DNA of 64,000 nucleotides from NCBI RefSeq assembly GCF_024171645.1, contig NZ_JALKAC010000011.1:124001-188000 (forward strand). The letters are read 5' to 3'. The stretch is from Flavobacterium sp. HSC-32F16 (GTDB lineage Bacteria > Bacteroidota > Bacteroidia > Flavobacteriales > Flavobacteriaceae). Below are positions 1 through 64,000 of this stretch, piece after piece (positions within the stretch are counted from its first letter, which is position 1; every line of letters starts with the position of its first letter). The notes under the pieces are model-generated. The model saw only the letters and a program-made list of their open reading frames with translations. It searched no databases and was not told the origin of the DNA. The position numbers and the translations under genes were made by a program.

Positions 1-111
1 TTTCTATAGGAAAAGAAAAAAGGATGCAAGCCGCGAAACTACACATCCTCCTTATAATCAGAATAACACGAAGTTATTCCATATAATAATAATTCAAAAA
101 TACAAAATTTC

Positions 112-2730
112 ATGAAGCATATAATTTCAGCATGCTTTTTTTTATTCAGTTTATGTATGTCCGCTCAGAACGTTACGGTAACTGTAGATCAAAATGTAAC
201 CTTAAAAGAATTCTTTAAACAAATTGAAAATCAGTCGGACTTTAAATTTGCCTTTACAGATCAAATTGATACCAATCAAAAGTATTTCACGAAAAAAAGC
301 ACTTATAAGCAAATCGAAATCGAGAAATTGATCTCTGAATTAAACAAAAGTACTTCTATACAGTTTTCTATTGTAGGCAATAACATTTTTGTGAAACAAA
401 AATCTCAATCTCCCCGACCAGCCAAAAAAAAAAGCAGACTGACAGGACAAATTCTCGATGATACTAAACAGCCCGTTATTGGCGCCAATGTTTATATTAA
501 AGAATTGGAAGCTGGCGCTATAACGGATGTAAACGGAAAATACAGCATTGAGGCTCCAAATGGTAATTATACGGTTTCGGTAAGTTATGTTGGTTTTAAA
601 AATCACGAAAAAAACATAACCATTTCTGATGACACAAGAATCAATTTCAATATGGATTCAGATAGCCAGGAATTAGAACAGGTTATTGTAACCGGTAATA
701 AAGCTATTGATATCAAAACTACTCAAATGAGTGTAAACCGACTATCGATGCAGGAAATAAAAAGAATTCCTGTTGCAATGGGCGAGCCAGATCCTTTAAA
801 ATCGATATTGACTTTACCAGGAGTTACTAATGCCGGAGAAGCTTCATCTGGTTTTAACGTGCGAGGTGGTGCTGCCGATCAGAATTTAATTCTTTTAGAT
901 GGCGCTCCGGTTTATAACGACTCTCACATGTTTGGTTTTTTCTCTGTTTTTAATGCCGATATGATCAATGGTTTGGATTTATATAAAGGCGGTATTCCAT
1001 CTAAATTTGGAGGGCGTGTTTCTTCTGTTTTAGATGTTACACAGCAAACAGGAGATTTTGAGAATTATAAAGTAAACGGGGGAATTGGTGTAATTTCAAG
1101 CCGTCTTTTGGTTCAGGGACCTATACAAAAAGAAAAAGGATCTTTTATAGTATCAGGTCGTACTTCGTATGCCCATTTATTTTTAAAACTGGCAGACAAT
1201 CAAAACTCGGCTATGTTTTATGATTTTAATGCTAAATTAAATTACCGTTTTAATGCCAATAATACATTAAGTTTTTCTGGTTATTTAGGAAATGATGTAT
1301 TCGACATTAACGATCGTTTTTCTAGTAAATACGGAAACACAATGGGAATTTTAAGCTGGAAACATAAATTTTCTGATCATTTAAATCATAATCTTTCTGT
1401 TTTTTACAGTGATTATAAATTTAATCTGGGACTTTCAACAGAAAATTTCGAATGGGACAGCAACATCCAAAATTACGGTCTTAAATACGGCTGGAATTAT
1501 CAAAAATCAGAAAAATTCAAAATCAATTACGGAATTGATGGTTTATATTATAATTTCAATCCTGGTACTGTACAGCCAACAAGTTCAGAATCTCAATTCA
1601 ATTTTAAGCAGCTTGATAAAAAATATGCTCTAGAAGCTTCGGCATATCTTGATTTTGAAAATCAAATTACAGAGAAACTAAATTTCCGTTACGGACTTCG
1701 TTACAGCACGTTTTATCGTTTAGGTTCGGAAACAATCAGTACTTACGAAAATGGTCAGGCTGTTGTATACAATCCGTTATATAAAATTTACGAAGAAGGA
1801 ACTCCAACAGGAACAATCTCTTACGGAAAAGGAAAGAAAATCAGCAATTTTGATAATTTAGAACCAAGAGCTGCGCTTTCGTATGCTTTTAATGACAATA
1901 CATCGGTAAAAGCGAGTTACAACAGAATGGCACAGTACATTCATATTTTATCAAATACCCAATCTCCGCTTCCAATGAGTATCTGGACACCAAGCGGACC
2001 CTTTACCAAACCTCAGCTTTTGGATCAATATGCAATTGGTTATTTTAAAAACTTAAAAGACAACGATTATTCTTTTGAAGGAGAGTTGTTTTACAAAAAC
2101 GTTCAAAACCGTATCGATTACATAGACGGAGCAGATATATTGGCAAACAATAATATCGAACAAGTTATTCTAAACGGTAAAGCCAGATCGTATGGTATGG
2201 AAGTATTATTTAGAAAAAATACCGGAATTTTCACAGGATGGGTTTCCTATACCTTATCCAGAGCAGAACAAAAAACACCGGGAAGAAATGCCGATGAACC
2301 AGGAATTGCAAATGGCGACTGGTATTTATCAGGGTATGATAAAATGCACAATTTAAGCATTGTGGGAAGTTATGAATTTAGTCCAAAATGGTCTTTTAAT
2401 GGAAATTTCACGCTGCAGTCAGGACAGCCTGTAACGTATGCCAATGGGTATTATGAATTTGGAAAACTTCATGTGCCTAATTATTCTTTGAGAAACGAAA
2501 ACAGACTGCCGCTTTTCCATCACCTTGATGTGTCGGCGACTTATACGCCAAAACCAGACAAAAAGAAAGGATGGCAGAGCTATTGGGTTTTCAGCATTTA
2601 CAATATTTACAACCGAAAAAATGCAGCTTCTATGAGTTTTACAACAAATGAAGATACGGGTGCAAATGAAACAAGAAGGTTATCAATCTTCGGAATTGTA
2701 CCTGGAGTTTCTTATAATTTTAAATTTTAA
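112..2730 (+). CDS. TonB-dependent receptor with STN and carboxypeptidase-like N-terminal domains
   Basis: Outer-membrane active transporter, 872 residues, energised by TonB/ExbBD. A signal peptide (1-18, ending ..SAQ) is followed by a secretin/TonB N-terminal (STN) domain (about 25-97), a CarboxypepD_reg-like beta-sandwich (about 110-185, with VIGANVYIK and DVNGKYSI), a plug domain (about 215-310, with GFNVRGGAADQNLILLDGAP) and a beta-barrel ending in aromatic ..YNFKF. STN domains are known to pass signals to FecR anti-sigma factors, but no sigma/FecR pair is visible here; one could lie upstream of the window. The DUF4249 lipoprotein follows 4 nt later and is probably the surface partner. 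Substrate unknown. The upstream 111 nt hold two short inverted repeats (AGGATG..CATCCT near 22-52 and AATAAC..GTTATT at 62-78) of unknown role. Confidence 0.93.
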   Translation: MKHIISACFFLFSLCMSAQNVTVTVDQNVTLKEFFKQIENQSDFKFAFTDQIDTNQKYFTKKSTYKQIEIEKLISELNKSTSIQFSIVGNNIFVKQKSQSPRPAKKKSRLTGQILDDTKQPVIGANVYIKELEAGAITDVNGKYSIEAPNGNYTVSVSYVGFKNHEKNITISDDTRINFNMDSDSQELEQVIVTGNKAIDIKTTQMSVNRLSMQEIKRIPVAMGEPDPLKSILTLPGVTNAGEASSGFNVRGGAADQNLILLDGAPVYNDSHMFGFFSVFNADMINGLDLYKGGIPSKFGGRVSSVLDVTQQTGDFENYKVNGGIGVISSRLLVQGPIQKEKGSFIVSGRTSYAHLFLKLADNQNSAMFYDFNAKLNYRFNANNTLSFSGYLGNDVFDINDRFSSKYGNTMGILSWKHKFSDHLNHNLSVFYSDYKFNLGLSTENFEWDSNIQNYGLKYGWNYQKSEKFKINYGIDGLYYNFNPGTVQPTSSESQFNFKQLDKKYALEASAYLDFENQITEKLNFRYGLRYSTFYRLGSETISTYENGQAVVYNPLYKIYEEGTPTGTISYGKGKKISNFDNLEPRAALSYAFNDNTSVKASYNRMAQYIHILSNTQSPLPMSIWTPSGPFTKPQLLDQYAIGYFKNLKDNDYSFEGELFYKNVQNRIDYIDGADILANNNIEQVILNGKARSYGMEVLFRKNTGIFTGWVSYTLSRAEQKTPGRNADEPGIANGDWYLSGYDKMHNLSIVGSYEFSPKWSFNGNFTLQSGQPVTYANGYYEFGKLHVPNYSLRNENRLPLFHHLDVSATYTPKPDKKKGWQSYWVFSIYNIYNRKNAASMSFTTNEDTGANETRRLSIFGIVPGVSYNFKF

Positions 2731-2734
2731 TGCT

Positions 2735-3574
2735 ATGAATAAATTAAAAAAATATACCATAATGAACAAAACACTGGCATTAATGAGTCTTCTTTTCGTT
2801 GTATTTTTTACTTCGTGTGAAGATGTTGTAAATCTTGATTTAGAAACCGGAGAAACAAGATTAGTAATCGATGCTGAAATCGTTTGGAAAAAAGGAACCA
2901 GCGGTAACGAACAAGTAATAAAAATAAGTAAAACGGCCTCTTATTACAGCGGTACAACACCAAAAGTTTCAGGTGCTCAGGTAAGGGTTGAAAACACCAA
3001 TGGAGATGTTTTTACTTTTAATGAATCTGAACCTGGCGTTTATGTATGCACTAATTTTGTACCTGTAATCGACATGGATTATAAATTATTTGTTGAAGCC
3101 GAAGGAAAAAGTTTTACCGCTTCAGAAAAACTAACTTCTGTAACTCCAATAACCAAAGTAGAGCAAAAAATGGTTCCTGATTTTGGAGGAGAAGATGTAA
3201 TTGAAGTTACTTTTTATTACACCGATCCTGCAGATCAGGTTAATTTTTATTTAACCGATTATGAAAGTGAATTTCTAATATATCCGGATTATGAATTAAC
3301 GAATGATGAATTTTATAACGGAAACGAAATAAGCACTCGTTATTCTGATGAAGATATGAAACCCGGAAACACTTTAAAAATTCTGCACAGAGGTGTTTCT
3401 AAAAACTTCTATAATTACATGAAATTGATTTTAGAAGCTTCAAGTTCAAACCCATTCCTTGTCCCTCCGGGAAACATTAGAGGAAACATTGTAAATACAA
3501 GTGATACCAATAATTTTGCATTAGGTTATTTTAGACTTTGCGAAGCAGATGGTGTTGATTATGTGGTACAATAA
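2735..3574 (+). CDS. DUF4249 family lipoprotein, partner of the TonB receptor
   Basis: Predicted lipoprotein of about 279 residues. The N-terminus has a hydrophobic segment followed by the lipobox ..VVFFTSC, with Cys28 from this start. ATG at 2735 was chosen because it lies just after the receptor stop; ATG at 2762 is an equally good alternative that keeps a full signal peptide. The rest is beta-rich (repeated YY, V.V and NGDVFTF-type strands), as in the DUF4249 family, whose members sit next to TonB-dependent receptors in Bacteroidota. By analogy with other receptor/lipoprotein pairs it may help capture the ligand at the surface; this is inference. A strong hairpin terminator follows, so the receptor and this gene form a two-gene unit. 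Confidence 0.85.
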   Translation: MNKLKKYTIMNKTLALMSLLFVVFFTSCEDVVNLDLETGETRLVIDAEIVWKKGTSGNEQVIKISKTASYYSGTTPKVSGAQVRVENTNGDVFTFNESEPGVYVCTNFVPVIDMDYKLFVEAEGKSFTASEKLTSVTPITKVEQKMVPDFGGEDVIEVTFYYTDPADQVNFYLTDYESEFLIYPDYELTNDEFYNGNEISTRYSDEDMKPGNTLKILHRGVSKNFYNYMKLILEASSSNPFLVPPGNIRGNIVNTSDTNNFALGYFRLCEADGVDYVVQ

Positions 3575-3588
3575 AAACCCATTTTCAT

Positions 3589-3637
3589 AAAAAAGACAAA
3601 TCCCTTAAATATCGCATTTAAGGGATTTGTCTTTTTT
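3589..3637 (+). terminator. Rho-independent terminator after the TonB receptor/DUF4249 pair
   Basis: A 22-bp near-perfect stem (3589-3610 with 3616-3637) encloses a 5-nt loop and ends in a run of T. It lies 15 nt after the DUF4249 stop codon. Confidence 0.9.
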
Positions 3638-3702
3638 AAAATCATTTTCTTTTTTTATCTCGTAAATGATTAGTTTTATTCCAACACAAAATAACACGAA
3701 GA

Positions 3703-4524
3703 ATGATTTCACTAAATATGGTTTGGCCGGCAATTTATGTTTATGACGAAATTTGGCGTTTTTGGTTTTTAGTATTTGTAACTATCATAATCGAGACTTT
3801 TACCATTATGGCAATGCTAAAATACTCTCTTCAAAAATCACTCATAGCTTCAATCGTCGGAAATTTGGTTTCAGGACTTATTGGAACATTTGTAATGATG
3901 TGGGCAATGCTTTTTTGGCACTTAATTGCAGACAATTTTGTTCCTCATGCCACTTTTGATATTATTAATTGGGTGGCAACATACGTTTTAATGTGTCTGG
4001 GAAGTGTATTGATTGAGACCTTTACGATTAAACTTATCTTCAAAGAAACCATTAAGAAACTCTTCATTCCTTTATTAATTGGAAATCTGCTCACTTATGG
4101 TTTTATAGCGTATTCTATGATGACCAGTTCTGATAAAGATGAAAACATAAAAAGAACAGAATACATTTTTTATTCTCCAACGCCAAATAACTTTATACTT
4201 CTAGACAGCACGAAACTCCAAATAGTAACAGCAAAAACAGAGGTTTTATATGATGAAAAAGACAGTGTGCTCAACACAACTTATCCGCTAAAAATACATT
4301 TTAAAAAAGAAAAACCTGATAATTTTCAATTTGAATTAAGGCTTTCTGGAGAAGAAGATGCGGGAGGTATAGAAGTTGACAAAAAAATTATTCAATTAGA
4401 TAAATTATCGGATACTGTAAATATAGTCCTGGAACAAAAAAATCCCGATCCTAATAAAGGCTGGACCGCTCCTATTATTACAGACACAATTAAGTTTGTA
4501 AAGAGTCAGGTAAAGCAAAAATAG
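3703..4524 (+). CDS. Unknown membrane protein with a soluble C-terminal domain
   Basis: I do not recognise this 273-residue protein. The first 145 residues contain about four hydrophobic segments (near 12-40, 45-75, 88-110 and 120-142). They look internally duplicated: IIIETFTI near residue 29 and VLIETFTIKLIF near 105 sit in equivalent helices, each followed by a K-rich turn and a helix starting ..LIGN or ..IVGN. Residues 150-273 are hydrophilic and beta-rich and should lie on one side of the membrane. The gene stands alone between a terminator and the methionine aminopeptidase gene 67 nt downstream. Function unknown; a transporter-like or sensor role cannot be judged from the sequence. Confidence 0.75.
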   Translation: MISLNMVWPAIYVYDEIWRFWFLVFVTIIIETFTIMAMLKYSLQKSLIASIVGNLVSGLIGTFVMMWAMLFWHLIADNFVPHATFDIINWVATYVLMCLGSVLIETFTIKLIFKETIKKLFIPLLIGNLLTYGFIAYSMMTSSDKDENIKRTEYIFYSPTPNNFILLDSTKLQIVTAKTEVLYDEKDSVLNTTYPLKIHFKKEKPDNFQFELRLSGEEDAGGIEVDKKIIQLDKLSDTVNIVLEQKNPDPNKGWTAPIITDTIKFVKSQVKQK

Positions 4525-4591
4525 TCTTATATTGCGACGCTTAAATTCTTTTGGAATAACTTGTTATTCCAAATACTTAATTAAAAATACC

Positions 4592-5356
4592 ATGTCAATA
4601 ACAACAGAAGCAGAATTAACCGGAATGAAAAAAGCAAGCGAAGCGGTAGCTTATGCTTTAAAAGAAATGAGAAATTTTGCAAAACCCGGCATATCGACAA
4701 AAGAACTGGATGAATATGGCGGAAAAATACTAAACGACTTAGGTGCAAAATCAGCACCGTATGTAACATATGGTTTTCCGGGCTGGACGTGCATCAGCGT
4801 AAATAAAGAATTTTGCCACGGCATACCTTCAGAAAAAAGAATTTTAAAAGAAGGTGATTTAATTAATATTGATGTTTCGGCAGAATTAAATGGTTTCTTT
4901 TCAGATAATGGAGGTTCGTTTGTAATTGGTGAAGATGTAAACCAGCATCAAAAATTAATTCAGGCTTCAAAAGAAATTCTGTATAAAGCCATTTACAATA
5001 TAAAAGGAGGCGTTCGTATTTCTGATATTGGTTTTATAATGGAAACCGAAGCCAAAAAGAGAGGCTATAAAGTGATCAAAAATTTAACAGGCCACGGAAT
5101 TGGAAGAGGTTTACACGAAGAACCACACGAAATAGCCAATTACAGAGACCGTTTTAACCTGACAAGATTTAAGAAAAACTCAGTAGTTGCCATAGAAACC
5201 TTTATTTCTACAACTTCTACAATTGCCGAAACTTTACAAGATGGCTGGACAATGGTTGGAAACAGAGGCGGTTTTATGGCCCAGCATGAACATACAATTG
5301 TCGTGACAGAAGGAAAACCAATTATATTGACAGAAATGAACGGAATCTGGAATTAA
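4592..5356 (+). CDS. map: Type I methionine aminopeptidase
   Basis: Removes the N-terminal methionine from nascent proteins in the cytosol, using two divalent metals. The 254-residue product covers the whole type I fold. The five metal ligands can be placed: Asp in INIDVSAE, Asp in FFSDNGG, His in GHGIGRGLHEEP, Glu in VAIETFIS and Glu in QHEHTIVVTEG. ATG at 4592 was chosen because it gives the family N-terminus; in-frame codons further upstream would add an unsupported extension. The gene is monocistronic with its own terminator. In this phylum the essential map copy normally lies in the ribosomal-protein cluster, so this is probably a second copy; that is inference, since the other copy would be outside the window. 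Confidence 0.92.
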   Translation: MSITTEAELTGMKKASEAVAYALKEMRNFAKPGISTKELDEYGGKILNDLGAKSAPYVTYGFPGWTCISVNKEFCHGIPSEKRILKEGDLINIDVSAELNGFFSDNGGSFVIGEDVNQHQKLIQASKEILYKAIYNIKGGVRISDIGFIMETEAKKRGYKVIKNLTGHGIGRGLHEEPHEIANYRDRFNLTRFKKNSVVAIETFISTTSTIAETLQDGWTMVGNRGGFMAQHEHTIVVTEGKPIILTEMNGIWN

Positions 5357-5382
5357 AAAGTCAATATAAGATATACAATTAT

Positions 5383-5420
5383 AAAAACCCTTAAACAATA
5401 TTGTTTAAGGGTTTTTGTTT
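5383..5420 (+). terminator. Rho-independent terminator after map
   Basis: A 16-bp stem (5383-5398 with 5401-5416) with a 2-nt nominal loop and a T-rich tail. It lies 27 nt after the map stop. Confidence 0.88.
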
Positions 5421-5470
5421 ATAAATAAAAAACTAATAATCAACAAATTAAATTAACTTGTTTTTTAAAC

Positions 5471-5482
5471 TTTTGATCAAAA
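5471..5482. promoter_or_regulatory. Perfect 12-bp palindrome upstream of the GH130 gene
   Basis: TTTTGATCAAAA reads the same on both strands and lies about 205 nt before the GH130 start codon, in a gene-free stretch (5421-5687). It could be a regulator site, but AT-rich palindromes of this size also arise by chance. A second loose inverted repeat, AGAGATT..AATCTCT near 5570-5594, follows. No clear TAnnTTTG box was found for the downstream gene. Confidence 0.3.
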
Positions 5483-5687
5483 ATATTTTAAGAAATAAAA
5501 CACACAAAAAGAATTTAATAAAGATTTAAGTTTTTTTTATTTAACAAAATCATTAACTTGTTATTGAAATAGAGATTAAAAGGATAAAATCTCTTGTTTC
5601 AAGCAGGTATTTTCTAAATAAATAACACCTGTAAAAGTAATTTCAAAAAACACATACAATTTCTTATTGTACTTAAAAAGTAAAACT

Positions 5688-7154
5688 ATGCGAGTATCTG
5701 TCACACGTAAAAACATCAAATTTACCCCCGATTCCAGAAGAGTTGTTGCCCGATATTTTATGAATGGCGAAGAGCGGACACAGCAAATGGTTTTACGTAT
5801 CATGATTCTCGACGAGAAACAGGTTTTAGAAACCTTAGAACAAACGCTTCGTGAATTTGCCAGACGCCATAGAAATATCTCAGCCATTTTTTTTAGACAT
5901 TGTGAAAGAATAAAACCCGTGATTGAAGCCATGCAGATTGATTACGAAGGTATGTCTCTTAATCGAAAAATGCTTATTGGCTCTTATTGCACAATGGAAT
6001 ATGCCATAGAATCTGCCGCGATTTTTAATCCTTCAATTGTAGAAGATTTTGATCAGTCGGGTTTAGAAGCCGGAGAAAAACGCGTTATCATTTCATTTCG
6101 TGCAACGGGTGAAGGTCACATCTCCTCTATTGTTTTTAGAAGGGGAATTCTGGACAGAGATAATAACCTTCAGATAATGAAAATTGGCCATCATATTGAT
6201 AAGGCCGAAATTGAACATAAAACCTTATTCAACAAAGAACGCTTTTTAACAAAGCTGATCGAAATGCATACGCAGGACAAATATATTGCCCAGATTATGC
6301 AGGACCTTCCGGAAGAATTTGAATTTGCAATTTTAAAAAACACCTTAAATACCGCTTTAAGAGATCCATCTATTCGTCAGGAAAGAAGAACCGCTCTCGA
6401 AGAAATACTCTGGCTTGCCAATTCATTTTATGATTTACAATTTAAACACGATTCTGATATCACAGAACGTGTAATTTTCCCAATATCCGATTCAGAAAGC
6501 CGCGGAATAGAAGATGCCCGTTTTGTCCGTTTTATAGACGACGATGATTCTGTTCGCGTTATGGCAACTTATACAGCTTATAACGGCCATGCGATTTTAC
6601 CCAAATTAATTTCTACCGAAGATTTCTATTCTTTTAGAGTAATGCCTTTGCACGGAGAAGGTGCCCAAAATAAAAATCTGGCTTTGTTTCCAAGAAAAAT
6701 AAAAGGAAAATATGCTATGCTTGCGCGTATTGACGGCGTTAACAATTACATTATGTATTCTGACCGCGTAACGCAATGGAATACTCCTGTTTTATTGCAG
6801 GAACCTCGTTACACTTGGGAATTTACACAAATAGGGAATTGCGGTTCTCCACTTTGGACGGAAGAAGGATGGCTTGTAATTACGCACGGAGTTGGGACTA
6901 TGAGACGCTATTGCATTGGCGCTTCTTTATTTGATCTTGATGATCCTTCAAAAGAAATTGGAAGGTTAAAAGAGCCTTTGCTTTCTCCTCTTGAAGATGA
7001 ACGTGAAGGTTATGTTCCAAATGTTGTCTATTCCTGCGGTGCTATTATTCACAACAAAAGTCTTATTTTACCGTATGCCGTTTCTGATTATTCTTCGACT
7101 TATGGCGTGGTAGATTTAGCGGAATTGCTGGATACTTTGAAAAAGAGTAAATAA
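5688..7154 (+). CDS. GH130 family beta-mannoside phosphorylase or hydrolase
   Basis: Predicted cytoplasmic glycosidase of 488 residues; no signal peptide. A helical N-terminal region of about 200 residues precedes the five-bladed beta-propeller of GH130. The acid motif is in SRGIEDARFVRF (Asp of EDAR), and other propeller motifs include AILPKLISTEDF, NKNLALFPRKI and QIGNCGSPLWTEEGWL. GH130 contains both phosphorylases (inverting, phosphate-using) and beta-1,2-mannosidases; which applies depends on phosphate-binding Arg/His residues that I cannot assign with certainty. The long N-terminal part is typical of the roughly 490-residue Bacteroidota members. ATG at 5688 is preferred to a TTG at 5667. 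A small unknown gene follows after 8 nt, probably co-transcribed. Confidence 0.85.
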   Translation: MRVSVTRKNIKFTPDSRRVVARYFMNGEERTQQMVLRIMILDEKQVLETLEQTLREFARRHRNISAIFFRHCERIKPVIEAMQIDYEGMSLNRKMLIGSYCTMEYAIESAAIFNPSIVEDFDQSGLEAGEKRVIISFRATGEGHISSIVFRRGILDRDNNLQIMKIGHHIDKAEIEHKTLFNKERFLTKLIEMHTQDKYIAQIMQDLPEEFEFAILKNTLNTALRDPSIRQERRTALEEILWLANSFYDLQFKHDSDITERVIFPISDSESRGIEDARFVRFIDDDDSVRVMATYTAYNGHAILPKLISTEDFYSFRVMPLHGEGAQNKNLALFPRKIKGKYAMLARIDGVNNYIMYSDRVTQWNTPVLLQEPRYTWEFTQIGNCGSPLWTEEGWLVITHGVGTMRRYCIGASLFDLDDPSKEIGRLKEPLLSPLEDEREGYVPNVVYSCGAIIHNKSLILPYAVSDYSSTYGVVDLAELLDTLKKSK

Positions 7155-7162
7155 TACTAAGA

Positions 7163-7372
7163 ATGTATAAAATTATCTTATGCGAAAAAGCTACAGGTAT
7201 TATTCTGGAGCTTGATGGAAAAACAAGATATTCATATGATGGTGTAAATGATTTTCCTCCAACGTTTTTTGCTTCTCTTAAAGAGGTAGAAGATAAGGCA
7301 GAAACTTTACTAAAAGAGAATAATACTATTGAGATTCAAATTTGTAATGCTGATGGATCTCGTGTAAAATAA
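7163..7372 (+). CDS. Small protein of unknown function (69 aa)
   Basis: A 69-residue soluble protein with no signal peptide or Cys motif. The pattern is two short strands (YKIILCEKA, GIILELDGKTRYSY), an amphipathic helix around SLKEVEDKAETLLKE and a final strand IEIQICNAD, so a small alpha/beta fold is likely. It starts 8 nt after the GH130 gene and is probably translated from the same message. I do not recognise the family. Confidence 0.6.
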   Translation: MYKIILCEKATGIILELDGKTRYSYDGVNDFPPTFFASLKEVEDKAETLLKENNTIEIQICNADGSRVK

Positions 7373-7400
7373 TAACTTAAAAACTGTTTTTTATTTTTTT

Positions 7401-8171
7401 TTAAACTTTAATCAACCCCATAACAAAAGCCGTTCGCAAAGCTTCGGTGGTGTTTGAAACCTGCATTTTCTGGATGATATTTTGTCTGTGGCGTCGAACG
7501 GTATAAACTGAGATATTTAAAAATCCGGCAATTTGATCGCTGTTATTTCCTTTTGCTACCAGTTTTAAAATTTCTAATTCTCTTTTCGAAAGTAAGGTTT
7601 CGGAAAGAGAATTATATTTTTCAGAAGCAATGGTTTCGCCTGTCTGCATATTTACAATTCTGCCGTCAATTCCTGTGCTTGTTTGTAAATTACCGGAAGG
7701 CGAATACAAACACAACGCAAGCCAGATACTTCCGTTAGATGATTTTTTCAGATACATCGTTCGGTGATTAATATAATTCAGGTTTTGAGAGTCAGAAGTT
7801 CTTAATCGGCTGAAAGTGCTGTATTTTCTATATTCTTCTCCGGGTAAATTTTTAAGGAATTGTAAATACTGAAGTTCTAAAGCATGACGTTCCGTTACAT
7901 CATCAGGATTTATTTTATTGAAAATACAGTCTTCAAAAGCGGAATCGATTACTAAATCTTCAGAAGGTAATCCAAAAAGTTTACCAAAATTTCCCGCATA
8001 AATATAACTGCAATCTGCGTGAAAGTCTGAAAGCACGGCTACACATTGTTCTATCTCTACATAAGAAACAACCGATTTTTTATATTCTTCTATATCTAAA
8101 ACTTCTCCATCCAGAAAGGTTTGCTGCAATAAAGTTGAGGTTAACTGATCTTCGATGGAAACTTTGGGCAT
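7401..8171 (-). CDS. LuxR-type response regulator with PAS-like sensor domain
   Basis: DNA-binding regulator of 256 residues. The N-terminal two thirds (about 30-150) look like a PAS-type sensor (CSYIYAGNFGKLFGLPSEDLV). The C-terminus (about 190-255) is a LuxR/GerE helix-turn-helix: SKRELEILKLVAKG, NNSDQIAGFLNIS, VYTVRRHRQNIIQKM. There is no receiver domain, so control by phosphotransfer is not expected; the PAS domain may bind a small ligand. It is divergent from the DUF1349 lipoprotein gene (105 nt apart), a natural candidate target. Convergent with the small gene ending at 7372. The target and signal are unknown. Confidence 0.85.
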   Translation of the reverse strand: MPKVSIEDQLTSTLLQQTFLDGEVLDIEEYKKSVVSYVEIEQCVAVLSDFHADCSYIYAGNFGKLFGLPSEDLVIDSAFEDCIFNKINPDDVTERHALELQYLQFLKNLPGEEYRKYSTFSRLRTSDSQNLNYINHRTMYLKKSSNGSIWLALCLYSPSGNLQTSTGIDGRIVNMQTGETIASEKYNSLSETLLSKRELEILKLVAKGNNSDQIAGFLNISVYTVRRHRQNIIQKMQVSNTTEALRTAFVMGLIKV

Positions 8172-8225
8172 AGTGGATTTATAAATTGGTTAATTTTACG
8201 TATTGCTGTTTTTGGAAAGCAGAAC

Positions 8226-8233
8226 TAAATTTG
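8226..8233 (+). promoter_or_regulatory. -7 promoter box (TAAATTTG) for the DUF1349 lipoprotein gene
   Basis: TAAATTTG matches the Bacteroidota sigma-A -7 consensus TAnnTTTG, 43 nt before the start codon at 8277. A TTG at 8203-8205, 20 nt upstream of the box, fits a -33 element. Confidence 0.6.
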
Positions 8234-8276
8234 AAAAACCTAAATTATCATTTTTATACTTCTAACAAAACATTTT

Positions 8277-9029
8277 ATGAAAACTAAATTTATTACATGC
8301 CTGGCTTTCTTTGGAATTATTATTTTTTCAAGCTGCAACAATTCTTCAAAGGAAAATAAACCAGAAGAAAAAACCGCTGAAAAAACTTCAGATTCTGCTT
8401 TTGTCCGAGGCAGTTCCTGCGATATAAAACTCGATCAAATTCATTTTACAAAATCTATTAACGGTGCCGATACTCTGGCAAAAGTGGACGAGAAAAAGAA
8501 TATACTATTTCATGTGGGCGAGAAAAAAGATTATTTCTCAGATCCAAACAATAAACTTTCAAACAACACCGCTCCTATTCTTCTATCTAAAATAGACAAC
8601 ACAAAACCTTTTACGATTACGGCAAAAGTAAGTCCTGAATTTACTGAAACCGGTTTATATAATGCGGGAGTTTTGTATTTATATGTAAATGACAGTTTTT
8701 ATCAGAAATTTTGTTTTGAACAGGACGAAAGAGGAAATCACAGAATTGTGACGGTTCGTACAATAGGAACTTCAGATGACAACAATCATGATGTGGTAAA
8801 AGGGAAAACGGTTTATATGAAAATTTCATCAGATACGCAGACGGTTGCCAGTTATTATTCGCTGGATAATAAAACCTGGCAGATGGTTCGTTTGTACAAA
8901 AACAACTATCCGGCAGAACTTTGGGGCGGTATAAGCGCACAGTGTCCGGTTGAAAAAGGAACTACAAGTTATTTTGAAGAAATTAGTTTAGAACAAAAAA
9001 GCGTTAAAGATTTCCGTTTGGGGATTTAG
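8277..9029 (+). CDS. DUF1349 (concanavalin-like) lipoprotein
   Basis: Exported lipoprotein of 250 residues. The lipobox is ..IIFSSCNN with Cys20, followed by a Lys/Glu-rich linker (21-45). From about residue 55 the protein matches the DUF1349 / regulation-of-enolase-1 family, a jelly-roll related to concanavalin-type lectins: PFTITAKVSPEF, YNAGVLYLYVNDSFYQKFCFE, a central TVRTIGTSDD, and WGGISAQCPVEKG near the end. Such domains often bind or modify glycans, but function in this family is not established. It is divergent from a PAS-LuxR regulator and followed by a terminator, so it is a single-gene unit. Confidence 0.8.
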   Translation: MKTKFITCLAFFGIIIFSSCNNSSKENKPEEKTAEKTSDSAFVRGSSCDIKLDQIHFTKSINGADTLAKVDEKKNILFHVGEKKDYFSDPNNKLSNNTAPILLSKIDNTKPFTITAKVSPEFTETGLYNAGVLYLYVNDSFYQKFCFEQDERGNHRIVTVRTIGTSDDNNHDVVKGKTVYMKISSDTQTVASYYSLDNKTWQMVRLYKNNYPAELWGGISAQCPVEKGTTSYFEEISLEQKSVKDFRLGI

Positions 9030-9111
9030 GGACATTAAAAAATAAAAAACAGATTAGTTTATATGAATCGTTCTTACGGAACTTAAAAGGAGAGTCTGGC
9101 TCATAAGATAT

Positions 9112-9145
9112 TTAAGGATGGATTAAAATCCATCCTTAATTTTTA
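9112..9145 (+). terminator. Rho-independent terminator after the DUF1349 gene
   Basis: A 12-bp stem (9112-9123 with 9128-9139), tetraloop TAAA and T-run. It lies 82 nt after the stop codon. Confidence 0.75.
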
Positions 9146-9243
9146 AAACAAAAGGCTGATATTAGCGTATACAGAAAAGATTATCCAATTTATGAAACAA
9201 ATGAATTTTAAAATTACCTTTACTTATCTTTTCATAAAATGCA

Positions 9244-9819
9244 ATGGAATCATTACAAGCTATTTTTACAGAAATCTTAGGATTGGAGAAGTCCCATTTT
9301 AATGTGTTTCAAAATGAAATGCAGATAAAAACTCTTAAGAAAAAAGATTATTTAATTCAGGAAGGTTCTGTTTGTGATTTTATTGCTATTATAATTTCCG
9401 GAACATTGAGATCTTATGTACAAAATAAGGATGGTGAATTTAATAATGATTTTTATCTTGAAAATAGTTTTGTAAGTGCTTACACCAGCTTTCTAACTCA
9501 AATGCCGACGAATTGCAACATCGAAGCCTTAACAGATGTAAAACTTTATTTTATTACTCGTAATCAGTTTAATAATTTGATCGAAAAGGATACTAATTTT
9601 CTAAAGCTGGCAAAATACATTTCTGATAATTATTTTATCAGAAAATGCAAAAGAGAAACTTCTTTCCTAAAAAACACAGCAACAGAAAGATTAGAAATGA
9701 TTAGAATACTCTATCCCGGAATCGAACAAAAAGTACCGCAATATCATATAGCTTCTTATTTAGGGATTAAACCTGAATCGTTAAGCCGAATTAAACTCTT
9801 AACATACATCAATAAATAA
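9244..9819 (+). CDS. Crp/Fnr family transcriptional regulator
   Basis: Regulator of 191 residues. An N-terminal cyclic-nucleotide-binding-like beta-roll (about 25-130; KKKDYLIQEGSVCDFIAIIISGTLRSY, shown in part) is followed by a dimerisation helix and a short C-terminal helix-turn-helix (PQYHIASYLGIKPESLSRIK). The beta-roll lacks an evident cAMP phosphate-binding Arg-Ser motif, as is usual in Bacteroidota Crp-like proteins, so the ligand is unknown. A tautomerase and an NTF2-like gene follow in the same direction 50 nt later; the regulator may control them. ATG at 9244 gives the normal family start. Confidence 0.85.
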   Translation: MESLQAIFTEILGLEKSHFNVFQNEMQIKTLKKKDYLIQEGSVCDFIAIIISGTLRSYVQNKDGEFNNDFYLENSFVSAYTSFLTQMPTNCNIEALTDVKLYFITRNQFNNLIEKDTNFLKLAKYISDNYFIRKCKRETSFLKNTATERLEMIRILYPGIEQKVPQYHIASYLGIKPESLSRIKLLTYINK

Positions 9820-9869
9820 TCATATTCTTATACAGAGCTTTGTACTTCATTAATTTAAACATTTGAAGT

Positions 9870-10271
9870 ATGCCTGTAATCCATTTAAAATTAAGCGGTG
9901 AACAAGATAATTCTTTAGCAAAAGAATTAGCACTCACTATAAGCAACCTTACTAAAGAGGTTTTAAACAAAAAACCAGAAGTAACTGTAGTAACGATTTC
10001 ATTTATTGCAAACGATCTCTGGTTTATAAATTCAGAATCCCTGACTGAATTAAAAACAAACAGTTTTCATCTTACCGTTAAAATTTCAGATTCAACCAAT
10101 CTAAAAGATGATAAAGCCAAATATATTGATGCCGTTCATCATGCATTGGCATCACGTCTGGGCACAATGCACCCAGTAAGTTACACCGCAATTGAAGAAA
10201 TGAAGGCAGACGCTTATGGCTATGACGGGCTTACAATTGAGTATAAATGGATAAACAATCGTAAAAAGTAA
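9870..10271 (+). CDS. Tautomerase-superfamily protein
   Basis: Small cytoplasmic enzyme of 133 residues related to 4-oxalocrotonate tautomerase and MIF. The catalytic feature is Pro2, which becomes the N-terminal nucleophile/base after Met removal (MPVIHLKLSG). The family strand-helix pattern is visible, with the helix SLAKELALTISNLTKEVLNKK followed by the strand VTVVTISF. At 133 residues it is about twice a 62-residue 4-OT unit, consistent with the longer members that hold two beta-alpha-beta units. Only 5 nt separate it from the next gene, so the two are co-transcribed. Substrate unknown. Confidence 0.75.
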   Translation: MPVIHLKLSGEQDNSLAKELALTISNLTKEVLNKKPEVTVVTISFIANDLWFINSESLTELKTNSFHLTVKISDSTNLKDDKAKYIDAVHHALASRLGTMHPVSYTAIEEMKADAYGYDGLTIEYKWINNRKK

Positions 10272-10276
10272 AAAAA

Positions 10277-10825
10277 ATGAAACTCATAAAAATATTATTC
10301 TTTGGATTTCTGATTACCGTTCAGCATTGTAATGCACAGCAAAAAACGGACAATAAAAAAGAAATAAACGCAATTATTAATCAATATAGTGAAAGCGTAA
10401 TTAAAAGAGATTCTGTTACTTTTTATAATTTATTTAATGATGAAACAGTAACATGGTGTGCAGCAATTAAGGATAAATCTCAAAATAAAGAAATAGAAAA
10501 GAAAGGTGCAGAAAAAGTAAAAAGCAGTTATTTTTCAGGAAGCTATAAAGGTTTTTTAAGAGGTTTATTTAAATATGACAGCACCGAAGATAAATTTGAC
10601 AACATTACCATTATCGAAGACGGAACTGTCGCATCAGTCACAATGGATTACAGTTTTTGGGCCAATAACAAAATGACCAATTGGGGCGGAAAATATTTAA
10701 CTTTAATTAAAAAAGATGGAAAGTGGAAAATTACCAGTGTCATTTATTCCTTAGAACTTATATCTTATTTTGAACAGCCTTCACTTTCGAAAAGAAAAAA
10801 AGAAAAAAAACTACAATTGTTCTAA
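10277..10825 (+). CDS. Exported NTF2-like (SnoaL-type) protein
   Basis: A 182-residue protein with a signal peptide (1-20, ending HCNAQ) and an NTF2/SnoaL-like alpha+beta barrel: the helix KKEINAIINQYSESVIKRD, FYNLFNDETVTW, then the strands TVASVTMDYSFW and GGKYLTLIKKDGKWKI. The family covers small enzymes and ligand-binding proteins, and no catalytic residue can be assigned. The C-terminus ends in a highly basic tail (SLSKRKKEKKLQLF). It is downstream of and probably co-transcribed with the tautomerase. It converges on the DUF4130 gene with 20 nt between stops. Confidence 0.75.
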   Translation: MKLIKILFFGFLITVQHCNAQQKTDNKKEINAIINQYSESVIKRDSVTFYNLFNDETVTWCAAIKDKSQNKEIEKKGAEKVKSSYFSGSYKGFLRGLFKYDSTEDKFDNITIIEDGTVASVTMDYSFWANNKMTNWGGKYLTLIKKDGKWKITSVIYSLELISYFEQPSLSKRKKEKKLQLF

Positions 10826-10845
10826 TTTTATCTCAGGAGAGATAT

Positions 10846-11625
10846 TTAATTCCTTTTTATTCCCGGAATTTTCTCTGTTAAATTCTTCCAGTATCGTTTT
10901 GGCATGTGCTGCAAATGAAGTTTGGTGTTTTTTCTGGATTCAATATTTACACTACTGAAATACTGCCTCCAGAGATTTTGAAAAAACTCTTCGTCATCAT
11001 CACATATTTCGGCTAAAAACTTCGATGAGGCTGATTGGGCATTAAATTGAAGCTGTACGGTTGAGGTATTTTCAAGATCATAGTAAATGCCATATTTGCG
11101 TTTTGAGTCATAAATTAACCAGCGCTGATCAGCATAACGGTTTTTAAAATGATTTTCTATTAAAGGCAGCACATCACAATCCGGTTCTACAATGGCATAA
11201 TACAAATTATCTTTTGTTAGCTTAAACCTGACGAAAGCTTTCATACGGTGGCTTTCTTTTCCGGTTAAATGTGCCGCTCTTTGAACTTCGAGAACAAAGG
11301 TATTTGCCAGATCCTCTTCAATATTAACTGCAGTGGAAAACACATATTTTACAAATTGAAATAAGGTTTCTTCAATTTTATCCAAATCAGATAAAAATGC
11401 CCTGTAAATATTAGCAAAACCATCCTGAGAAAGGCGTTGTTTTAATCCGTTTAAAACACGATTGGCTTTGCTGATATCTGTTGTCACAAAATGTGTTTCT
11501 GAAAAAAGTAAAACATTCGAAACTTCATTTTTTGCAAAAACAACATCTGCGAGTTTTAATTCGTAAATTTCAAATACAGCCGTAAGCCAGCCTTCAAAAG
11601 TACTATCGTAAATTACTTGTGTCAT
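10846..11625 (-). CDS. DUF4130 / TIGR03915 putative DNA repair protein
   Basis: A 259-residue protein of the family annotated as a probable DNA metabolism protein (TIGR03915, DUF4130). Family features include the N-terminal IYDSTFEGWLTAVFEIYE, the central RAAHLTGKESHRMKAFVRF and FKNRYADQRWLIYDSKRKYG. It is encoded 4 nt downstream of the radical-SAM gene; the two genes nearly always occur together. Established knowledge is limited to this linkage and to similarity with uracil-DNA-glycosylase-associated modules; the reaction is not known to me. A role in repair or modification of DNA bases together with its partner is inference. Confidence 0.88.
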   Translation of the reverse strand: MTQVIYDSTFEGWLTAVFEIYELKLADVVFAKNEVSNVLLFSETHFVTTDISKANRVLNGLKQRLSQDGFANIYRAFLSDLDKIEETLFQFVKYVFSTAVNIEEDLANTFVLEVQRAAHLTGKESHRMKAFVRFKLTKDNLYYAIVEPDCDVLPLIENHFKNRYADQRWLIYDSKRKYGIYYDLENTSTVQLQFNAQSASSKFLAEICDDDEEFFQNLWRQYFSSVNIESRKNTKLHLQHMPKRYWKNLTEKIPGIKRN

Positions 11626-11629
11626 TGGT

Positions 11630-12889
11630 TTAAAATAAAGCTAACTGATTGGAAAAATCATTTTTGTATTTACTTTTCTGCGAATTTAAAATCTGGTCTT
11701 TTATTTGAATTGAAGTTAAGTCTCTTTGCAATTGAAACGGCGTGGCAAAAGCCAGAAAATATTTTGACCGGCTATAAGAAATCCCTAGTTTTTGTAAATC
11801 TTCCGGCTGCAATTTTTTAAATTTTCGAGCTGCAACAATTTTTTTTGCACTTAAAACTCCAATTCCGGGAATTCTTAGAATCAATTCTAAATCGGCGGTA
11901 TTTATATCAACCGGAAATTGATTTAAATTACGCAAAGCCCAGCCTAATTTTGGATCAATATCCAAATCAAGATTCGGCTGATCGAAACCTACCATTTCAT
12001 TTACATGAAATCCGTAAAACCGAATTAACCAATCAGCTTGATACAAACGATTTTCACGAATCATGGGAACCGGAGTTCCAATTGCCGGAAGTCTGTTGTC
12101 GTAACTTATAGGCACATATCCGGAATAATAAACCCGCTTCATGTTCATCTGTTCATAAAAATAATTGGCCATGCCCAAAATTTCCATATCATTTTCTTTG
12201 GTTGCGCCAATGACCATTTGGGTGCTTTGACCCGCCGGAGCAAAAAGAGGTGCTTTGTAGTTTTGCTTTTTCTCTTCTTTATAACCAATAATTTCATTTT
12301 TCAGATATTGCATCGGTTTTATAACATCAATATGATTTTTATCCGGAGCCAATAATTTAAGACTTTGCTCTGTTGGCATTTCAACATTTACACTTAAACG
12401 ATCGGCGTATAATCCGGCTTCTTTCAACAATTCGTCACTTGCACCTGGAATCGCTTTTAAGTGAATATATCCGTTGAAGTTTTCTTCTAACCGCAATTTC
12501 TTTACAATTCTAACCAAACGTTCCATTGTATAATCCGGATTATCAAAAATACCCGAACTCAGGAACAAACCTTCTATGTAGTTTCTTCTATAAAACCCAA
12601 TCGTTAAATCTACAACCTCCTGAACGGTAAAAGCGGCGCGTTTAATATCATTGCTTTTTCTGCTCACGCAATAAGCACAATCAAAAATGCAATGATTTGT
12701 CAGTAATATTTTAAGAAGAGAAACACAGCGTCCGTCTTCTGTATACGCATGGCAAATTCCGTTTCCCGAAGCATTTCCTAAACCTTTATCTTTATTTTTT
12801 CTGCTGCTGTTACTTGAAGAACATGAAACATCATACTTTGCAGCATCGGCTAAAATTGCCAATTTCTCCATCACTCTTTCCTGTACCAT
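11630..12889 (-). CDS. Putative DNA modification/repair radical SAM protein (TIGR03916)
   Basis: Radical S-adenosylmethionine enzyme of 419 residues. The [4Fe-4S] motif CX3CX2C is in NHCIFDCAYCVSRK (about residues 68-75). A TIM-barrel follows (SSGIFDNPDYTMERL, IHLKAIPGASDELL). Near the C-terminus is a helix-hairpin-helix DNA-binding motif (LILRIPGIGVLSAKKIVAARK), which is why a DNA substrate is proposed for the family. A second Cys pair, YDVSCSSSN and ICHAYTEDGRC, lies near the N-terminus. It is the first gene of an operon with the DUF4130 partner (4 nt apart). A TAGTTTTG -7 box is found 44 nt upstream. Confidence 0.9.
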   Translation of the reverse strand: MVQERVMEKLAILADAAKYDVSCSSSNSSRKNKDKGLGNASGNGICHAYTEDGRCVSLLKILLTNHCIFDCAYCVSRKSNDIKRAAFTVQEVVDLTIGFYRRNYIEGLFLSSGIFDNPDYTMERLVRIVKKLRLEENFNGYIHLKAIPGASDELLKEAGLYADRLSVNVEMPTEQSLKLLAPDKNHIDVIKPMQYLKNEIIGYKEEKKQNYKAPLFAPAGQSTQMVIGATKENDMEILGMANYFYEQMNMKRVYYSGYVPISYDNRLPAIGTPVPMIRENRLYQADWLIRFYGFHVNEMVGFDQPNLDLDIDPKLGWALRNLNQFPVDINTADLELILRIPGIGVLSAKKIVAARKFKKLQPEDLQKLGISYSRSKYFLAFATPFQLQRDLTSIQIKDQILNSQKSKYKNDFSNQLALF

Positions 12890-12932
12890 TTTGACCTTTT
12901 ATTTGTTTTTTAGAATGAAAATTCATTTATAT

Positions 12933-12940
12933 CAAAACTA
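12933..12940 (-). promoter_or_regulatory. -7 promoter box for the radical SAM/DUF4130 operon
   Basis: On the minus strand this reads TAGTTTTG (consensus TAnnTTTG), 43 nt before the start codon at 12889. Confidence 0.5.
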
Positions 12941-13231
12941 AATATTCAGCATTGAAAAGGGCTCGTTTAAGCTGTTCTAAATTGTATCAAATTTTCACTT
13001 CAAAACCAGCAATAACAAAGCTTTTCTTAATAAATATAACACTGTGAGTAAATAACTTACAACGAAAAAACAGGTAGAAATACCTAGTGTCGAATTATCG
13101 AATCTTTATACATTGCATCACCAATTTTAAGGAGAGAAATTTTTAGCCCCCTATGAATCTTTTTCAACTTTTTTTTTGGTGATGGAGACGTACTGAGATT
13201 AGCGAATATTAAAAAACAAAAAGCTAAAGTG
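12941..13231. other. Gene-free stretch upstream of the 80-aa protein
   Basis: No credible gene, repeat family or terminator was seen. It contains a poly-T tract (about 13160-13180) and the purine-rich GGAGAG near 13132, but no TAnnTTTG box that would place the promoter of the small downstream gene with confidence. Confidence 0.4.
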
Positions 13232-13474
13232 ATGAATTTTGTAAAAGGACAAGATGTATCCTACACTACATTGAGTGGAAGATCTTATAGGGCGACAGTG
13301 ATTGAGAGAAAAATAGATTTTAAAAAAGGGCTTATCAAAAAATCTGCAATAAAGGAAATGACCTACCATTATTTGATAGAAGTCCATAAAGTGGGTATTA
13401 AAGAAAATATTCTTTGTACAGCTAACCAGATTAAAGTTTTAGAAAAAAAAGAACGCGCAAAAAAAGCGGCTTAG
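13232..13474 (+). CDS. Small basic protein of unknown function (80 aa)
   Basis: An 80-residue basic protein without signal peptide. The beginning, FVKGQDVSYTTLSGRSYRATVIERK, looks like a small SH3/KOW-like barrel, and the end is strongly basic (LEKKERAKKAA). A nucleic-acid-binding role is possible but is only inference. GTG at 13229 precedes ATG 13232 in frame; the ATG is preferred. Its stop codon overlaps the stop of the opposing alpha/beta hydrolase gene by 4 nt (TTAG read on both strands). Confidence 0.6.
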   Translation: MNFVKGQDVSYTTLSGRSYRATVIERKIDFKKGLIKKSAIKEMTYHYLIEVHKVGIKENILCTANQIKVLEKKERAKKAA

Positions 13475-14232
13475 TATCCGTTTTTTATAAATGCTGTCAC
13501 TTCGTTAATAATCAATTCCGACACTTCCCTATGCGGTGTATGGCCTGTATTTGGGATAATGTATTTTTGAGATCTTCCGTTTACCAAAGCAGTGGTTTTA
13601 TTGACCTGATCTAAAGTTCCGTATTCATCATTTTCTCCCTGAATAAATAAAAGTGGTGAAATTATTTCTGGAAGTAAATATTCAATATTCCAATTTTTGA
13701 AATCATTTCTCAGCCAGGTTTCGGTCCAGGCTTTAAAAACAGTTTCGGTTTTATTGCCATGGTATTTTTGAAGTTTTTGAGGCAGATTGGTAGTTTGATA
13801 AGTCTGCACAGCTTCGCGGATTCCGTTAAGCGTAATATCTTCAACAAAAATATGAGCAGCTTCGCAAATCACCATTTTAATTCGCTCTTTGTATTTTGAT
13901 CCTGCAATTAATGCAATCGAACCTCCATCGCTGTGTCCCAATAAAATGGCATTTTTTATTTCCATTTTTTCAAGCAATTCGTTTAAAACATCGGCTTCAG
14001 CCTCTAAATAATTTACAGGTCTGATATAGGTTTCCATAGAATCTGATTTTCCATAACCCAAACGATCATAAATTAAAATATTACAGTGAGAAGCTTTGCC
14101 CATCTTTTTAGGAAAATCTCTCCAAAGTTCTACACAGCCCAAAGAATCGTGCAGAAAAACAATCGTTGGACGATTCTCAAAATCGTCTTGATATTCAAAA
14201 TACAACTTATTACCGCGTATATCAATTAACAT
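13471..14232 (-). CDS. Alpha/beta hydrolase
   Basis: Cytoplasmic alpha/beta-hydrolase-fold enzyme of 253 residues. The nucleophile elbow is LLGHSDGGSIAL (Ser of GHSDG, about residue 101), the oxyanion region is FLHDSLG near residue 27, the acid is likely the Asp in IQGENDEYGTLDQ and the base the His in NTGHTPHRE. There is no signal peptide. It overlaps the upstream EamA transporter gene by 7 nt, so translation is probably coupled. Substrate not deducible; esterase or hydrolase of a small metabolite is most likely. Confidence 0.85.
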   Translation of the reverse strand: MLIDIRGNKLYFEYQDDFENRPTIVFLHDSLGCVELWRDFPKKMGKASHCNILIYDRLGYGKSDSMETYIRPVNYLEAEADVLNELLEKMEIKNAILLGHSDGGSIALIAGSKYKERIKMVICEAAHIFVEDITLNGIREAVQTYQTTNLPQKLQKYHGNKTETVFKAWTETWLRNDFKNWNIEYLLPEIISPLLFIQGENDEYGTLDQVNKTTALVNGRSQKYIIPNTGHTPHREVSELIINEVTAFIKNGY

Positions 14233-15128
14233 GCAATGGTTTGTTTCTGAATTGCTTTTTCTTTTTTCCCTTTCGAAATATTAAGATAGATAATTGCACC
14301 CAGCATTATGGCAATTCCTATGATTTGCATAAAAGTAACTTTTTCTCCCAAAATGATGTGCGCGCAAAAAACGGCTGCGGGTAATTCCAGAGTTAATAAA
14401 ACAGAACTCAAACCTGCTCCAATTTTTGGCATTCCAACAGTAAAACAAATTGGTGGAATTACGGTTCCAAAAACAGCCAAGAAAGTTCCCCATTGCAGTA
14501 ATCCAAAATCCAGATGTGTACTTGTCGTAATCGATTCAAAATTAATTAGAAAAATAATCATCGCCGATCCGCTTGTCATTAAAGCGCTTTTCTCAAACAT
14601 GGGTGTTTCTTTTCCTATTTTGCTCGTAAAAACAATATAAAGCGTATAAAGTACAGCTGATAATAAACTCAATAAAATTCCGGTAACAGAAATATGGATA
14701 CTGCCTAAGTCAAAAAGATTTCCAGCCAAAACAGTTCCGAAAATGATAAAAACTGCCGAAACAACCTCAACAGAACTTGGTTTCTTTTTGAAAACGATCC
14801 ATTCGATCAAAATACTAAGCCAGGTTATCTGCATCAATAAAACAATTGCCAATGAAGCCGGAATATAAGCAACTGAAAGATAATAGGTAAATGCCGATGA
14901 ACCCATTGTGGTTCCGGCTACAAGTAACTTCCAGTTGAGCTGTGGTTTCTGTCCATTTTTTAATCTTCTGAAAAATACAATTGACCACAAAATTAAGGTG
15001 CCGCAAAAAGCTTGCGTCAAGGTTATTTCTGCAGGTGTGTATCCTTGTGTATAGGCAATTTTTGCAAACGAAGAAAGCATTCCAAAACTTAAAGCTCCTA
15101 AAGCTGTAATGATAATATATTTGTTCAT
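14226..15128 (-). CDS. DMT-superfamily (EamA) transporter
   Basis: Inner-membrane protein of 300 residues with ten predicted helices in two EamA repeats (about 5-135 and 150-285). Typical features are the N-terminal ITALGALSFGMLSSFAKIAY, the glutamate in YTPAEITLTQAF and, in the second half, TVIPPICFTVGMPKIGAG. Many EamA proteins export amino acids or other metabolites. It is transcribed divergently from an Lrp/AsnC regulator across a perfect inverted repeat, which suggests amino-acid-responsive control of an amino-acid exporter. That substrate class is inference from the neighbour. The alpha/beta hydrolase is the second gene of the operon. Confidence 0.88.
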   Translation of the reverse strand: MNKYIIITALGALSFGMLSSFAKIAYTQGYTPAEITLTQAFCGTLILWSIVFFRRLKNGQKPQLNWKLLVAGTTMGSSAFTYYLSVAYIPASLAIVLLMQITWLSILIEWIVFKKKPSSVEVVSAVFIIFGTVLAGNLFDLGSIHISVTGILLSLLSAVLYTLYIVFTSKIGKETPMFEKSALMTSGSAMIIFLINFESITTSTHLDFGLLQWGTFLAVFGTVIPPICFTVGMPKIGAGLSSVLLTLELPAAVFCAHIILGEKVTFMQIIGIAIMLGAIIYLNISKGKKEKAIQKQTIAC

Positions 15129-15192
15129 TTTTAATGATAAATTTTGTTTTGTCCATTCAAAAGTATTAATTACAGAACACTATCAATAATTA

Positions 15193-15200
15193 CAAACTTA
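15193..15200 (-). promoter_or_regulatory. -7 promoter box for the EamA/hydrolase operon
   Basis: The minus strand reads TAAGTTTG (TAnnTTTG), 64 nt before the EamA start codon. The expected -33 region falls close to the inverted repeat at 15231-15253. Confidence 0.5.
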
Positions 15201-15230
15201 AATATGTATTTATTCCGATTTAAAAGAGAA

Positions 15231-15253
15231 AATTTAGAATTTTGTTCTAAATT
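15231..15253. promoter_or_regulatory. Lrp/AsnC-type operator (perfect 9-bp inverted repeat)
   Basis: AATTTAGAA and TTCTAAATT flank a 5-nt spacer, giving a perfect dyad. The core TAGAATTTTGTTCTA agrees at 13 of 15 positions with the E. coli Lrp consensus YAGHAWATTWTDCTR. It lies between the divergent EamA and Lrp/AsnC genes, 35 nt before the regulator start codon, where autoregulation and control of the exporter are both possible. Confidence 0.7.
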
Positions 15254-15288
15254 CGATTATTTTTTATAATTTAACTGGAAAAAATCCA

Positions 15289-15747
15289 ATGCAGGAATTA
15301 AACAAACAAGAAATAGAGTTACTTCGAATCCTTCAGAAAAATGCGAGATTCGATATTACTGATCTAACCGAAAGATTAAACATGTCGAGGACTTCGGTTT
15401 ATGACCGAATAAAAAGACTGGAAAATGAAGGTTACATCAAAGATTATGTCGCTATTATTGATCAGAAAAAAGTCGGTTTAAACTTTACGGTTATTATCAA
15501 TGTTTCATTAAACAGCCAGCGATTAGAATTGGTAGAAGAATTTTCGAGACAAGTTGCGGCTCTTGATGAAGTTGTAGAAGGATATGTTACGGGAGGTATT
15601 TTTGATTATGTTTTAAAAGTCGTGGTAAAAGATCCTGAAGCTTTTAATGATTTTATTCAAAAGCTTTCCAATATTCCAAATATCAGCAAAGTCCAGAGTT
15701 CTTTTGTAATGAGTTATATTAAGCAGTCTACTGCTTTGCATTTTTAG
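15289..15747 (+). CDS. Lrp/AsnC family transcriptional regulator
   Basis: Regulator of 152 residues. The N-terminal winged helix-turn-helix (about 5-60; ELLRILQKNARFDITDLTERLNMSRTSVYDRIKRLE in outline) is followed by the RAM/Lrp effector-binding domain (about 65-145), with the ligand-loop region VVEGYVTGGIFDYVLKVVV. Members bind DNA as dimers or octamers and sense amino acids. The inverted repeat just upstream is a good candidate binding site, and the divergent EamA transporter the likely target. Monocistronic. Confidence 0.92.
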   Translation: MQELNKQEIELLRILQKNARFDITDLTERLNMSRTSVYDRIKRLENEGYIKDYVAIIDQKKVGLNFTVIINVSLNSQRLELVEEFSRQVAALDEVVEGYVTGGIFDYVLKVVVKDPEAFNDFIQKLSNIPNISKVQSSFVMSYIKQSTALHF

Positions 15748-15824
15748 AATCATCAGAATTCTTACATGAATCTAAAAAAGACGTTAAAATCCCAATCTCA
15801 TAAGGCTTTTTCCATATAAAAAAA

Positions 15825-15832
15825 TATATTTG
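15825..15832 (+). promoter_or_regulatory. -7 promoter box for the pseudo-protease/AraC operon
   Basis: TATATTTG matches TAnnTTTG, 42 nt before the ATG at 15875. Confidence 0.6.
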
Positions 15833-15874
15833 TCTTAAACCCTGTTTTACCCAAAAAACCGAAAAGACAGTAGT

Positions 15875-16438
15875 ATGGATAATGAAAAATTTATTTTCTG
15901 CCTCGAAGGCGTTCAGGACGTAGATACCGTTACAACTACTGATGTGGTTAAAAATCTGGAAGAAATTGCTTTTAATCAAGGCATTGCAAGTATTTATAAA
16001 ACCTGCGATACTATTGAAGGTTTAGAAGAAAGTTTAAACACGCTGCTTTATGATGATCATAATTTTAAGGATTATGAAATCATTTATCTGGTAATGCCGG
16101 GACAGGAAAACAACATCTGTCTTCATGATTATTATTACAGCATTGAGGAAATAGCCGAACTTTTCGAGGGAAAAATGAAAGGAAAAATTATTCATTTTGC
16201 CAATAAAAAAAGACTGGACCTCAACGACGAAGAAGCACAATATTTCCTTGATATTACTGGCGCCCGGGCTATTTCGGGTTACGGATCTTCTTATAATAAA
16301 ATTGCCAGCTGCAGTACAATTGACAAAGCTTTTTTCAGTCTGTATCAGGAAAATGATGATTTAACTGAAGTTGTAGAAGATTTGTTCCAAAAGCATTATG
16401 CTCTTTGTAAATTACTTGATTTTAGATTGTATTATTAA
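15875..16438 (+). CDS. Caspase/CHAT-like (DUF6642-type) protein lacking catalytic residues
   Basis: A 187-residue cytoplasmic protein. From memory it resembles the DUF6642 group, which has a caspase/CHAT-like core: FCLEGVQD at the start, YEIIYLVMPGQE, GKIIHFANKKRLDL, TGARAISGYGSSY and a C-terminal ..DFRLYY. In the related sequences I recall, the segment after the central strand reads F.FHG and the next FGSC, giving the His/Cys dyad. Here these positions hold Pro75 (VMPG) and Lys111 (FANKK), so the protein is probably not a protease. It is followed 2 nt later by an AraC regulator, implying coupled expression and perhaps a ligand-sensing or scaffolding role. Family assignment is by eye and moderate. 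Confidence 0.6.
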   Translation: MDNEKFIFCLEGVQDVDTVTTTDVVKNLEEIAFNQGIASIYKTCDTIEGLEESLNTLLYDDHNFKDYEIIYLVMPGQENNICLHDYYYSIEEIAELFEGKMKGKIIHFANKKRLDLNDEEAQYFLDITGARAISGYGSSYNKIASCSTIDKAFFSLYQENDDLTEVVEDLFQKHYALCKLLDFRLYY

Positions 16439-16440
16439 GT

Positions 16441-17361
16441 ATGAAGACAAAGACAATTGAAAAAATAAAAACTTATAATGCCTCAGGATTTCGGGAGAAA
16501 TTTCTTGGAGAGGACAACCCTATTCATTTGCTTTTTAAATCAAATTCTGATCATTTTTTTTGTTTGGAAATTGAAGAAGTAATGCAGATGCAATATCCGG
16601 TTCCGCCTTGCAAACATTCCTGTCATACTTTGATTTTTATTTCTTCGGGCCAGCATGTTATGAAATTAGGTTATCAGGAATACACTACTACCGATAACGA
16701 AATTATTGTGATACCTGCCGGTCAGATTTTCTCTCTCGCCAATGTTAACAATATTCACAAAGGTTATATCTGCCAATTTCATCCTGATATTTTAATTCGA
16801 AAATACGGCAGCCGCGAAATGATTAATGAATTTGATTTTATGAAAATTTCCGGTAATCCAAAAATCACTTTAGCCGACAAAGATGTTCCTGATGTTACTG
16901 CTATCTTAGGTCGGCTTCAAAAAGAATATTCTGAAACTTCGAGCGCAAATCTAAATATCGTGCAATCGTATTTGATTACATTGTTTTATGAAATGAATAA
17001 AAACTCGGTTAAGAGTTCTAAAAGTATTTCGGCAGCTGAAGTTATTACGAATAAGTTCAAAGAATTGATTCATCAAAACATAAAAACACATCATTTGGTT
17101 CATTATTACGCGTCATTATTGAATGTTACGCCAAACCATTTGAATAAATCTGTGAGAACTGTTACCGGGAAATCAGCAGCGAAATGGATTGATGAAACCA
17201 TATTGCTTGAGGCCAAATATTTACTCTTTCAGACTACACTTTCTGTAAGTGAAATCGCAGCACAAGTAGGTCATGAAGATCAATCGTACTTTAGTCGTTT
17301 TTTTAAAAAACATGAAGGAATTACACCAATTCAGTATAGAAAAATGATTGATAAATCCTAA
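16441..17361 (+). CDS. AraC-family transcriptional regulator
   Basis: A 306-residue regulator. The N-terminal cupin-like sensor (about 40-140; SCHTLIFISSGQHVMKLG, IIVIPAGQIFSL) precedes a double helix-turn-helix (about 205-303; VHYYASLLNVTPNHLNKSVR, and SVSEIAAQVGHEDQSYFSRFF). It starts 2 nt after the pseudo-protease gene and the two form an operon with the -7 box at 15825. The sensor ligand is not deducible. Target genes might include the following small protein and pentapeptide-repeat genes. Confidence 0.88.
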   Translation: MKTKTIEKIKTYNASGFREKFLGEDNPIHLLFKSNSDHFFCLEIEEVMQMQYPVPPCKHSCHTLIFISSGQHVMKLGYQEYTTTDNEIIVIPAGQIFSLANVNNIHKGYICQFHPDILIRKYGSREMINEFDFMKISGNPKITLADKDVPDVTAILGRLQKEYSETSSANLNIVQSYLITLFYEMNKNSVKSSKSISAAEVITNKFKELIHQNIKTHHLVHYYASLLNVTPNHLNKSVRTVTGKSAAKWIDETILLEAKYLLFQTTLSVSEIAAQVGHEDQSYFSRFFKKHEGITPIQYRKMIDKS

Positions 17362-17432
17362 TTATTGATTATTGAATCCTACTAAAGAACCCTGCATTTT
17401 TCAGAAATTTGCGTCTTCAAAAAAGGCAAATT

Positions 17433-17633
17433 ATGATTTATGTTTTTAAAACTTCCGTTGACAGCCAATCAAAATTTGAGTCGGCTTCTACACTGCTTCA
17501 CGAATTATTACCTGATACTTTATGGAATTTTGACCTTGAAGACTGCGACAATATTTTAAGAGTCGACAGTGAACTTGACATTCCAAACCTTATTCTTAAC
17601 AATGCTATTTTTGACTGCATTGAATTAGAATAA
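17433..17633 (+). CDS. Small HMA-like ferredoxin-fold protein (66 aa)
   Basis: A 66-residue protein with a beta-alpha-beta-beta-alpha-beta pattern: strand MIYVFKTSV, helix KFESASTLLHELLP, strand LWNFDLED, strand ILRVDSEL, helix DIPNLILNNAIF. The layout resembles the heavy-metal-associated fold without a CXXC motif, so metal binding is not expected. ATG at 17433 was chosen over a TTG at 17409. It lies 72 nt after the AraC gene. Function unknown. Confidence 0.6.
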   Translation: MIYVFKTSVDSQSKFESASTLLHELLPDTLWNFDLEDCDNILRVDSELDIPNLILNNAIFDCIELE

Positions 17634-17666
17634 AACTTAAACATTTACAACATCTTCCCAAATAAC

Positions 17667-18239
17667 ATGGAAACTAAATTATATCAAAACCGAACGTTTG
17701 ATACGGTAGATTACTCTGATCAGAGTTTATCAAATACTGAATTTGTAAACTGCGAATTCATCAATTGCAATTTCTCTAAAAGCGATTTGAGTCACAATGA
17801 TTTTTTAGATTCTACTTTTAAAAACTGTAATCTTTCATTAGCCATTATTAAAAATACCGGATTAAAAAATATCAAGTTTATCGGGTGTAAATTAATGGGT
17901 TTGGATTTCAGCTCAAGCAACAGCTTTTTGTTTTCAATGAATTTTCAGGATTGTCTTTTAGATTATTCGACTTTCATTTATAAAAAATTAAAGAAAACCA
18001 ATTTCATCGACTGTTCTTTAAAAGATGTTGATTTCTCTAATACTGATTTGTCTTTGTCGGTTTTCAAAAATTGTGATTTATCTAATGCCACTTTCGTAGA
18101 ATGCATTCTGGAGAAAACTGATTTCAGATCTTCGAGGAATTATGCTTTTGATCCATCTGAAAACAAAATTAAAAGAACTAAAGTTTCGCATACTGCGCTT
18201 GCAGGATTATTAGAGAAATTTGATTTGGATATTGAATAG
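17667..18239 (+). CDS. Pentapeptide-repeat protein
   Basis: A 190-residue protein whose region 20-165 follows the A(D/N)LXX-type five-residue periodicity with F or L at the centre: NTEFVNCEFINCNFSKSDLS, STFKNCNLSLAIIKNTG, TDLSLSVFKNCDLSNATF. It should form a right-handed quadrilateral beta-helix. Members include the DNA-mimic Qnr/MfpA proteins, but most have no known role, and this one has the general form of the MfpA/Qnr size class. It is followed by a bidirectional terminator. Confidence 0.88.
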   Translation: METKLYQNRTFDTVDYSDQSLSNTEFVNCEFINCNFSKSDLSHNDFLDSTFKNCNLSLAIIKNTGLKNIKFIGCKLMGLDFSSSNSFLFSMNFQDCLLDYSTFIYKKLKKTNFIDCSLKDVDFSNTDLSLSVFKNCDLSNATFVECILEKTDFRSSRNYAFDPSENKIKRTKVSHTALAGLLEKFDLDIE

Positions 18240-18318
18240 TTTTAAAAGTTTTCGACCGCAGTTTCTAGTCACAGTTTTCTTTGAATTTGGCGATTTTTCT
18301 AAAAGTTATTTATAAAAA

Positions 18319-18345
18319 AAGGGATGCCTCGGCATCCCTTTTAAA
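18319..18345. terminator. Bidirectional terminator between pentapeptide gene and SusCD locus
   Basis: A 10-bp GC-rich stem (18319-18328 with 18331-18340), flanked by A-run and T-run, so it can serve both convergent units. Confidence 0.85.
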
Positions 18346-18368
18346 ACTAAAAATATGAAAAAAATGAA

Positions 18369-19940
18369 TTATTTAATCCAACGTGGATCACCAATTTTAT
18401 TATCTTTTAAAGTTTGATTTCCTAATGTAAAATCTCCTGCTGCTGCATTTGCAAACTGCGGATCTAATGTTGTTGCCGCTGCATCAGGTCTGTTATTATT
18501 TCCTGTCAGCTTTAAATTAGGTGAATTAAAATTATTATTATTTCCAAATCCTGGAGGATTAGTAATAGCTGAGTTAGTATAAACAGCTAATCCAACAGCA
18601 AACAATGTATTACGTACTGCTAAAACATTGGTCGCAAAACGTACATACAAAATTCTACTGGCAAGTACTAATGTAGGAGTATATATAGTACAACCATCAA
18701 TTACCACATTACTTACCAAAGTGCCCCCCGTAAAGCCGCTTGCTGCATCTAAACGTATAAAATCGCGTGAAGAACAATTATCAAATGTACTTCTTGTTAA
18801 AGTAACACTTTCAACATATGTAGTTCTAAAATCTATAAAGTCAGCTGCTCCGGCAGTATTTACACTTTTAATGATACTATTATCTACAGTAAATGATTTT
18901 AATCTGGCCGATGCATTTCCGTACATAAGCTGTGAAGGGAAATCATGAACATAACAAGAGCTGATTAAAACGTCACCTAAAGGCGCTGGTTGCGCTGATC
19001 CAATTGTTATTGCACCGCCAGTTAAAGTTTTTCCATTCAAATCCAGATCAACTAGTGACAGACTCACAGCTTCACCAGCATTAGCAGGATTATTAGCGAG
19101 AGTGAATTTCACAGTCAGTTTTGGTTTATTTTCTGGTCTTACTCCTCTAAAAATAAGGGTTTTGTTTACAACAATTTCACCCGTTGTTGAATAAACACCT
19201 GGCATAAGCAATAATCTCGATCCTGATGGTGCTTGTGCTACTTTAGCAATTAAATCATCTTGCGGATTTATTATAATACCTTTTGTAAGATCAACACCGC
19301 TCGTAAATGTTAGTATTCCTCTGGTTTTAGTTCCATTCTTTAAAGTAGCAGTATAATTTGTTTCTGGAGTTAATCCGGTAACAATTGCCACCCCGGCTGT
19401 TTTTTCTTCTGGCGTTATAGTGTGAGCTATATTACCCGGCTGAACTAAAATTTGAGTTACGTTGCTGTTAGGTGTCCATCGTAAAGTAACAGATCCTGCT
19501 TCGATTTCTTCTGGTTTAATTGGAAAGAAAATCTGTTCAGACAATGTTGTTGCAGTAGTAATTGACCATTTAGAATCTTCTAAACCAGATGCACTTACCG
19601 CTTTAACTCTAATAGAATAGGTAGTTTCCCCTTCTAAGGCTACTTGTATTGGCAGTTCTTCAGGAGTTACATTTACTGTTTTATAAATGGTTTTAAATTC
19701 AGGATCATCTGGACTAAATTCCACTACATAATGATCTGCGTTTTCATCTGTCTTAACAGTCCAGTTTAATTCAACCGTAGTTTGACTTCTAACTGTCGCT
19801 TTAAGTCCAATTGGAGAAAATTCTCTTGTATTACCTACACTGTCTAACAACTCTTCGTTATAACTTTCACAGCTTGATGCTCCAATTGCAAGAAGTAATA
19901 CGGCTATTATTCCTCGAAATATATATTTTGTTTTCATCAT
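18369..19940 (-). CDS. DUF4957/DUF5123 lipoprotein of a Sus-like locus
   Basis: Exported lipoprotein of 523 residues. A lipobox (AIGASSCES, Cys about 24) is followed by two fibronectin-type III-like modules (about 40-135 and 140-215; VELNWTVKTDENADHYVVEF, VTLRWTPNSN). Residues 220-520 form a right-handed beta-helix of the pectate-lyase-like type assigned to DUF4957 and DUF5123 (IIINPQDDLIAKVAQAPSGS, DNCSSRDFIRLDAASGF, ending DPQFANAAAGDFTLG). Such proteins occupy the SusE-like position in pectin-related loci, which suggests surface glycan binding, though a lyase activity is not excluded. It is the last gene of the three-gene unit, 28 nt after susD. Confidence 0.8.
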   Translation of the reverse strand: MMKTKYIFRGIIAVLLLAIGASSCESYNEELLDSVGNTREFSPIGLKATVRSQTTVELNWTVKTDENADHYVVEFSPDDPEFKTIYKTVNVTPEELPIQVALEGETTYSIRVKAVSASGLEDSKWSITTATTLSEQIFFPIKPEEIEAGSVTLRWTPNSNVTQILVQPGNIAHTITPEEKTAGVAIVTGLTPETNYTATLKNGTKTRGILTFTSGVDLTKGIIINPQDDLIAKVAQAPSGSRLLLMPGVYSTTGEIVVNKTLIFRGVRPENKPKLTVKFTLANNPANAGEAVSLSLVDLDLNGKTLTGGAITIGSAQPAPLGDVLISSCYVHDFPSQLMYGNASARLKSFTVDNSIIKSVNTAGAADFIDFRTTYVESVTLTRSTFDNCSSRDFIRLDAASGFTGGTLVSNVVIDGCTIYTPTLVLASRILYVRFATNVLAVRNTLFAVGLAVYTNSAITNPPGFGNNNNFNSPNLKLTGNNNRPDAAATTLDPQFANAAAGDFTLGNQTLKDNKIGDPRWIK

Positions 19941-19968
19941 AATAACTTATAATTTATTATTAATAATT

Positions 19969-21783
19969 TTAATAACCGTAATCATTTTTTAATTGACCAT
20001 TGCTTCCATCAATAAACACTTGCCATATTGGCCAGTATTGTCTTTGATCAGGATTAACTCCAGTTTTGTACAATGAGTTTATCTTAGTATCTGCAGCTGT
20101 ACCCGTCCATGTCCATACAATGGTTGAATATCCTGTTCCCGGATTTGTTGTTTCTCCTCTATTTAATCCGTAAATGTCTAAACTTACATTATCCGTTTTG
20201 TATTTATAATACAAAGTTGCCGGTACATCAGCATAAGCACCTGAACGGGCTGACAAATCTGTCATTTTTTGCTTAGCTTCGTCTAATTTTGCTTTTAACA
20301 AATTCCAGCGAATTAAATTTTGTTTACGCTCCATTTCTCCAGTAAACTCATATTTATTCTCTTCAACAATAGCATTGAACATTGCTTCTTTGCTATTTAA
20401 TGCGTCTACATAGGCCTCTACTTTAACAGCTTGTGCGCCAGCAGGAAATGATCTTCTTCTAATTTCTTTTAAATAAGGCATTGCTGCTCCGGCACCTTCT
20501 ATTTCGTTTGCTGTTTCTGCAGCAATAAGAAGCACCTCAGCATAACGCATATACATTTTGTTAACTCCATCATCATTATCTGAAGTAACTCTTCGTGTCA
20601 TCCATTCATAACGGTATTTACCAAAATACCAAGTATCTAATGTTCCCAGTTCTTGTTTCGCAATAGGATATGGGCTTGCTGCTACAGCAGTACCCCATTT
20701 ATAAGGTACACAAGTAACATCTCTACGCAAGTCTGTTTGATCGTAATCGTAAAAAACAAATGGTAAAGGACCTGCTACACCGCCGCGATTGGCTCCGTTA
20801 GCCTGAAATTGATCACTAACAGAAGTGTGCTTAACCGCAAAAGTAAACAGCATACGACCACGACCATCAGCAAAAGGAAGTTCCCAAAGAGATTCTCCAC
20901 CAGCAGTAGTAATTTCCTGGTTGTATTTTCTCCATAATCCTTCAAAAGTAGATTCTAAATGAGCAGAACCACTTTCTATTACTTCACGAGATTCTTTTAA
21001 TGCTAATGCATACATGTTAGCCACTGAAAGTTCTGGATCACTGCTTCTTCTTACTCCGTCAGGATATTGCTGGTAACCACTTGACACCAAAGCTAAACGT
21101 GCTCTAAATGCTTTTACAAAAGCTTTGTTTACATGTTCTACTGTACTGGTATAAGAAGTTTCGTTAGGCCAAGCAACCAATGTTGACGCTTCTCCTAAAT
21201 CTGCAATTAATTGTTTGTAAATAATATCCCTGTTTGATTTAGGTAAATATAAAGTTGCTGTAGTAATAGGTTGAAAACGAGCCGGAACATCACCCCATGC
21301 CTTAAGTAAATCAGCATAGTAAATAGCTCTTAGGGTTAACGCTTCTCCTAATAACTGTCCCATCTCTGTTCCTGGTAACGGTTTTCCATATTGACGTATA
21401 CCTTCAATACATATATTTGCCCGCTCAATACCTAAATACATCATTGCATAAGCATTCGTAGTAGTATTCATTTCCGTATTACCCGGTCTCGCATCATAAA
21501 CACACAAATCTGCTTTATCTCCTGCTGTTTGCGATGCATTATACCATTCTACATCTGTATTTAATCCATAATATGGTAAAAACCTTCCTCTATAAGAATT
21601 CGTCTCTGCGAAGGGTACTTTTATTCCGTCAACAGCGCCTTTTGCTAGTTCAGCATCAGAAAAAATCAAAGAAGGCTGTAATGTTGATGGTGCCTCAGTA
21701 TCTAAATAGTCGTCTTCAAATTGCTGGCAAGAACTAAATAAACTCGAAATTATCAATCCTGCTATTATTAATTTATGTTTCAT
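19969..21783 (-). CDS. SusD/RagB-family glycan-binding lipoprotein
   Basis: Surface lipoprotein of 604 residues that caps the SusC transporter and captures oligosaccharides. The lipobox is SLFSSCQQF with Cys19. The SusD signature parts are visible: GEALTLRAIYYADLLKAWGDVP (TPR-like helix plus DVP), ESLWELPFADGRG in the middle, MRYAEVLLIAAETANEIEGA and the C-terminal ERKQNLIRWNLLKAKLDE and YWPIWQVFID. The gene lies 17 nt after susC and is co-transcribed. The glycan cannot be told from the sequence; the DUF4957/5123 neighbour points towards pectin. Confidence 0.93.
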   Translation of the reverse strand: MKHKLIIAGLIISSLFSSCQQFEDDYLDTEAPSTLQPSLIFSDAELAKGAVDGIKVPFAETNSYRGRFLPYYGLNTDVEWYNASQTAGDKADLCVYDARPGNTEMNTTTNAYAMMYLGIERANICIEGIRQYGKPLPGTEMGQLLGEALTLRAIYYADLLKAWGDVPARFQPITTATLYLPKSNRDIIYKQLIADLGEASTLVAWPNETSYTSTVEHVNKAFVKAFRARLALVSSGYQQYPDGVRRSSDPELSVANMYALALKESREVIESGSAHLESTFEGLWRKYNQEITTAGGESLWELPFADGRGRMLFTFAVKHTSVSDQFQANGANRGGVAGPLPFVFYDYDQTDLRRDVTCVPYKWGTAVAASPYPIAKQELGTLDTWYFGKYRYEWMTRRVTSDNDDGVNKMYMRYAEVLLIAAETANEIEGAGAAMPYLKEIRRRSFPAGAQAVKVEAYVDALNSKEAMFNAIVEENKYEFTGEMERKQNLIRWNLLKAKLDEAKQKMTDLSARSGAYADVPATLYYKYKTDNVSLDIYGLNRGETTNPGTGYSTIVWTWTGTAADTKINSLYKTGVNPDQRQYWPIWQVFIDGSNGQLKNDYGY

Positions 21784-21800
21784 TTTGTGATAATTTAAAA

Positions 21801-24800
21801 TTAGAAATTAAGATTCATCCCAAAAACCATTTGTCTGCTTCTTGGATAAGGACTTGAATCAACCCCTGGAGTAAGAGGGTTTTTTCTTTTTGTTGAAACT
21901 TCCGGATCAGAACCAGAATAGTTAGTCCAAACAAAAACATTACTTGCCGTCATGTAGAATCTCAATTTAGAAACTCCAAGTTTAGATGTAAACATTTCAG
22001 GAGCTGTATACCCTAATGTTAACGTATTCAACCTTAAAAACGATGCATCTTCTACTGCCCAATCAGTAAATACAGCAGTTCTCATATATGGAGACCACAT
22101 AGTTGTATTAGCATTTAGAGCTGCTAATGCATCAGGATCTGTTACTAATTGGCCTGAAACAGGATCCAAATTTGTCCATCTTTTTCCATCAGCCATAGAA
22201 GAATTCAAATTTTTATACTGCCCTGAAGCTGTAGCTGTAGAAAATTCAATTTTATCGGCATTATATACTTCGTTACCAATACTCCAGTTAAAAGCGGCCA
22301 TTAAATCAAATCCATAAGCGTTTCCATTAATAACGAAACCTCCAGAACTTTTAGGATTAACATTACCAATAACTGTCTTATCTGTCAGATCCACTTTACC
22401 ATCTCCATTAACATCTTTCAACTTCATATCTCCTGGTTTAAGAGAACTTCCGTCCCCTACTAAAGTCGTAGCAGTGCTGACTACACCAGTTTTTAAAACA
22501 TATTTTCCTCCAACATAATCAAAGTCAGAGACCTCATATCTTCCATCGTTTTTATAACCATACATAGTCCCTAAAGAAGAGCCTACTGCTATTAAGTAAT
22601 CATCACCAATTTGTGATGAAGCCCAGTTTGTAGCGGCTCCAAAATTGTTCATTACGCCCAATGAATTAATACGATTTTTGTTTATTCCCATATTGAATGA
22701 AAAATTCAATCCGTATTTAGCCTTTTCAATTGCCACAACATTTATAGTAGCCTCAAAACCTGTATTTTGAGTTTCTCCCATGTTACGGTATTGAAAATCA
22801 TATCCAGATCCTGGAACTGGAAAATTAATTAACAAATCGTTTGTTACATTTTTATAAATATCAAAATTACCACTTAAACGATTTTTGAAAAATCCAAAAT
22901 CCAAACCAACATTCTGTGTTACCGTTGTTTCCCATTTTAATTCAGGGTTAGGCATTGTTTTTGGAATGGCCCAAACGCTGGTTACCCCGTTAATCCATGC
23001 TGTTGGAATAGATTGAAAAATTTGAGTCTGCTGTCCTACAGGTATATTATTATTTCCTGCTTCACCATAACTGGCTCTTACTTTTAAAAGATCTATCCAT
23101 GATTTACCTTTTAAGAAACTTTCTTCAGAAATTTTCCATCCTGCTGCAAAAGCCGGAAAATACCCCCAACGATTCTCTGACAAAAATTTACTTGACCCAT
23201 CTGCACGAAATGTAGCCGATAAGATGTAACGATTTTTATAGTCATAATTGGCACGTCCAAAAAATGATAATAATCTGTCATCCGGATTATAATAATTATC
23301 AACTGCTTGCGGCGTTCCTTGCGATGTTAGTGATTTTGCTTGATTAAAATCGAAAAAAGAAGGATATCCATGAATAGTAGAAGTCACCGTATTGACTTCA
23401 TAATTAATACTTTCTTCACCAATCAAAGCGGTCAAATGATGGTTTTCTCCCATTATTTTTTTGAAATCATAATTTAATGTATTGGCATTTCTAAAACGTC
23501 TTTCTTTACCATCAGTTATAATCATTGCCGGCTTACCTTGTAATGTACTAGCTGGAGTATTAGCTACGTAATAAGTGCTGCGTCCATAGAAACGATAATC
23601 TAAACTGTTATAAGTATCCAACCCCAGGTCTACTTTCAATTTCAGATTATCTGCAATTTCCCATCCAAAACTTCCTAACATATTGAAGTTTTTACGGAAC
23701 TGCTGACGATTATTATCAGAAATCGATCTTAAAGGATTTATCAATACATCTGTTCCGTCTCCAGAAACATCGTCAGAAGTTAAGCCTGATACTGGAATTG
23801 GTGCATAACCCACAATAGTACGCATACGGGAATCTGTCGCAGATTTTTCATTTTGTTCGTTTACTCCTCCTCCATCTATCTCAGTATCAGAATAACGAAC
23901 TGTAAAACCAACATCAACCTTATTACTTACTTTACTTTTTAAAGCCAAAGCAAGGTTATTTCTTTTATAATTTGACCCCAGCATAATTGCCTTTTCATCA
24001 TAATGAGCATAATTAAAGTTATAATTAAGCTTATCTGTTCCTCCTCTAATTCCTAAATCACGACTTTGAACCTCTCCTCTGCGTCCAAAAATCTGCTTTT
24101 GCCAGTCATTTCCTTTTAAACTATTATACATATCCTGATCCTGCCAATTTCCAAAGTATTTAGTATAAGAAGTTGGATCTGACGCTACTTTTGTTCCTGT
24201 TTGCGAAAGCATAGCATACTCGTATTGCCATTTAGTATAATCTCCCGGCGATAAAACATCTATTTCATTTGCTATGGTTTTCATACCATAAAACATATTG
24301 AAATTCACTGCAATTTTCCCGTCTTTTCCGCTTTTTGTTGTAATAAGAATTACCCCGTTTGCACCACGTGATCCATATATTGCAGTTGAAGCGGCATCTT
24401 TTAAAACTGTCATGGTTTCAATATCAGATGAAGAAATATCATTCATACTATTGATTGGAAATCCATCTACAATAATTAAAGGTGAAGCATCCTGAGTAAG
24501 CGACCCGCCTCCACGAACTCTAATTTTTATATCAGCATCTGGAGACCCCTCAGACGAAGTTACCTGTACTCCGGCAATTCTACCAGTTAAAGCTTCGGCT
24601 ACGTTTGCTACCGGCACTTTTTTCAAATCATTACCTGAAATAGTTGACACAGCTCCGGTTAAATCCCCTTTTTTTGCTGTGCCATAACCAATTACAACTA
24701 CTTCATTTAAGTTATTAGCATCTTCATTTAAAGAAACATCTACTTTAGTTTTTCCCGTAGCAGGAACATCTTTAGTCGTAAATCCTATAAAAGAAAAGCT

Positions 24801-25043
24801 CAGAACCCCCTTCGGATTAGTGAGTTTAATCTTGTAGCGACCGTCAAAATCTGTAGAAGTTCCGTTCTTTGTTCCTTTCTCCAGTACATTAACTCCAGGC
24901 AAAGAAAGTCCTGCCGCATCTTTAACGGTTCCTTCTATTGTCACAGTCTGAGCATGTACCTGATTGCCCATCAGCAGGCAAAATAAAAAGACAACTGCAA
25001 AGCAACGATTTGCTCCTTTGTTTAATAAATCTTTAAAATTCAT
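21801..25043 (-). CDS. SusC/RagA-family TonB-linked outer-membrane transporter
   Basis: Imports oligosaccharides across the outer membrane with its SusD partner. The 1080-residue product has a signal peptide (1-32, ..QVHAQ), a carboxypeptidase-regulatory-like domain (about 33-108; GTVKDAAGLSLPGVNVLEKG), a TonB-box/plug region (NEVVVIGYGTAKKGDLTGAV, then IRVRGGGSLTQDASPLIIVDGFP) and a barrel. The SusC signature DASSTAIYGSRGANGVILITTK appears near residue 220 (written here only in outline as AIYGSRGANGV). It is the first gene of the unit. Its promoter carries a perfect palindrome (25216-25229). No hybrid two-component or sigma/anti-sigma pair is adjacent. Confidence 0.95.
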   Translation of the reverse strand: MNFKDLLNKGANRCFAVVFLFCLLMGNQVHAQTVTIEGTVKDAAGLSLPGVNVLEKGTKNGTSTDFDGRYKIKLTNPKGVLSFSFIGFTTKDVPATGKTKVDVSLNEDANNLNEVVVIGYGTAKKGDLTGAVSTISGNDLKKVPVANVAEALTGRIAGVQVTSSEGSPDADIKIRVRGGGSLTQDASPLIIVDGFPINSMNDISSSDIETMTVLKDAASTAIYGSRGANGVILITTKSGKDGKIAVNFNMFYGMKTIANEIDVLSPGDYTKWQYEYAMLSQTGTKVASDPTSYTKYFGNWQDQDMYNSLKGNDWQKQIFGRRGEVQSRDLGIRGGTDKLNYNFNYAHYDEKAIMLGSNYKRNNLALALKSKVSNKVDVGFTVRYSDTEIDGGGVNEQNEKSATDSRMRTIVGYAPIPVSGLTSDDVSGDGTDVLINPLRSISDNNRQQFRKNFNMLGSFGWEIADNLKLKVDLGLDTYNSLDYRFYGRSTYYVANTPASTLQGKPAMIITDGKERRFRNANTLNYDFKKIMGENHHLTALIGEESINYEVNTVTSTIHGYPSFFDFNQAKSLTSQGTPQAVDNYYNPDDRLLSFFGRANYDYKNRYILSATFRADGSSKFLSENRWGYFPAFAAGWKISEESFLKGKSWIDLLKVRASYGEAGNNNIPVGQQTQIFQSIPTAWINGVTSVWAIPKTMPNPELKWETTVTQNVGLDFGFFKNRLSGNFDIYKNVTNDLLINFPVPGSGYDFQYRNMGETQNTGFEATINVVAIEKAKYGLNFSFNMGINKNRINSLGVMNNFGAATNWASSQIGDDYLIAVGSSLGTMYGYKNDGRYEVSDFDYVGGKYVLKTGVVSTATTLVGDGSSLKPGDMKLKDVNGDGKVDLTDKTVIGNVNPKSSGGFVINGNAYGFDLMAAFNWSIGNEVYNADKIEFSTATASGQYKNLNSSMADGKRWTNLDPVSGQLVTDPDALAALNANTTMWSPYMRTAVFTDWAVEDASFLRLNTLTLGYTAPEMFTSKLGVSKLRFYMTASNVFVWTNYSGSDPEVSTKRKNPLTPGVDSSPYPRSRQMVFGMNLNF

Positions 25044-25215
25044 GGTTGATTGTTTAAGTTACTAATTGTTTAAAGTGGTTTTTTGTGGTTTAGTTTTTTG
25101 TGTACCGATCCCAATTTTTATTATAAAATTGTAAGTATGGCTTTTTTTTATAAATCTGTGATTTTACCTGATAAAATCACGAAATGTAACGTACAATTTA
25201 ACAATTTTAAAAAGT

Positions 25216-25229
25216 TGTAATCGATTACA
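25216..25229. promoter_or_regulatory. LacI-type operator (perfect 14-bp palindrome) at the susC promoter
   Basis: TGTAATCGATTACA is a perfect palindrome with a central CG, the hallmark of LacI/GalR-family sites. It directly abuts the -7 box on its downstream side, so a bound protein would cover the transcription start. No LacI-family gene is in the window, so the regulator must be encoded elsewhere. Confidence 0.65.
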
Positions 25230-25237
25230 CAAACATA
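25230..25237 (-). promoter_or_regulatory. -7 promoter box for the SusC/SusD unit
   Basis: The minus strand reads TATGTTTG (TAnnTTTG). With the operator directly downstream, the start site should lie inside the palindrome and the 5' leader would be about 180 nt. Confidence 0.6.
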
Positions 25238-25400
25238 GATATTTTTTTGATATAAAAAATTAAAATTCATAAAAATTTCATAAATAAAATTAAATATCAA
25301 AAATAAAAGCGACTTTTTATATGACAAATGTAATTTTATAGATGTATAAATATTAATTATATTATTATAATCATGCAATTCGCTGCGATTTTTCAAAAAA

Positions 25401-25414
25401 AACAATCGATTACA
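25401..25414. promoter_or_regulatory. Partial second copy of the susC operator
   Basis: AACAATCGATTACA keeps the centre ATCGAT and the whole right half TTACA of the first site but differs at three left-half positions. The centres are 185 bp apart, compatible with looping between two sites. Confidence 0.4.
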
Positions 25415-25613
25415 TGGTTACAATTTAAGAATTTTTTAAGTGTATTTTTAACATTTAAAAGTTACTTACGAAAACGATATCAATTTAGATATGCCTTATT
25501 TTTTAACAAGTTTTTATTCTAAAACAGATTTTTGAATATCTCAGCCTGCATTAGAAAAAACTGTATTTTGAATTCATTTAAAAACTTAAACAAACTCTAA
25601 AATAATTTTAGGC

Positions 25614-25643
25614 ACAAAAAAACCCTTAGAAATAATCTAAGGG
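25614..25643 (-). terminator. Rho-independent terminator of the MFS gene
   Basis: An 8-bp stem (25623-25630 with 25636-25643), followed on the minus strand by a run of seven T (complement of 25616-25622). Confidence 0.8.
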
Positions 25644-25671
25644 CTATTACAATATAATTAGTAAACTATTA

Positions 25672-26838
25672 TTATGCTTTTTGAAGCTTTAAGCTGCTTT
25701 TATGCATTTTAATTAGAGTAAGAGTAATAAGCATTCCTATCACCGACATTCCTACACCAATAAGATTTGGTGATGCATAACTATATCCAGCAGTTAGAGG
25801 TAATCCGCCAAGAAAAGCACCCAAAGCGTTTCCGATATTAAAACTTCCCTGAAGCGAAGCAGAAGCAATCATCTCTGCTCCTTTCGCAGTTCGTATCATC
25901 AGCATTTGGATTGGCGCAATAACCGAGAAAGAAATAGCACCCGTTAAGAAAGTCAGAAACAAAGAGACATATTGATTTGATGAAAAGAAATAAACTAATA
26001 TTAAATCAACAGACATTATAAACAGTAATGCTAATGTTGTTGGTGCCGGCGAATATTTATCTGCCAGTTTACCGCCGGCAAAATTTCCAACTACCATTCC
26101 AAGACCCGCCAGAATTAAAATATAAGAAACATCTCCTTCAGCAAATTTTGAAACATTAGTTAACAACGGTGCAATATAACTAATCCAGGCAAATAGACCT
26201 CCAAAACCAATTGCCGTGATTCCAATAATTAACCACGCTTCTGTTCTCTTGAAAAACTCTAGTTGTTTTCTCATATTTACACTTTCGCCTTTTTCTAAAT
26301 TCGGCATCCATAATGAAACAAGCAAAAAGGTAAGCAGACCAACCGCCGCAATTAATACAAAAGTATAACGCCAGATAAAATTATGTCCAATATAAGTTCC
26401 AATAGGAACTCCAATTAAATTAGCAAGTGTAAGTCCCGAAAACATAATAGCAATTGCCTGTGCTTCTTTTCCTTTTTCGGCTAAACGGCTTGCTACTACA
26501 GCACCGACTCCAAAGAAAGCTCCATGCGGTAATCCTGATAAAAATCGGGAAGCGAATAGAAAGTTATACGTTGGCGCAATTATAGACAAAGCATTAAAAA
26601 CTGTCAGCATTGCGGCTAAAATTAAAAGCATTTTTTTAGGCGGAAAATTTCTTCCCAGAATTACTAATAACGGAGCACCGATAACAACTCCAAGTGCATA
26701 AGCAGAAATTAAATATCCCGCAACCGGAATACTAACTTTCATATCTGAAGCAATATCAGGAAGCAGACCCATCATTACAAATTCGGTTATTCCGATAGTT
26801 AAACCCCCGAACGAGAGTGCAATAAGACTTTTTTTCAT
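25672..26838 (-). CDS. MFS transporter of the AraJ/arabinose-efflux type
   Basis: Twelve-helix inner-membrane transporter of 388 residues. The start KKSLIALSFGGLTIGITEFVMMGLLPDIA (abbreviated) with ..GLLPDIA, the A-loop GRNFPPKKMLL, RFLSGLPHGAFFGVGAVVASR and the second-half motif GNFAGGKLADKY are typical of drug:H+ antiporter-1 members such as AraJ and YdhP. Efflux of a sugar, arabinose-like compound or drug is likely, but the substrate is not deducible. It is divergent from an AraC regulator, which probably controls it. A -7 box and an inverted repeat are in the 103-nt shared intergenic region. Confidence 0.88.
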   Translation of the reverse strand: MKKSLIALSFGGLTIGITEFVMMGLLPDIASDMKVSIPVAGYLISAYALGVVIGAPLLVILGRNFPPKKMLLILAAMLTVFNALSIIAPTYNFLFASRFLSGLPHGAFFGVGAVVASRLAEKGKEAQAIAIMFSGLTLANLIGVPIGTYIGHNFIWRYTFVLIAAVGLLTFLLVSLWMPNLEKGESVNMRKQLEFFKRTEAWLIIGITAIGFGGLFAWISYIAPLLTNVSKFAEGDVSYILILAGLGMVVGNFAGGKLADKYSPAPTTLALLFIMSVDLILVYFFSSNQYVSLFLTFLTGAISFSVIAPIQMLMIRTAKGAEMIASASLQGSFNIGNALGAFLGGLPLTAGYSYASPNLIGVGMSVIGMLITLTLIKMHKSSLKLQKA

Positions 26839-26875
26839 TTGATTTTAATAAGAAAGGGAAAGACTTTCTACAGTG

Positions 26876-26883
26876 CAAATTTA
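26876..26883 (-). promoter_or_regulatory. -7 promoter box for the MFS gene
   Basis: The minus strand reads TAAATTTG, 37 nt before the start codon at 26838. Confidence 0.6.
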
Positions 26884-26905
26884 ACACCGTTAAACTTTAA
26901 AAAAA

Positions 26906-26934
26906 TTGTATATTTACAACATAAACTTGTAAAT
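26906..26934. promoter_or_regulatory. Candidate AraC operator with three TTGTA half-sites
   Basis: ATTTACAA (26912-26919) and TTGTAAAT (26927-26934) form a perfect 8-bp inverted repeat with a 7-nt spacer. A third half, TTGTA at 26906-26910, forms another inverted pair with TACAA at 26915-26919. The site lies 8 nt before the AraC start codon and 23 nt upstream of the MFS -7 box, about where its -33 element is expected. Confidence 0.5.
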
Positions 26935-26941
26935 TTAGAAT

Positions 26942-27775
26942 ATGCCAAAATTAAATCAATTCAAAACACTGGTAATTGATGAGTTTGAAGAAGAGAAATT
27001 TCATCTTCCTCCGCATACACATACATATTACGAAATTATCTATATCAAAAAAGGAAGCGGTGTACATCATATAAACAATAACTTATTACATTATAAAGCA
27101 GGTGATTTATTTGTAATTTCTCCAGATGATGAGCATTATTTTGACATTAAAAAAAGTACCCGTTTTATTTTTATCAAGTTTACCGATAATTATTTTAATT
27201 CAAAACAAAACCTTACCTGTGATGAATTTCTAATTCACACACCGGAAAGCTTTATGCGTGACAAGATCTTAAAAGAAACGGTTTTAAAGTTTGGTGAACC
27301 CTGCAAAACCATCTTGAAAAATACAGTTGAAAATATTACAAAATATGATCAATATATTGATGTTACAAATTCGCCTATTGTTTTTTATCAGATTCTATCG
27401 ATTTTTGGACTTATAAAAGAAACTATACGATGTATGAATCTGCAGATGACTTCAACTCATATAGATAATGAACAAATTGCCAATTATATTCACCAAAATA
27501 TCTATCAGCCTAAACTAGTTCAGATTAAAGTTATCGCGAATCATTTTAATATTGCTGAAACCTATTTTAGTGCCTATTTTAAAAGAACATTTTCTATAAG
27601 TTACCGCGAATACATTCATAATTTGCGAACTACTTTAATCGAAAAACGAATTCACAATAACCAGCTTCCAATTAAACAGATTGCTTATGAATTTGGTTTT
27701 ACAGATGAAAGTCATTTATCTAATTATTTCAAAAAAAGAAAAAAAATGAAGCCGACAGATTTCAAGAAAACATAG
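26942..27775 (+). CDS. AraC-family transcriptional regulator (cupin sensor)
   Basis: Regulator of 277 residues. An N-terminal cupin (about 15-90; FHLPPHTHTYYEIIYIKKGSG, abbreviated; GDLFVISPDDEHYFD) is followed by a linker and the AraC double helix-turn-helix (about 180-277; KVIANHFNIAETYFSAYFKR, IKQIAYEFGFTDESHLSNYF). The His-rich HTHTYYE strand is usual for sugar-sensing cupins. It is divergent from the MFS exporter, the probable target. It ends 69 nt before the copper island, but its cupin does not suggest metal control of that island. Confidence 0.88.
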   Translation: MPKLNQFKTLVIDEFEEEKFHLPPHTHTYYEIIYIKKGSGVHHINNNLLHYKAGDLFVISPDDEHYFDIKKSTRFIFIKFTDNYFNSKQNLTCDEFLIHTPESFMRDKILKETVLKFGEPCKTILKNTVENITKYDQYIDVTNSPIVFYQILSIFGLIKETIRCMNLQMTSTHIDNEQIANYIHQNIYQPKLVQIKVIANHFNIAETYFSAYFKRTFSISYREYIHNLRTTLIEKRIHNNQLPIKQIAYEFGFTDESHLSNYFKKRKKMKPTDFKKT

Positions 27776-27817
27776 TTTTGAAATCTTAAATTAATAGCTG
27801 CTGTTAAAAAAAATCTA

Positions 27818-27825
27818 TAAATTTG
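27818..27825 (+). promoter_or_regulatory. -7 promoter box for the Cys-rich protein (copper island)
   Basis: TAAATTTG (TAnnTTTG), 19 nt before the proposed TTG start. The ten bases AAATTTGCAT recur upstream of copA (29745-29754), where the box is degenerate (GAAATTTG). Confidence 0.55.
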
Positions 27826-27844
27826 CATCTCTAAAGCATTTTCA

Positions 27845-28219
27845 TTGACGAAAAAAATTCACATAGTATTCTTCATTCTAACAATTGGTCTCTCTTTGAT
27901 GTCCAATTCAGGTTATGCATGCGGAAAATCTTCTGAGAAAATGTCTTGCGAAAAAAAAACAAACCCTTCTAATTCTTGTCAAAAAGACTGCTGCCAAAAA
28001 AGTCAGGATTCAAAAAAAGATCAACACGGCTGCAAGGGAAAATGCGATCATTCCAGCTGTACAACAACCGCTTTACAGTTTAGTTTGATTGCTATAAATG
28101 AGTTTGAATTCGAAAATAATCTCTTTAATTTCTCTACTGAGAAATCTATATCTTATTACAAAACCGCCAGTATTTCTGATGGCTTTACCTCTATTTGGTT
28201 AATCCCTAAAATAAAGTAA
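27845..28219 (+). CDS. Cys-rich exported protein of the copper island
   Basis: A 124-residue protein with a signal peptide (about 1-25, ..SNSGYAC). Residues 26-72 hold eleven or so cysteines in a Lys/Ser-rich setting (KMSCEKK, SCQKDCCQK, HGCKGKCDHSSC), fit for binding soft metals such as Cu(I). The last 50 residues are Cys-free. No ATG gives a complete signal peptide: ATG near 27899 would cut it, so a TTG start at 27845 is proposed. A -7 box sits 19 nt upstream. It is the first gene of the copper island; a periplasmic metal-buffer role is inference. Confidence 0.65.
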   Translation: MTKKIHIVFFILTIGLSLMSNSGYACGKSSEKMSCEKKTNPSNSCQKDCCQKSQDSKKDQHGCKGKCDHSSCTTTALQFSLIAINEFEFENNLFNFSTEKSISYYKTASISDGFTSIWLIPKIK

Positions 28220-28250
28220 TTCTACTTCTGACAGCCATAATTCCGTCGAG

Positions 28251-28300
28251 TTTAACCGCAAAGTTCGCGATGATTTACGCAACGTTCGCAAAGTTTTTTT
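28251..28300. repeat. Intergenic repeat of the CCGCAAAG/TTCGCAAAG family
   Basis: TTTAACCGCAAAGTTCGCGA...TTTACGCAACGTTCGCAAAG. The same building blocks (AACCGCAAAG, TTTACGCAA, GTTCGCAAAG) recur at 29473-29677 and, more weakly, at 61440-61478. Confidence 0.7.
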
Positions 28301-28371
28301 TTTGCGATGGACAAACAAAAAATTAAATTTAATATGGGAATTTGAATTCCTCCTTAATAAAACTACCTAAA

Positions 28372-28902
28372 ATGAAAAACTCAATATCAACTATAGCCGC
28401 AATAATCACATTATTATTTACTGCAAATTCTATTCAGGCAAATACAATAAAAACAACAGAAACAGGAACTGAAATCGCTGATTCAAGTCAGTTACAATCT
28501 GTCTATGATGCCTATTTTGTTGTAAAAGATGCATTAATTAAAAGCGATGCAAAATTAACTTCGGCGAAAGCCAAAGATTTATTAGACGCAATTACTGCCA
28601 TAAAAATGGATAAATTAAAAACTGACGAACATACTGCCTGGATGAAAGTGGTAAAAAAATTAACTGCCGATGCCAAAAGTATTTCGACTACAACCGATTT
28701 AAAAAAACAACGTGAAACTTTTAAGTCACTTTCTAAAAATACGTATACCTTAATTAAAGTTTCAAAATCAGGCGAAGTTGTTTACAAAAAATATTGCCCA
28801 ATGGCAGATGCTGACTGGTTAAGCAAAGAAAAAGCAGTTAAGAATCCGTATTACGGTTCTTCGATGTTAACTTGCGGAAACGTGGTAGAAACCATCAAAT
28901 AA
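28372..28902 (+). CDS. DUF3347 family periplasmic protein, probable copper binder
   Basis: A 176-residue exported protein (signal peptide 1-23, ..SIQAN). It is an all-helical DUF3347 domain with the family hallmark KYCPMADADWLS near residue 141 and NPYYGSSMLTCGNVVE at the end. The Cys, Met and His/Tyr residues of this hallmark resemble the metal site added to CusB-type efflux adaptors, and DUF3347 proteins are found with copper and cobalt/zinc efflux genes. ATG 28372 gives a clean signal peptide; an upstream TTG (28342) does not. The next gene starts 2 nt after its stop, so both are co-translated. Confidence 0.85.
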   Translation: MKNSISTIAAIITLLFTANSIQANTIKTTETGTEIADSSQLQSVYDAYFVVKDALIKSDAKLTSAKAKDLLDAITAIKMDKLKTDEHTAWMKVVKKLTADAKSISTTTDLKKQRETFKSLSKNTYTLIKVSKSGEVVYKKYCPMADADWLSKEKAVKNPYYGSSMLTCGNVVETIK

Positions 28903-28904
28903 AT

Positions 28905-29465
28905 ATGACGCTCTACATCAAAAATATGGTGTGCGCCCGCTGTAAAATGGTCGTGAAGTCTGAGTTTGAAAAACTTGGACTTCAGACTATTTCTGTTGAA
29001 TTAGGCGAAGTTGAACTGCAAGATGACCTCAACGATTCTCAAAAAGAAGTTTTACTTAAAAACCTGCAGACTTTAGGTTTTGATTTATTGGATGATAAAA
29101 AAACCAAAACCATCGAGAAAATAAAAAATTTAATTATCGATTTGGTCCATCATAAAAACAACGAACTCAAAATTAATTTATCTGATTATTTAGTGGAGAA
29201 TCTCAATCAGGATTACAGCACATTGAGTAATCTTTTTTCAGAGATTGAAAATACTACAATTGAAAAATACTTTATCAGTCAGAAAATAGAAAAGGTAAAA
29301 GAATTGTTGATTTATAATGAACTTTCTTTAAGTGAAATCGCTGATCTTTTAAACTACAGCAATGTCGCACATTTGAGTAATCAGTTTAAGAAAATTACGG
29401 GTTTTACACCTACTTATTTCAAGCAGTTGAAAGATAAGAAACGTATTCAGATCGAGAATTTGTAA
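28905..29465 (+). CDS. AraC-type regulator with N-terminal heavy-metal-associated domain
   Basis: A 186-residue regulator that joins a heavy-metal-associated (HMA) fold (about 1-65; MTLYIKNMVCARCKMVV, CXXC at Cys10/Cys13) to an AraC helix-turn-helix (about 85-180; NLNQDYSTLSNLFSEIE, SLSEIADLLNYSNVAHLSNQF, GFTPTYFKQLK). The CXXC loop should bind Cu(I) or a similar soft metal, so the protein is a plausible copper sensor for the island. It is encoded between DUF3347 and copA. ATG 28905 directly follows the DUF3347 stop; the in-frame TTG upstream would overlap that gene. Metal response is inference from domain content. Confidence 0.85.
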   Translation: MTLYIKNMVCARCKMVVKSEFEKLGLQTISVELGEVELQDDLNDSQKEVLLKNLQTLGFDLLDDKKTKTIEKIKNLIIDLVHHKNNELKINLSDYLVENLNQDYSTLSNLFSEIENTTIEKYFISQKIEKVKELLIYNELSLSEIADLLNYSNVAHLSNQFKKITGFTPTYFKQLKDKKRIQIENL

Positions 29466-29472
29466 TTTTTTT

Positions 29473-29677
29473 TTAACCGCAAAGGTTTACGCAAGGTTCG
29501 CAAAGACTTTTAGCCACAGATTAGAAGGATTAAAAAGATTTTAAAAATCTGTGTTAATTTTTTTAATCTGTGGCTATTTTTTTAAACCATAAATAAAGCT
29601 TTGCGAACTGTTTAATTTATTAATTAAACAAAAAACTTAGCGTGCTTTGCGTAAACCTTTGCGCTCTTTGCGGTTAA
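29473..29677. repeat. Nested intergenic inverted repeat (two repeat families)
   Basis: Outer arms TTAACCGCAAAGGTTTACGC (from 29473) and the matching GCGTAAACCTTTGCGCTCTT.. (ending CGGTTAA at 29677) enclose an inner perfect 13-bp inverted repeat TAGCCACAGATTA (29511-29523) / TAATCTGTGGCTA (29564-29576). It fills the 313-nt gap before copA. A transcript could fold into one long two-tier hairpin. Confidence 0.8.
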
Positions 29678-29778
29678 ACAACTTTTAGTAAATATTACAA
29701 ATCATTCTCAAAATTGTACAAACCGTTGTAGATCTTACTTCGGAAATTTGCATTGTAATACCTTAAAACGAAAAAACA

Positions 29779-32310
29779 ATGACTCATCAATATATAATTT
29801 CCGGAATGTCATGCAACGGCTGTCGCAGTAAAGTCGAAAAAACACTAAATGAAGTTGGAGGAATTCACGCCGAAGTAACTTTAGACCCGCCATTGGCAAC
29901 CATAACAATGGAAAAACATATTCCGACAGAAAAATTTCAGGAAGTTTTATCTGCTGCAGGGAAATATACTATTGAAATGGATTCTCCAAAAAAAAGCGAA
30001 TCTCAAGGAAAATCATGTTGTTCAGGTCACAAAAAAGAACATCATTCAGCTCATCATCACAAAAAAGAAAAAACGGTAATTCCTCATAATGCAACGGGAG
30101 TTTTTTATTGCCCAATGCATTGCGAAGGTGATAAAACCTATAATAAACCAGGAGACTGTCCGGTTTGTGGAATGGATTTAGTGCCCCAAATAGCCATTGG
30201 AACACAATTTACCTGTCCAATGCATCCAGAAGTTATTTCTAATGAGGCCGGCGATTGTCCAATCTGTGGAATGGATTTAGTACCGATGCAGGCCTCTGAA
30301 TCTGAAGAAAACAAAACTTATACCGACTTATTAAAGAAAATGAAGCTTGCGACATTGTTTACGCTTCCTATTTTCATTATTTCAATGTCGGAAATGATTC
30401 CTGATAATCCGCTTTTTAAAATCATGTCAATTGAAAAATGGAACTGGGTTCAGTTTCTATTTTCAATTCCGGTTTTGTTTTATGCCGGATGGATGTTTTT
30501 TACCCGCGCCTGGAAATCGATTATTACCTGGAATCTAAATATGTTTACCTTAATTGGTATTGGAACCAGCGTTGCATTTTTATTTAGCATTGCGGGAATG
30601 TTTTTTCCAGATCTTTTTCCGTCCGAATTCAAATCGCATCACGGAACCATTCATCTTTATTTTGAAGCAGCAACCGTCATTATAACTTTAGTTTTATTGG
30701 GACAATTATTAGAAGCCAAAGCGCACGGACAAACCAATGGCGCAATTAAAGCATTACTAAAATTAGCGCCAACCGAAGCCACTTTGGTAGAAAACGGAAC
30801 TGACAGAACCATCTCAATTCACGATATTAAAAAAGGAAATTTACTACGAGTAAAACCGGGAGAAAAAATTCCGGTTGACGGAAAAATAACTTCTGGCGAA
30901 AGCAATATTGATGAAGCTATGATTACCGGAGAACCAATTCCGGTTGATAAAAAAACGGGCGATACTGTAATTTCGGGAACTATAAACGGGACAAAATCAT
31001 TTGTTATGATTGCCGAAAAAGTAGGTTCAGAAACGTTGCTTTCGCAGATTATACAAATGGTAAATGATGCCAGCCGTTCGAGAGCGCCAATTCAAAAACT
31101 GGCAGACCGTGTTGCAAAATATTTTGTTCCAACGGTTGTTGGTATTGCTTTATTGACTTTTATTATCTGGGCAAAATTTGGCCCTGAACCTTCTTATATA
31201 TATGGATTAATAAATGCGATTGCCGTTTTAATTATTGCCTGTCCTTGTGCTTTAGGATTGGCAACTCCAATGTCGGTTATGGTGGGCGTTGGAAAAGGTG
31301 CCCAGCATGGAATTTTAATCAAAAATGCCGAAGCACTCGAAAACATGAATAAAATTGATGTTTTAATTACCGATAAAACCGGAACGATAACAGAAGGAAA
31401 ACCAACTGTCGAGAAAATTTATGCGATCGATAATAACGAGGATTTTCTATTGCAGAAAATTGCTTCGCTAAACCAATACAGCGAACATCCTTTGGCGCAA
31501 GCCGTTGTCAATTTTGCCAAAGACAAAAATCAGTCTTTACTTGAAGTTCCGGATTTTGAAGCCGCTGCCGGAAAAGGAGTTTTAGGAACCGTAAATAATT
31601 CAAAAATTGCATTAGGAAATAAAAAACTAATGGAACAGATTAATGCTTCGGTTTCTGATGATTTTGAAAGCAAAATTACAGCCGAACAAAATCTTGGAAA
31701 AACGGTTTCATACATTGCGGTAAACAATGTTATTTCGGGCTACGTAACCATAACAGATGCTATAAAAGTAAACAGTGCCAAAGCGATTAAAGATTTAATT
31801 GATCAGGGCGTTGAAGTGATCATGCTTACGGGAGATAATAAAAATACAGCCAAAGCGGTGGCCGATAAGCTTCATTTAAGTTCTTTTAAAGCCGATTGTC
31901 TTCCAGAAGATAAACTAAGAGAAATTGAACGTTTGCAGGCCGAAGGAAAAGTGGTGGCGATGGCCGGCGACGGAATCAACGATGCGCCTGCTCTAGCCAA
32001 AGCGGATATTGGAATTGCAATGGGAACGGGAACTGATGTTGCTATTGAAAGTGCCAAAATAACGCTTGTAAAAGGAGATTTAAATGGAATTGTAAAAGCT
32101 AAAAAACTGAGCTTTTCGGTGATGAAAAACATTAAGCAAAACCTGTTTTTTGCCTTTATCTACAATGTTTTGGGAGTTCCAATTGCAGCAGGGATTTTAT
32201 ATCCGGTATTCGGAATTTTGCTTTCGCCGATGTTAGCCGCGCTGGCGATGAGTTTAAGTTCGGTTTCGGTAATTGTGAATGCTTTGCGATTGCGAAATCT
32301 AAACCTTTAA
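29779..32310 (+). CDS. copA: Copper-exporting P1B-type ATPase
   Basis: ATP-driven exporter of Cu(I), 843 residues, inner membrane. Domains in order: HMA (1-70, ISGMSCNGC with CXXC at 12/15), a His-rich linker ([17 protein letters not shown]), two heavy-metal-binding [16 protein letters not shown] repeats (about 109-137 and 144-172), eight membrane helices, the actuator (MITGEP), the CPC ion site ACPCALG (Cys488/Cys490), the phosphorylated Asp532 in DKTGTIT, the HP motif SEHPLAQA and the hinge [11 protein letters not shown]. The N-terminal pair of metal-binding repeats is common in Bacteroidota. The oxidase gene follows 9 nt later, so both form an operon. The metal could also be Ag(I). Confidence 0.95.
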
Positions 32311-32319
32311 AAAATCAAT

Positions 32320-34557
32320 ATGAAACTACATACTTTTTTAATTGTCTTTTTAATTGCTTTGGGTGCAAAAGCCCAAAAAGTAGTTCGTTACGATTTACAC
32401 GTTCGGGATACAATTGTCAATTTTTCGGGAAAAGAAAAACGTGCGCTTACCGTAAACGGACAAATTCCGATGCCTATATTGACTTTTACAGAAGGTGATA
32501 TTGCGGAGATTTATGTCCATAATGATTTAAAAAATGAAGATACTGCCTTGCATTGGCACGGATTATTTCTTCCGAATAAAGAAGACGGTGTTCCGTATTT
32601 AACGCAAATGCCTATTAAACCCGGAACAACACATAAATATAGTTTCCCGATTATTCAGAACGGAACATATTGGTATCACAGTCATTCGGGATTGCAGGAA
32701 CAAATTGGTTTATACGGACTTTTCATTATCAATAAAAAGAAAGACGATTCGACTTTTAGAAAAGGCATTGACGATTTGCCAACCGTTCCGGTTATTTTAA
32801 GTGAATGGACGGATCTTAAACCGGAAAATGTGCAGCGAATGCTTCATAATGCCAACGATTGGTTTGCCATAAAAAAAGGCACAACACAAAGTTATTCCGA
32901 AGCAATCAAGAAAGGGCAATTCTCTACAAAAGTCACCAACGAATGGAAACGTATGAATGCCATGGACGTGAGTGATGTTTATTATGAAAAGTTTTTAATT
33001 AACGGAAAAAATGAAGATCAGCTTTCACAGTTTAAAGCCGGAGATAAAGTTCGATTGAGAATTGCAAACGGAGGCGCTTCGAGTTATTTCTGGCTGACGT
33101 ATGGCGGAGGAAAAATAACGGTTGTAGCCAGTGATGGAAACGACGTTGAACCTGTAGAAGTCGACCGTTTGATTATTGCCGTTTCTGAAACTTATGATAT
33201 TGTCGTTACGATTCCTGAAGATAAAAAATCCTTTGCTTTTTTGGCTACAGCCGAAGACAGAACCGGATCTGCTTCTTTATATTTAGGGGAAGGAACTAAA
33301 CAATCTGTCAAACATCTTCCCAAATTAAAATATTTCGAAGGGATGAAAATGATGAACGATATGATGAAGATGAATGGCGAAATGAATGATATGGGCATGA
33401 ATATGTCGCTTAACAAAATGGACATGAATGCCGTAATGTATCCTGAAATTTCCGGTGAAGAGGAATCAGCAAAAACAGAAGATCATTCGATGCATACTAT
33501 GGAAGGCATGGAAATGGCAAATGATTCTACGGCAACTTCTGAAGTTGTAACACTGAATTACGGAATGCTCAAATCTCCAACTAAAACAACATTACCAAAA
33601 GATGCTCCGGTAAAAGAATTGCGTTTTACATTATCAGGAAATATGAACCGCTATGTTTGGAGTTTAGACAATAAAGTAGTTTCTGAAACGGATAAAATTT
33701 TAATTAAAAAAGGAGAAAACGTCAGGATTGTATTGTACAACGGATCGATGATGCGTCACCCAATGCATTTGCACGGACATGATTTTAGGATTTTAAACGA
33801 GCATGGCGATTATTCTCCGCTAAAAAACGTGATTGATATTATGCCTATGGAAACCGATACCATCGAATTTCAGGCAAATGCTGATGGCGACTGGTTTTTT
33901 CATTGTCACATTTTATATCATATGATGGCTGGAATGGGACGTATTTTTAGTTATGAAAATTCAGCTCCAAATCCGTTGATTCATCATCCTGAAATGGCTT
34001 ACAAAATGCTAAAAATGGACGATCGTATGTTTCATTTTATGGCAGAAAATGATTTTGCTTCAAACGGAAACGATGGAGAAGCGATGTACAGCAACACGCG
34101 CTGGAGCATTGGAACGGAATGGAGATTAGGTTATAACGACAAACATGGTTATGAAACCGAAACGCATATTGGCCGATACATTGGAAAAAATCAATGGCTA
34201 ATGCCTTTTATTGGTTTTGACTGGCGATACCGTAAAATGGGAATGGACGAACAGGAACAAAATCTTTTTGGGCAAAAGAATACCAAAGATAATCGTTCGG
34301 TTTTCAGCATCGGAGCAGAATATACGTTGCCAATGCTTGTAAAAGCGCAAGTTGAAATGTACACCGATGGAAATGTGAGAATTCAGTTTGAACGAAAAGA
34401 CATTCCGCTTTCCAGACGTTTGCGAATGAATTTAATGTGGAATACGGATAAAGAATATATGGCGGGATTGAAATATGTGGCTGGTAGAAATTTTGGAATC
34501 ACAACACATTATGACAGCGATATGGGAATTGGATTTGGGGTTAATTTGAATTATTAA
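32320..34557 (+). CDS. Multicopper oxidase with CopB-like C-terminal domain
   Basis: Exported protein of 745 residues, signal peptide 1-18. Residues 25-560 form a CopA-type multicopper oxidase: HWHG (78-81), WYHSHSG, the type-1/type-3 cluster HPMHLHGHDF (about 482-490) and HCHILYHMMAGM (about 528-539). A Met-rich insert (about 341-403; MKMMNDMMKMNGEMND) probably binds Cu(I). About 590-745 resembles the outer-membrane protein CopB (WSIGTEWRLGYNDKHGYETE, FIGFDWRYRK, ending VNLNY) rather than oxidase sequence; classic CopA oxidases end near 600 residues. A fused oxidase/outer-membrane protein would detoxify Cu(I) at the outer membrane. Operon with copA. The CopB assignment is by eye. Confidence 0.85.
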   Translation: MKLHTFLIVFLIALGAKAQKVVRYDLHVRDTIVNFSGKEKRALTVNGQIPMPILTFTEGDIAEIYVHNDLKNEDTALHWHGLFLPNKEDGVPYLTQMPIKPGTTHKYSFPIIQNGTYWYHSHSGLQEQIGLYGLFIINKKKDDSTFRKGIDDLPTVPVILSEWTDLKPENVQRMLHNANDWFAIKKGTTQSYSEAIKKGQFSTKVTNEWKRMNAMDVSDVYYEKFLINGKNEDQLSQFKAGDKVRLRIANGGASSYFWLTYGGGKITVVASDGNDVEPVEVDRLIIAVSETYDIVVTIPEDKKSFAFLATAEDRTGSASLYLGEGTKQSVKHLPKLKYFEGMKMMNDMMKMNGEMNDMGMNMSLNKMDMNAVMYPEISGEEESAKTEDHSMHTMEGMEMANDSTATSEVVTLNYGMLKSPTKTTLPKDAPVKELRFTLSGNMNRYVWSLDNKVVSETDKILIKKGENVRIVLYNGSMMRHPMHLHGHDFRILNEHGDYSPLKNVIDIMPMETDTIEFQANADGDWFFHCHILYHMMAGMGRIFSYENSAPNPLIHHPEMAYKMLKMDDRMFHFMAENDFASNGNDGEAMYSNTRWSIGTEWRLGYNDKHGYETETHIGRYIGKNQWLMPFIGFDWRYRKMGMDEQEQNLFGQKNTKDNRSVFSIGAEYTLPMLVKAQVEMYTDGNVRIQFERKDIPLSRRLRMNLMWNTDKEYMAGLKYVAGRNFGITTHYDSDMGIGFGVNLNY

Positions 34558-34566
34558 AAAAGTATA

Positions 34567-34706
34567 GTCCCTACGGGACATTTCGGGATTGTGTTTTTTT
34601 TTACCAATATTAAACTCCTGGCTTAGTATTTACTAGATAAATATTTCGTAGAGATAAAATATTGATAAATAGAAATAGCCAGCATTTAAAATTGTCCCGT
34701 AGAGAC
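34567..34706. repeat. Inverted repeat GTCCCTACGGGAC / GTCCCGTAGAGAC
   Basis: GTCCCTACGGGAC (34567-34579) is itself a near palindrome, and GTCCCGTAGAGAC (34694-34706) is its inverted partner. Between them lies an AT-rich 115-nt stretch. This motif type is a known-looking dispersed flavobacterial intergenic element. It follows the oxidase gene and may also act as its terminator. Confidence 0.55.
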
Positions 34707-34762
34707 TTTATAAGCATTAGCATATTAACTTATCGTTGACAATTTTCAAAGCTAAATCCTAC

Positions 34763-34770
34763 TATATTTG
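34763..34770 (+). promoter_or_regulatory. -7 promoter box for the 52-aa Cys/Lys-rich peptide
   Basis: TATATTTG, 56 nt before the ATG at 34827; an upstream TTGAC at 34736 may contribute. Confidence 0.55.
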
Positions 34771-34826
34771 AAACTACATCTTCAATCAAAAAAAGAAAAA
34801 TACCTAACAATTAAATTATACAAAGA

Positions 34827-34985
34827 ATGAAAAAATTATTTACTGTTTTAGCTATTACTTTATTTACAATTGGTCTGCAAGCGCAAGACACAAAGCCAGC
34901 TCCAAAAAAGGAAAAAGCTAAAAAAGAATCATGTTGTAAAAAAACAGATGACAAAAAAGACAAAAAATGCTGCGCTAAAAAATAA
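34827..34985 (+). CDS. Exported 52-aa Lys/Cys-rich peptide
   Basis: A 52-codon gene from ATG 34827 to TAA 34983-34985. The first 20 residues are a good signal peptide (MKKLFTVLAITLFTIGLQAQ). The mature part is very basic with two vicinal cysteine pairs, KKESCCKKTDD and DKKCCAKK, fit for binding Cu(I) or other thiophilic metals. It has its own -7 box (34763) and a terminator 22 nt after the stop, which supports a real transcript. It directly follows the copper genes and probably belongs to the same response; that link is inference. I do not recognise a named family. Confidence 0.75.
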   Translation: MKKLFTVLAITLFTIGLQAQDTKPAPKKEKAKKESCCKKTDDKKDKKCCAKK

Positions 34986-35005
34986 TTGCAGCATATGTTA
35001 AATGC

Positions 35006-35040
35006 AAAAGGCTTCAAAATATTTGAAGCCTTTTTTATGT
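35006..35040 (+). terminator. Rho-independent terminator of the 52-aa peptide gene
   Basis: A 13-bp stem (35006-35018 with 35022-35034) with a short loop and a T-run. Confidence 0.85.
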
Positions 35041-35048
35041 TTTTTCTT

Positions 35049-35134
35049 TTTGCCGTGAATTTCAAGAATTTCCACGAATTATTTTTTTAATTCAAACTCA
35101 AAAATTTGTGGAAATTCTTGAAATTCGCGGCAAA
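35049..35134. repeat. Inverted repeat TTTGCCGTGAATTTC... / ...GAAATTCGCGGCAAA
   Basis: Arms 35049-35080 and 35103-35134 pair over about 30 nt with few mismatches. The arms share words (AATTTC, CACGAATT, AAATTCGC/TGGC) with the repeats at 58030-58143, 58881-59006 and 62542-62599. Confidence 0.8.
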
Positions 35135-35139
35135 AAAAC

Positions 35140-35592
35140 CTATTTCAATCTAACACTCCATTCAAAATCCATTTCAGAAACCTGCACACCTTCTTCGTTA
35201 GTTCCTATAGATTTCATCCAGAAAGTCTGTCCCTCGCCTGTTTCGATTGTATTCTTGACAGCATCGGCAATTAAGTGTCCATCGTTACAAACGAAAGTAA
35301 TTCTGCCTGTTGCTTTTTTAGTGAAGTTTCCTTTATTATTGGCTACCAGCATTGAGATTTTTTTACCGCTTTGCTGAATCTGCGAAATAACCAAAGCACC
35401 GGTTGTTAATTCTGCTGCCATTGCCTGCACCGCGAAATACATCGAATTAAAGGGATTTTGATTAATCCAGCGGTGTTTTACGCTTACTATACATCTGTCA
35501 TTGTCGATTGCTTTTACACGCACGCCGCAAAAGTATGCCGACGGCAATTTAAATAATACAAATTTGTTGAGTTTGGATACAGATATTGCCAT
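35140..35592 (-). CDS. DUF4442 hotdog-fold protein (thioesterase-like)
   Basis: A 150-residue cytoplasmic protein of the DUF4442 family, a hotdog-fold group related to acyl-CoA thioesterases. Features are the helix SVSKLNKFVLFKLPSAYFCG, the strand VSVKHRWINQNPFNSMYFAV with NPFNSMY at the start of the hot-dog helix, AAELTTGALVISQI, and strands GRITFVCNDGH and EEGVQVSEMDFEWSVR. A catalytic residue is not obvious. ATG at 35592 (MAISVSK) was chosen over an upstream codon at 35679 that adds 29 residues outside the family. Confidence 0.75.
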   Translation of the reverse strand: MAISVSKLNKFVLFKLPSAYFCGVRVKAIDNDRCIVSVKHRWINQNPFNSMYFAVQAMAAELTTGALVISQIQQSGKKISMLVANNKGNFTKKATGRITFVCNDGHLIADAVKNTIETGEGQTFWMKSIGTNEEGVQVSEMDFEWSVRLK

Positions 35593-35787
35593 GTGATATG
35601 TTTTTTTATGTAAAAATACAAAAAAACTATGCGTGCACAATAAATTGATAATACTTTCTGAAAGCACCAACAAAATCAATACTTACGAATGATTTTCAAC
35701 TATTTAAACCTTGATATCCAATTTTAATTTTGTTAAAATTATGTTAATATTTGGTACTATGCAAAACAAGATACTGTCTTTTAGATA

Positions 35788-35795
35788 TATATTTG
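35788..35795 (+). promoter_or_regulatory. -7 promoter box for the DUF4870 gene
   Basis: TATATTTG, 28 nt before ATG 35824. Confidence 0.6.
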
Positions 35796-35823
35796 CATAA
35801 GAAATTACTATATACTTTTAATC

Positions 35824-36306
35824 ATGCAATCAACAACACCACTAATCATGGAAAAATCATCAGAAAAGAATACTTCGGCATTCACACATTTAAGCGTATT
35901 AAGTCAATATATTATACCGTTTGGGAATTATATTTTCCCAGTCATAATCTGGTCAAGCTACAAAGACAAATCAGAGTTTGTAGATCATCACGGAAAACAA
36001 GCTTTGAACTTTCAGTTAAGTTTATTGCTTTACACGTTAATCTTAGCTTTAATCGCAATCCCGGTTTTTGTTACGGTTTTTTTACAAAACCTTCCAATCG
36101 AAGCTGTTTTTAATGACAATGAAGATTTCTACATCAGAAATTTCAATTTTGAGGGAAACATTGGCCTTTTAAGTATTGGAGCTACGGCAGTAGTACTTTT
36201 TGGACTTTTAAAATTTGTTGAATTCTTTTTAGTGATTTATGCTTCGATAAAAGCTTCAAACGGAGAATTATACAAATATCCGCTAACGATTTCTTTTATA
36301 AAGTAA
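35824..36306 (+). CDS. DUF4870 family membrane protein
   Basis: A 160-residue inner-membrane protein. DUF4870 features: HLSVLSQYIIPFGNYIFPVIIW, KDKSEFVDHHGKQALNFQLSLLLY, and late helices LLKFVEFFLVIYASIKASNGELYKYP. About four membrane helices (25-45, 65-95, 115-140). The family is widespread and of unknown function. ATG 35824 and 35848 are both possible; the former is kept. A CRP-like or PadR link is not seen, but the envelope-type PspC cluster is the next on the same strand. Confidence 0.85.
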   Translation: MQSTTPLIMEKSSEKNTSAFTHLSVLSQYIIPFGNYIFPVIIWSSYKDKSEFVDHHGKQALNFQLSLLLYTLILALIAIPVFVTVFLQNLPIEAVFNDNEDFYIRNFNFEGNIGLLSIGATAVVLFGLLKFVEFFLVIYASIKASNGELYKYPLTISFIK

Positions 36307-36320
36307 TTAAGGTTTAGGAA

Positions 36321-36345
36321 GCACTTCGACTTCGCTCAGTGTGAC
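36321..36345. repeat. Short dispersed-type element GCACTTCGACTTCGCTCAGTGTGAC
   Basis: A 25-nt GC-rich tract, GCACTTCGACTTCGCTCAGT followed by GTGAC, in an AT-rich gap. I recall this word as a common intergenic element in Flavobacteriaceae; only one copy is seen in this window, so the repeat status rests on memory. Confidence 0.4.
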
Positions 36346-36380
36346 AGTAACCTAAAAAGATTAAAAGTTCTTATAAAATA

Positions 36381-36467
36381 CGGGAGTCCTAGCCCTGATA
36401 GAAGTGGAAATCCTTTTGTGCCGGGGTTCGGCACAAAAGATTGAAACGAATAGCAGGAAACAGCTCC
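36381..36467 (+). ncRNA. Structured RNA candidate resembling the Flavo-1 motif
   Basis: A compact GC-richer element in the 240-nt gap before the PadR gene. It can form a closing GGAG/CTCC stem (36383-36386 with 36464-36467), an inner CCTG/CAGG stem (36394-36397 with 36454-36457) and a perfect 11-bp hairpin (36413-36423 with 36429-36439, loop GGGTT). Conserved-looking single-stranded words TAGCCCTGATAGAAGTGGAA and GAATAGCAGGAAACAGCTCC lie on both sides. From memory this matches the Bacteroidota Flavo-1 RNA motif; I could not run a covariance search. The strand is uncertain because the hairpin is symmetrical. Confidence 0.5.
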
Positions 36468-36475
36468 AAAAAAAA

Positions 36476-36507
36476 CAATCAATCATCAATCAATCATCAT
36501 CAATCAA
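36476..36507. repeat. CAATCA/AATCATC short tandem repeat
   Basis: CAATCAATCATCAATCAATC continuing ATCATCAATC: seven imperfect units, 45 nt before the PadR start. It could be replication-slippage prone, but no reading frame or known operator is involved. Confidence 0.55.
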
Positions 36508-36546
36508 AAAACGAATTGTTCAATCTAAAAAAAACAAAATGAAATT

Positions 36547-36879
36547 ATGAACATTGAAAACACAAAAGCACAGATGCGCAAAGGTGTTCTTGAGTTTTGC
36601 ATCTTATCTGTTCTAAAAGAAAAAGACGCATATACATCTGAAATATTAGACACTTTAAAAAACGCAAAATTACTAGTTGTTGAGGGAACAGTTTATCCGC
36701 TTTTAACTAGATTGAAAAACGACGGTTTACTAAATTATCGATGGGAAGAATCGACATCCGGGCCGCCTAGAAAATACTATGGATTAACCGAAATAGGACA
36801 AACATTTTTAAACGAACTTAGCGGTACCTGGACAGAATTGTCTGACGCTGTAAATCTAATCACCAATCAAAATCAATAA
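36547..36879 (+). CDS. PadR-family transcriptional regulator
   Basis: A 110-residue winged-helix repressor: QMRKGVLEFCILSVLKEKDAY, then EGTVYPLLTRLKNDGLLNYRWEES and PPRKYYGLTEIGQTFL, all standard PadR signatures. Class II-type short form without a long C-terminal helix bundle. It precedes the PspC-domain gene with 3 nt between them, so the two are co-transcribed and probably autoregulated. PadR/PspC pairs are common in Bacteroidota and probably respond to envelope or cationic-compound stress; the inducer is unknown. Confidence 0.92.
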   Translation: MNIENTKAQMRKGVLEFCILSVLKEKDAYTSEILDTLKNAKLLVVEGTVYPLLTRLKNDGLLNYRWEESTSGPPRKYYGLTEIGQTFLNELSGTWTELSDAVNLITNQNQ

Positions 36880-36882
36880 GTC

Positions 36883-38610
36883 ATGAACAAAACAGTAAAT
36901 ATTAACTTAGGCGGTATGTTTTTTCACATCGATGAAGATGCATATTTAAAATTGACACGCTATTTTGACGCTATAAAACGATCACTTAATAACTCATCTG
37001 GTCAGGATGAAATCATTAAAGATATCGAAATGCGTGTTTCTGAATTATTAACAGAAAAACAAAAAAGCGAGAAACATGTTGTTGGACTGAAAGATGTTGA
37101 CGAAGTGATTGCAGTAATGGGACAGCCTGAAGATTACCGAATTGAAGACGAAGAAAGCACAAATCAGTCTTTTAACAGCGGCACAAGAAGACACAAAAAA
37201 TTATATCGCGATAAAGAAAATGGTATGATTGGCGGTGTAGCAACTGGATTGGGACATTATTTTGGAATTGATGCTGTATGGATTAAAATCGTATTCTTAA
37301 TATTTGTTTTTGCAGGTTTTGGAACTGGAATTTTAGCGTATTTCGTTCTTTGGATTGTAACGCCTGAAGCCATTACAACTTCTGAAAAACTAGAAATGAC
37401 AGGTGAACCGGTTACGATTTCGAACATCGAAAAAAAAGTGCGTGAGGAAATTGATTCATTATCTGACAAGTTCAAAAATGCAGATTACGACAAAATGGGA
37501 AATCAGGTAAAGTCGGGAGCTGGGAGAATAAGTAGTTCATTTGGAGATTTTATCATGACGGTTTTTAAAATTTTTGCTAAGTTTTTAGGTGTTATCTTAA
37601 TTATAGCGGGAATCTCGACTTTGATCATGTTATTAATTGGAGTTTTTACTTTGGGAACTAATATTTTTGTTGACTTTCCTTGGCAGAACTTTGTTGAAGC
37701 AGGAAATTTTACTGAATATCCAATCTGGTCATTTGGTTTATTAATGCTTTTCGCTGTTGGAATTCCGTTTTTCTTCTTGACACTTTTAGGATTTAAATTG
37801 TTATCTCCAAACTTAAAATCAATTGGAAACATTACAAAATATACGCTTTTAGCAGTTTGGATTATAGCAATTGCCATTTTAATCAGTATTGGAATTAAAC
37901 AGGCAACTGAAATTTCACACGATAATAAAATAATCGAGAAGAAAGTTTTAAGTATCCAGCCAACTGACACCTTATTTGTAAAGTTCAAATACAGTGATTA
38001 TTACGCAAAAAGCTTAAATCATTATAGAGACTTTGAGTTCGTTCAGGATTCTGCAAACAACGAGTTGATATATTCTAATGATGTACGCTTACACGTTTTA
38101 CATACAGATGAGCCTGCTCCCTTTATTCAAATTGAAAAAAGCGCAAGAGGAAACTCTTTTACAAACGCTAAAAAAAGAGCAGAAAAAATTAATTACAAAT
38201 TTGAAATTAACGGAAATCATTTAATTTTGGATAATTATTTTCTTACAGACATAAAAAATAAATTTAGAGGACAAGAAGTTGACATTTACCTGTATTTACC
38301 AGAAGGACAATTGCTTAAACCAGATGCTTCGGTTAAAGATTATTACAATTCTGATGATGATTTCTTTAACTTAAATTACGATGGTAATTACAATTATAAA
38401 GTTGAAGGTTCGAAAGTAAAATGTCTGGATTGTCCTGTAGACAACACTGACAATGATAATGAGAGCGATTCTGACGAAGTAAATACAATTGAAAATGATA
38501 CTGTAAAAGAGGTTTCAATTAAAATTAATGGAAAAGAAGTTTTAAACGGTAAAAAAACCAAAGGCAGATTAACTACAGATAAAAATGGAGTTATAATTAA
38601 AATTAACTAA
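36883..38610 (+). CDS. PspC-domain membrane protein
   Basis: Inner-membrane protein of 575 residues. Residues 1-85 form a helical cytoplasmic domain (IDEDAYLKLTRYFDAIKRSL, IEMRVSELLTEKQ, DVIAVMGQPEDYR) of the kind found before PspC. The PspC domain is at about 105-168 (YRDKENGMIGGVATGLGHYFGIDAVWIKI in outline). Further hydrophobic segments lie near 225-255, 275-300 and 315-340, and a beta-rich C-terminal region (about 370-575) with DUF2807-like features follows, ending VLNGKKTKGRLTTDKNGV. Co-transcribed with PadR, and followed by two DUF2807 genes (11 nt to the first). Probably an envelope-stress sensor; inference. Confidence 0.88.
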   Translation: MNKTVNINLGGMFFHIDEDAYLKLTRYFDAIKRSLNNSSGQDEIIKDIEMRVSELLTEKQKSEKHVVGLKDVDEVIAVMGQPEDYRIEDEESTNQSFNSGTRRHKKLYRDKENGMIGGVATGLGHYFGIDAVWIKIVFLIFVFAGFGTGILAYFVLWIVTPEAITTSEKLEMTGEPVTISNIEKKVREEIDSLSDKFKNADYDKMGNQVKSGAGRISSSFGDFIMTVFKIFAKFLGVILIIAGISTLIMLLIGVFTLGTNIFVDFPWQNFVEAGNFTEYPIWSFGLLMLFAVGIPFFFLTLLGFKLLSPNLKSIGNITKYTLLAVWIIAIAILISIGIKQATEISHDNKIIEKKVLSIQPTDTLFVKFKYSDYYAKSLNHYRDFEFVQDSANNELIYSNDVRLHVLHTDEPAPFIQIEKSARGNSFTNAKKRAEKINYKFEINGNHLILDNYFLTDIKNKFRGQEVDIYLYLPEGQLLKPDASVKDYYNSDDDFFNLNYDGNYNYKVEGSKVKCLDCPVDNTDNDNESDSDEVNTIENDTVKEVSIKINGKEVLNGKKTKGRLTTDKNGVIIKIN

Positions 38611-38621
38611 TACCAAAAGCC

Positions 38622-39356
38622 ATGATAAAAATAATCATTCATATCACCAAATTTGTTATTGCAACAATTACAGCATTACTTTTTGCTTCATGTAATTTAA
38701 ACATGAATACAATTGAAGGAAGCGGCAACGTAACCACTGAAAAAAGAACAGTTCAGGGAGATTTTAAAAACGTTAAAGTAAGCAACGCCATAGATTTAGT
38801 TATAGAGCAGGGTGATAATTATGAAGTTGTTGTCGAAGCTGATGATAATCTTCAAAAAGATATAATTACAAAAGTTGAAAACGGAACATTAGTAATTAGA
38901 TGCAAATTCAATTCTTTCCGTAATATTACCATGAAAAAGGTAACGGTAAAAATGCCGTCAATTGATAAAATAGAAGCTTCGAGCGCATCAACTGTTTTAG
39001 GCAAAAACCTGCTTCACGGAGAAAGTATAGAATTAGAAACATCGAGTGCAGCATCAATAAATGTAAATACTGAATTTGATACTGTATCTTGTCATGCAAG
39101 CAGCGGAAGCTCTATTGATATTAAAGGAAAAGCATTGAAAGTTAAAACTTCAGCATCAAGCGGTTCTTCTATTGAAGCCGGAAATTTATTTGCTAATGAT
39201 GTAGATGCAGATGTTTCAAGCGGAGCAGTTACAAAAGTTCATCCAATCTTGAGCCTTAAAGCCGAGGCAAGCAGCGGCGGGAATATTAATTATGACAATG
39301 TTCCAAAAACAATTGACAAAACTGCAAGTTCAGGAGGAAGCGTCAATCAAAGCTAA
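38622..39356 (+). CDS. DUF2807 (head GIN domain) lipoprotein
   Basis: Exported 244-residue lipoprotein (..LLFASCNLN, Cys near residue 24). From residue 35 the DUF2807/GIN domain: GSGNVTTEKRTVQGDFKNV, IDLVIEQGDNYEVVVEADDNL, then short repeats rich in Ser/Ala (IEASSASTVLG, HASSGSSIDIKG, SASSGSSIEAGN, DVSSGAVTKV) that should form a beta-helix. The function is unknown. It is 11 nt after the PspC gene, so the cluster is PadR-PspC-DUF2807, and another DUF2807 gene follows. A terminator-like hairpin follows at 39382-39411. Confidence 0.88.
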   Translation: MIKIIIHITKFVIATITALLFASCNLNMNTIEGSGNVTTEKRTVQGDFKNVKVSNAIDLVIEQGDNYEVVVEADDNLQKDIITKVENGTLVIRCKFNSFRNITMKKVTVKMPSIDKIEASSASTVLGKNLLHGESIELETSSAASINVNTEFDTVSCHASSGSSIDIKGKALKVKTSASSGSSIEAGNLFANDVDADVSSGAVTKVHPILSLKAEASSGGNINYDNVPKTIDKTASSGGSVNQS

Positions 39357-39381
39357 TACCTTTAAGTGTTAAATATAAAAG

Positions 39382-39411
39382 AAATCATTCATCAAAAGTG
39401 GATGATTTTTT
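39382..39411 (+). terminator. Weak terminator hairpin after the first DUF2807 gene
   Basis: AAATCATT (39382-39389) can pair with GATGATTT (39401-39408), one G-T pair, followed by T6. It overlaps the edge of the next -7 box. Confidence 0.5.
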
Positions 39412-39419
39412 TATATTTG
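39412..39419 (+). promoter_or_regulatory. -7 promoter box for the second DUF2807 gene
   Basis: TATATTTG, 21 nt before ATG 39441, placed directly after the T-run of the preceding hairpin. Confidence 0.55.
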
Positions 39420-39440
39420 CTAAAATCAAATCTAGAATTA

Positions 39441-40301
39441 ATGAAAAAAAATACAGCACTACTACTTTTACTTTTAGTTACAACATTAACTTTTGCTCAA
39501 AAAAGAGAGAAAGTAAAAGGATCAAAAATTGTAACTACATCTATTAAAGAAGTAGGAAGTTTTGATGCACTCGAAATCGATGATAACTTAGAGGTTTATC
39601 TTGAAAAGGGAGAAAAAAATGAAATGAAAATTGAAGCCGATGACAATCTTCACGAAATCATCTCGATGGATTTAAGAGACAAAACGCTTCGTTTATATAC
39701 AGCTAAAGAAAGTACTATTTTTAAAAAGCTTTCGGTTAAAATCACCTATACAAGTTCTTTAAAAAAGGTAATTGCAAAAAATGATGCTGTAATTTATGCG
39801 ATTCAGGAAGTGCAGTTAGATGACATTACTTTTAATAGTGTAGATTATTCTAAGTTATATCTGAATGTAAATTCAAAAAAATTCAATTTAATTGCAGATG
39901 ACAAATCAAAAACAGAATTAAACTTAAAAACAGAAGACGGAAGCTTACAGTTAAGCAAAAATGCTTCTATTAAAACATTGGTTTCTGCCATTAAATTTAA
40001 ATGTGATTTGTACCAAAAAGCCAATGCAACTATTGAAGGAATTGCAGAAAAAGCCACTATTCGTTTAGACAACAATTCGGTTTTTACAGGAACAAAGTTT
40101 ACTTTAAAAGATGCGAATTTAACAACAGAAGGCTCTTCCATTGCCACTATTTTATCTGAAACCACTATAGCAATTGCAGCTGGAGACAAGTCTGAAGTTT
40201 CATTATTTGGTGATCCGAAAATAGAACTTACACGCTTTAGCGAAGAAGCAAAACTGATTAAAAAACCAGGCGCAGTAAAGGCAAAAACAACGACATTGTA
40301 A
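39441..40301 (+). CDS. DUF2807 (GIN domain) exported protein
   Basis: A 286-residue protein with a signal peptide (1-20, ..LTFAQ). It carries the same GIN-type domain as its neighbour: GSFDALEIDDNLEVYLEKGE, NEMKIEADDNLHEIISMDL, then repeating beta-strands (VIYAIQEVQLDDITFNSVDY). Less Ser-rich than the upstream DUF2807 protein. ATG 39441 was chosen as it gives a signal peptide; a GTG at 39366 would add 25 residues. Probably a secreted/periplasmic partner in the PadR-PspC cluster, though with its own promoter. Function unknown. Confidence 0.85.
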   Translation: MKKNTALLLLLLVTTLTFAQKREKVKGSKIVTTSIKEVGSFDALEIDDNLEVYLEKGEKNEMKIEADDNLHEIISMDLRDKTLRLYTAKESTIFKKLSVKITYTSSLKKVIAKNDAVIYAIQEVQLDDITFNSVDYSKLYLNVNSKKFNLIADDKSKTELNLKTEDGSLQLSKNASIKTLVSAIKFKCDLYQKANATIEGIAEKATIRLDNNSVFTGTKFTLKDANLTTEGSSIATILSETTIAIAAGDKSEVSLFGDPKIELTRFSEEAKLIKKPGAVKAKTTTL

Positions 40302-40340
40302 ACTTTTAAAACTATTAGAATCTAAAAGGTAATATAACGA

Positions 40341-40375
40341 AAAAGTCCCATTTTAATAAAATGGGACTTTTTTCA
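40341..40375. terminator. Bidirectional terminator between DUF2807 and trxB
   Basis: A long palindromic stem (40341-40355 with 40357-40371) flanked by A-run and T-run. Confidence 0.85.
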
Positions 40376-40422
40376 TATTTATTGTTTTCATGTTCAGCAG
40401 CATCAAAACTAAAACTTTAAGT

Positions 40423-41370
40423 TTATTCCTTAGAAGCTAGATATCTTTCAGCATCAAGCGCAGCCATACATCCTGTTCCGGCAGCAGTAATTGCCTGACG
40501 GTACACATGATCTGCAGCATCTCCAGCTACAAAAACACCTTCTACATTTGTTTTAGATGTTCCTGGAGTATTTATGATATATCCTGTTTCGTCAAGGATG
40601 ATATAATCTTTAAAAATATCTGTATTTGGTTTGTGACCAATTGCTACGAAAAATCCGGTTGCAGGAATTTCGATAACTTCTCCTGTAGTTTTATTTAATG
40701 CTTTAATAGCATGTACTACATTGTTATCTCCCAAAACTTCAACAGTATCGTGATTCATTAAGATCTCGATATTTTCAGTTTTGCGAACGCGTTCTTCCAT
40801 AATCTTAGAAGCTCTGAATTTTTCGCTTCTTACTAACATCGTTACTTTTTTACAAAGTTTAGATAAGTAATGTGCTTCTTCACAAGCAGAATCCCCAGCT
40901 CCAACAATCACTACTTCTTGGTTACGGTAGAAAAATCCATCACATACAGCACAGGCAGAAACTCCTCCTCCCATATTTAAATAGTGCTGTTCTGACGGTA
41001 ATCCTAAATATTTAGCCGAAGCACCTGTAGAAATAATTACAGTTTCGCAGTGTAATTCGATTGAATCATTAATCCAAACCTTATGAATTCCACCCGAAAA
41101 ATCAACTTTTGTAGCCCAGCCATCACGAATATCAGCACCAAAACGTTTTGCTTGTTCTTGTAACTGTACCATCATTTCTGGTCCTGTAACACCATCAACA
41201 TAACCCGGAAAATTTTCTACTTCATTTGTTGTCGTTAACTGACCTCCAGGCTGCATTCCTTGGTATAAAACCGGATTCATGTTTGCTCTGGCAGCATAAA
41301 TAGCGGCAGTGTATCCTGCAGGGCCAGAACCTATAATAAGGCATTTAATTTTTTCGATTGTATCTGACAT
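40423..41370 (-). CDS. trxB: Thioredoxin reductase (NADPH)
   Basis: Flavoenzyme that reduces thioredoxin with NADPH, cytoplasmic, 315 residues. FAD-binding GSGPAGYTAAIYAAR (about 14-28), redox-active CAVCDG (Cys about 139/142), the NADPH-binding IVGAGDSACEEA, and C-terminal FVAGDAADHVYRQAITAAGTG. Length is normal. ATG at 41370 (MSDTIEKIK) was chosen; codons to 41397 give an unlikely MHHKKTIHI extension. A TACATTTG -7 box lies 25 nt upstream. Monocistronic. Confidence 0.97.
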   Translation of the reverse strand: MSDTIEKIKCLIIGSGPAGYTAAIYAARANMNPVLYQGMQPGGQLTTTNEVENFPGYVDGVTGPEMMVQLQEQAKRFGADIRDGWATKVDFSGGIHKVWINDSIELHCETVIISTGASAKYLGLPSEQHYLNMGGGVSACAVCDGFFYRNQEVVIVGAGDSACEEAHYLSKLCKKVTMLVRSEKFRASKIMEERVRKTENIEILMNHDTVEVLGDNNVVHAIKALNKTTGEVIEIPATGFFVAIGHKPNTDIFKDYIILDETGYIINTPGTSKTNVEGVFVAGDAADHVYRQAITAAGTGCMAALDAERYLASKE

Positions 41371-41394
41371 AATGTGTATTGTTTTTTTGTGATG

Positions 41395-41402
41395 CAAATG
41401 TA
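41395..41402 (-). promoter_or_regulatory. -7 promoter box for trxB
   Basis: The minus strand reads TACATTTG, 24 nt before ATG 41370. Confidence 0.6.
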
Positions 41403-41505
41403 AACTTTATTATAAAAAATAACGCCGAAAATAAATCTGAAATAGCTATGTTGAAATAAGTTTTATTTATTTTCATTTTTTCCTTTTACAAATCAAATTT
41501 ATTTA

Positions 41506-41513
41506 TATCTTTG
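41506..41513 (+). promoter_or_regulatory. -7 promoter box for tRNA-Pro
   Basis: TATCTTTG (TAnnTTTG), 33 nt before the mature tRNA 5' end. Confidence 0.65.
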
Positions 41514-41546
41514 CATCCGCTTTCGGGCAGTACAGCAAAACATCTT

Positions 41547-41621
41547 CGGGGTGTAGCGTAGCCCGGTTATCGCGCCTGCTTTGGGAGCAGGAGGCCGCAG
41601 GTTCGAATCCTGCCACCCCGA
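41547..41621 (+). tRNA. tRNA-Pro (anticodon TGG)
   Basis: Cloverleaf recognisable by eye: acceptor CGGGGTG (41547-41553) pairs with CACCCCG (41614-41620), discriminator A at 41621. Anticodon stem CCTGC/GCAGG encloses the loop TTTGGGA with anticodon TGG. The T-arm holds GGTTCGAATCC. CCA is not encoded. It reads all or most Pro codons via UGG. A -7 box precedes and a terminator follows. Confidence 0.97.
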
Positions 41622-41622
41622 C

Positions 41623-41660
41623 AAAAGTCTTTTCATTTACTTGAAAAGACTTTTTTTTTT
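41623..41660 (+). terminator. Rho-independent terminator of tRNA-Pro
   Basis: A 13-bp stem (41623-41635 with 41642-41654) and a run of ten T. Confidence 0.85.
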
Positions 41661-41760
41661 GCAATAACTCAACTGACATTAGAACAGTTATCTCATCCCG
41701 ATTAAAATCGGAAAGACAGGTTCTCCCGAAAGCTTTGGTGAAAATCGCAGCCTATGTTGA

Positions 41761-41805
41761 AAAAGAAAACCTCTGAAGACAATCTATCTTCAGAGGTTTT
41801 CTTTT
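41761..41805. terminator. Terminator for the beta-helix gene
   Basis: An 18-bp stem (41761-41778 with 41788-41805) with a 9-nt loop, flanked by A and T runs; it serves the minus-strand gene that ends at 41825. Confidence 0.85.
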
Positions 41806-41824
41806 CAAAATAACTATATCCTAT

Positions 41825-44005
41825 TTATTTTTCCATATCAATATACGCAGGATATGATTCTCTATTGGGTAAAATAAATTCTTCATCATAAGCCTGTGCA
41901 CCTTCTCCATTATTATATAAAGACACACGTTTTACACCGGTTGCTGTACTTCCCCCTGTACCATTAATAACATTTTGAATATTCCCTGAACCTGCAAAAC
42001 GAGTAATACACATTTTTTCGAGTTTCACATTCGGGTTGTTAGGTACTTCAAATGCATTTTTCTTATTCACCTTATCATCTGTTCCTGTAAAAACTGCATA
42101 AGACCCCATTCCTATAGTATGATGTTCTTTTACAGTGTTAGCTACTTTAAATGCAGCATAACCATCAACCTTACCTCCCTGACTACTCCAGCTTGATTGG
42201 TTTGGCGCATCGTAAGGCGGTTCGTTTTGAAAGAAATAAGTCCTGCCTCGTTCTCCCAGCCATAAAACTTCATACTCTTGATAGTGTTCTGTAAAAAGAG
42301 CATAAAGCGTAACATCATTACCAGCAACTATAAGTCCATTTTTGCATCTGTCTCTCAGCCAGCGTGCATTGCCGCCTTTCTGCGAACCATGATCGGCGCG
42401 CCATAACCAGAAATGATCACCCACAACATTGTTACTATTTATCTGCATAGAAGCCTCAATCTGAATGTTTTTTGACTGAACTCCTCCAACTCTGCAAGTA
42501 ATATCTGCAAGTAAAAGAGGGTCTGAAGCATGATCTGCATTTGCTCCTTCATTACCAATTCGAACCTGATAAGTTGTACTATTAAATGAATCCATAAGAA
42601 GTCCTGCAATAACAATTCCGTCCTTATCATCAGCATAAATACATCCCCAAGTATTTTTTTCAGCAGGCTCCAGCGTTACAGAAGCTATACCAGCTCCCAA
42701 TAATATCGCTCCTTTCCTATTCACCTGAATAGGAGCACTTAATGAGTAATGTCCTGGAGTAAAAAACACATTTTTACCCGCTTTTAATGCATTATTAATT
42801 TCTATATCAGTATCGCCTTCTTTTGCTACAAACCATTGTGTAAGCAAATCCTGAATTTTACCTTTTCCCATATCTTTTGATGACCAAGAAACTCCCACTC
42901 TGTCTTTTTGCCAAGCCGGAACAAATACTTTGTATTCACCATCATCATCTATAAAAAGAAAAGGCTTTTCTCTAATAATAGGTGTGGCCGGAACTGGAGA
43001 ATTAGCTTCATCTGCTTGCGGAGGATTAACACATCCCTGCCAAACCATATTATAAGAACCTCCCATTGCTCCTGAACCCGAAGGAAAAACAGTATTTCTG
43101 GTATACCATTGCTGTTGTCCGCCCCAATTGGGCCTGGATGATATATAATGCGTGTCGGCAATAAAACCGCCGCTTCCCCAAAAGTTATTGCTTCCAACAT
43201 CTGAAATATATTTCGAAGTATCGTCAATCAATAGTCTCCTTGCACTGGTTGACTGAGAAACGGTCCAGGCAAAATCACGCATCACTTCTACATTTTCCAT
43301 AGAACGCCAAAAGGTACAAGTCGCATTCGCTCCACCCGAAAGATGGGGCCTTGTAAAAACAGAACCTAATTTAACATCTGAAGGCACTTTACCTAAACCT
43401 CCAATATGAGAATAGAAACCCAGCTCTATGGAGTTTGCCTCTGCTGCTGATGCAGAACCTGATCCACCTGAATCGTAAGTTTGTTTATTAATATTTGCCT
43501 TAAAATAATAAGCCTGACGTTTTGTTGTCCATTCTCCATCTGCTCCGCCCAAACCAATAGATCGAAATTGCGAATTAATTTCATTTCGTGCCGTTTCTGC
43601 TTTTTCGTATTTTCTATCATAGAAATACATGTTATCGCCAAAAATTTGATTTTCGAGCGAAATTATCACAACTGCAGATCCACGAGTAATCTTATAATAA
43701 TTTTCATATTTATCTGCATTTGGCTTATTATCTGTAAATATCAATTTAGAAGTCGAGCCCAAAGCTGCGAAATTTGTCGCCATACGACTGCCTCCTCTGG
43801 TAATTACATAATTTCCGGAAGAACCAAAAGCAGACCACGATAAGGTTATGCTGTGTTTCTTTTTATTATAAACAATTTTGCTTTCCGTTTTTTTCTCCTG
43901 TATTTTTTGGTCAAAAGAAAAAGGTGAAACAAAACTGCATAGAATCAGCATAAACACAAATGCTCTAAATACTGAAATCACTTTTTTACTCATAAGAATG
44001 TTCAT
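41825..44005 (-). CDS. Large exported beta-helix protein, GH55-like
   Basis: A 726-residue exported protein. After a signal peptide (hydrophobic about 10-28) come parallel beta-helix repeats. The sequence ATCTFWRSMENVEVMRDFAWTVSQ (abbreviated), GSGGFIADTHYISS, QQQWYTRNTVFP, EKPFLFIDDDGEYKVFVPAW, AGKNVFFTPGHYSLSAPIQV, DHFWLWRADHGSQKGG and TYFFQNEPPYDAP resembles the actinobacterial and fungal proteins often mislabelled as adenylyl cyclase or coagulation-factor proteins that fold like GH55 beta-1,3-glucanases. Catalytic residues cannot be assigned. Start: ATG 44005 (MNILMSKK) is preferred to 44053; 43993 is an alternative. A polysaccharide-active enzyme is likely but unproven. Confidence 0.65.
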   Translation of the reverse strand: MNILMSKKVISVFRAFVFMLILCSFVSPFSFDQKIQEKKTESKIVYNKKKHSITLSWSAFGSSGNYVITRGGSRMATNFAALGSTSKLIFTDNKPNADKYENYYKITRGSAVVIISLENQIFGDNMYFYDRKYEKAETARNEINSQFRSIGLGGADGEWTTKRQAYYFKANINKQTYDSGGSGSASAAEANSIELGFYSHIGGLGKVPSDVKLGSVFTRPHLSGGANATCTFWRSMENVEVMRDFAWTVSQSTSARRLLIDDTSKYISDVGSNNFWGSGGFIADTHYISSRPNWGGQQQWYTRNTVFPSGSGAMGGSYNMVWQGCVNPPQADEANSPVPATPIIREKPFLFIDDDGEYKVFVPAWQKDRVGVSWSSKDMGKGKIQDLLTQWFVAKEGDTDIEINNALKAGKNVFFTPGHYSLSAPIQVNRKGAILLGAGIASVTLEPAEKNTWGCIYADDKDGIVIAGLLMDSFNSTTYQVRIGNEGANADHASDPLLLADITCRVGGVQSKNIQIEASMQINSNNVVGDHFWLWRADHGSQKGGNARWLRDRCKNGLIVAGNDVTLYALFTEHYQEYEVLWLGERGRTYFFQNEPPYDAPNQSSWSSQGGKVDGYAAFKVANTVKEHHTIGMGSYAVFTGTDDKVNKKNAFEVPNNPNVKLEKMCITRFAGSGNIQNVINGTGGSTATGVKRVSLYNNGEGAQAYDEEFILPNRESYPAYIDMEK

Positions 44006-44176
44006 TTTTGTGGTTTGATAGTTTGCAATAATGATTGTTTTTAAGAAGCCCAAAATAGCAATAATCTTTAACCTGAATGTTCATTTTTGGTTTCGATTTT
44101 CTCATCAAAAACTATACAAAGCCTGAATTTTGGCTTTTAATAACATAAATAAACCGTCTGCAATATGTTCATTTTT
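43996..44176. repeat. Three direct copies of ATGTTCATTTTT upstream of the beta-helix gene
   Basis: GAATGTTCATTTTTG occurs exactly at 43996-44010 and 44085-44099; ATGTTCATTTTT recurs at 44165-44176. On the minus strand they read AAAAATGAACAT, and the first contains the proposed start codon of the 41825-44005 gene. Spacings are 89 and about 80 nt. Confidence 0.5.
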
Positions 44177-44216
44177 TCAAAATAGATTTTTTTTGCCCTT
44201 CTACAAAAATTAAAAA

Positions 44217-44622
44217 ATGAAAAAGGTAATTCTATTTATAGCTTTTGCGGTTTCCACGACAGTTCTTTCACAAGAACCTCCTGCTTCTGCAAATACTGAT
44301 GTCGATGTCATAAATGAAGAACAGAACTATTACAAAAAAGACGCTCATGCTTCTTATTATCATGACAAATTTAATGGCAGAAAAACTGCAAGCGGAAGAA
44401 AATTCAACAACAACGATCTAACTGCAGCACATAAAAAACTTCCGTTTGGCACGATAGTAAAAGTAACAAATGAAGCAAATAACAAATTTGTAATTGGAGG
44501 TCACAGACAGAGGACCTTTTGTTAAAGGAAGAGAAATTGATCTAAGTAAAAGAGCGTTTATGAATATTGCTTCTAATAAAAAAAGCGGCTTAGTTTATGT
44601 TACTATAGAAATTTTAAAATAA
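44217..44622 (+). pseudogene. rlpA: rlpA-like gene interrupted by a frameshift
   Basis: Septal-ring lytic transglycosylase RlpA-type double-psi beta-barrel protein. The signal peptide (1-19) and the first half of the domain (AHASYYHDKFNGRKTASGRKF, LPFGTIVKVTNEANNKFVI) are read in one frame up to 44495, where it runs into a stop at 44525. The second half, VTDRGPFVKGREIDLSKRAF to ..VTIEILK (44500-44622), continues in another frame. The catalytic Asp of TDRGPF is thus cut off. One or two bases are missing or added at about 44496-44500 (ATTGGAGGTC). This may be a real pseudogene or an assembly error; a TTTTG or A-run slip site is absent, so programmed frameshifting is unlikely. Confidence 0.85.
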
Positions 44623-44840
44623 GACCTTTTCTACAAGGCAAAATCAGATTACTCTCTTTTTACAGAAGCAATACCAAATAAATGAATCCAAATTTATCGA
44701 CAATTCTATTCATAACTAAAATTATTTTGTTCCCAAGACGCGTGAAACCACGATTAAACAAAGTTTCTTAAATGTTAACAAAATAGATTTTCAAAAACCA
44801 TAAATAATTGTATTTTTACGGTTCAAAATTCAGAAAATAA

Positions 44841-45608
44841 ATGGGCAAAATCATTGCTATTGCTAATCAAAAAGGAGGCGTTGGAAAGACTACTACATCA
44901 GTAAATCTTGCAGCCTCATTAGGTGTTTTAGAGAAAAAAGTATTATTAATCGACGCTGATCCTCAGGCCAATGCTACATCTGGTCTTGGAATTGACGTAG
45001 AAACAGTTGAAGTTGGAACTTATCAAATTCTAGAACATACTGTAACACCAAAAGAAGCCATTTTAAAATGTACAGCTCCAAATGTTGACGTGATACCGGC
45101 TCACATTGACCTTGTTGCTATCGAAATTGAATTGGTTGACAAAGAAAACCGTGAGTATATGCTTAAAAAAGCATTAGAAGAAGCAAAGCAAGAATATGAT
45201 TTTATCATTATCGACTGCGCGCCATCTCTAGGCTTGTTAACCCTGAACGCTCTAACAGCTGCAGATTCTGTAGTTATTCCCATTCAGTGCGAATATTTTG
45301 CTCTTGAGGGATTAGGAAAATTATTGAACACTATTAAGAGTATTCAAAAAATACACAACCCGGATCTTGATATTGAAGGTTTATTATTAACAATGTATGA
45401 TTCTAGACTACGTCTATCTAATCAGGTTGTGGAAGAGGTTCAAAAACACTTTAACGATATGGTTTTTGATACCGTAATTCAGCGAAATGTAAAATTAAGT
45501 GAGGCTCCGAGTTTTGGAGAAAGTATCATTAATTATGATGCAACAAGCAAAGGTGCCGTAAACTATATTAATTTAGCTCAAGAAATTATAAAGAAAAACA
45601 GTAAATAG
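44841..45608 (+). CDS. parA: ParA/Soj chromosome-partitioning ATPase
   Basis: Cytoplasmic ParA ATPase of 255 residues that uses ATP-dependent DNA binding to segregate ParB-bound origins. Deviant Walker A KGGVGKTTTSVNLA (about 10-23), DADPQANATSG, Walker B IIDCAPSLGLLTLNAL and the C-terminal ISQ.. DNA-binding residues are as in Soj. parB follows 5 nt later. A loose -7 element TATTTTTA precedes at 44811. Normal length for a chromosomal ParA. Confidence 0.96.
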   Translation: MGKIIAIANQKGGVGKTTTSVNLAASLGVLEKKVLLIDADPQANATSGLGIDVETVEVGTYQILEHTVTPKEAILKCTAPNVDVIPAHIDLVAIEIELVDKENREYMLKKALEEAKQEYDFIIIDCAPSLGLLTLNALTAADSVVIPIQCEYFALEGLGKLLNTIKSIQKIHNPDLDIEGLLLTMYDSRLRLSNQVVEEVQKHFNDMVFDTVIQRNVKLSEAPSFGESIINYDATSKGAVNYINLAQEIIKKNSK

Positions 45609-45613
45609 TTTTT

Positions 45614-46522
45614 ATGACAAAAGCAATTAAAAAACAAGCCTTAGGAAGAGGATTATCAGCATTATTAAAAGATCCGGAAAACGACATTAAATCCGTAGAA
45701 GACAAAAATGCTGATAAGGTTGTTGGAAATATTATTGAGCTTGAAATAAGTGCTATCGAAATAAATCCGTTTCAGCCGAGAAGCAATTTTAATGAAGAAT
45801 CATTGCGTGAGTTAGCCACTTCTATTAAAGAACTTGGTGTGATTCAACCTATTACTGTTCGAAAATTAGATTTCAATAAATATCAGTTAATTTCAGGAGA
45901 ACGTCGTTTACGTGCTTCTACCTTAATTGGTTTAACTCATGTTCCTGCTTACATTCGTATTGCTAATGACAATGAGTCATTAGTTATGGCATTAGTTGAA
46001 AACATTCAGCGTCATGACTTAGATCCAATTGAGATTGCCCTTTCTTATCAGCGTTTAATTGATGAAATTCAATTAACACAAGAGCAGATGAGTGAGCGCG
46101 TTGGAAAAAAACGTTCTACAATTTCTAACTACTTACGTCTTTTAAAACTAGATCCGATTATCCAGACAGGTATTCGTGACGGATTTATCAGTATGGGTCA
46201 TGGTCGTGCGATCATCAACATTGAAGATTTAGATGTTCAAACCGATATTTACCAAAAAATCGTAAGCCAGAACTTATCAGTTCGTGAAACCGAAGCGTTA
46301 GTTAAAAACTATCACGAAGGTCAAATGCCAAAAGAAGAAGGAGAAGGAAAAGCTAAACCTGATTCTGCATTTGTAGTCAGAGAAACACAAAAAAATACTT
46401 TCAATGATTATTTTGGTTCGAAAGTTGATATAAAAGTCGCAGGCAACGGAAAAGGAAAAATCACAATTCCATTTAGTTCTGAAGCCGACTTTAATCGAAT
46501 TATAAAATTAATAAACGGATAG
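45614..46522 (+). CDS. parB: ParB/Spo0J chromosome-partitioning protein
   Basis: A 302-residue ParB that binds parS and slides as a CTP-dependent clamp. The N-terminus KKQALGRGLSALLKD, the ParB/Srx CTPase domain (about 40-130; NPFQPRSNFNEESLRELA, QLISGERRLRAS), the parS-binding helix-turn-helix (about 140-200; TQEQMSERVGKKRSTISNYLRLL), and a C-terminal dimer domain (RIIKLING) are all present. It overlaps the next gene by 1 nt (TAGTG). No parS site (TGTTTCACGTGAAACA-like) was found in this window. Confidence 0.96.
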   Translation: MTKAIKKQALGRGLSALLKDPENDIKSVEDKNADKVVGNIIELEISAIEINPFQPRSNFNEESLRELATSIKELGVIQPITVRKLDFNKYQLISGERRLRASTLIGLTHVPAYIRIANDNESLVMALVENIQRHDLDPIEIALSYQRLIDEIQLTQEQMSERVGKKRSTISNYLRLLKLDPIIQTGIRDGFISMGHGRAIINIEDLDVQTDIYQKIVSQNLSVRETEALVKNYHEGQMPKEEGEGKAKPDSAFVVRETQKNTFNDYFGSKVDIKVAGNGKGKITIPFSSEADFNRIIKLING

Positions 46523-47082
46523 TGAATAAAATTGTCCCCATAAGTTTATTGTTCTTTTTCTTAGGAACCGTCTCTCTTTTTGCTCAGGTAAAAGAAGAAA
46601 CGGTTTTGGTCGCTAAAGACAGTACTACCTTAGAAGAAATAGACCCGCTTACACCTGCAAAAGCAGCTTTCTATTCTGCTATTTTACCTGGTTTAGGACA
46701 GGCATACAATAAAAAATACTGGAAAATTCCTTTAGTTTATGGAGCTATTGGTACAAGTTTATACTTCTATATAGACAACAATAACAAATATCGTGATTAT
46801 CGAAATGCCTACAAACGAAGGCTAGAAGGCTACAATGATGATAAATTTGAATATCTGGACGACAGCCGACTTGTTGCCGGTCAGAAATTTTACCAAAGAA
46901 ACAGAGATCTTTCTGCTTTATTTGTTGTTGGTTTTTATGTTTTAAATATCATTGACGCCAACGTAGATGCTGCTTTGATTCAATTCAATGTAAACGAAAG
47001 ACTATCTATGCGTCCGGAAATTTACCCCAACGATGTAACATTTAAACCAAATGTTGGACTAACTTTTAATTATCGCTTTTAA
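46522..47082 (+). CDS. DUF5683 domain-containing membrane protein
   Basis: A 186-residue exported or membrane-associated protein with GTG start at 46522, overlapping the parB stop by 1 nt. Hydrophobic leader (1-22, ..SLFAQ), then KAAFYSAILPGLGQAYNKKYWKIPLVYGAIGTSLYFYIDN with the DUF5683 hallmark LPGLGQ.YN..YWK, DLSALFVVGFYVLNIIDANVDA, and the end NVGLTFNYRF. Conserved next to parAB and dapB in Bacteroidota; function unknown. Probably an outer-membrane-linked protein, as its C-terminus looks like a barrel strand. Confidence 0.9.
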   Translation: MNKIVPISLLFFFLGTVSLFAQVKEETVLVAKDSTTLEEIDPLTPAKAAFYSAILPGLGQAYNKKYWKIPLVYGAIGTSLYFYIDNNNKYRDYRNAYKRRLEGYNDDKFEYLDDSRLVAGQKFYQRNRDLSALFVVGFYVLNIIDANVDAALIQFNVNERLSMRPEIYPNDVTFKPNVGLTFNYRF

Positions 47083-47122
47083 ATAGAAAACATCTGTTTA
47101 AAAAATCACAAATACATACAAA

Positions 47123-47824
47123 ATGAAAATTGCGCTTTTAGGATACGGAAAAATGGGTAAAGTAATTGAAAGAATTGCTTTAGAAAGAGGTCATGAAATA
47201 GTTTTAAAGAAAGATGAACTCAATACTTATGACGGCCTTTCAACAGCCGATGTTGCCATTGATTTCAGCGTTCCATCTGCAGCAGTAAGTAATATTTCTG
47301 CATCTTTTAATGCTAATGTTCCTGTCGTTTCAGGAACAACAGGATGGCTGGAACATTACGATGAAATGATTGCACTTTGTAACGATAAAAAAGGAGGATT
47401 TATATCGAGCTCAAATTTCAGTTTAGGAGTAAATATTTTCTTCGAATTAAACGAATACTTAGCCAAAATCATGAATCAATTTGATTCGTATAAAGTTTCT
47501 ATGGAAGAGATTCATCACATACACAAACTTGATGCTCCGAGCGGTACAGCAATTTCTTTAGCACAAGGTGTAATTCAGAACAGCAATTATGCTGAATGGA
47601 CTTTAGAAGAAGCAAAAAACAATCAAATACACATTGAAACCAAAAGGATTGGTGAAGTTCCAGGTACTCATACCGTAAACTACGATTCAGTTATTGACAG
47701 CATCGAAATCAAGCATACAGCTCATAATCGTGAAGGTTTTGCTCTTGGCGCTGTTATCGCTGCAGAGTGGCTTGCTGGAAAACAAGGGGTTTTCACTATG
47801 AAAGATGTATTAAACTTACAATAA
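47123..47824 (+). CDS. dapB: 4-hydroxy-tetrahydrodipicolinate reductase
   Basis: Reduces (2S,4S)-4-hydroxy-2,3,4,5-tetrahydrodipicolinate with NAD(P)H in lysine/diaminopimelate synthesis. The 233-residue protein is the short Bacteroidota form. NAD(P)-binding GYGKMGK (7-13), AIDFSVPSAAVSNI, SGTTGW, and the catalytic signature HHIHKLDAPSGTA (His/His/Lys) are present, then GEVPGTHTVNYDS. Cytoplasmic. Located in the conserved parAB-DUF5683-dapB-lepB block; 40 nt from DUF5683. Confidence 0.95.
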   Translation: MKIALLGYGKMGKVIERIALERGHEIVLKKDELNTYDGLSTADVAIDFSVPSAAVSNISASFNANVPVVSGTTGWLEHYDEMIALCNDKKGGFISSSNFSLGVNIFFELNEYLAKIMNQFDSYKVSMEEIHHIHKLDAPSGTAISLAQGVIQNSNYAEWTLEEAKNNQIHIETKRIGEVPGTHTVNYDSVIDSIEIKHTAHNREGFALGAVIAAEWLAGKQGVFTMKDVLNLQ

Positions 47825-47887
47825 ATTGACTACAGTTCTGGATTAAACAACTATAAATCCTGAATTTGAAACTTAAAATACAATATT

Positions 47888-49441
47888 ATGACACTTTACT
47901 CTTGGTTCGTATTTTTCTTAGCTGTTCAAATAATTCATTTCATTGGTACATGGAAATTGTATCAGGCAGCAGGAAGAAAAAGCTGGGAAGCAGCAATTCC
48001 GGTATATAATTCAATTGTTTTAATGAAGATCATCAAACGTCCAACATGGTGGACTTTGTTGCTTTTTATTCCAATTATTAACCTAATTATGTTTCCGGTA
48101 GTTTGGGTTGAAACGCTTAGAACTTTTGGTAAAAAATCGACTTTAGATACTATTTTAGGAATTTTCACTCTTGGTTTTTACATCTATTATGTAAATTATA
48201 CTCAGAAATTAGCATACAATGCCGACAGAAAATTAACTCCTGAAAACAAAACAGCAGATACTGTAAGTTCACTGCTTTTTGCCATTATTGTAGCAACTTT
48301 AGTGCATACTTACGTAATCCAGCCTTATACTATTCCTACTTCTTCATTAGAAAAATCGCTTTTAATAGGTGACTTCTTGTTTGTAAGTAAATTAAATTAT
48401 GGTCCAAGAGTACCAATGACAACGGTTGCATTACCAATGGTGCATGACTCTATTCCGTTAACAAAGAAAAAATCATATTTAAGCTGGCCTCAATTGCCTT
48501 ATTTTAGGCTTCCGGCTTTCGAAAAAATAAAACGAAATGACATTGTTGTTTTCAACTGGCCGGTAGATACGGTACATTATTTCTACGAACCAAAAGGAAA
48601 ACCGGGTGTTATAAAACCAATCGACAAGAAATCAAACTACGTTAAAAGATGTGTTGGTGTTCCTGGTGACAGTTTATCAATCAAAGACGGATTTGTATTC
48701 ATCAACGGCAAAAAACTTGTTTTACCTGAAAGAGCAAAACCTCAATATTCGTATTCTGTGGCTTTAGACGGAAAAACTTCAATTGATTTTGAATCTTTAT
48801 TTAAAGAATTAGATATTACTGATCCTGCAGGCTTCAGAACAGAAAAAAGAGACACTCTTTATTTTAGAGCATTAACAGAAGCGGGAGCTGAACGTTTAAA
48901 AAATACTCCGGGCGTTACAGCTGTAAAAAGAGAAATTGACAACGGAAATGATAACGCCATTTTCCCTCACATTAACAAATGGAGTCAGGATAATTTTGGT
49001 CCAATATATATTCCTGAGGCAGGAAAAACGGTTGCTTTAACAAATGAATCTTTACCATTTTACAAAGAAATCATTACCAACTATGAAGGAAACACTTTAG
49101 AATTAAAAGGTTCTAAATTCTTAATAAACGGCAAAGAGACAAATACATATACCTTCAAACAAAACTATTATTGGATGATGGGAGACAATCGTCACAACTC
49201 TGAAGATAGTCGCTATTGGGGTTATGTTCCAGAAAACCATATCGTAGGAAAACCCGTTTTCATCTGGATGAGCTGGGATACTAATGGAAAAGGCATCAAC
49301 AAAATCCGCTGGAACAGAGTATTTACAACTGTTGACGGCGAAGGACAGCCTCAATCGTATTTCAAATATTTCTTAATCATTCTAGCTCTTTACTTCGTTG
49401 GAGAATTCTTCTGGAAAAAGAGAAAACAAAATAAAGCATAA
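47888..49441 (+). CDS. lepB: Signal peptidase I, long Bacteroidota form
   Basis: Cleaves signal peptides at the inner membrane, 517 residues. An N-terminal DUF5684-like membrane region (about 1-115, WLKYQ-type YQAAGRKSWEAAIPVYN) precedes the catalytic S26 domain: Ser in IPTSSLEKSLLIGD (about 152), Lys in SNYVKRCVGVPGDSL (about 256), and GDNRHNSEDSRYWGYVPE (abbreviated) near 430. A roughly 150-residue insert separates the Lys box and the GDN box, and a C-terminal hydrophobic segment (FLIILALYFVGEFFW) follows. Long inserts are usual in this phylum. Located after dapB; own terminator-like inverted repeat at 49465-49510. Confidence 0.95.
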   Translation: MTLYSWFVFFLAVQIIHFIGTWKLYQAAGRKSWEAAIPVYNSIVLMKIIKRPTWWTLLLFIPIINLIMFPVVWVETLRTFGKKSTLDTILGIFTLGFYIYYVNYTQKLAYNADRKLTPENKTADTVSSLLFAIIVATLVHTYVIQPYTIPTSSLEKSLLIGDFLFVSKLNYGPRVPMTTVALPMVHDSIPLTKKKSYLSWPQLPYFRLPAFEKIKRNDIVVFNWPVDTVHYFYEPKGKPGVIKPIDKKSNYVKRCVGVPGDSLSIKDGFVFINGKKLVLPERAKPQYSYSVALDGKTSIDFESLFKELDITDPAGFRTEKRDTLYFRALTEAGAERLKNTPGVTAVKREIDNGNDNAIFPHINKWSQDNFGPIYIPEAGKTVALTNESLPFYKEIITNYEGNTLELKGSKFLINGKETNTYTFKQNYYWMMGDNRHNSEDSRYWGYVPENHIVGKPVFIWMSWDTNGKGINKIRWNRVFTTVDGEGQPQSYFKYFLIILALYFVGEFFWKKRKQNKA

Positions 49442-49464
49442 TTAAAAAAAAGTTATTTTTGTAT

Positions 49465-49510
49465 CAGGTTTCAATTTTCAGGTTCACAAAAACATGAAAA
49501 TTGAAACCTG
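49465..49510 (+). terminator. Inverted repeat after lepB, probable terminator
   Basis: A perfect 16-bp inverted repeat (49465-49480 with 49495-49510; CAGGTTTCAATTTTCA and its complement) with a 14-nt loop. It lacks a clean T-run, so attenuation strength is uncertain. Confidence 0.55.
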
Positions 49511-49535
49511 AAACTTTTAAACAAAACCATAAATA

Positions 49536-50150
49536 ATGAATTCCTTATTACTTCCTACCTATTTTCCGTCAATCAGCCACTTTGCAGTTATGGCTCAATC
49601 TGAAAATATCACTTTTGAAATGGAAGATAATTTTCAGAAACAGACTAATAGAAACCGAACATATATCTATAGCCCAAATGGAATTCAATTATTAAATATT
49701 CCTGTTAAGCATTCCAAATCTGCCCATCAAAAAACAAAAGATGTTTTGATCGAAAATGAATTTGACTGGCAGAAACAGCATTTTAAATCACTAGAAGCAG
49801 CTTATAGAAGTTCGCCTTTTTTTGAGTTTTTTGAAGATGATATAGCCCCTGTTTTCGAAAAGAAACATACTTTTCTTATGGACTTAAATCTGGAAGTTTT
49901 AAACATTCTGACAAAATGCTTAAGAATGAAATTGGAGTTTGGAAAAACTACTGAGTATTTTCATGAAGTAGAAAATGTTTCAGATTTCAGATATTTGACC
50001 AACGGAAAAAAGGATCAAAATTCATTCGAAAAATATACTCAGGTTTTTGATGACAAACATGGATTCATCAACAATTTAAGTGTTTTGGATTTGCTTTTTA
50101 ACGAAGGGAAATTTGCAATGGATTATTTAAAAACTCAAAAAATAATATAA
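49536..50150 (+). CDS. WbqC family protein
   Basis: A 204-residue cytoplasmic WbqC-like protein: LLPTYFPSISHFAVMAQSENI, NFQKQTNRNRTYIYSPNGIQLLNIPV, DWQKQHFKSLEAAYRSSPFFEF. The family includes sugar/thioester-linked acyltransferase-like enzymes of O-antigen synthesis and other members with unknown role; in Bacteroidota it sits beside lepB. The gene starts 25 nt after the lepB terminator-like repeat. No catalytic residue is obvious. Confidence 0.88.
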   Translation: MNSLLLPTYFPSISHFAVMAQSENITFEMEDNFQKQTNRNRTYIYSPNGIQLLNIPVKHSKSAHQKTKDVLIENEFDWQKQHFKSLEAAYRSSPFFEFFEDDIAPVFEKKHTFLMDLNLEVLNILTKCLRMKLEFGKTTEYFHEVENVSDFRYLTNGKKDQNSFEKYTQVFDDKHGFINNLSVLDLLFNEGKFAMDYLKTQKII

Positions 50151-50224
50151 TTTATAAGTTAAGAATTATGAGTTTTTAGTTGTAAGTTTTATTTTATTTT
50201 CAACATCTAACTTTTAACTTTCTG

Positions 50225-51277
50225 CTAAAACTGATCTATAGAAAGTCTTGTCATTATGGGGTAATGATCTGAATTTTCAAAATCAGAAAAGCTTTCGAAT
50301 TGTTTTACTTTCATTTTAGTATCAGTAAAAATATAGTCAATTCTTGCAGGGTAATATTTAAACTTATATGTTGCCCCAAAGCCTTCTCCGGCTTCCTCAA
50401 ATGCATCTTTGAGTTTCCCTTTAATACTTCGATAAACGTACGAAAACGGGCTGTTATTCATGTCTCCGCAAATAATAATAGGATATTTACACTTTTTAAT
50501 GTGTTCTTTAAAAATTTCAGCTTGTTCTTGCTGCTGTGTAAATCCTTTACTAATTCTGCCATAAATACGCTGTGATTTCTTTTGGTTAACGTTATCAATA
50601 TCGTCCGAAATTTCACTTACGTCAGGCGATATTTTAATAGACTGCAGGTGCATATTATAAACACGAATAATGTCTTTTCCTCGTTTTATATCAGCATAAA
50701 CCACATTATTATCTGATTTAGGAAAAACAATTTTTCCTTCGTCAATAATAGGAAATTTTGAAAAAATAGCCTGCCCCGTTTTTATCTGTTTTCCATCAAT
50801 AAAAATATAACGATGCGGATATACTTTTAAATCTAAATGAGCCGAGTTTGAATACTCCTGAATACACAAAATATCCGGATCCTTTTCATCTATAAATGCT
50901 TTGATATTCTCCGGAATATCATCGCGGTCGAGCCATTTAAAAACATTAAACAAACGAACATTATAACTCATTACTGAGAAATCTTTTTCATCCTTTATAT
51001 ATTCCTTAGCCGAGAATTTATAAAACTTACTGATAAAAGTAATTCCGGTTAATAAAACCAAACCAGACAAAATAAGGCGTTTTTTAAACTGAATTGCCCA
51101 GTAAACAAAGAACAACCCATTTGCAACAAAAAAGGCCGGCATAAACAGCGTAAGCACCGATAAAAGCGGAAAACTCTTAGGTGCTAAAAAAGGCAAAACA
51201 TAGACGCTAAATGTAAGTACAGTCAGCACTATATTCAAAAAGAACATTATTTTATTAAACCACGAAAGGTTTCTCAT
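50225..51277 (-). CDS. Endonuclease/exonuclease/phosphatase family protein
   Basis: A 350-residue membrane-anchored EEP-fold hydrolase. The N-terminus has three hydrophobic segments (about 10-30, 35-60, 68-85) followed by the EEP domain: FSVMSYNVRLFN, DILCIQEYSNSA (catalytic Glu), YNMHLQSI, CGDMNNSPFSYVY (Asp/Asn pair) and SDHYPIMTRL (Asp/His pair). The family comprises nucleases, sphingomyelinases and inositol phosphatases, so the substrate is unclear. Facing the periplasm is expected from the anchor. It is the last gene of the mutL-rhomboid-rhomboid-EEP run; the gap to the upstream gene is 16 nt. Confidence 0.88.
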   Translation of the reverse strand: MRNLSWFNKIMFFLNIVLTVLTFSVYVLPFLAPKSFPLLSVLTLFMPAFFVANGLFFVYWAIQFKKRLILSGLVLLTGITFISKFYKFSAKEYIKDEKDFSVMSYNVRLFNVFKWLDRDDIPENIKAFIDEKDPDILCIQEYSNSAHLDLKVYPHRYIFIDGKQIKTGQAIFSKFPIIDEGKIVFPKSDNNVVYADIKRGKDIIRVYNMHLQSIKISPDVSEISDDIDNVNQKKSQRIYGRISKGFTQQQEQAEIFKEHIKKCKYPIIICGDMNNSPFSYVYRSIKGKLKDAFEEAGEGFGATYKFKYYPARIDYIFTDTKMKVKQFESFSDFENSDHYPIMTRLSIDQF

Positions 51278-51293
51278 AGTATTCTGCTAAGGA

Positions 51294-52157
51294 TTATTTT
51301 CCAGCTTTAAACAAAAACTCTTTTTCTTCTTTTGTCAGACAATCATACCCTGACTGGCTGATTTTGTCTAAAATCTCATCAATTTGTTGCTGCGTTTTGT
51401 CTTTCGTGACAATTTTTGATGTCGTTTTTTCTGTAGGTTTATTATAATTCTTATGAACTTTTGTAAATGGGGTCGTTGGAGATTTTCTAAAAAGATTAGC
51501 AAAAAAATCTAATACTCTAGAAACAACGATACTTAAATCTGTTCCGTTTTGAAGCAGTTTAATAAAGACAAAACCAAAGAAAGCTCCGGCTAAATGAGAA
51601 ATATGACCTCCCATATTATCTAAACGAAACTGCATTAAGTCTAAAACTAAAATTACACCAGTAATATGCCAAAGCTTAACATTTCCGAATAAAAATAATC
51701 GAACATTCATTAAAGGCTGATAAGTAGTTGCTGCAACTAAAATTGCCATTATTGCAGCCGATGCTCCAACTATAGACGCTGAAGTTCCTAAAACATAAAA
51801 ACTTAAAGCAAACACAATTCCCGAAAAAATAGCACCTAAAATATACAATCCTAAGTATTGTTTTTGAGTGAAGAAAGTCAGGAACAAATTACTGGCAAAG
51901 TTTAAAACCAGCATATTAAACAGTAAATGCATGAATCCGAAATGAAAAAATGCATATGTTAAAAACGTCCAGGGTTTAAACATAAAAACCTGAGGATCTG
52001 ATGACAGAGCCAGCCAGTTTGGAAAAATAAAACCTCCGTTAGAAAATTGATAGAAAAAAACTAAAGAAATAAGAAAACAGGCAATATTCCAATAAATAAC
52101 ACGCAAAGCGATACCGCCTAATTTATATTGAAGTTTTAAATCGTCAAGGATATTCAT
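51294..52157 (-). CDS. Rhomboid family intramembrane serine protease (second copy)
   Basis: A 287-residue inner-membrane protein with six or seven helices. HFGFMHLLFNMLVLNFASNLF (abbreviated) matches the rhomboid HXXXN helix, the catalytic serine is probably in VGASAAIMAILVA (GASA instead of the usual GXSG), and the catalytic histidine is in GGHISHLAGAFFGFVFI. The cytoplasmic C-terminal tail (about 215-287; DEILDKISQSGYDCLTKEEKEFLFKAG) ends in a helical motif common in Bacteroidota rhomboids. 44 nt after the other rhomboid gene. Substrate unknown. Confidence 0.88.
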   Translation of the reverse strand: MNILDDLKLQYKLGGIALRVIYWNIACFLISLVFFYQFSNGGFIFPNWLALSSDPQVFMFKPWTFLTYAFFHFGFMHLLFNMLVLNFASNLFLTFFTQKQYLGLYILGAIFSGIVFALSFYVLGTSASIVGASAAIMAILVAATTYQPLMNVRLFLFGNVKLWHITGVILVLDLMQFRLDNMGGHISHLAGAFFGFVFIKLLQNGTDLSIVVSRVLDFFANLFRKSPTTPFTKVHKNYNKPTEKTTSKIVTKDKTQQQIDEILDKISQSGYDCLTKEEKEFLFKAGK

Positions 52158-52201
52158 AAAGTCTTTTTTGGTTCTTAAAATTAATTAATTAAAGTTAAAA
52201 A

Positions 52202-53014
52202 TTAATTCCAACGGTTATTGTTAAACTGATTTTTTTTCCAATATAACATCATTAAAAAACCTGCAATTGCGCCGCCAATATGTGCAAAGTGAGCAATTCC
52301 TGTTCCACCGCTTCCAAACAAAGAACTGCCTTTAAACCCTAGAAATAAATCAATCGCTAAAATTCCGGGAACAAAATACTTTGCTTTAATAGGAACCGGA
52401 ATAAACATTAAGGCTAACTGTGCATTAGGAAACATAAAAGCAAAAGCCGTTAACAAACCATAAATTGCACCAGAAGCACCAAGAACCGGCGATTGTACAA
52501 TACCGCTTGCTTGTGCTAACGCATTAAATTGTTCCTGAGTACAATGCACTCTATTTAAAATAGCAGATACCTCATTTTGCATCATCCTACCATTAGAATC
52601 AAATAAAGACTGATAATCAGCATTTAAAATTACATGGAGATCAGCTTTTGATAAATTTAAAGAAGAAACAGAATCTAAAAAAGACTGCAATTGTAAATAA
52701 TTCACTCCTGTATGAAGTAAAGCAGCACCTAATCCGCATGAAATATAGAAAAACAAAAATTTCTTTCCTCCCCAAAAATGTTCTAATGCAGATCCAAAGC
52801 TGTACAATGCAAACATATTAAATAAAATATGAGCAAAGTTTGGCAATTTAGCATGCATAAACATATGTGTAATGATCTGCCAAATCCTAAAATTATCGCT
52901 TTCCGGATAATACAGCATTAAATAATCATATGAAATTGGCACTAATTGCGAACCAATAAAAAATATAATATTAATAATTAGCAGTTGCTTAACTACTGGA
53001 GTCATATTCATCAT
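52202..53014 (-). CDS. Rhomboid family intramembrane serine protease (first copy)
   Basis: A 270-residue inner-membrane protease. HILFNMFALYSFGSALEHFWG is the HXXXN helix, GASGAIYGLLTAFAF holds the catalytic serine and HFAHIGGAIAGFLMMLYW the histidine. A poorly conserved loop (about 95-160) carries a soluble insert. The start overlaps the mutL stop by 4 nt (ATGA), so translation is coupled with mutL. Two rhomboids in tandem suggest different substrates or a heteromer; that is inference. Confidence 0.9.
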   Translation of the reverse strand: MMNMTPVVKQLLIINIIFFIGSQLVPISYDYLMLYYPESDNFRIWQIITHMFMHAKLPNFAHILFNMFALYSFGSALEHFWGGKKFLFFYISCGLGAALLHTGVNYLQLQSFLDSVSSLNLSKADLHVILNADYQSLFDSNGRMMQNEVSAILNRVHCTQEQFNALAQASGIVQSPVLGASGAIYGLLTAFAFMFPNAQLALMFIPVPIKAKYFVPGILAIDLFLGFKGSSLFGSGGTGIAHFAHIGGAIAGFLMMLYWKKNQFNNNRWN

Positions 53015-54948
53015 AAGGCAAACTTTTTATCTATATCTTCAACACGCATGGTGATAAAGGTAGGTTTTTGAAAAGGTGAAATATTAGGATCTTTACAAGC
53101 AAACAAACCGTTTACTAAATTATCTTGTTCTTTCTCGGTTAAATAAGATCCTGTTCTAACCGCTAAACTTTTTGCCATCGACTTGGCAATTGTATCATTT
53201 TGACTGTAACTGCTGGCCGGAATTCCGTCTTGCAGATCACTTAGCAATTGTTCGATTACCAGAGAGACTTCACTTTCGGTAATATTTACCGGAATTCCCG
53301 AAATGACAATATGATCTGTTTTTGCTTCTTCAAATACGAATCCGGTTGTTTCTAAGGACGGTTTTAATTCTTCGATCAATTTCATTTCTGAAGAAGAATA
53401 AAATAAATCCAACGGAAAAAGTAATTGCTGGCTGGAAGCCTGATTTACGGTCATATTTAATAAAAACTGCTCATACAAAATACGCTGGTGCGCACGATGC
53501 TGATCAACTATTACCATTCCGGATTTTATTGGCGAAACAATATATTTTTTATGTATTTGATATGTTTTCTGACTTGCTTGTTCTACCTCATCATCATTAA
53601 ATAAAGAAGACGTTACTTCTTCATTTTCGAATATAAACGGTGAACTTTCGATAGTTTCAGGATTCTCTGTATCTAAACCTACATATAAACTTTCCCAGGT
53701 TGCCGTTGGTTCTACTCTTTTTGAATAACCCGAATAAGATGCGCCTGAACCCGATCCAGAAGAGAAAGAAGAGGAACCAGAACTGTAACCAGAACCAGAT
53801 CCTGAACCTGCTTTTGTATAATGCTGATTGGTTTTATCATCTGTAAAAGGATTAAAAGTTCCATCAACCTGAATTGTGGGCACTTCTGCCTCAACATCTT
53901 TATAATGATATGGTGTATCTAAATTTGAATCTCTATCAAAATCTAAAACTGGTGCAACATTAAACTGCCCTAAACTATGCTTAATCGAAGCTCTCAAAAT
54001 AGCATATAAAGCCTGCTCATCATCAAACTTAATTTCTGTTTTAGTTGGATGGATATTGATATCTATTGTATTTGGCGGTACTTGCAAATACAAAAAATAA
54101 CTTGGCTGCGAACCATCTTTTAAAAGTCCATCGTAAGCCGCCATAACCGCATGATGCAAGTAACCGCTTTTTATAAAACGATCGTTCACAAAAAAGAACT
54201 GTTCTCCCCTGTTTTTCTTAGCAAATTCAGGTTTACAAACAAATCCTTGTATACTAATAATCTCAGTATCTTCATTTACAGGAACCAGTTTTTCATTGGT
54301 TTTACCGGACATAATTCCCACAATTCGCTGACGATATCCTGAAGCGGGAAGATTGTACAACTCACTTCCGTTATGATAAAAGCTAAAGTGAATGTTGGGA
54401 TGTGCTAATGCCACACGCTGAAATTCATCCATTACATGACGAAATTCAACCGTATCCGATTTTAAGAAGTTACGACGAGCCGGAATATTAAAAAACAGGT
54501 TTTTAACCGCAAATGAGGTTCCTTTGGGCAGAACAGCAACTTCCTGCGAAACAAATTTACTTCCTTCAATTATAATATGAGTTCCTAATTCATCCTGTTC
54601 TTGTTTGGTTTTCATTTCCATGTGCGCAATCGCAGCGATAGAAGCCAAAGCTTCTCCGCGAAAACCTTTGGTTCCAAGTGAAAATAAATCTTCTGCCTGA
54701 CGAATTTTTGAAGTAGCATGGCGTGCAAAACACAAACGCGCATCAGTAACTGTCATTCCAACCCCGTTATCAATAACCTGAACTAATGATTTGCCGGCAT
54801 CTTTTATAATCAATTTGATATCAGTTGCCTTTGCATCTACAGCATTTTCTAACAGCTCTTTTACAACAGAAGCTGGTCTTTGAACCACTTCTCCTGCAGC
54901 AATTTGGTTAGCAACGTGATCAGGAAGTAATTGAATAATACTCGACAT
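53011..54948 (-). CDS. mutL: DNA mismatch repair protein MutL
   Basis: GHKL ATPase of mismatch repair, 645 residues. N-terminal motifs: LPDHVANQIAAGEVVQRPAS, LLENAVDAKATDI, IDNGVGM, GFRGEALASIAAI. A Ser/Gly-rich linker (about 375-405; GSGSGYSSGSSSFSSG) joins the C-terminal dimer domain. The nuclease motif DQHAX2EX4E is altered to DQHRAHQRILYE (about 480), with Gln in place of the first Glu, and the CPHGRP-like motif near the end is replaced by SPFQKPTFIT. Latent nickase activity is therefore doubtful. First gene of a run with two rhomboid genes and an EEP gene. A -7 box sits only 4 nt upstream of the ATG. Confidence 0.95.
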   Translation of the reverse strand: MSSIIQLLPDHVANQIAAGEVVQRPASVVKELLENAVDAKATDIKLIIKDAGKSLVQVIDNGVGMTVTDARLCFARHATSKIRQAEDLFSLGTKGFRGEALASIAAIAHMEMKTKQEQDELGTHIIIEGSKFVSQEVAVLPKGTSFAVKNLFFNIPARRNFLKSDTVEFRHVMDEFQRVALAHPNIHFSFYHNGSELYNLPASGYRQRIVGIMSGKTNEKLVPVNEDTEIISIQGFVCKPEFAKKNRGEQFFFVNDRFIKSGYLHHAVMAAYDGLLKDGSQPSYFLYLQVPPNTIDINIHPTKTEIKFDDEQALYAILRASIKHSLGQFNVAPVLDFDRDSNLDTPYHYKDVEAEVPTIQVDGTFNPFTDDKTNQHYTKAGSGSGSGYSSGSSSFSSGSGSGASYSGYSKRVEPTATWESLYVGLDTENPETIESSPFIFENEEVTSSLFNDDEVEQASQKTYQIHKKYIVSPIKSGMVIVDQHRAHQRILYEQFLLNMTVNQASSQQLLFPLDLFYSSSEMKLIEELKPSLETTGFVFEEAKTDHIVISGIPVNITESEVSLVIEQLLSDLQDGIPASSYSQNDTIAKSMAKSLAVRTGSYLTEKEQDNLVNGLFACKDPNISPFQKPTFITMRVEDIDKKFAL

Positions 54949-54952
54949 TAAG

Positions 54953-54960
54953 CAAAAATA
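54953..54960 (-). promoter_or_regulatory. -7 promoter box for mutL, giving a near-leaderless message
   Basis: The minus strand reads TATTTTTG (TAnnTTTG). Only 4 nt separate it from the start codon at 54948, so transcription would begin at or inside the first codon. Confidence 0.45.
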
Positions 54961-55054
54961 GTTTTAAGGTTTAGGGTTTAAATTAGAAACCAAGAAGCAC
55001 AAATTTAGTGAATTTCTATTGGCTTTTTTAATATCAACAATCATAAAAAAAACA

Positions 55055-55086
55055 AAAACCTATACTATTGACACAGTATAGGTTTT
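55055..55086 (-). terminator. Rho-independent terminator of ribH
   Basis: A 12-bp stem (55055-55066 with 55075-55086); on the minus strand it is followed by a T-run (complement of 55045-55052). Confidence 0.8.
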
Positions 55087-55109
55087 AATATCTTTAAAAC
55101 AATTGTGCT

Positions 55110-55682
55110 TTATTCTTTCTCGATTTTTATAGGTGTTTTTTCAATTTGAAGCGCGCCCGAAGATAATAACGGCTGGTTAAATGGGTGCGAAATAGAAGCC
55201 TGCTGACGAATATATGCCATTTTTATTGCTGCAATTGCAGCTTCGGTTCCTTTGTTTCCGTGAACACCGCCGCTTCTGTCAATAGATTGCTGCATATTGT
55301 TATCTGTTAAAACACAAAAGATAACCGGAATATCAGTTTGAACGTTCAAATCTTTAATTCCCTGAGTAACGCCTTCACACACAAAATCAAAATGTTTTGT
55401 TTGCCCCTGAATTACACATCCAATAACAATAACTGCATCTACATTTTGTGTTTGCAGCATTTTTTTTGCGCCGTAAATTAACTCAAAACTCCCTGGAACA
55501 TTCCAGCGGATAATTTGTTGTGCAGGAACATCACAATCAATTAAGGCTTCAAAAGCGCCACTATAAAGCCCTTCTGTTATAACATCGTTCCATTCAGAAA
55601 CAACAATCCCAAATCGAAAGTCTTTCGCATTTGGGATTGTGTTTTTATCGTATTCTGATAAATTTTTATTTTCGGTAGCCAT
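55110..55682 (-). CDS. ribH: 6,7-dimethyl-8-ribityllumazine synthase
   Basis: Condenses 3,4-dihydroxy-2-butanone phosphate with the aminouracil to give lumazine for riboflavin. Key features: RFGIVVSEWND, GALYSGAFEAL-like LYSGAFEALID, the VPGSFELIYGAK loop, and the catalytic His in GCVIQGQTKHFDFVCEGV, then GKVFLN-like PVIFCVLTDNNMQQ, GNKGTEAAIAAIKMA. At 190 residues it is longer than usual (about 155): a 25-residue C-terminal tail (SHPFNQPLLSSGALQIEKTP) extends beyond the fold. Cytoplasmic icosahedral capsid in most species. Preceded by a -7 box at 55742. Confidence 0.95.
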   Translation of the reverse strand: MATENKNLSEYDKNTIPNAKDFRFGIVVSEWNDVITEGLYSGAFEALIDCDVPAQQIIRWNVPGSFELIYGAKKMLQTQNVDAVIVIGCVIQGQTKHFDFVCEGVTQGIKDLNVQTDIPVIFCVLTDNNMQQSIDRSGGVHGNKGTEAAIAAIKMAYIRQQASISHPFNQPLLSSGALQIEKTPIKIEKE

Positions 55683-55703
55683 CTTTAATATTTTAGATTT
55701 TAG

Positions 55704-55719
55704 TCCCGAAGTTTCGGGA
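55704..55719. repeat. Short hairpin TCCCGAAGTTTCGGGA
   Basis: A 7-bp GC-rich stem (55704-55710 with 55713-55719) between ribH and the TPR gene. It may terminate the TPR message in part, but no T-run follows. Confidence 0.5.
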
Positions 55720-55741
55720 TAGATTTCAGATTGTAAAAATA

Positions 55742-55749
55742 CAAATCTA
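55742..55749 (-). promoter_or_regulatory. -7 promoter box for ribH
   Basis: The minus strand reads TAGATTTG, 59 nt before the ATG at 55682. Confidence 0.55.
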
Positions 55750-55778
55750 AAATATAAAATCTTAACTCTGCAATAATA

Positions 55779-56558
55779 TTATTGTGCTAATCCAATCAAT
55801 GCATCTACAGAAGCTGCTTCTGGAGTTGTATCGAAGTTATCTTTAATATCGTTTAAATATTTTAAAGCATCTTCTTTTTGACCTAAAGCCAATGCCGTTT
55901 TAGCCGCTTTTAATAAGAAACGAGGTGTAGTAAAATCATTTTTGTTTGATTCAGCTGCTTTTACATAATAGCTTAAAGCTTCTTTTTGATTATTTTTTTG
56001 AGAGTAAGCATCTCCAATAGCTCCTTTTGCTAAAGCACCTAAAATCAAATCATCTGATTTAAAATTCTCTAAATACTTAATAGCATCGTCAAATTTACCT
56101 GTATTTAAGTATGACATACCAGCATAGTAATTTGCTAAATTTCCAGCATCAGTTCCAGAATATTCGTCAGCAATTTTCACAAATCCAAATTTACCTTCAG
56201 ATCCGTTTAATGCTAATTTATATAATGAATCACTTGCTACACCGTTAACTGCTTTGTCAAAGTTTTGCTGCGCAACAAACATTTCGTTTGCAGCTTCGTC
56301 TTGTTTAGGAGCTTCAATAAATTTTTGGTAAGCCAAATATCCAATAGTAGCAACTGCAATACCAGCAACTAAACCAATAATGATTTTTTGATTTTTAGCA
56401 ACCCAATCCTCAGTTCTTGAAGCAGTTTCATCTAATTTAGAAAAAACACCAGCTGTTGTGCTGTCTTTTTCGTCAATTACTACCTGTTGTTCTTCAGTTA
56501 CTTCTTTAACTTCCTTCTCTTTCGGTGCTTTATATCCTCTTTTATTGTAAGTAGCCAT
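55779..56558 (-). CDS. TPR-repeat membrane-anchored protein (YfgM-like)
   Basis: A 259-residue protein. A basic N-terminus (KRGYKAPKEKEVKE) leads to a helical cytoplasmic linker, one membrane segment (about 60-78; IIIGLVAGIAVATIGYLAYQ), then TPR-like repeats (NLANYYAGMSYLNTGKFDDA, KGAIGDAYSQKNNQKEALSYY, FLLKAAKTALALGQKEDAL). The layout equals YfgM-type proteins that work with chaperones at the translocon. It is upstream of ribH on the same strand, with separate -7 boxes. A role in envelope protein quality is inference. Confidence 0.82.
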   Translation of the reverse strand: MATYNKRGYKAPKEKEVKEVTEEQQVVIDEKDSTTAGVFSKLDETASRTEDWVAKNQKIIIGLVAGIAVATIGYLAYQKFIEAPKQDEAANEMFVAQQNFDKAVNGVASDSLYKLALNGSEGKFGFVKIADEYSGTDAGNLANYYAGMSYLNTGKFDDAIKYLENFKSDDLILGALAKGAIGDAYSQKNNQKEALSYYVKAAESNKNDFTTPRFLLKAAKTALALGQKEDALKYLNDIKDNFDTTPEAASVDALIGLAQ

Positions 56559-56580
56559 TTAAAATTAATTTAGTGAACGG

Positions 56581-56588
56581 CAAAAATA
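56581..56588 (-). promoter_or_regulatory. -7 promoter box for the TPR protein
   Basis: The minus strand reads TATTTTTG, 22 nt before ATG 56558. Confidence 0.5.
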
Positions 56589-56800
56589 AAATTTTTATTG
56601 AAACTGAGGTAAAAAAAATCAAAATTATCACTATTTTAAAACAAATATTTTTAATAATGCTAACTCCTTTCGCATCAGCAGTAAAATAAATCAACTTGAA
56701 ACATCGCAAAAGCCCTTTATATCGATAAAATTAGATAATTTTACATCTTCAAATTGTTGATGATTTCAAATACTACTTTTATGAGCTAAAACTTAGTTTT

Positions 56801-56875
56801 AGCCGCAGATTTAGCAGATTAACACAGATTAAAAGGCTCAGCAAAAAATCTTTCTAATCATTTTAATCTGTGGCA
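56801..56875. repeat. Inverted repeat of the GCCACAGATT/AATCTGTGGC family
   Basis: AGCCGCAGATTTAGCAGATT at the start and ATTTTAATCTGTGGC at the end can pair. It lies in the 381-nt gap between the divergent TPR and recF genes, which otherwise (56589-56800) holds nothing I recognise. Confidence 0.8.
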
Positions 56876-56939
56876 GACAAAAAAATCCAAAGAATTTATT
56901 ACAAACCATCAAATTTTTCCTTTTAGAGTCTCTTAAAAA

Positions 56940-58019
56940 ATGCATTTAAACAAACTTTCTTTATTCAATTATAAAAATTTCGCCGAAGCCAGTTTTGATT
57001 TCGACATTAAGATCAATTGTTTTGTTGGAAAAAACGGAATTGGAAAAACCAATGTACTGGATGCCATTTATCATCTAGCTTACGGAAAAAGCTATTTCAA
57101 CCCGCTTGCGGTTCAAAATATCAAACACGGGGAAGAGTTTTTTGTAATTGATGCCGAATTAGAAAAAAACGAAAGAACAGAACAAGTTGTGTGCAGTTTA
57201 AAAAAAGGACAAAAGAAGGTTTTAAAAAGAAACGGAAAAGCATACGACAAATTTTCAGATCATATTGGGTTTATACCGCTGGTAATTATTTCGCCGGCTG
57301 ATCGTGATTTAATTGTAGAAGGAAGCGAAACGCGCCGTAAATTTATGGACAGCGTTATTTCGCAATTAGATTCGACCTATCTGCATCAGCTTATACAATA
57401 TCAAAAAGTAATTGTACAGCGAAATGCACTTTTAAAATATTTTGCACTCAATCATACTTTCGACAATGACACCTTATCTATATATAATGAGCAGCTGAAT
57501 GAATTTGGAAAATCGATTTTTGAAAAAAGAAAAGATTTTCTGGAACAGTTTATACCTATATTTAATGTACATCATCAAGCCATAACAGGCTCTGAAGAAT
57601 CTGTGCAATTGGTTTATGAAAGTCATTTGTTTGAAAAAGATTTATTAATGCTTTTACAGGAAAATATAAACAAAGACCGAGCGCTTCATTATACAACCTC
57701 AGGAATTCATAAAGACGATTTGTCTTTTGAAATTGATTCGCATCCCATAAAAAAATTCGGATCACAGGGACAGCAGAAATCTTTTTTGATTGCGTTGAAA
57801 CTGGCGCAATTTGAATTTTTGAAAAAGCAAAGCGGCGTAAAACCTATTTTATTATTTGATGATATTTTTGATAAACTGGACGAAACACGTGTCGCTAAAA
57901 TTGTAGAAATGGTGAACAGCGAAACCTTTGGCCAGCTTTTTATTTCTGACACACATCCGGAAAGAACAGAAGCGATCGTAAAATCAACACATCAGAGTTA
58001 TAAAATATTTAATTTATAA
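56940..58019 (+). CDS. recF: DNA replication and repair protein RecF
   Basis: SMC/ABC-type ATPase of 359 residues that loads RecA at gaps with RecO and RecR. Walker [14 protein letters not shown] (about 30-42), the helical arm region, the signature [17 protein letters not shown] and Walker [14 protein letters not shown]. The start [14 protein letters not shown] matches the family. Monocistronic with a repeat element on both sides. Confidence 0.95.
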
Positions 58020-58029
58020 AGTTTTTTTT

Positions 58030-58143
58030 GCCACTAATTACACGAATTTATTTTTAGGACTTAACTTTGACAAAGTTTAAAACTTTGTCAAAGTTGAGCG
58101 ATAACCAATTAAAAAATTAGTGTAAATTCGTGAAATTCGTGGC
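58030..58143. repeat. Nested inverted repeats between recF and the DUF2461 gene
   Basis: Outer arms GCCACTAATTACACGAATTT (58030-58049) and AAATTCGTGAAATTCGTGGC (end 58143) enclose an inner element, AACTTTGACAAAGTT (58063-58077) and its complement AACTTTGTCAAAGTT (58081-58095), separated by 3 nt. Confidence 0.85.
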
Positions 58144-58195
58144 GAACTAAATCATTAAATTAGCCCAAACATTAACTGCAATAAAAAAACTGATT

Positions 58196-58873
58196 ATGCT
58201 GACTAAAGAATCATTGCAATTTTTAGACGATTTAAAAAAGAACAATAATAGAGACTGGTTTCAGGACAATAAAAAACGTTACGAAGTTTTTAAAAAAGAT
58301 TATCATCAATTGGTAAGTGATTTTCTGGACGCTATGAAACCCCTTGACCCTTCATTAGAATTATTAGAAATCAAAAATTGTACTTTTAGAATTAATCGAG
58401 ACATTCGTTTTTCTAAAGATAAATCTCCTTATAAAGCGCATTTGGGCGTTTGGATGTCCGCTGGCGCAAAAGGCGCGAATCGTTCCGGATATTATGTTCA
58501 TATTGAAAAAGGCGCAAGTTTTATCGCCGGCGGATTTTACTCTCCCGAAGCAGAAGATTTAAAAAAAGTTCGAAAAGAGATTGCATTTTTTCACGATGAT
58601 TTAGAAGAAATTTTAAACAATAAAGATTTCAAAAAAGAATTTGGAAGTTTAGACATAAACGAAAGCAATTCTCTAAAAAGTATGCCGCGAGGTTACGAAA
58701 AAGATCATCCTGCAATTGAGTTTTTAAAACTAAAAAGCTTTACAGCTACTCAAAAATATGACATATCTGAAGTAACCCAGAAAGATTTCGTTTCTAAAAT
58801 GAGTAAAAAACTGATTGCTCTAAAGCCTTTGAATGATTTTATAAACCGCGCTTTAGATACTGAAGAATTTTAG
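58196..58873 (+). CDS. DUF2461 / TIGR02453 family protein
   Basis: A 225-residue cytoplasmic protein of the DUF2461 family (TIGR02453). Hallmarks are LDDLKKNNNRDWFQDNKKRY, FRINRDIRFSKDKSPYKAHLGVW (abbreviated), GYYVHIEKGASFIAGGFYSPEAED and the MPRGYEKDHPAIEFL/LKLKSFTATQ region. It has a mixed alpha/beta fold with unknown role. Single gene between repeat elements. Confidence 0.92.
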   Translation: MLTKESLQFLDDLKKNNNRDWFQDNKKRYEVFKKDYHQLVSDFLDAMKPLDPSLELLEIKNCTFRINRDIRFSKDKSPYKAHLGVWMSAGAKGANRSGYYVHIEKGASFIAGGFYSPEAEDLKKVRKEIAFFHDDLEEILNNKDFKKEFGSLDINESNSLKSMPRGYEKDHPAIEFLKLKSFTATQKYDISEVTQKDFVSKMSKKLIALKPLNDFINRALDTEEF

Positions 58874-58880
58874 TTTTATT

Positions 58881-59006
58881 TGCCACAGATTTCACAGATT
58901 AAAATGATTTGTAGTTGAAGCTGACACGAATTGGCACTAATTTAATTAGTGGAAATTCGTATAATTAGTGGCAAAAAAATCACTTTAATCATTTTAATCT
59001 GTGGCA
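58881..59006. repeat. Nested inverted repeats between DUF2461 and GT4 genes
   Basis: Outer arms TGCCACAGATTTCACAGATT (58881-58900) and ATCATTTTAATCTGTGGCA (end 59006) enclose an inner pair CACGAATTGGCACTAATTTA / AATTAGTGGAAATTCGTATA..TTAGTGGC (58924-58974). Confidence 0.85.
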
Positions 59007-59021
59007 AAAAACAATACTTAA

Positions 59022-60080
59022 ATGAAAAGAAAAATACTTTTTCTTGGAGAATCTTACCGTGCCGATGCTATAACCTGGATGAAAGGGTTGAAACAATTTG
59101 GCGGTTTTGAAATTATTACCTGGGAACTTCAAACTCCTAGTAATTCAAAACTCAACAGACTTAAACGTATTTTAGAATATTTCTTCGCTCCTGTTTCTAT
59201 TAGAAAAATAATCCGGAATGAAAAACCAGATATGGTTATTGCCGAAAGAACTACAAGTTACGGATTCCTTGCCGCTTTATCCGGCTCTAAAACAATTGCC
59301 ATTGCACAGCAAGGCAGAACAGATTTATGGCCCGAAGGTTCTGTTTTATATCCTTTTAAAAAATTCATTCAGAAATATGCTTTCAAAAAAGCGCATTTAA
59401 TTCATGCTTGGGGACCTGTCATGACAATTCACATGAAAGCAATCGGCGTTGATATGAGTAAAGTTTTGGTCGTTCCAAAAGGGATTGATTTATCTCTTTT
59501 TACTCCTTCAATAAATAATTCAAATAAAATTGAAGCGATTGTAACGCGTTCTTTACAGCCGGAATACCGTCATGATTCTATTTTAAAAGCATTTGGTATT
59601 TTACATCAAAAGGGAATCAATTTTTCTCTTACGATTGTTGGAGACGGAACCAGATTGAATTTTTTAAAAGATTTAGCCAAAGAACTCCAAATCGAAAATA
59701 AAGTAATTTTTACAGGCAGAATCCCAAATACGGAACTTCCTAAATTACTGCAGCAATCCAATATTTATATCAGCATGCCAATTACGGAAGGTGTTTCAGC
59801 ATCTTTATTTGAAGCTATGGCTTGCAATTGTTACCCCGTAGTTTCGGACATTCCCGGAAATCAAAGCTGGATCACGCATCGTGAAAATGGACAATTAATT
59901 GAAATTGACAATGTCGAAATGCTGGCAGATGAATTGATTTGGTCTTTTCAAAATACTGAGTCTCGAAATAAAGCTGTTTTAAGAAATAGGGAATTTGTAG
60001 AGAAAAATGCGAATTATGATAGTAATATGAAGGTTATCGCTGATCGATATCATGAGTTGCTGGATTCTCGAAATAACTAA
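59022..60080 (+). CDS. Glycosyltransferase family 4 protein
   Basis: A 352-residue GT-B glycosyltransferase. The N-terminal half is substrate-specific (ILFLGESYRADAITWMKGL, MVIAERTTSYGF), and the C-terminal GT4 half shows IVTRSLQPEYRHDSILKAF, LTIVGDGTRLNFLKDLAKEL, IFTGRIPNTELPKLLQQSNIYISMPITEGVSASLFEAMA (in outline) with the EX7E motif (EGVSASLFEA). Retaining GT4 enzymes transfer NDP-sugars to envelope or exopolysaccharide acceptors. It stands alone; acceptor unknown. Confidence 0.88.
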   Translation: MKRKILFLGESYRADAITWMKGLKQFGGFEIITWELQTPSNSKLNRLKRILEYFFAPVSIRKIIRNEKPDMVIAERTTSYGFLAALSGSKTIAIAQQGRTDLWPEGSVLYPFKKFIQKYAFKKAHLIHAWGPVMTIHMKAIGVDMSKVLVVPKGIDLSLFTPSINNSNKIEAIVTRSLQPEYRHDSILKAFGILHQKGINFSLTIVGDGTRLNFLKDLAKELQIENKVIFTGRIPNTELPKLLQQSNIYISMPITEGVSASLFEAMACNCYPVVSDIPGNQSWITHRENGQLIEIDNVEMLADELIWSFQNTESRNKAVLRNREFVEKNANYDSNMKVIADRYHELLDSRNN

Positions 60081-60090
60081 CCTAAAATTC

Positions 60091-60145
60091 AGCCGCAGAT
60101 TATTAAGATTAAGCAGATTCCAACCAATCTGTGTAAATCTGTGGC
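60091..60145. repeat. Inverted repeat of the AATCTGTGGC family
   Basis: AGCCGCAGATTATTAAGATT (60091) and AATCTGTGTAAATCTGTGGC (end 60145) pair imperfectly, as in the neighbouring copies. Confidence 0.8.
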
Positions 60146-60248
60146 AAAAAACGTTGTGTCATTGTGGTAAAAACTACATCGTAACTTTTCTTCAATATCA
60201 ACGACATATTATTAAAAATAGAAGTGTCTAACTTAATTCTTAAATAAT

Positions 60249-61352
60249 ATGAGCAATAGAAGAAACTGGTTAAAACAAATAGGTTTAGGTGCAATAGGAT
60301 TAAGCTTTACTTCCTTTGAAACATTTGCAAATCCATCAGCAGAAAATTATGTTTCTTTAAGTTCAGACCAATCTCCCATATTATTACGATCCAATGAAAA
60401 TCCTTATGGTCCTTCTCCACTCGCCCGCGCTGTCATGCAAAAAAGCATCAATAACAGTAATCGATACGGCTGGGATCTTTCTGGAGAATTAATTTCTTTT
60501 ATTGCAAAAAAGAATACTGTTTCAGATCATAATATATTATTAGGTGCCGGTTCAACTGAAATTTTAGATTTGGTTCTTCAATATACTGCTTTAAAAAAGG
60601 GCAATTTTATAATTGCCGAAACCACCTTCAACTATTGGACATTTCCTTCTGAAAAATTAGGACTCAAAAAAATTACGGTTCCGTTAACCGCAGATAAAAA
60701 ACATGATTTAACAGCAATGTTAAAAGCAATTGATTCAGATACAAAAATGATTTATATCTGTAATCCCAATAACCCAACAGGCACAATATGCGATTACGAA
60801 CAATTAGTTTCTTTTGTAAAAGAAGCTTCTAAAAATGTACTTGTTTTTGTAGACGAAGCTTATATCGATTTCACAAAAGAAAAATCACTAAGCAGTCTTG
60901 TAGTTGAAAATAAAAATTTAATTATCACGAAAACTTTTTCAAAAATGTACGGCTTAGCAGGGGCGCGTCTAGGTTATGCAATTGCAGCTTCATCAACAAT
61001 TGATGAACTCAGCGCTTTAAAATCCTCCCCCAATTTATCTGTAAGCTCAATATCGACAGCTGCCGCTCTGGCTTCATTAAATGACGACAAATTTATTCAG
61101 CAAGTATATACTGCAAATGAAGAAGTCAAAAAATATACCATTGACCAGCTTACCAAATTAAATTTAACCTGTATTCCATCTCACTCGAACTTCATCTATT
61201 TTTCTTTGGATAATTACAAAAAAGACTTTTTTAATCAATTAGAAAATCACAACATACAGGGAACGAAAATCTATGAAGAAAACGGAAAATGGACCAGAAT
61301 TACCATTGGCACAATGAAAGAAATGCAGCAATTTATTCAAGCTATAAAGTAA
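60249..61352 (+). CDS. Tat-exported HisC-like PLP aminotransferase
   Basis: Fold-type I PLP aminotransferase of 367 residues, similar to histidinol-phosphate aminotransferase: SNENPYGPSPLARAVM, LGAGSTEILDLVLQY, CNPNNPTGTICDY, FVDEAYIDFT and the PLP lysine in ITKTFSKMYGLAGARLGYA (abbreviated). Unlike HisC it starts with a twin-arginine signal, NRRNWLKQIGLGAIGLSFTSFETFA (in outline), so a folded holoenzyme would be exported. It is far from histidine genes, which argues against a biosynthetic role. The physiological amino acid or sugar substrate is unknown. Confidence 0.85.
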   Translation: MSNRRNWLKQIGLGAIGLSFTSFETFANPSAENYVSLSSDQSPILLRSNENPYGPSPLARAVMQKSINNSNRYGWDLSGELISFIAKKNTVSDHNILLGAGSTEILDLVLQYTALKKGNFIIAETTFNYWTFPSEKLGLKKITVPLTADKKHDLTAMLKAIDSDTKMIYICNPNNPTGTICDYEQLVSFVKEASKNVLVFVDEAYIDFTKEKSLSSLVVENKNLIITKTFSKMYGLAGARLGYAIAASSTIDELSALKSSPNLSVSSISTAAALASLNDDKFIQQVYTANEEVKKYTIDQLTKLNLTCIPSHSNFIYFSLDNYKKDFFNQLENHNIQGTKIYEENGKWTRITIGTMKEMQQFIQAIK

Positions 61353-61400
61353 CAATCCTAAAAATCCTGTAACAGTTTTAGAATTAACCCATTTCAATAA

Positions 61401-61478
61401 ATCTTTTCAATCTGTGTTAATCTGTGGTAAAAAAACTTAACAAACTTTGCGCAAACTTTGTGTCTTTGCAGTAAAACC
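61401..61478. repeat. Mixed repeat fragment (AATCTGTGTTAATCTGTGG and GCAAACTTTG)
   Basis: Half-elements of two families: TTCAATCTGTGTTAATCTGTG and, next to it, ACAAACTTTGCGCAAACTTT with GTCTTTGCAG. No matching left arm was seen, so it may be a degraded copy. Confidence 0.65.
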
Positions 61479-61493
61479 AAAAATTATAATCCT

Positions 61494-61501
61494 TACTTTT
61501 G
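61494..61501 (+). promoter_or_regulatory. -7 promoter box for murB
   Basis: TACTTTTG, 25 nt before ATG 61527. Confidence 0.5.
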
Positions 61502-61526
61502 AACTCTGATTAAAAAGCTTTTATTT

Positions 61527-62540
61527 ATGGAAATCCAATCCAATTTTTCTTTAAAAAACTACAATACTTTTGGCATTGAAGCCAAAGCCAAACAATTCGC
61601 AGCAGTACACTCTGTCGAAGAATTGAAAACCATTTTAAAAGAAAATAAAAACGAGAAAAAATTCATTCTTGGCGGCGGAAGCAACATGCTTTTGACTAAA
61701 GATATAGATGCATTGGTTATTCATATTGATTTAAAAGGCAAAAAAATAATTAAAGAAGATGATGATTTTGTCTGGGTAGAAAGTCAGGCTGGTGAAACGT
61801 GGCATGATTTTGTTCTTTGGACAATCGATAACAGCTTTGGCGGATTAGAAAATATGTCTTTAATTCCCGGGAATGTTGGCACAACTCCCGTTCAGAATAT
61901 TGGAGCTTACGGAACTGAAATTAAAGATACTTTTGTTTCTTGTGAAGCTTTGAATATCGAAACGCAGGAAACTAAAACTTTTACCAATATTGAATGTAAT
62001 TTCGGATATCGTGAAAGTATTTTTAAGAATGAAGTAAAAGATCAATTCATTATTACTTCGGTTATTTATAAATTAACAAAACGCAATCATAAAATAAATA
62101 CATCTTACGGAGATATTTTAGCTGAATTAGCTAAAAACAATATTACAGAACCTACTTTAAAAGAGGTAAGCAATGCTGTAATTGCCATCAGACAAAGTAA
62201 ACTTCCAGATCCGAAAGAACTTGGAAACAGCGGCAGTTTCTTTAAGAATCCTATTTTACTGAAATCTGATTTTGATAAAATCCATCAAAAATTCCCTGAA
62301 ATGAAGTTTTACGAAGTTTCAGAAACCGAAGTAAAAGTTCCCGCAGGCTGGCTGATTGAACAAGCCGGATTTAAAGGAAAACGTTTTGGCGATGCCGGAG
62401 TTCATAAAAATCAAGCTTTGGTTTTGGTAAATTATGGAAATGCAACTGGTCAGGAAATTTTAGCCGTTTCGAAAGAAGTTCAAAAAACCGTTTTTGAAAC
62501 TTTTGGAATTCATATTGAAGCAGAAGTGAATGTGATTTAA
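61527..62540 (+). CDS. murB: UDP-N-acetylenolpyruvoylglucosamine reductase
   Basis: NADPH-dependent FAD enzyme of peptidoglycan precursor synthesis, converting UDP-GlcNAc-enolpyruvate to UDP-MurNAc. The 337-residue E. coli-type (type I) sequence has the FAD-binding FILGGGSNMLLT, GLENMSLIPGNVGTTPVQNIGAYG, YRESIFKN, and catalytic GNSGSFFKNP (Ser) and the C-terminal Glu in HIEAEVNVI. Cytoplasmic. Preceded by a -7 box at 61494. Confidence 0.96.
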   Translation: MEIQSNFSLKNYNTFGIEAKAKQFAAVHSVEELKTILKENKNEKKFILGGGSNMLLTKDIDALVIHIDLKGKKIIKEDDDFVWVESQAGETWHDFVLWTIDNSFGGLENMSLIPGNVGTTPVQNIGAYGTEIKDTFVSCEALNIETQETKTFTNIECNFGYRESIFKNEVKDQFIITSVIYKLTKRNHKINTSYGDILAELAKNNITEPTLKEVSNAVIAIRQSKLPDPKELGNSGSFFKNPILLKSDFDKIHQKFPEMKFYEVSETEVKVPAGWLIEQAGFKGKRFGDAGVHKNQALVLVNYGNATGQEILAVSKEVQKTVFETFGIHIEAEVNVI

Positions 62541-62541
62541 A

Positions 62542-62599
62542 ACACAAATTTCACTAATTGGCACAAATTTAATTCGTGGAAATTTGTGAAATTCGCAGT
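62542..62599. repeat. Inverted repeat CACAAATTTCACTAATTGG / AATTTGTGAAATTCGC
   Basis: Arms CACAAATTTCAC (62543-62554) and GTGAAATTCGC near 62588, with an inner GGCACAAATTTAATTCGTGG, resemble the outer parts of the 58030-58143 and 58881-59006 elements. It runs up to the PaiB-like gene. Confidence 0.75.
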
Positions 62600-62612
62600 A
62601 AATATTAACAAT

Positions 62613-63227
62613 ATGTACACACCAGATTTATATAAAAATGAAGATCAGGAAGAAATCAGGGCTTTTTTGAAAGAAAATAGTTTTGGAATCCTGATCAATC
62701 AGACTAACGGAAAATTATCTGCAACACATATCCCCATGGAATTGGGAATTAATGCCGATGGAAAAGAAATTCTGGAAGGCCATATTTCGAAACTGAATCC
62801 GCAGTCTGAAGGTTTTGCAGCAAACGATCAGGTTTTGGCTGTTTTTTCTGGTCCGCATAGTTATATTTCTTCTTCCTGGTACGATCATGAAAATGTACCT
62901 ACCTGGAATTACATAGCCGTACATGTTTATGGACGAATCAAGATTGTTGATTACGATACTTCTGTAGAACAGCTAAAAAAGTTAGTTGACAAATACGAAG
63001 CAAACTCCAGAAACCCGGTTCGTGTTGAAAATTTATCTTCAAAAACAATGCGCGAAGCCAGAGGAATTTTTGGTCTTGAAATTGAAATTGATGAGATTCA
63101 GGCCACAAAAAAACTTTCTCAAAACCGCGACGACCACAATTATAAAAATATAATTTCGGAATTGGAAAAAACCGAAAACCCTCAGTCTATTGCTGTTGCA
63201 AAAGAAATGTCAAAATGCCGAAAGTAA
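62613..63227 (+). CDS. FMN-binding PaiB-family protein
   Basis: A 204-residue FMN-binding split-barrel protein of the PaiB (negative transcriptional regulator) family: MYTPDLYKNEDQEEIRAFL, NSFGILINQTNGKLSATHIP, EGHISKLNPQS, FSGPHSYISSSWYDHENVPTWNYIAVHVYG (in outline), and ARGIFGLEIEIDEIQATKKLSQNR. PaiB was first tied to protease-gene control in Bacillus, but most members are likely flavin/heme-binding oxidoreductases. ATG 62613 matches the family start; a GTG at 62586 would lie inside the repeat. Confidence 0.92.
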   Translation: MYTPDLYKNEDQEEIRAFLKENSFGILINQTNGKLSATHIPMELGINADGKEILEGHISKLNPQSEGFAANDQVLAVFSGPHSYISSSWYDHENVPTWNYIAVHVYGRIKIVDYDTSVEQLKKLVDKYEANSRNPVRVENLSSKTMREARGIFGLEIEIDEIQATKKLSQNRDDHNYKNIISELEKTENPQSIAVAKEMSKCRK

Positions 63228-63263
63228 ATTGGCTTTAATCATTGAAAATTAGTAATTCATAAC

Positions 63264-63271
63264 TACATTTG
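63264..63271 (+). promoter_or_regulatory. -7 promoter box for the GT2 gene
   Basis: TACATTTG, 40 nt before ATG 63312. Confidence 0.5.
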
Positions 63272-63311
63272 TTCTCGCAAAAATTCAAGTACTAACAGAC
63301 ATTAAAACTAT

Positions 63312-64000
63312 ATGCTTATAACTTTATTTTACTTCTTTATTGCTGTTGTTTTTATTCAACTTTTCTACTATTTAGGAATTTTTGGAAAGTTTGCTTTTGC
63401 CAAACCTCAAGAAATTACAAAAAAAAACATTCCAGTTTCTGTAATTGTCTGCGCAAAAAATGAAGAAGAAAATGTAAAGAAATTTGTCCCGTTATTAGCC
63501 GAACAAAATTATCCTGACTTTGAAATTGTTTTAATCGATGATGCTTCAAGTGATGAAACACTGGAAGTTTTTGAAGAATTCGAAAAACAATACTCAAACA
63601 TTCGCCTGGTTAAAGTTGAAAATAACGAAGCTTTTTGGGGAAATAAAAAATACGCTTTAACCTTAGGCATCAAAGCAGCTAAGAAAGATTACCTATTATT
63701 TACTGATGCTGATTGTTATCCAACTTCAAAAGACTGGATTACTGCCATGACTTCTCAATTTACCGCAGATAAAACTATTGTTTTAGGATATGGAGGTTAC
63801 GAAAAGAGAGAACGCTCTTTTTTAAATAAAATAATTCGTTTTGAAACCGTTTTAACTGCAGTTCAATATTTTTCATGGGCAAAAGCAGGACTTCCGTATA
63901 TGGGAGTCGGTCGAAATTTAGCCTATAAAAAAGAAGAGTTTTTTAATGTAAATGGTTTCATCGATCATATTCAGGTTCGTTCCGGTGATGATGATTTGTT
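63312..64000 (+). CDS. GT2-family glycosyltransferase (cut by window end)
   Basis: The first 229 residues of a processive-type or membrane-anchored GT2 enzyme; the reading frame runs open past position 64000. An N-terminal hydrophobic helix (about 3-22) is followed by the GT-A domain: VSVIVCAKNEEENVKKFVP, IVLIDDASSDETLEVF, YLLFTDADCYPTSKDW (DXD), and RSGDDDL at the very end, matching the third acidic motif. It transfers an NDP-sugar to an envelope acceptor. Start ATG 63312. Completeness and C-terminal helices cannot be judged. Confidence 0.88.
   Translation, partial: MLITLFYFFIAVVFIQLFYYLGIFGKFAFAKPQEITKKNIPVSVIVCAKNEEENVKKFVPLLAEQNYPDFEIVLIDDASSDETLEVFEEFEKQYSNIRLVKVENNEAFWGNKKYALTLGIKAAKKDYLLFTDADCYPTSKDWITAMTSQFTADKTIVLGYGGYEKRERSFLNKIIRFETVLTAVQYFSWAKAGLPYMGVGRNLAYKKEEFFNVNGFIDHIQVRSGDDDL

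Follow-up and report, generated by a model that had tools for sequence, protein, structure and literature searches.

The locus analysed here raises the question of how expression of copA, which encodes a P1B-type ATPase, could follow cytoplasmic copper in a Flavobacterium, and whether the small AraC-type protein encoded in front of it might be the sensor. Cytoplasmic copper sensing in Bacteroidota seems unsettled: the main text of a genome study of Bizionia argentinensis reports MerR and CopY-like proteins without copper sites, suggests ArsR-SmtB candidates, and uses the word "AraC" 0 times (PMC11213822). Based on the 64,000-nucleotide stretch of Flavobacterium sp. HSC-32F16 under study (the window; features in Table 1) and on comparison with related loci, it is rather likely that the regulator acts as a one-component cytoplasmic sensor of Cu(I), possibly also of Ag(I), and as a transcription activator of copA. 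Having a named regulator, a cysteine pair, an operator, and a promoter spacing makes the question of copper sensing directly testable, and the regulator together with its operator could yield a compact copper biosensor part for Bacteroidota.

Table 1. Features of the regulator–copA locus, in window coordinates.
Feature	Position	Strand	Basis or details
Cys-rich ORF, putative signal peptide (by eye)	27845..28219	+	ORF list
DUF3347 protein ORF, immediately before the regulator	28342..28902	+	ORF list, Pfam
AraC-HMA regulator gene, 186 aa	28905..29465	+	ORF, domain search, AlphaFold2 model
HMA-like domain (residues 1-63), beta-alpha-beta-beta-alpha-beta	28905..29093	+	Family profile, AlphaFold2 model, fold search; below Pfam cut-off alone
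MVCARC motif, M8-x-C10-x-x-C13, presumed metal site	28926..28943	+	Sequence, conservation
AraC-type DNA-binding domain, two helix-turn-helix units (residues 65-178)	29097..29438	+	Pfam, model, fold search
Inverted repeats between regulator and candidate operator, related to stretch 28250-28303	29469..29681	+	
Candidate operator, direct repeat AATATTACAA-N11-AATTGTACAA, 21-bp period	29691..29721	+	Half-sites 29691-29700 and 29712-29721
-7-like promoter element GAAATTTG (consensus TAnnTTTG)	29743..29750	+	
copA, P1B ATPase with N-terminal HMA, HMBD, and CPC; presumed target	29779..32310	+	Domain search
Multicopper oxidase, downstream of copA	32320..34557	+	Domain search

The preliminary description of this DNA proposed that an HMA domain with a CXXC motif and an AraC domain are joined in one 186-residue protein next to copA, and each of these points is borne out: the AraC domain lies above its cut-off, the HMA domain is recognised by the family profile and the AlphaFold2 model, the cysteines are C10 and C13 within MVCARC, and copA, which carries CPC, starts 313 bases downstream. 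The ATG of the regulator lies 2 bases past the stop of the DUF3347 ORF, with which it is probably co-transcribed; an alternative start, TTG at 28872, is possible.

As for the DNA-binding half, Pfam reports HTH_18 with 48.4 bits (cut-off 33.6) and HTH_AraC with 33.6 bits (cut-off 26.6), and HTH_18 is reached at E 0.01 by 111/111 family members taken singly. The AlphaFold2 model (mean pLDDT 90.6, pTM 0.81) places seven helices at residues 65-177, and AraC domains match the model with VIA-align Z up to 15.2. Having a C-terminal AraC helix-turn-helix domain above the family cut-off, the protein belongs to the AraC/XylS regulators, and it has in common with AraC, MarA, SoxS, and Rns the seven-helix domain with two helix-turn-helix units. 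The sensor of those regulators is a cupin or another small-molecule pocket, whereas here it is an HMA-like ferredoxin fold.

Regarding this N-terminal half, the match of the regulator itself to HMA (PF00403) has 18.1 bits and E 0.0036, under the Pfam gathering cut-off of 24.8, and 11/111 family members reach HMA singly at E 0.01. Searching with a profile of these 111 sequences retrieves solved HMA domains, namely those of Bacillus subtilis CopA (1p6t, 2.4e-6, positions 3-63) and CopZ (6ff2, 1.1e-4, positions 3-62), and the AlphaFold2 model has HMA topology at residues 2-62. According to VIA-align, residues 1-63 resemble GolB, Atx1, and CopZ (Z 7.4-7.9), although other folds score equally well (prephenate dehydratase 8.2, AcuB 7.4, and homoserine dehydrogenase 7.3) and, by the tool's own warning, Z below 8 may reflect a common arrangement. 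Because of these equal scores the fold comparison alone does not single out HMA, so the predicted assignment rests on the profile search and on MxCxxC, with the topology in agreement. The N-terminal unit combines the beta-alpha-beta-beta-alpha-beta fold and the MxCxxC motif, and it is homologous to HMA domains of known structure. The chaperones CopZ, Atx1, and GolB and the HMA domains of CopA share fold and motif, and the regulator differs from them in its fused DNA-binding domain.

The pair itself is widely kept. When 231 members (loci L038-L257) are typed by the alignment columns of C10 and C13, 184 have CxxC, 43 have SxxC, and 4 have other residues, while M8 is conserved in 227/231. In loci L221 and L225 the motif takes the form MACESCK, beside a transporter resembling ChrA by eye, a gene present as a fragment in L233.

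The 140 loci L118-L257 were hand-picked from similarity-ranked lists of matches to the window protein and are not a random sample, with several loci from one genome, some ended by contig edges, and distances taken between stop-to-stop frames; among them a P1B ATPase lies within 5 kb of 61/104 CxxC members vs 3/43 SxxC members, and within 1 kb of 51/104 vs 0/43. Where a P1B gene lies this close to a CxxC member (61 cases within 5 kb), it is on the same strand in 59, downstream in 57, and of the CPC type in 55. Counting P1B, HMA, multicopper oxidase, or RND genes on the same strand within 4 kb gives 77/104 for CxxC, 6/43 for SxxC, and 0/4 for other members, so that 27/104 CxxC members lack a neighbour of these types. 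Among the nearer loci (L038-L117), 78/80 have such a neighbour and 62/80 a P1B ATPase. The gap between the regulator and the P1B or HMA gene, measured between stop-to-stop frames, is below 100 bases in 46 of the 68 CxxC loci with such a gene downstream. As for the other neighbours, 72 ORFs similar to the Cys-rich ORF form a cluster in the compared loci, and Rfam gives no match at gathering scores in 25000-36000.

The CxxC/SxxC label requires 5 changes, 2 of which are forced by starred branches, on a tree that uses just the DNA-binding domain and has 147 rows, few columns, and numerous forks left unresolved. With just 2–5 changes, the CxxC/SxxC contrast is phylogenetically clustered and does not represent many independent events; the difference in neighbours is therefore in effect one between clades, and Fisher values overstate it. 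The metal-neighbour label turns over often, since 25 changes are needed on the same tree.

These neighbours also bear on what the cysteines may bind. The CPC type of the neighbouring ATPases (55/61) is what suggests copper, and the recurrence of multicopper oxidase (9/104) and RND genes (16/104) near CxxC members points the same way. CxxC pairs are generally able to form disulfides, and a thiol/redox switch, or a sensor of another soft metal such as Hg, Ag, or Zn, would also suit the 5/61 members near a CPH or SPC type and the ChrA-like neighbours of L221 and L225 (by eye); considering the predominance of CPC, we regard it as distinctly unlikely. Still further from the evidence, and very improbable, is an HMA-like domain that is metal-free and serves dimerisation alone, in a stress regulator that lies near copA by chance. 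Such a role would fit the SxxC and NxxC relatives, in which the domain persists without the cysteine pair and which apparently act on different genes; against it stand CxxC in 184/231 members, the recurrent metal neighbours, and a candidate operator before an efflux gene.

The candidate operator has the consensus AATnTTRCAA-N11-AATTnTRCAA. Aligned upstream of copA, the window and 62 near-relative loci, mostly Flavobacterium, share AAT.TT[AG]CAAATCA....CAAAATT.T[AG]CAA, and in one clade A to G changes are paired across both half-sites. The repeat is found within 5 mismatches in 59/63 copA upstream regions, which together hold 24 distinct sites. The window contains one match at up to 3 mismatches, 29691-29721, and 100 shuffles of it contain none. 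The short half-site pattern alone gave 15 window matches vs 14.9 expected and was dropped for the full repeat. Two AraC domains would read the two half-sites, an arrangement supported by comparison, and the 21-bp period is, we assume, like that of araI1-I2, the direct repeat bound by AraC.

Within the genus, the strict form of the site occurs 15 times in 9/41 genomes (the reversed control pattern 0 times) and is missing in 24 of the 33 genomes with a homologue. Of these sites, 9/15 precede copA or an HMA gene, all 9 on the same strand downstream of the homologue, and 4/15 precede a TonB-dependent receptor. For the receptor of the own genome (L278 5424-7583, G000:C4), the copA-type site lies 66 bases before the ATG, and such a site before this type of receptor is also found in 3 other genus genomes. 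The secreted protein encoded downstream of the own-genome receptor has no Pfam family, and a secreted protein resembling it by eye follows another strict site (L290, 1/15). A third strict own-genome site (L295, G000:C4:391223-391249; 1/15) lies before a secreted protein resembling endonuclease I by eye. The looser repeat was rejected as a definition of the copper regulon, since 303 own-genome matches at up to 3 mismatches vs 188 for the control make it too unspecific.

Outside the genus, a matrix of the 24 distinct sites, used without retraining and scanned around the regulator stop, exceeds 6 bits in 19/94 CxxC loci, where 100 rounds of shuffling average 0.19 with a maximum of 3 and the other strand gives 1, and in 1/37 SxxC loci (shuffle mean 0.09), leaving 75/94 CxxC loci not above this threshold. 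A gene follows 18 of the CxxC matches, and in 12 of these cases the match ends 40-70 bases ahead of the ATG. The retrained matrix is passed by 68/104 CxxC loci vs 8.4 expected, but this count is partly circular and the unretrained one is preferred; for the SxxC loci the retrained matrix drifted into coding sequence and was discarded.

The candidate operator stands at a fixed distance from the -7 promoter box. PMC9723704 gives the sigma-A -7 box of Flavobacterium as TAnnTTTG, and in the window 25 bases separate the operator end from TTTG, one base nearer than the commonest spacing. TTTG lies 25-27 bp past the site in 58/59 near-relative promoters and in 40/68 of the CxxC loci that pass the retrained matrix, for which the bases downstream of the site are outside the matrix (shuffle mean 0.87, largest 5 in 1000). 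The 22 bases between the site and the -7 box have no strong consensus and no conserved -33 element. A direct repeat conserved before the efflux gene at such a fixed promoter distance lends independent support to a regulatory link to copA.

The direction of this control is the point at which a repressor has to be weighed. AraC-domain proteins are mostly activators, and the missing -33 element is what would be expected of activator-dependent promoters. A Cu(I)-responsive repressor of copA, whose apo form would cover the -33 region and whose metal-bound form would release it, is also compatible with an operator beside the position that we take to be that of the -33 box, and known copper regulators such as CsoR and CopY do work by derepression; even so, we consider repression here unlikely. 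According to the preferred scheme, activation, the HMA-like domain would take Cu(I) through C10 and C13, and this uptake would change how two protomers are seated on the DNA. Because the downstream half-site lies about where the -33 box would be, the bound dimer may recruit sigma-A RNA polymerase, which would switch on the CopA pump. In this scheme comparison supports the domains, the motif, the context, the conserved site, and the fixed promoter spacing; that the protein binds Cu(I), occupies the operator, and activates copA is what we infer.

In comparison with established copper sensors, the regulator presumably shares a job with CueR, CsoR, and CopY, namely matching copA expression to cytoplasmic Cu(I), but the folds of these proteins are unrelated to the HMA-AraC architecture. 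CueR (TIGR02044) is absent from the best 25 of the 27 NCBIfam families that the regulator matches at E 1, and CsoR (PF02583, Trns_repr_metal) from its 6 Pfam families at E 1. Among the alternative sensors, CsoR and CueR were covered in genomes. CsoR is found in 0/21 relatives, and CueR above cut-off also in 0/21, with some match at E 0.001 in 19/21. The best own-genome match to the CueR model has 67.5 bits vs a cut-off of 147.4; it is a 120-aa frame, a MerR protein by Pfam, and by eye lacks the cysteine pair of CueR, showing a single cysteine close to the C-terminus. Across the phylum, 61/198 genomes have CsoR, with family f78 contributing 43, and 8/61 also have a regulator homologue by a reading of listings; this distribution is confounded by phylogeny and was not taken as proof.

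An AraC-type regulator also serves the copper response of the Yersinia high-pathogenicity island, and we know of no HMA domain in it. PMC8725597 describes that response as siderophore-dependent, with an AraC-linked metal signal. Within the literature on HMA-AraC fusions or Bacteroidota copper regulation that was searched, which left most subscription journals outside, no description of the fusion was recognised, and an AraC-type one-component regulator whose sensor resembles a metallochaperone is apparently an undescribed variant; the candidate operator before copA is a new element, which recurs ahead of efflux genes beyond the genus. The preliminary view that this architecture is much less familiar than other metal sensors therefore stands for searchable papers and fails for genomes, given that 182/395 phylum genomes have a homologue at E 1e-12. 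The corresponding counts are 160/295 for the class at E 1e-8 and 33/41 for the genus at E 1e-20, all three pooling the CxxC and SxxC subfamilies, and the architecture is not rare in the phylum. Flavobacterium johnsoniae strain CI04 is among the bacteria with an orthologue (L042). Plasmids carry it as well: of 29 records with a homologue 25 are listed, and among these 22 are annotated as AraC family or helix-turn-helix, 1 as response regulator, and 2 not at all, with the HMA domain named in 0/25. A P1B ATPase is present in each of the three plasmid stretches inspected, which come from Hymenobacter oligotrophus, Mucilaginibacter robiniae, and a Bernardetia.

The composite of operator and promoter can be followed through the family in the same way. 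At up to 3 mismatches it lies downstream of 44/104 CxxC genes, compared with 0 on the other strand and 0.2 in shuffles, and of 9/43 SxxC genes, compared with 1 and 0; upstream of the regulator the counts are 6/103 and 4/43, respectively. On the plasmids, the match before the P1B ATPase has 0 mismatches in Mucilaginibacter robiniae and 3 in Hymenobacter oligotrophus; no composite promoter is seen in the Bernardetia stretch, where the beginning of the ATPase is missing. With up to 2 mismatches allowed, the own genome holds 59 copies of the pattern vs 15 of the control, which is too unspecific to define a copper regulon, and the broad pattern was rejected for that use. Twelve best own-genome places (L300-L311) were inspected and nine following genes scanned by Pfam: ferritin-like, DUF4142, DUF2383, DUF7218, bestrophin, and glycine-zipper proteins pass the cut-off, two genes have no Pfam match, and one is sub-threshold. 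Since the layout also stands before stress-type genes and in 9/43 SxxC loci, it characterises the family as a whole, and its presence alone does not prove control by copper.

The own genome further encodes a full-length paralogue (L257 7752-8297, G000:C1:1472748-1473287), 42% identical to the regulator, with NxxC instead of CxxC and near small stress-type genes. Stress-type genes with this layout, together with a paralogue lacking the first cysteine, hint at a stress regulon that may be read by the SxxC/NxxC sister subfamily. Taken more broadly, there is about an even chance that HMA-AraC activators form a phylum-wide family and serve many Bacteroidota as their main sensor of cytoplasmic Cu(I), with a direct-repeat operator replacing the -33 element, and that relatives which lost the first cysteine have passed to general-stress control while keeping this promoter architecture. 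An AraC protein of the ordinary kind is present in the window too: a cupin-AraC regulator at 26942-27775, divergent from a transporter that is MFS-type by eye.
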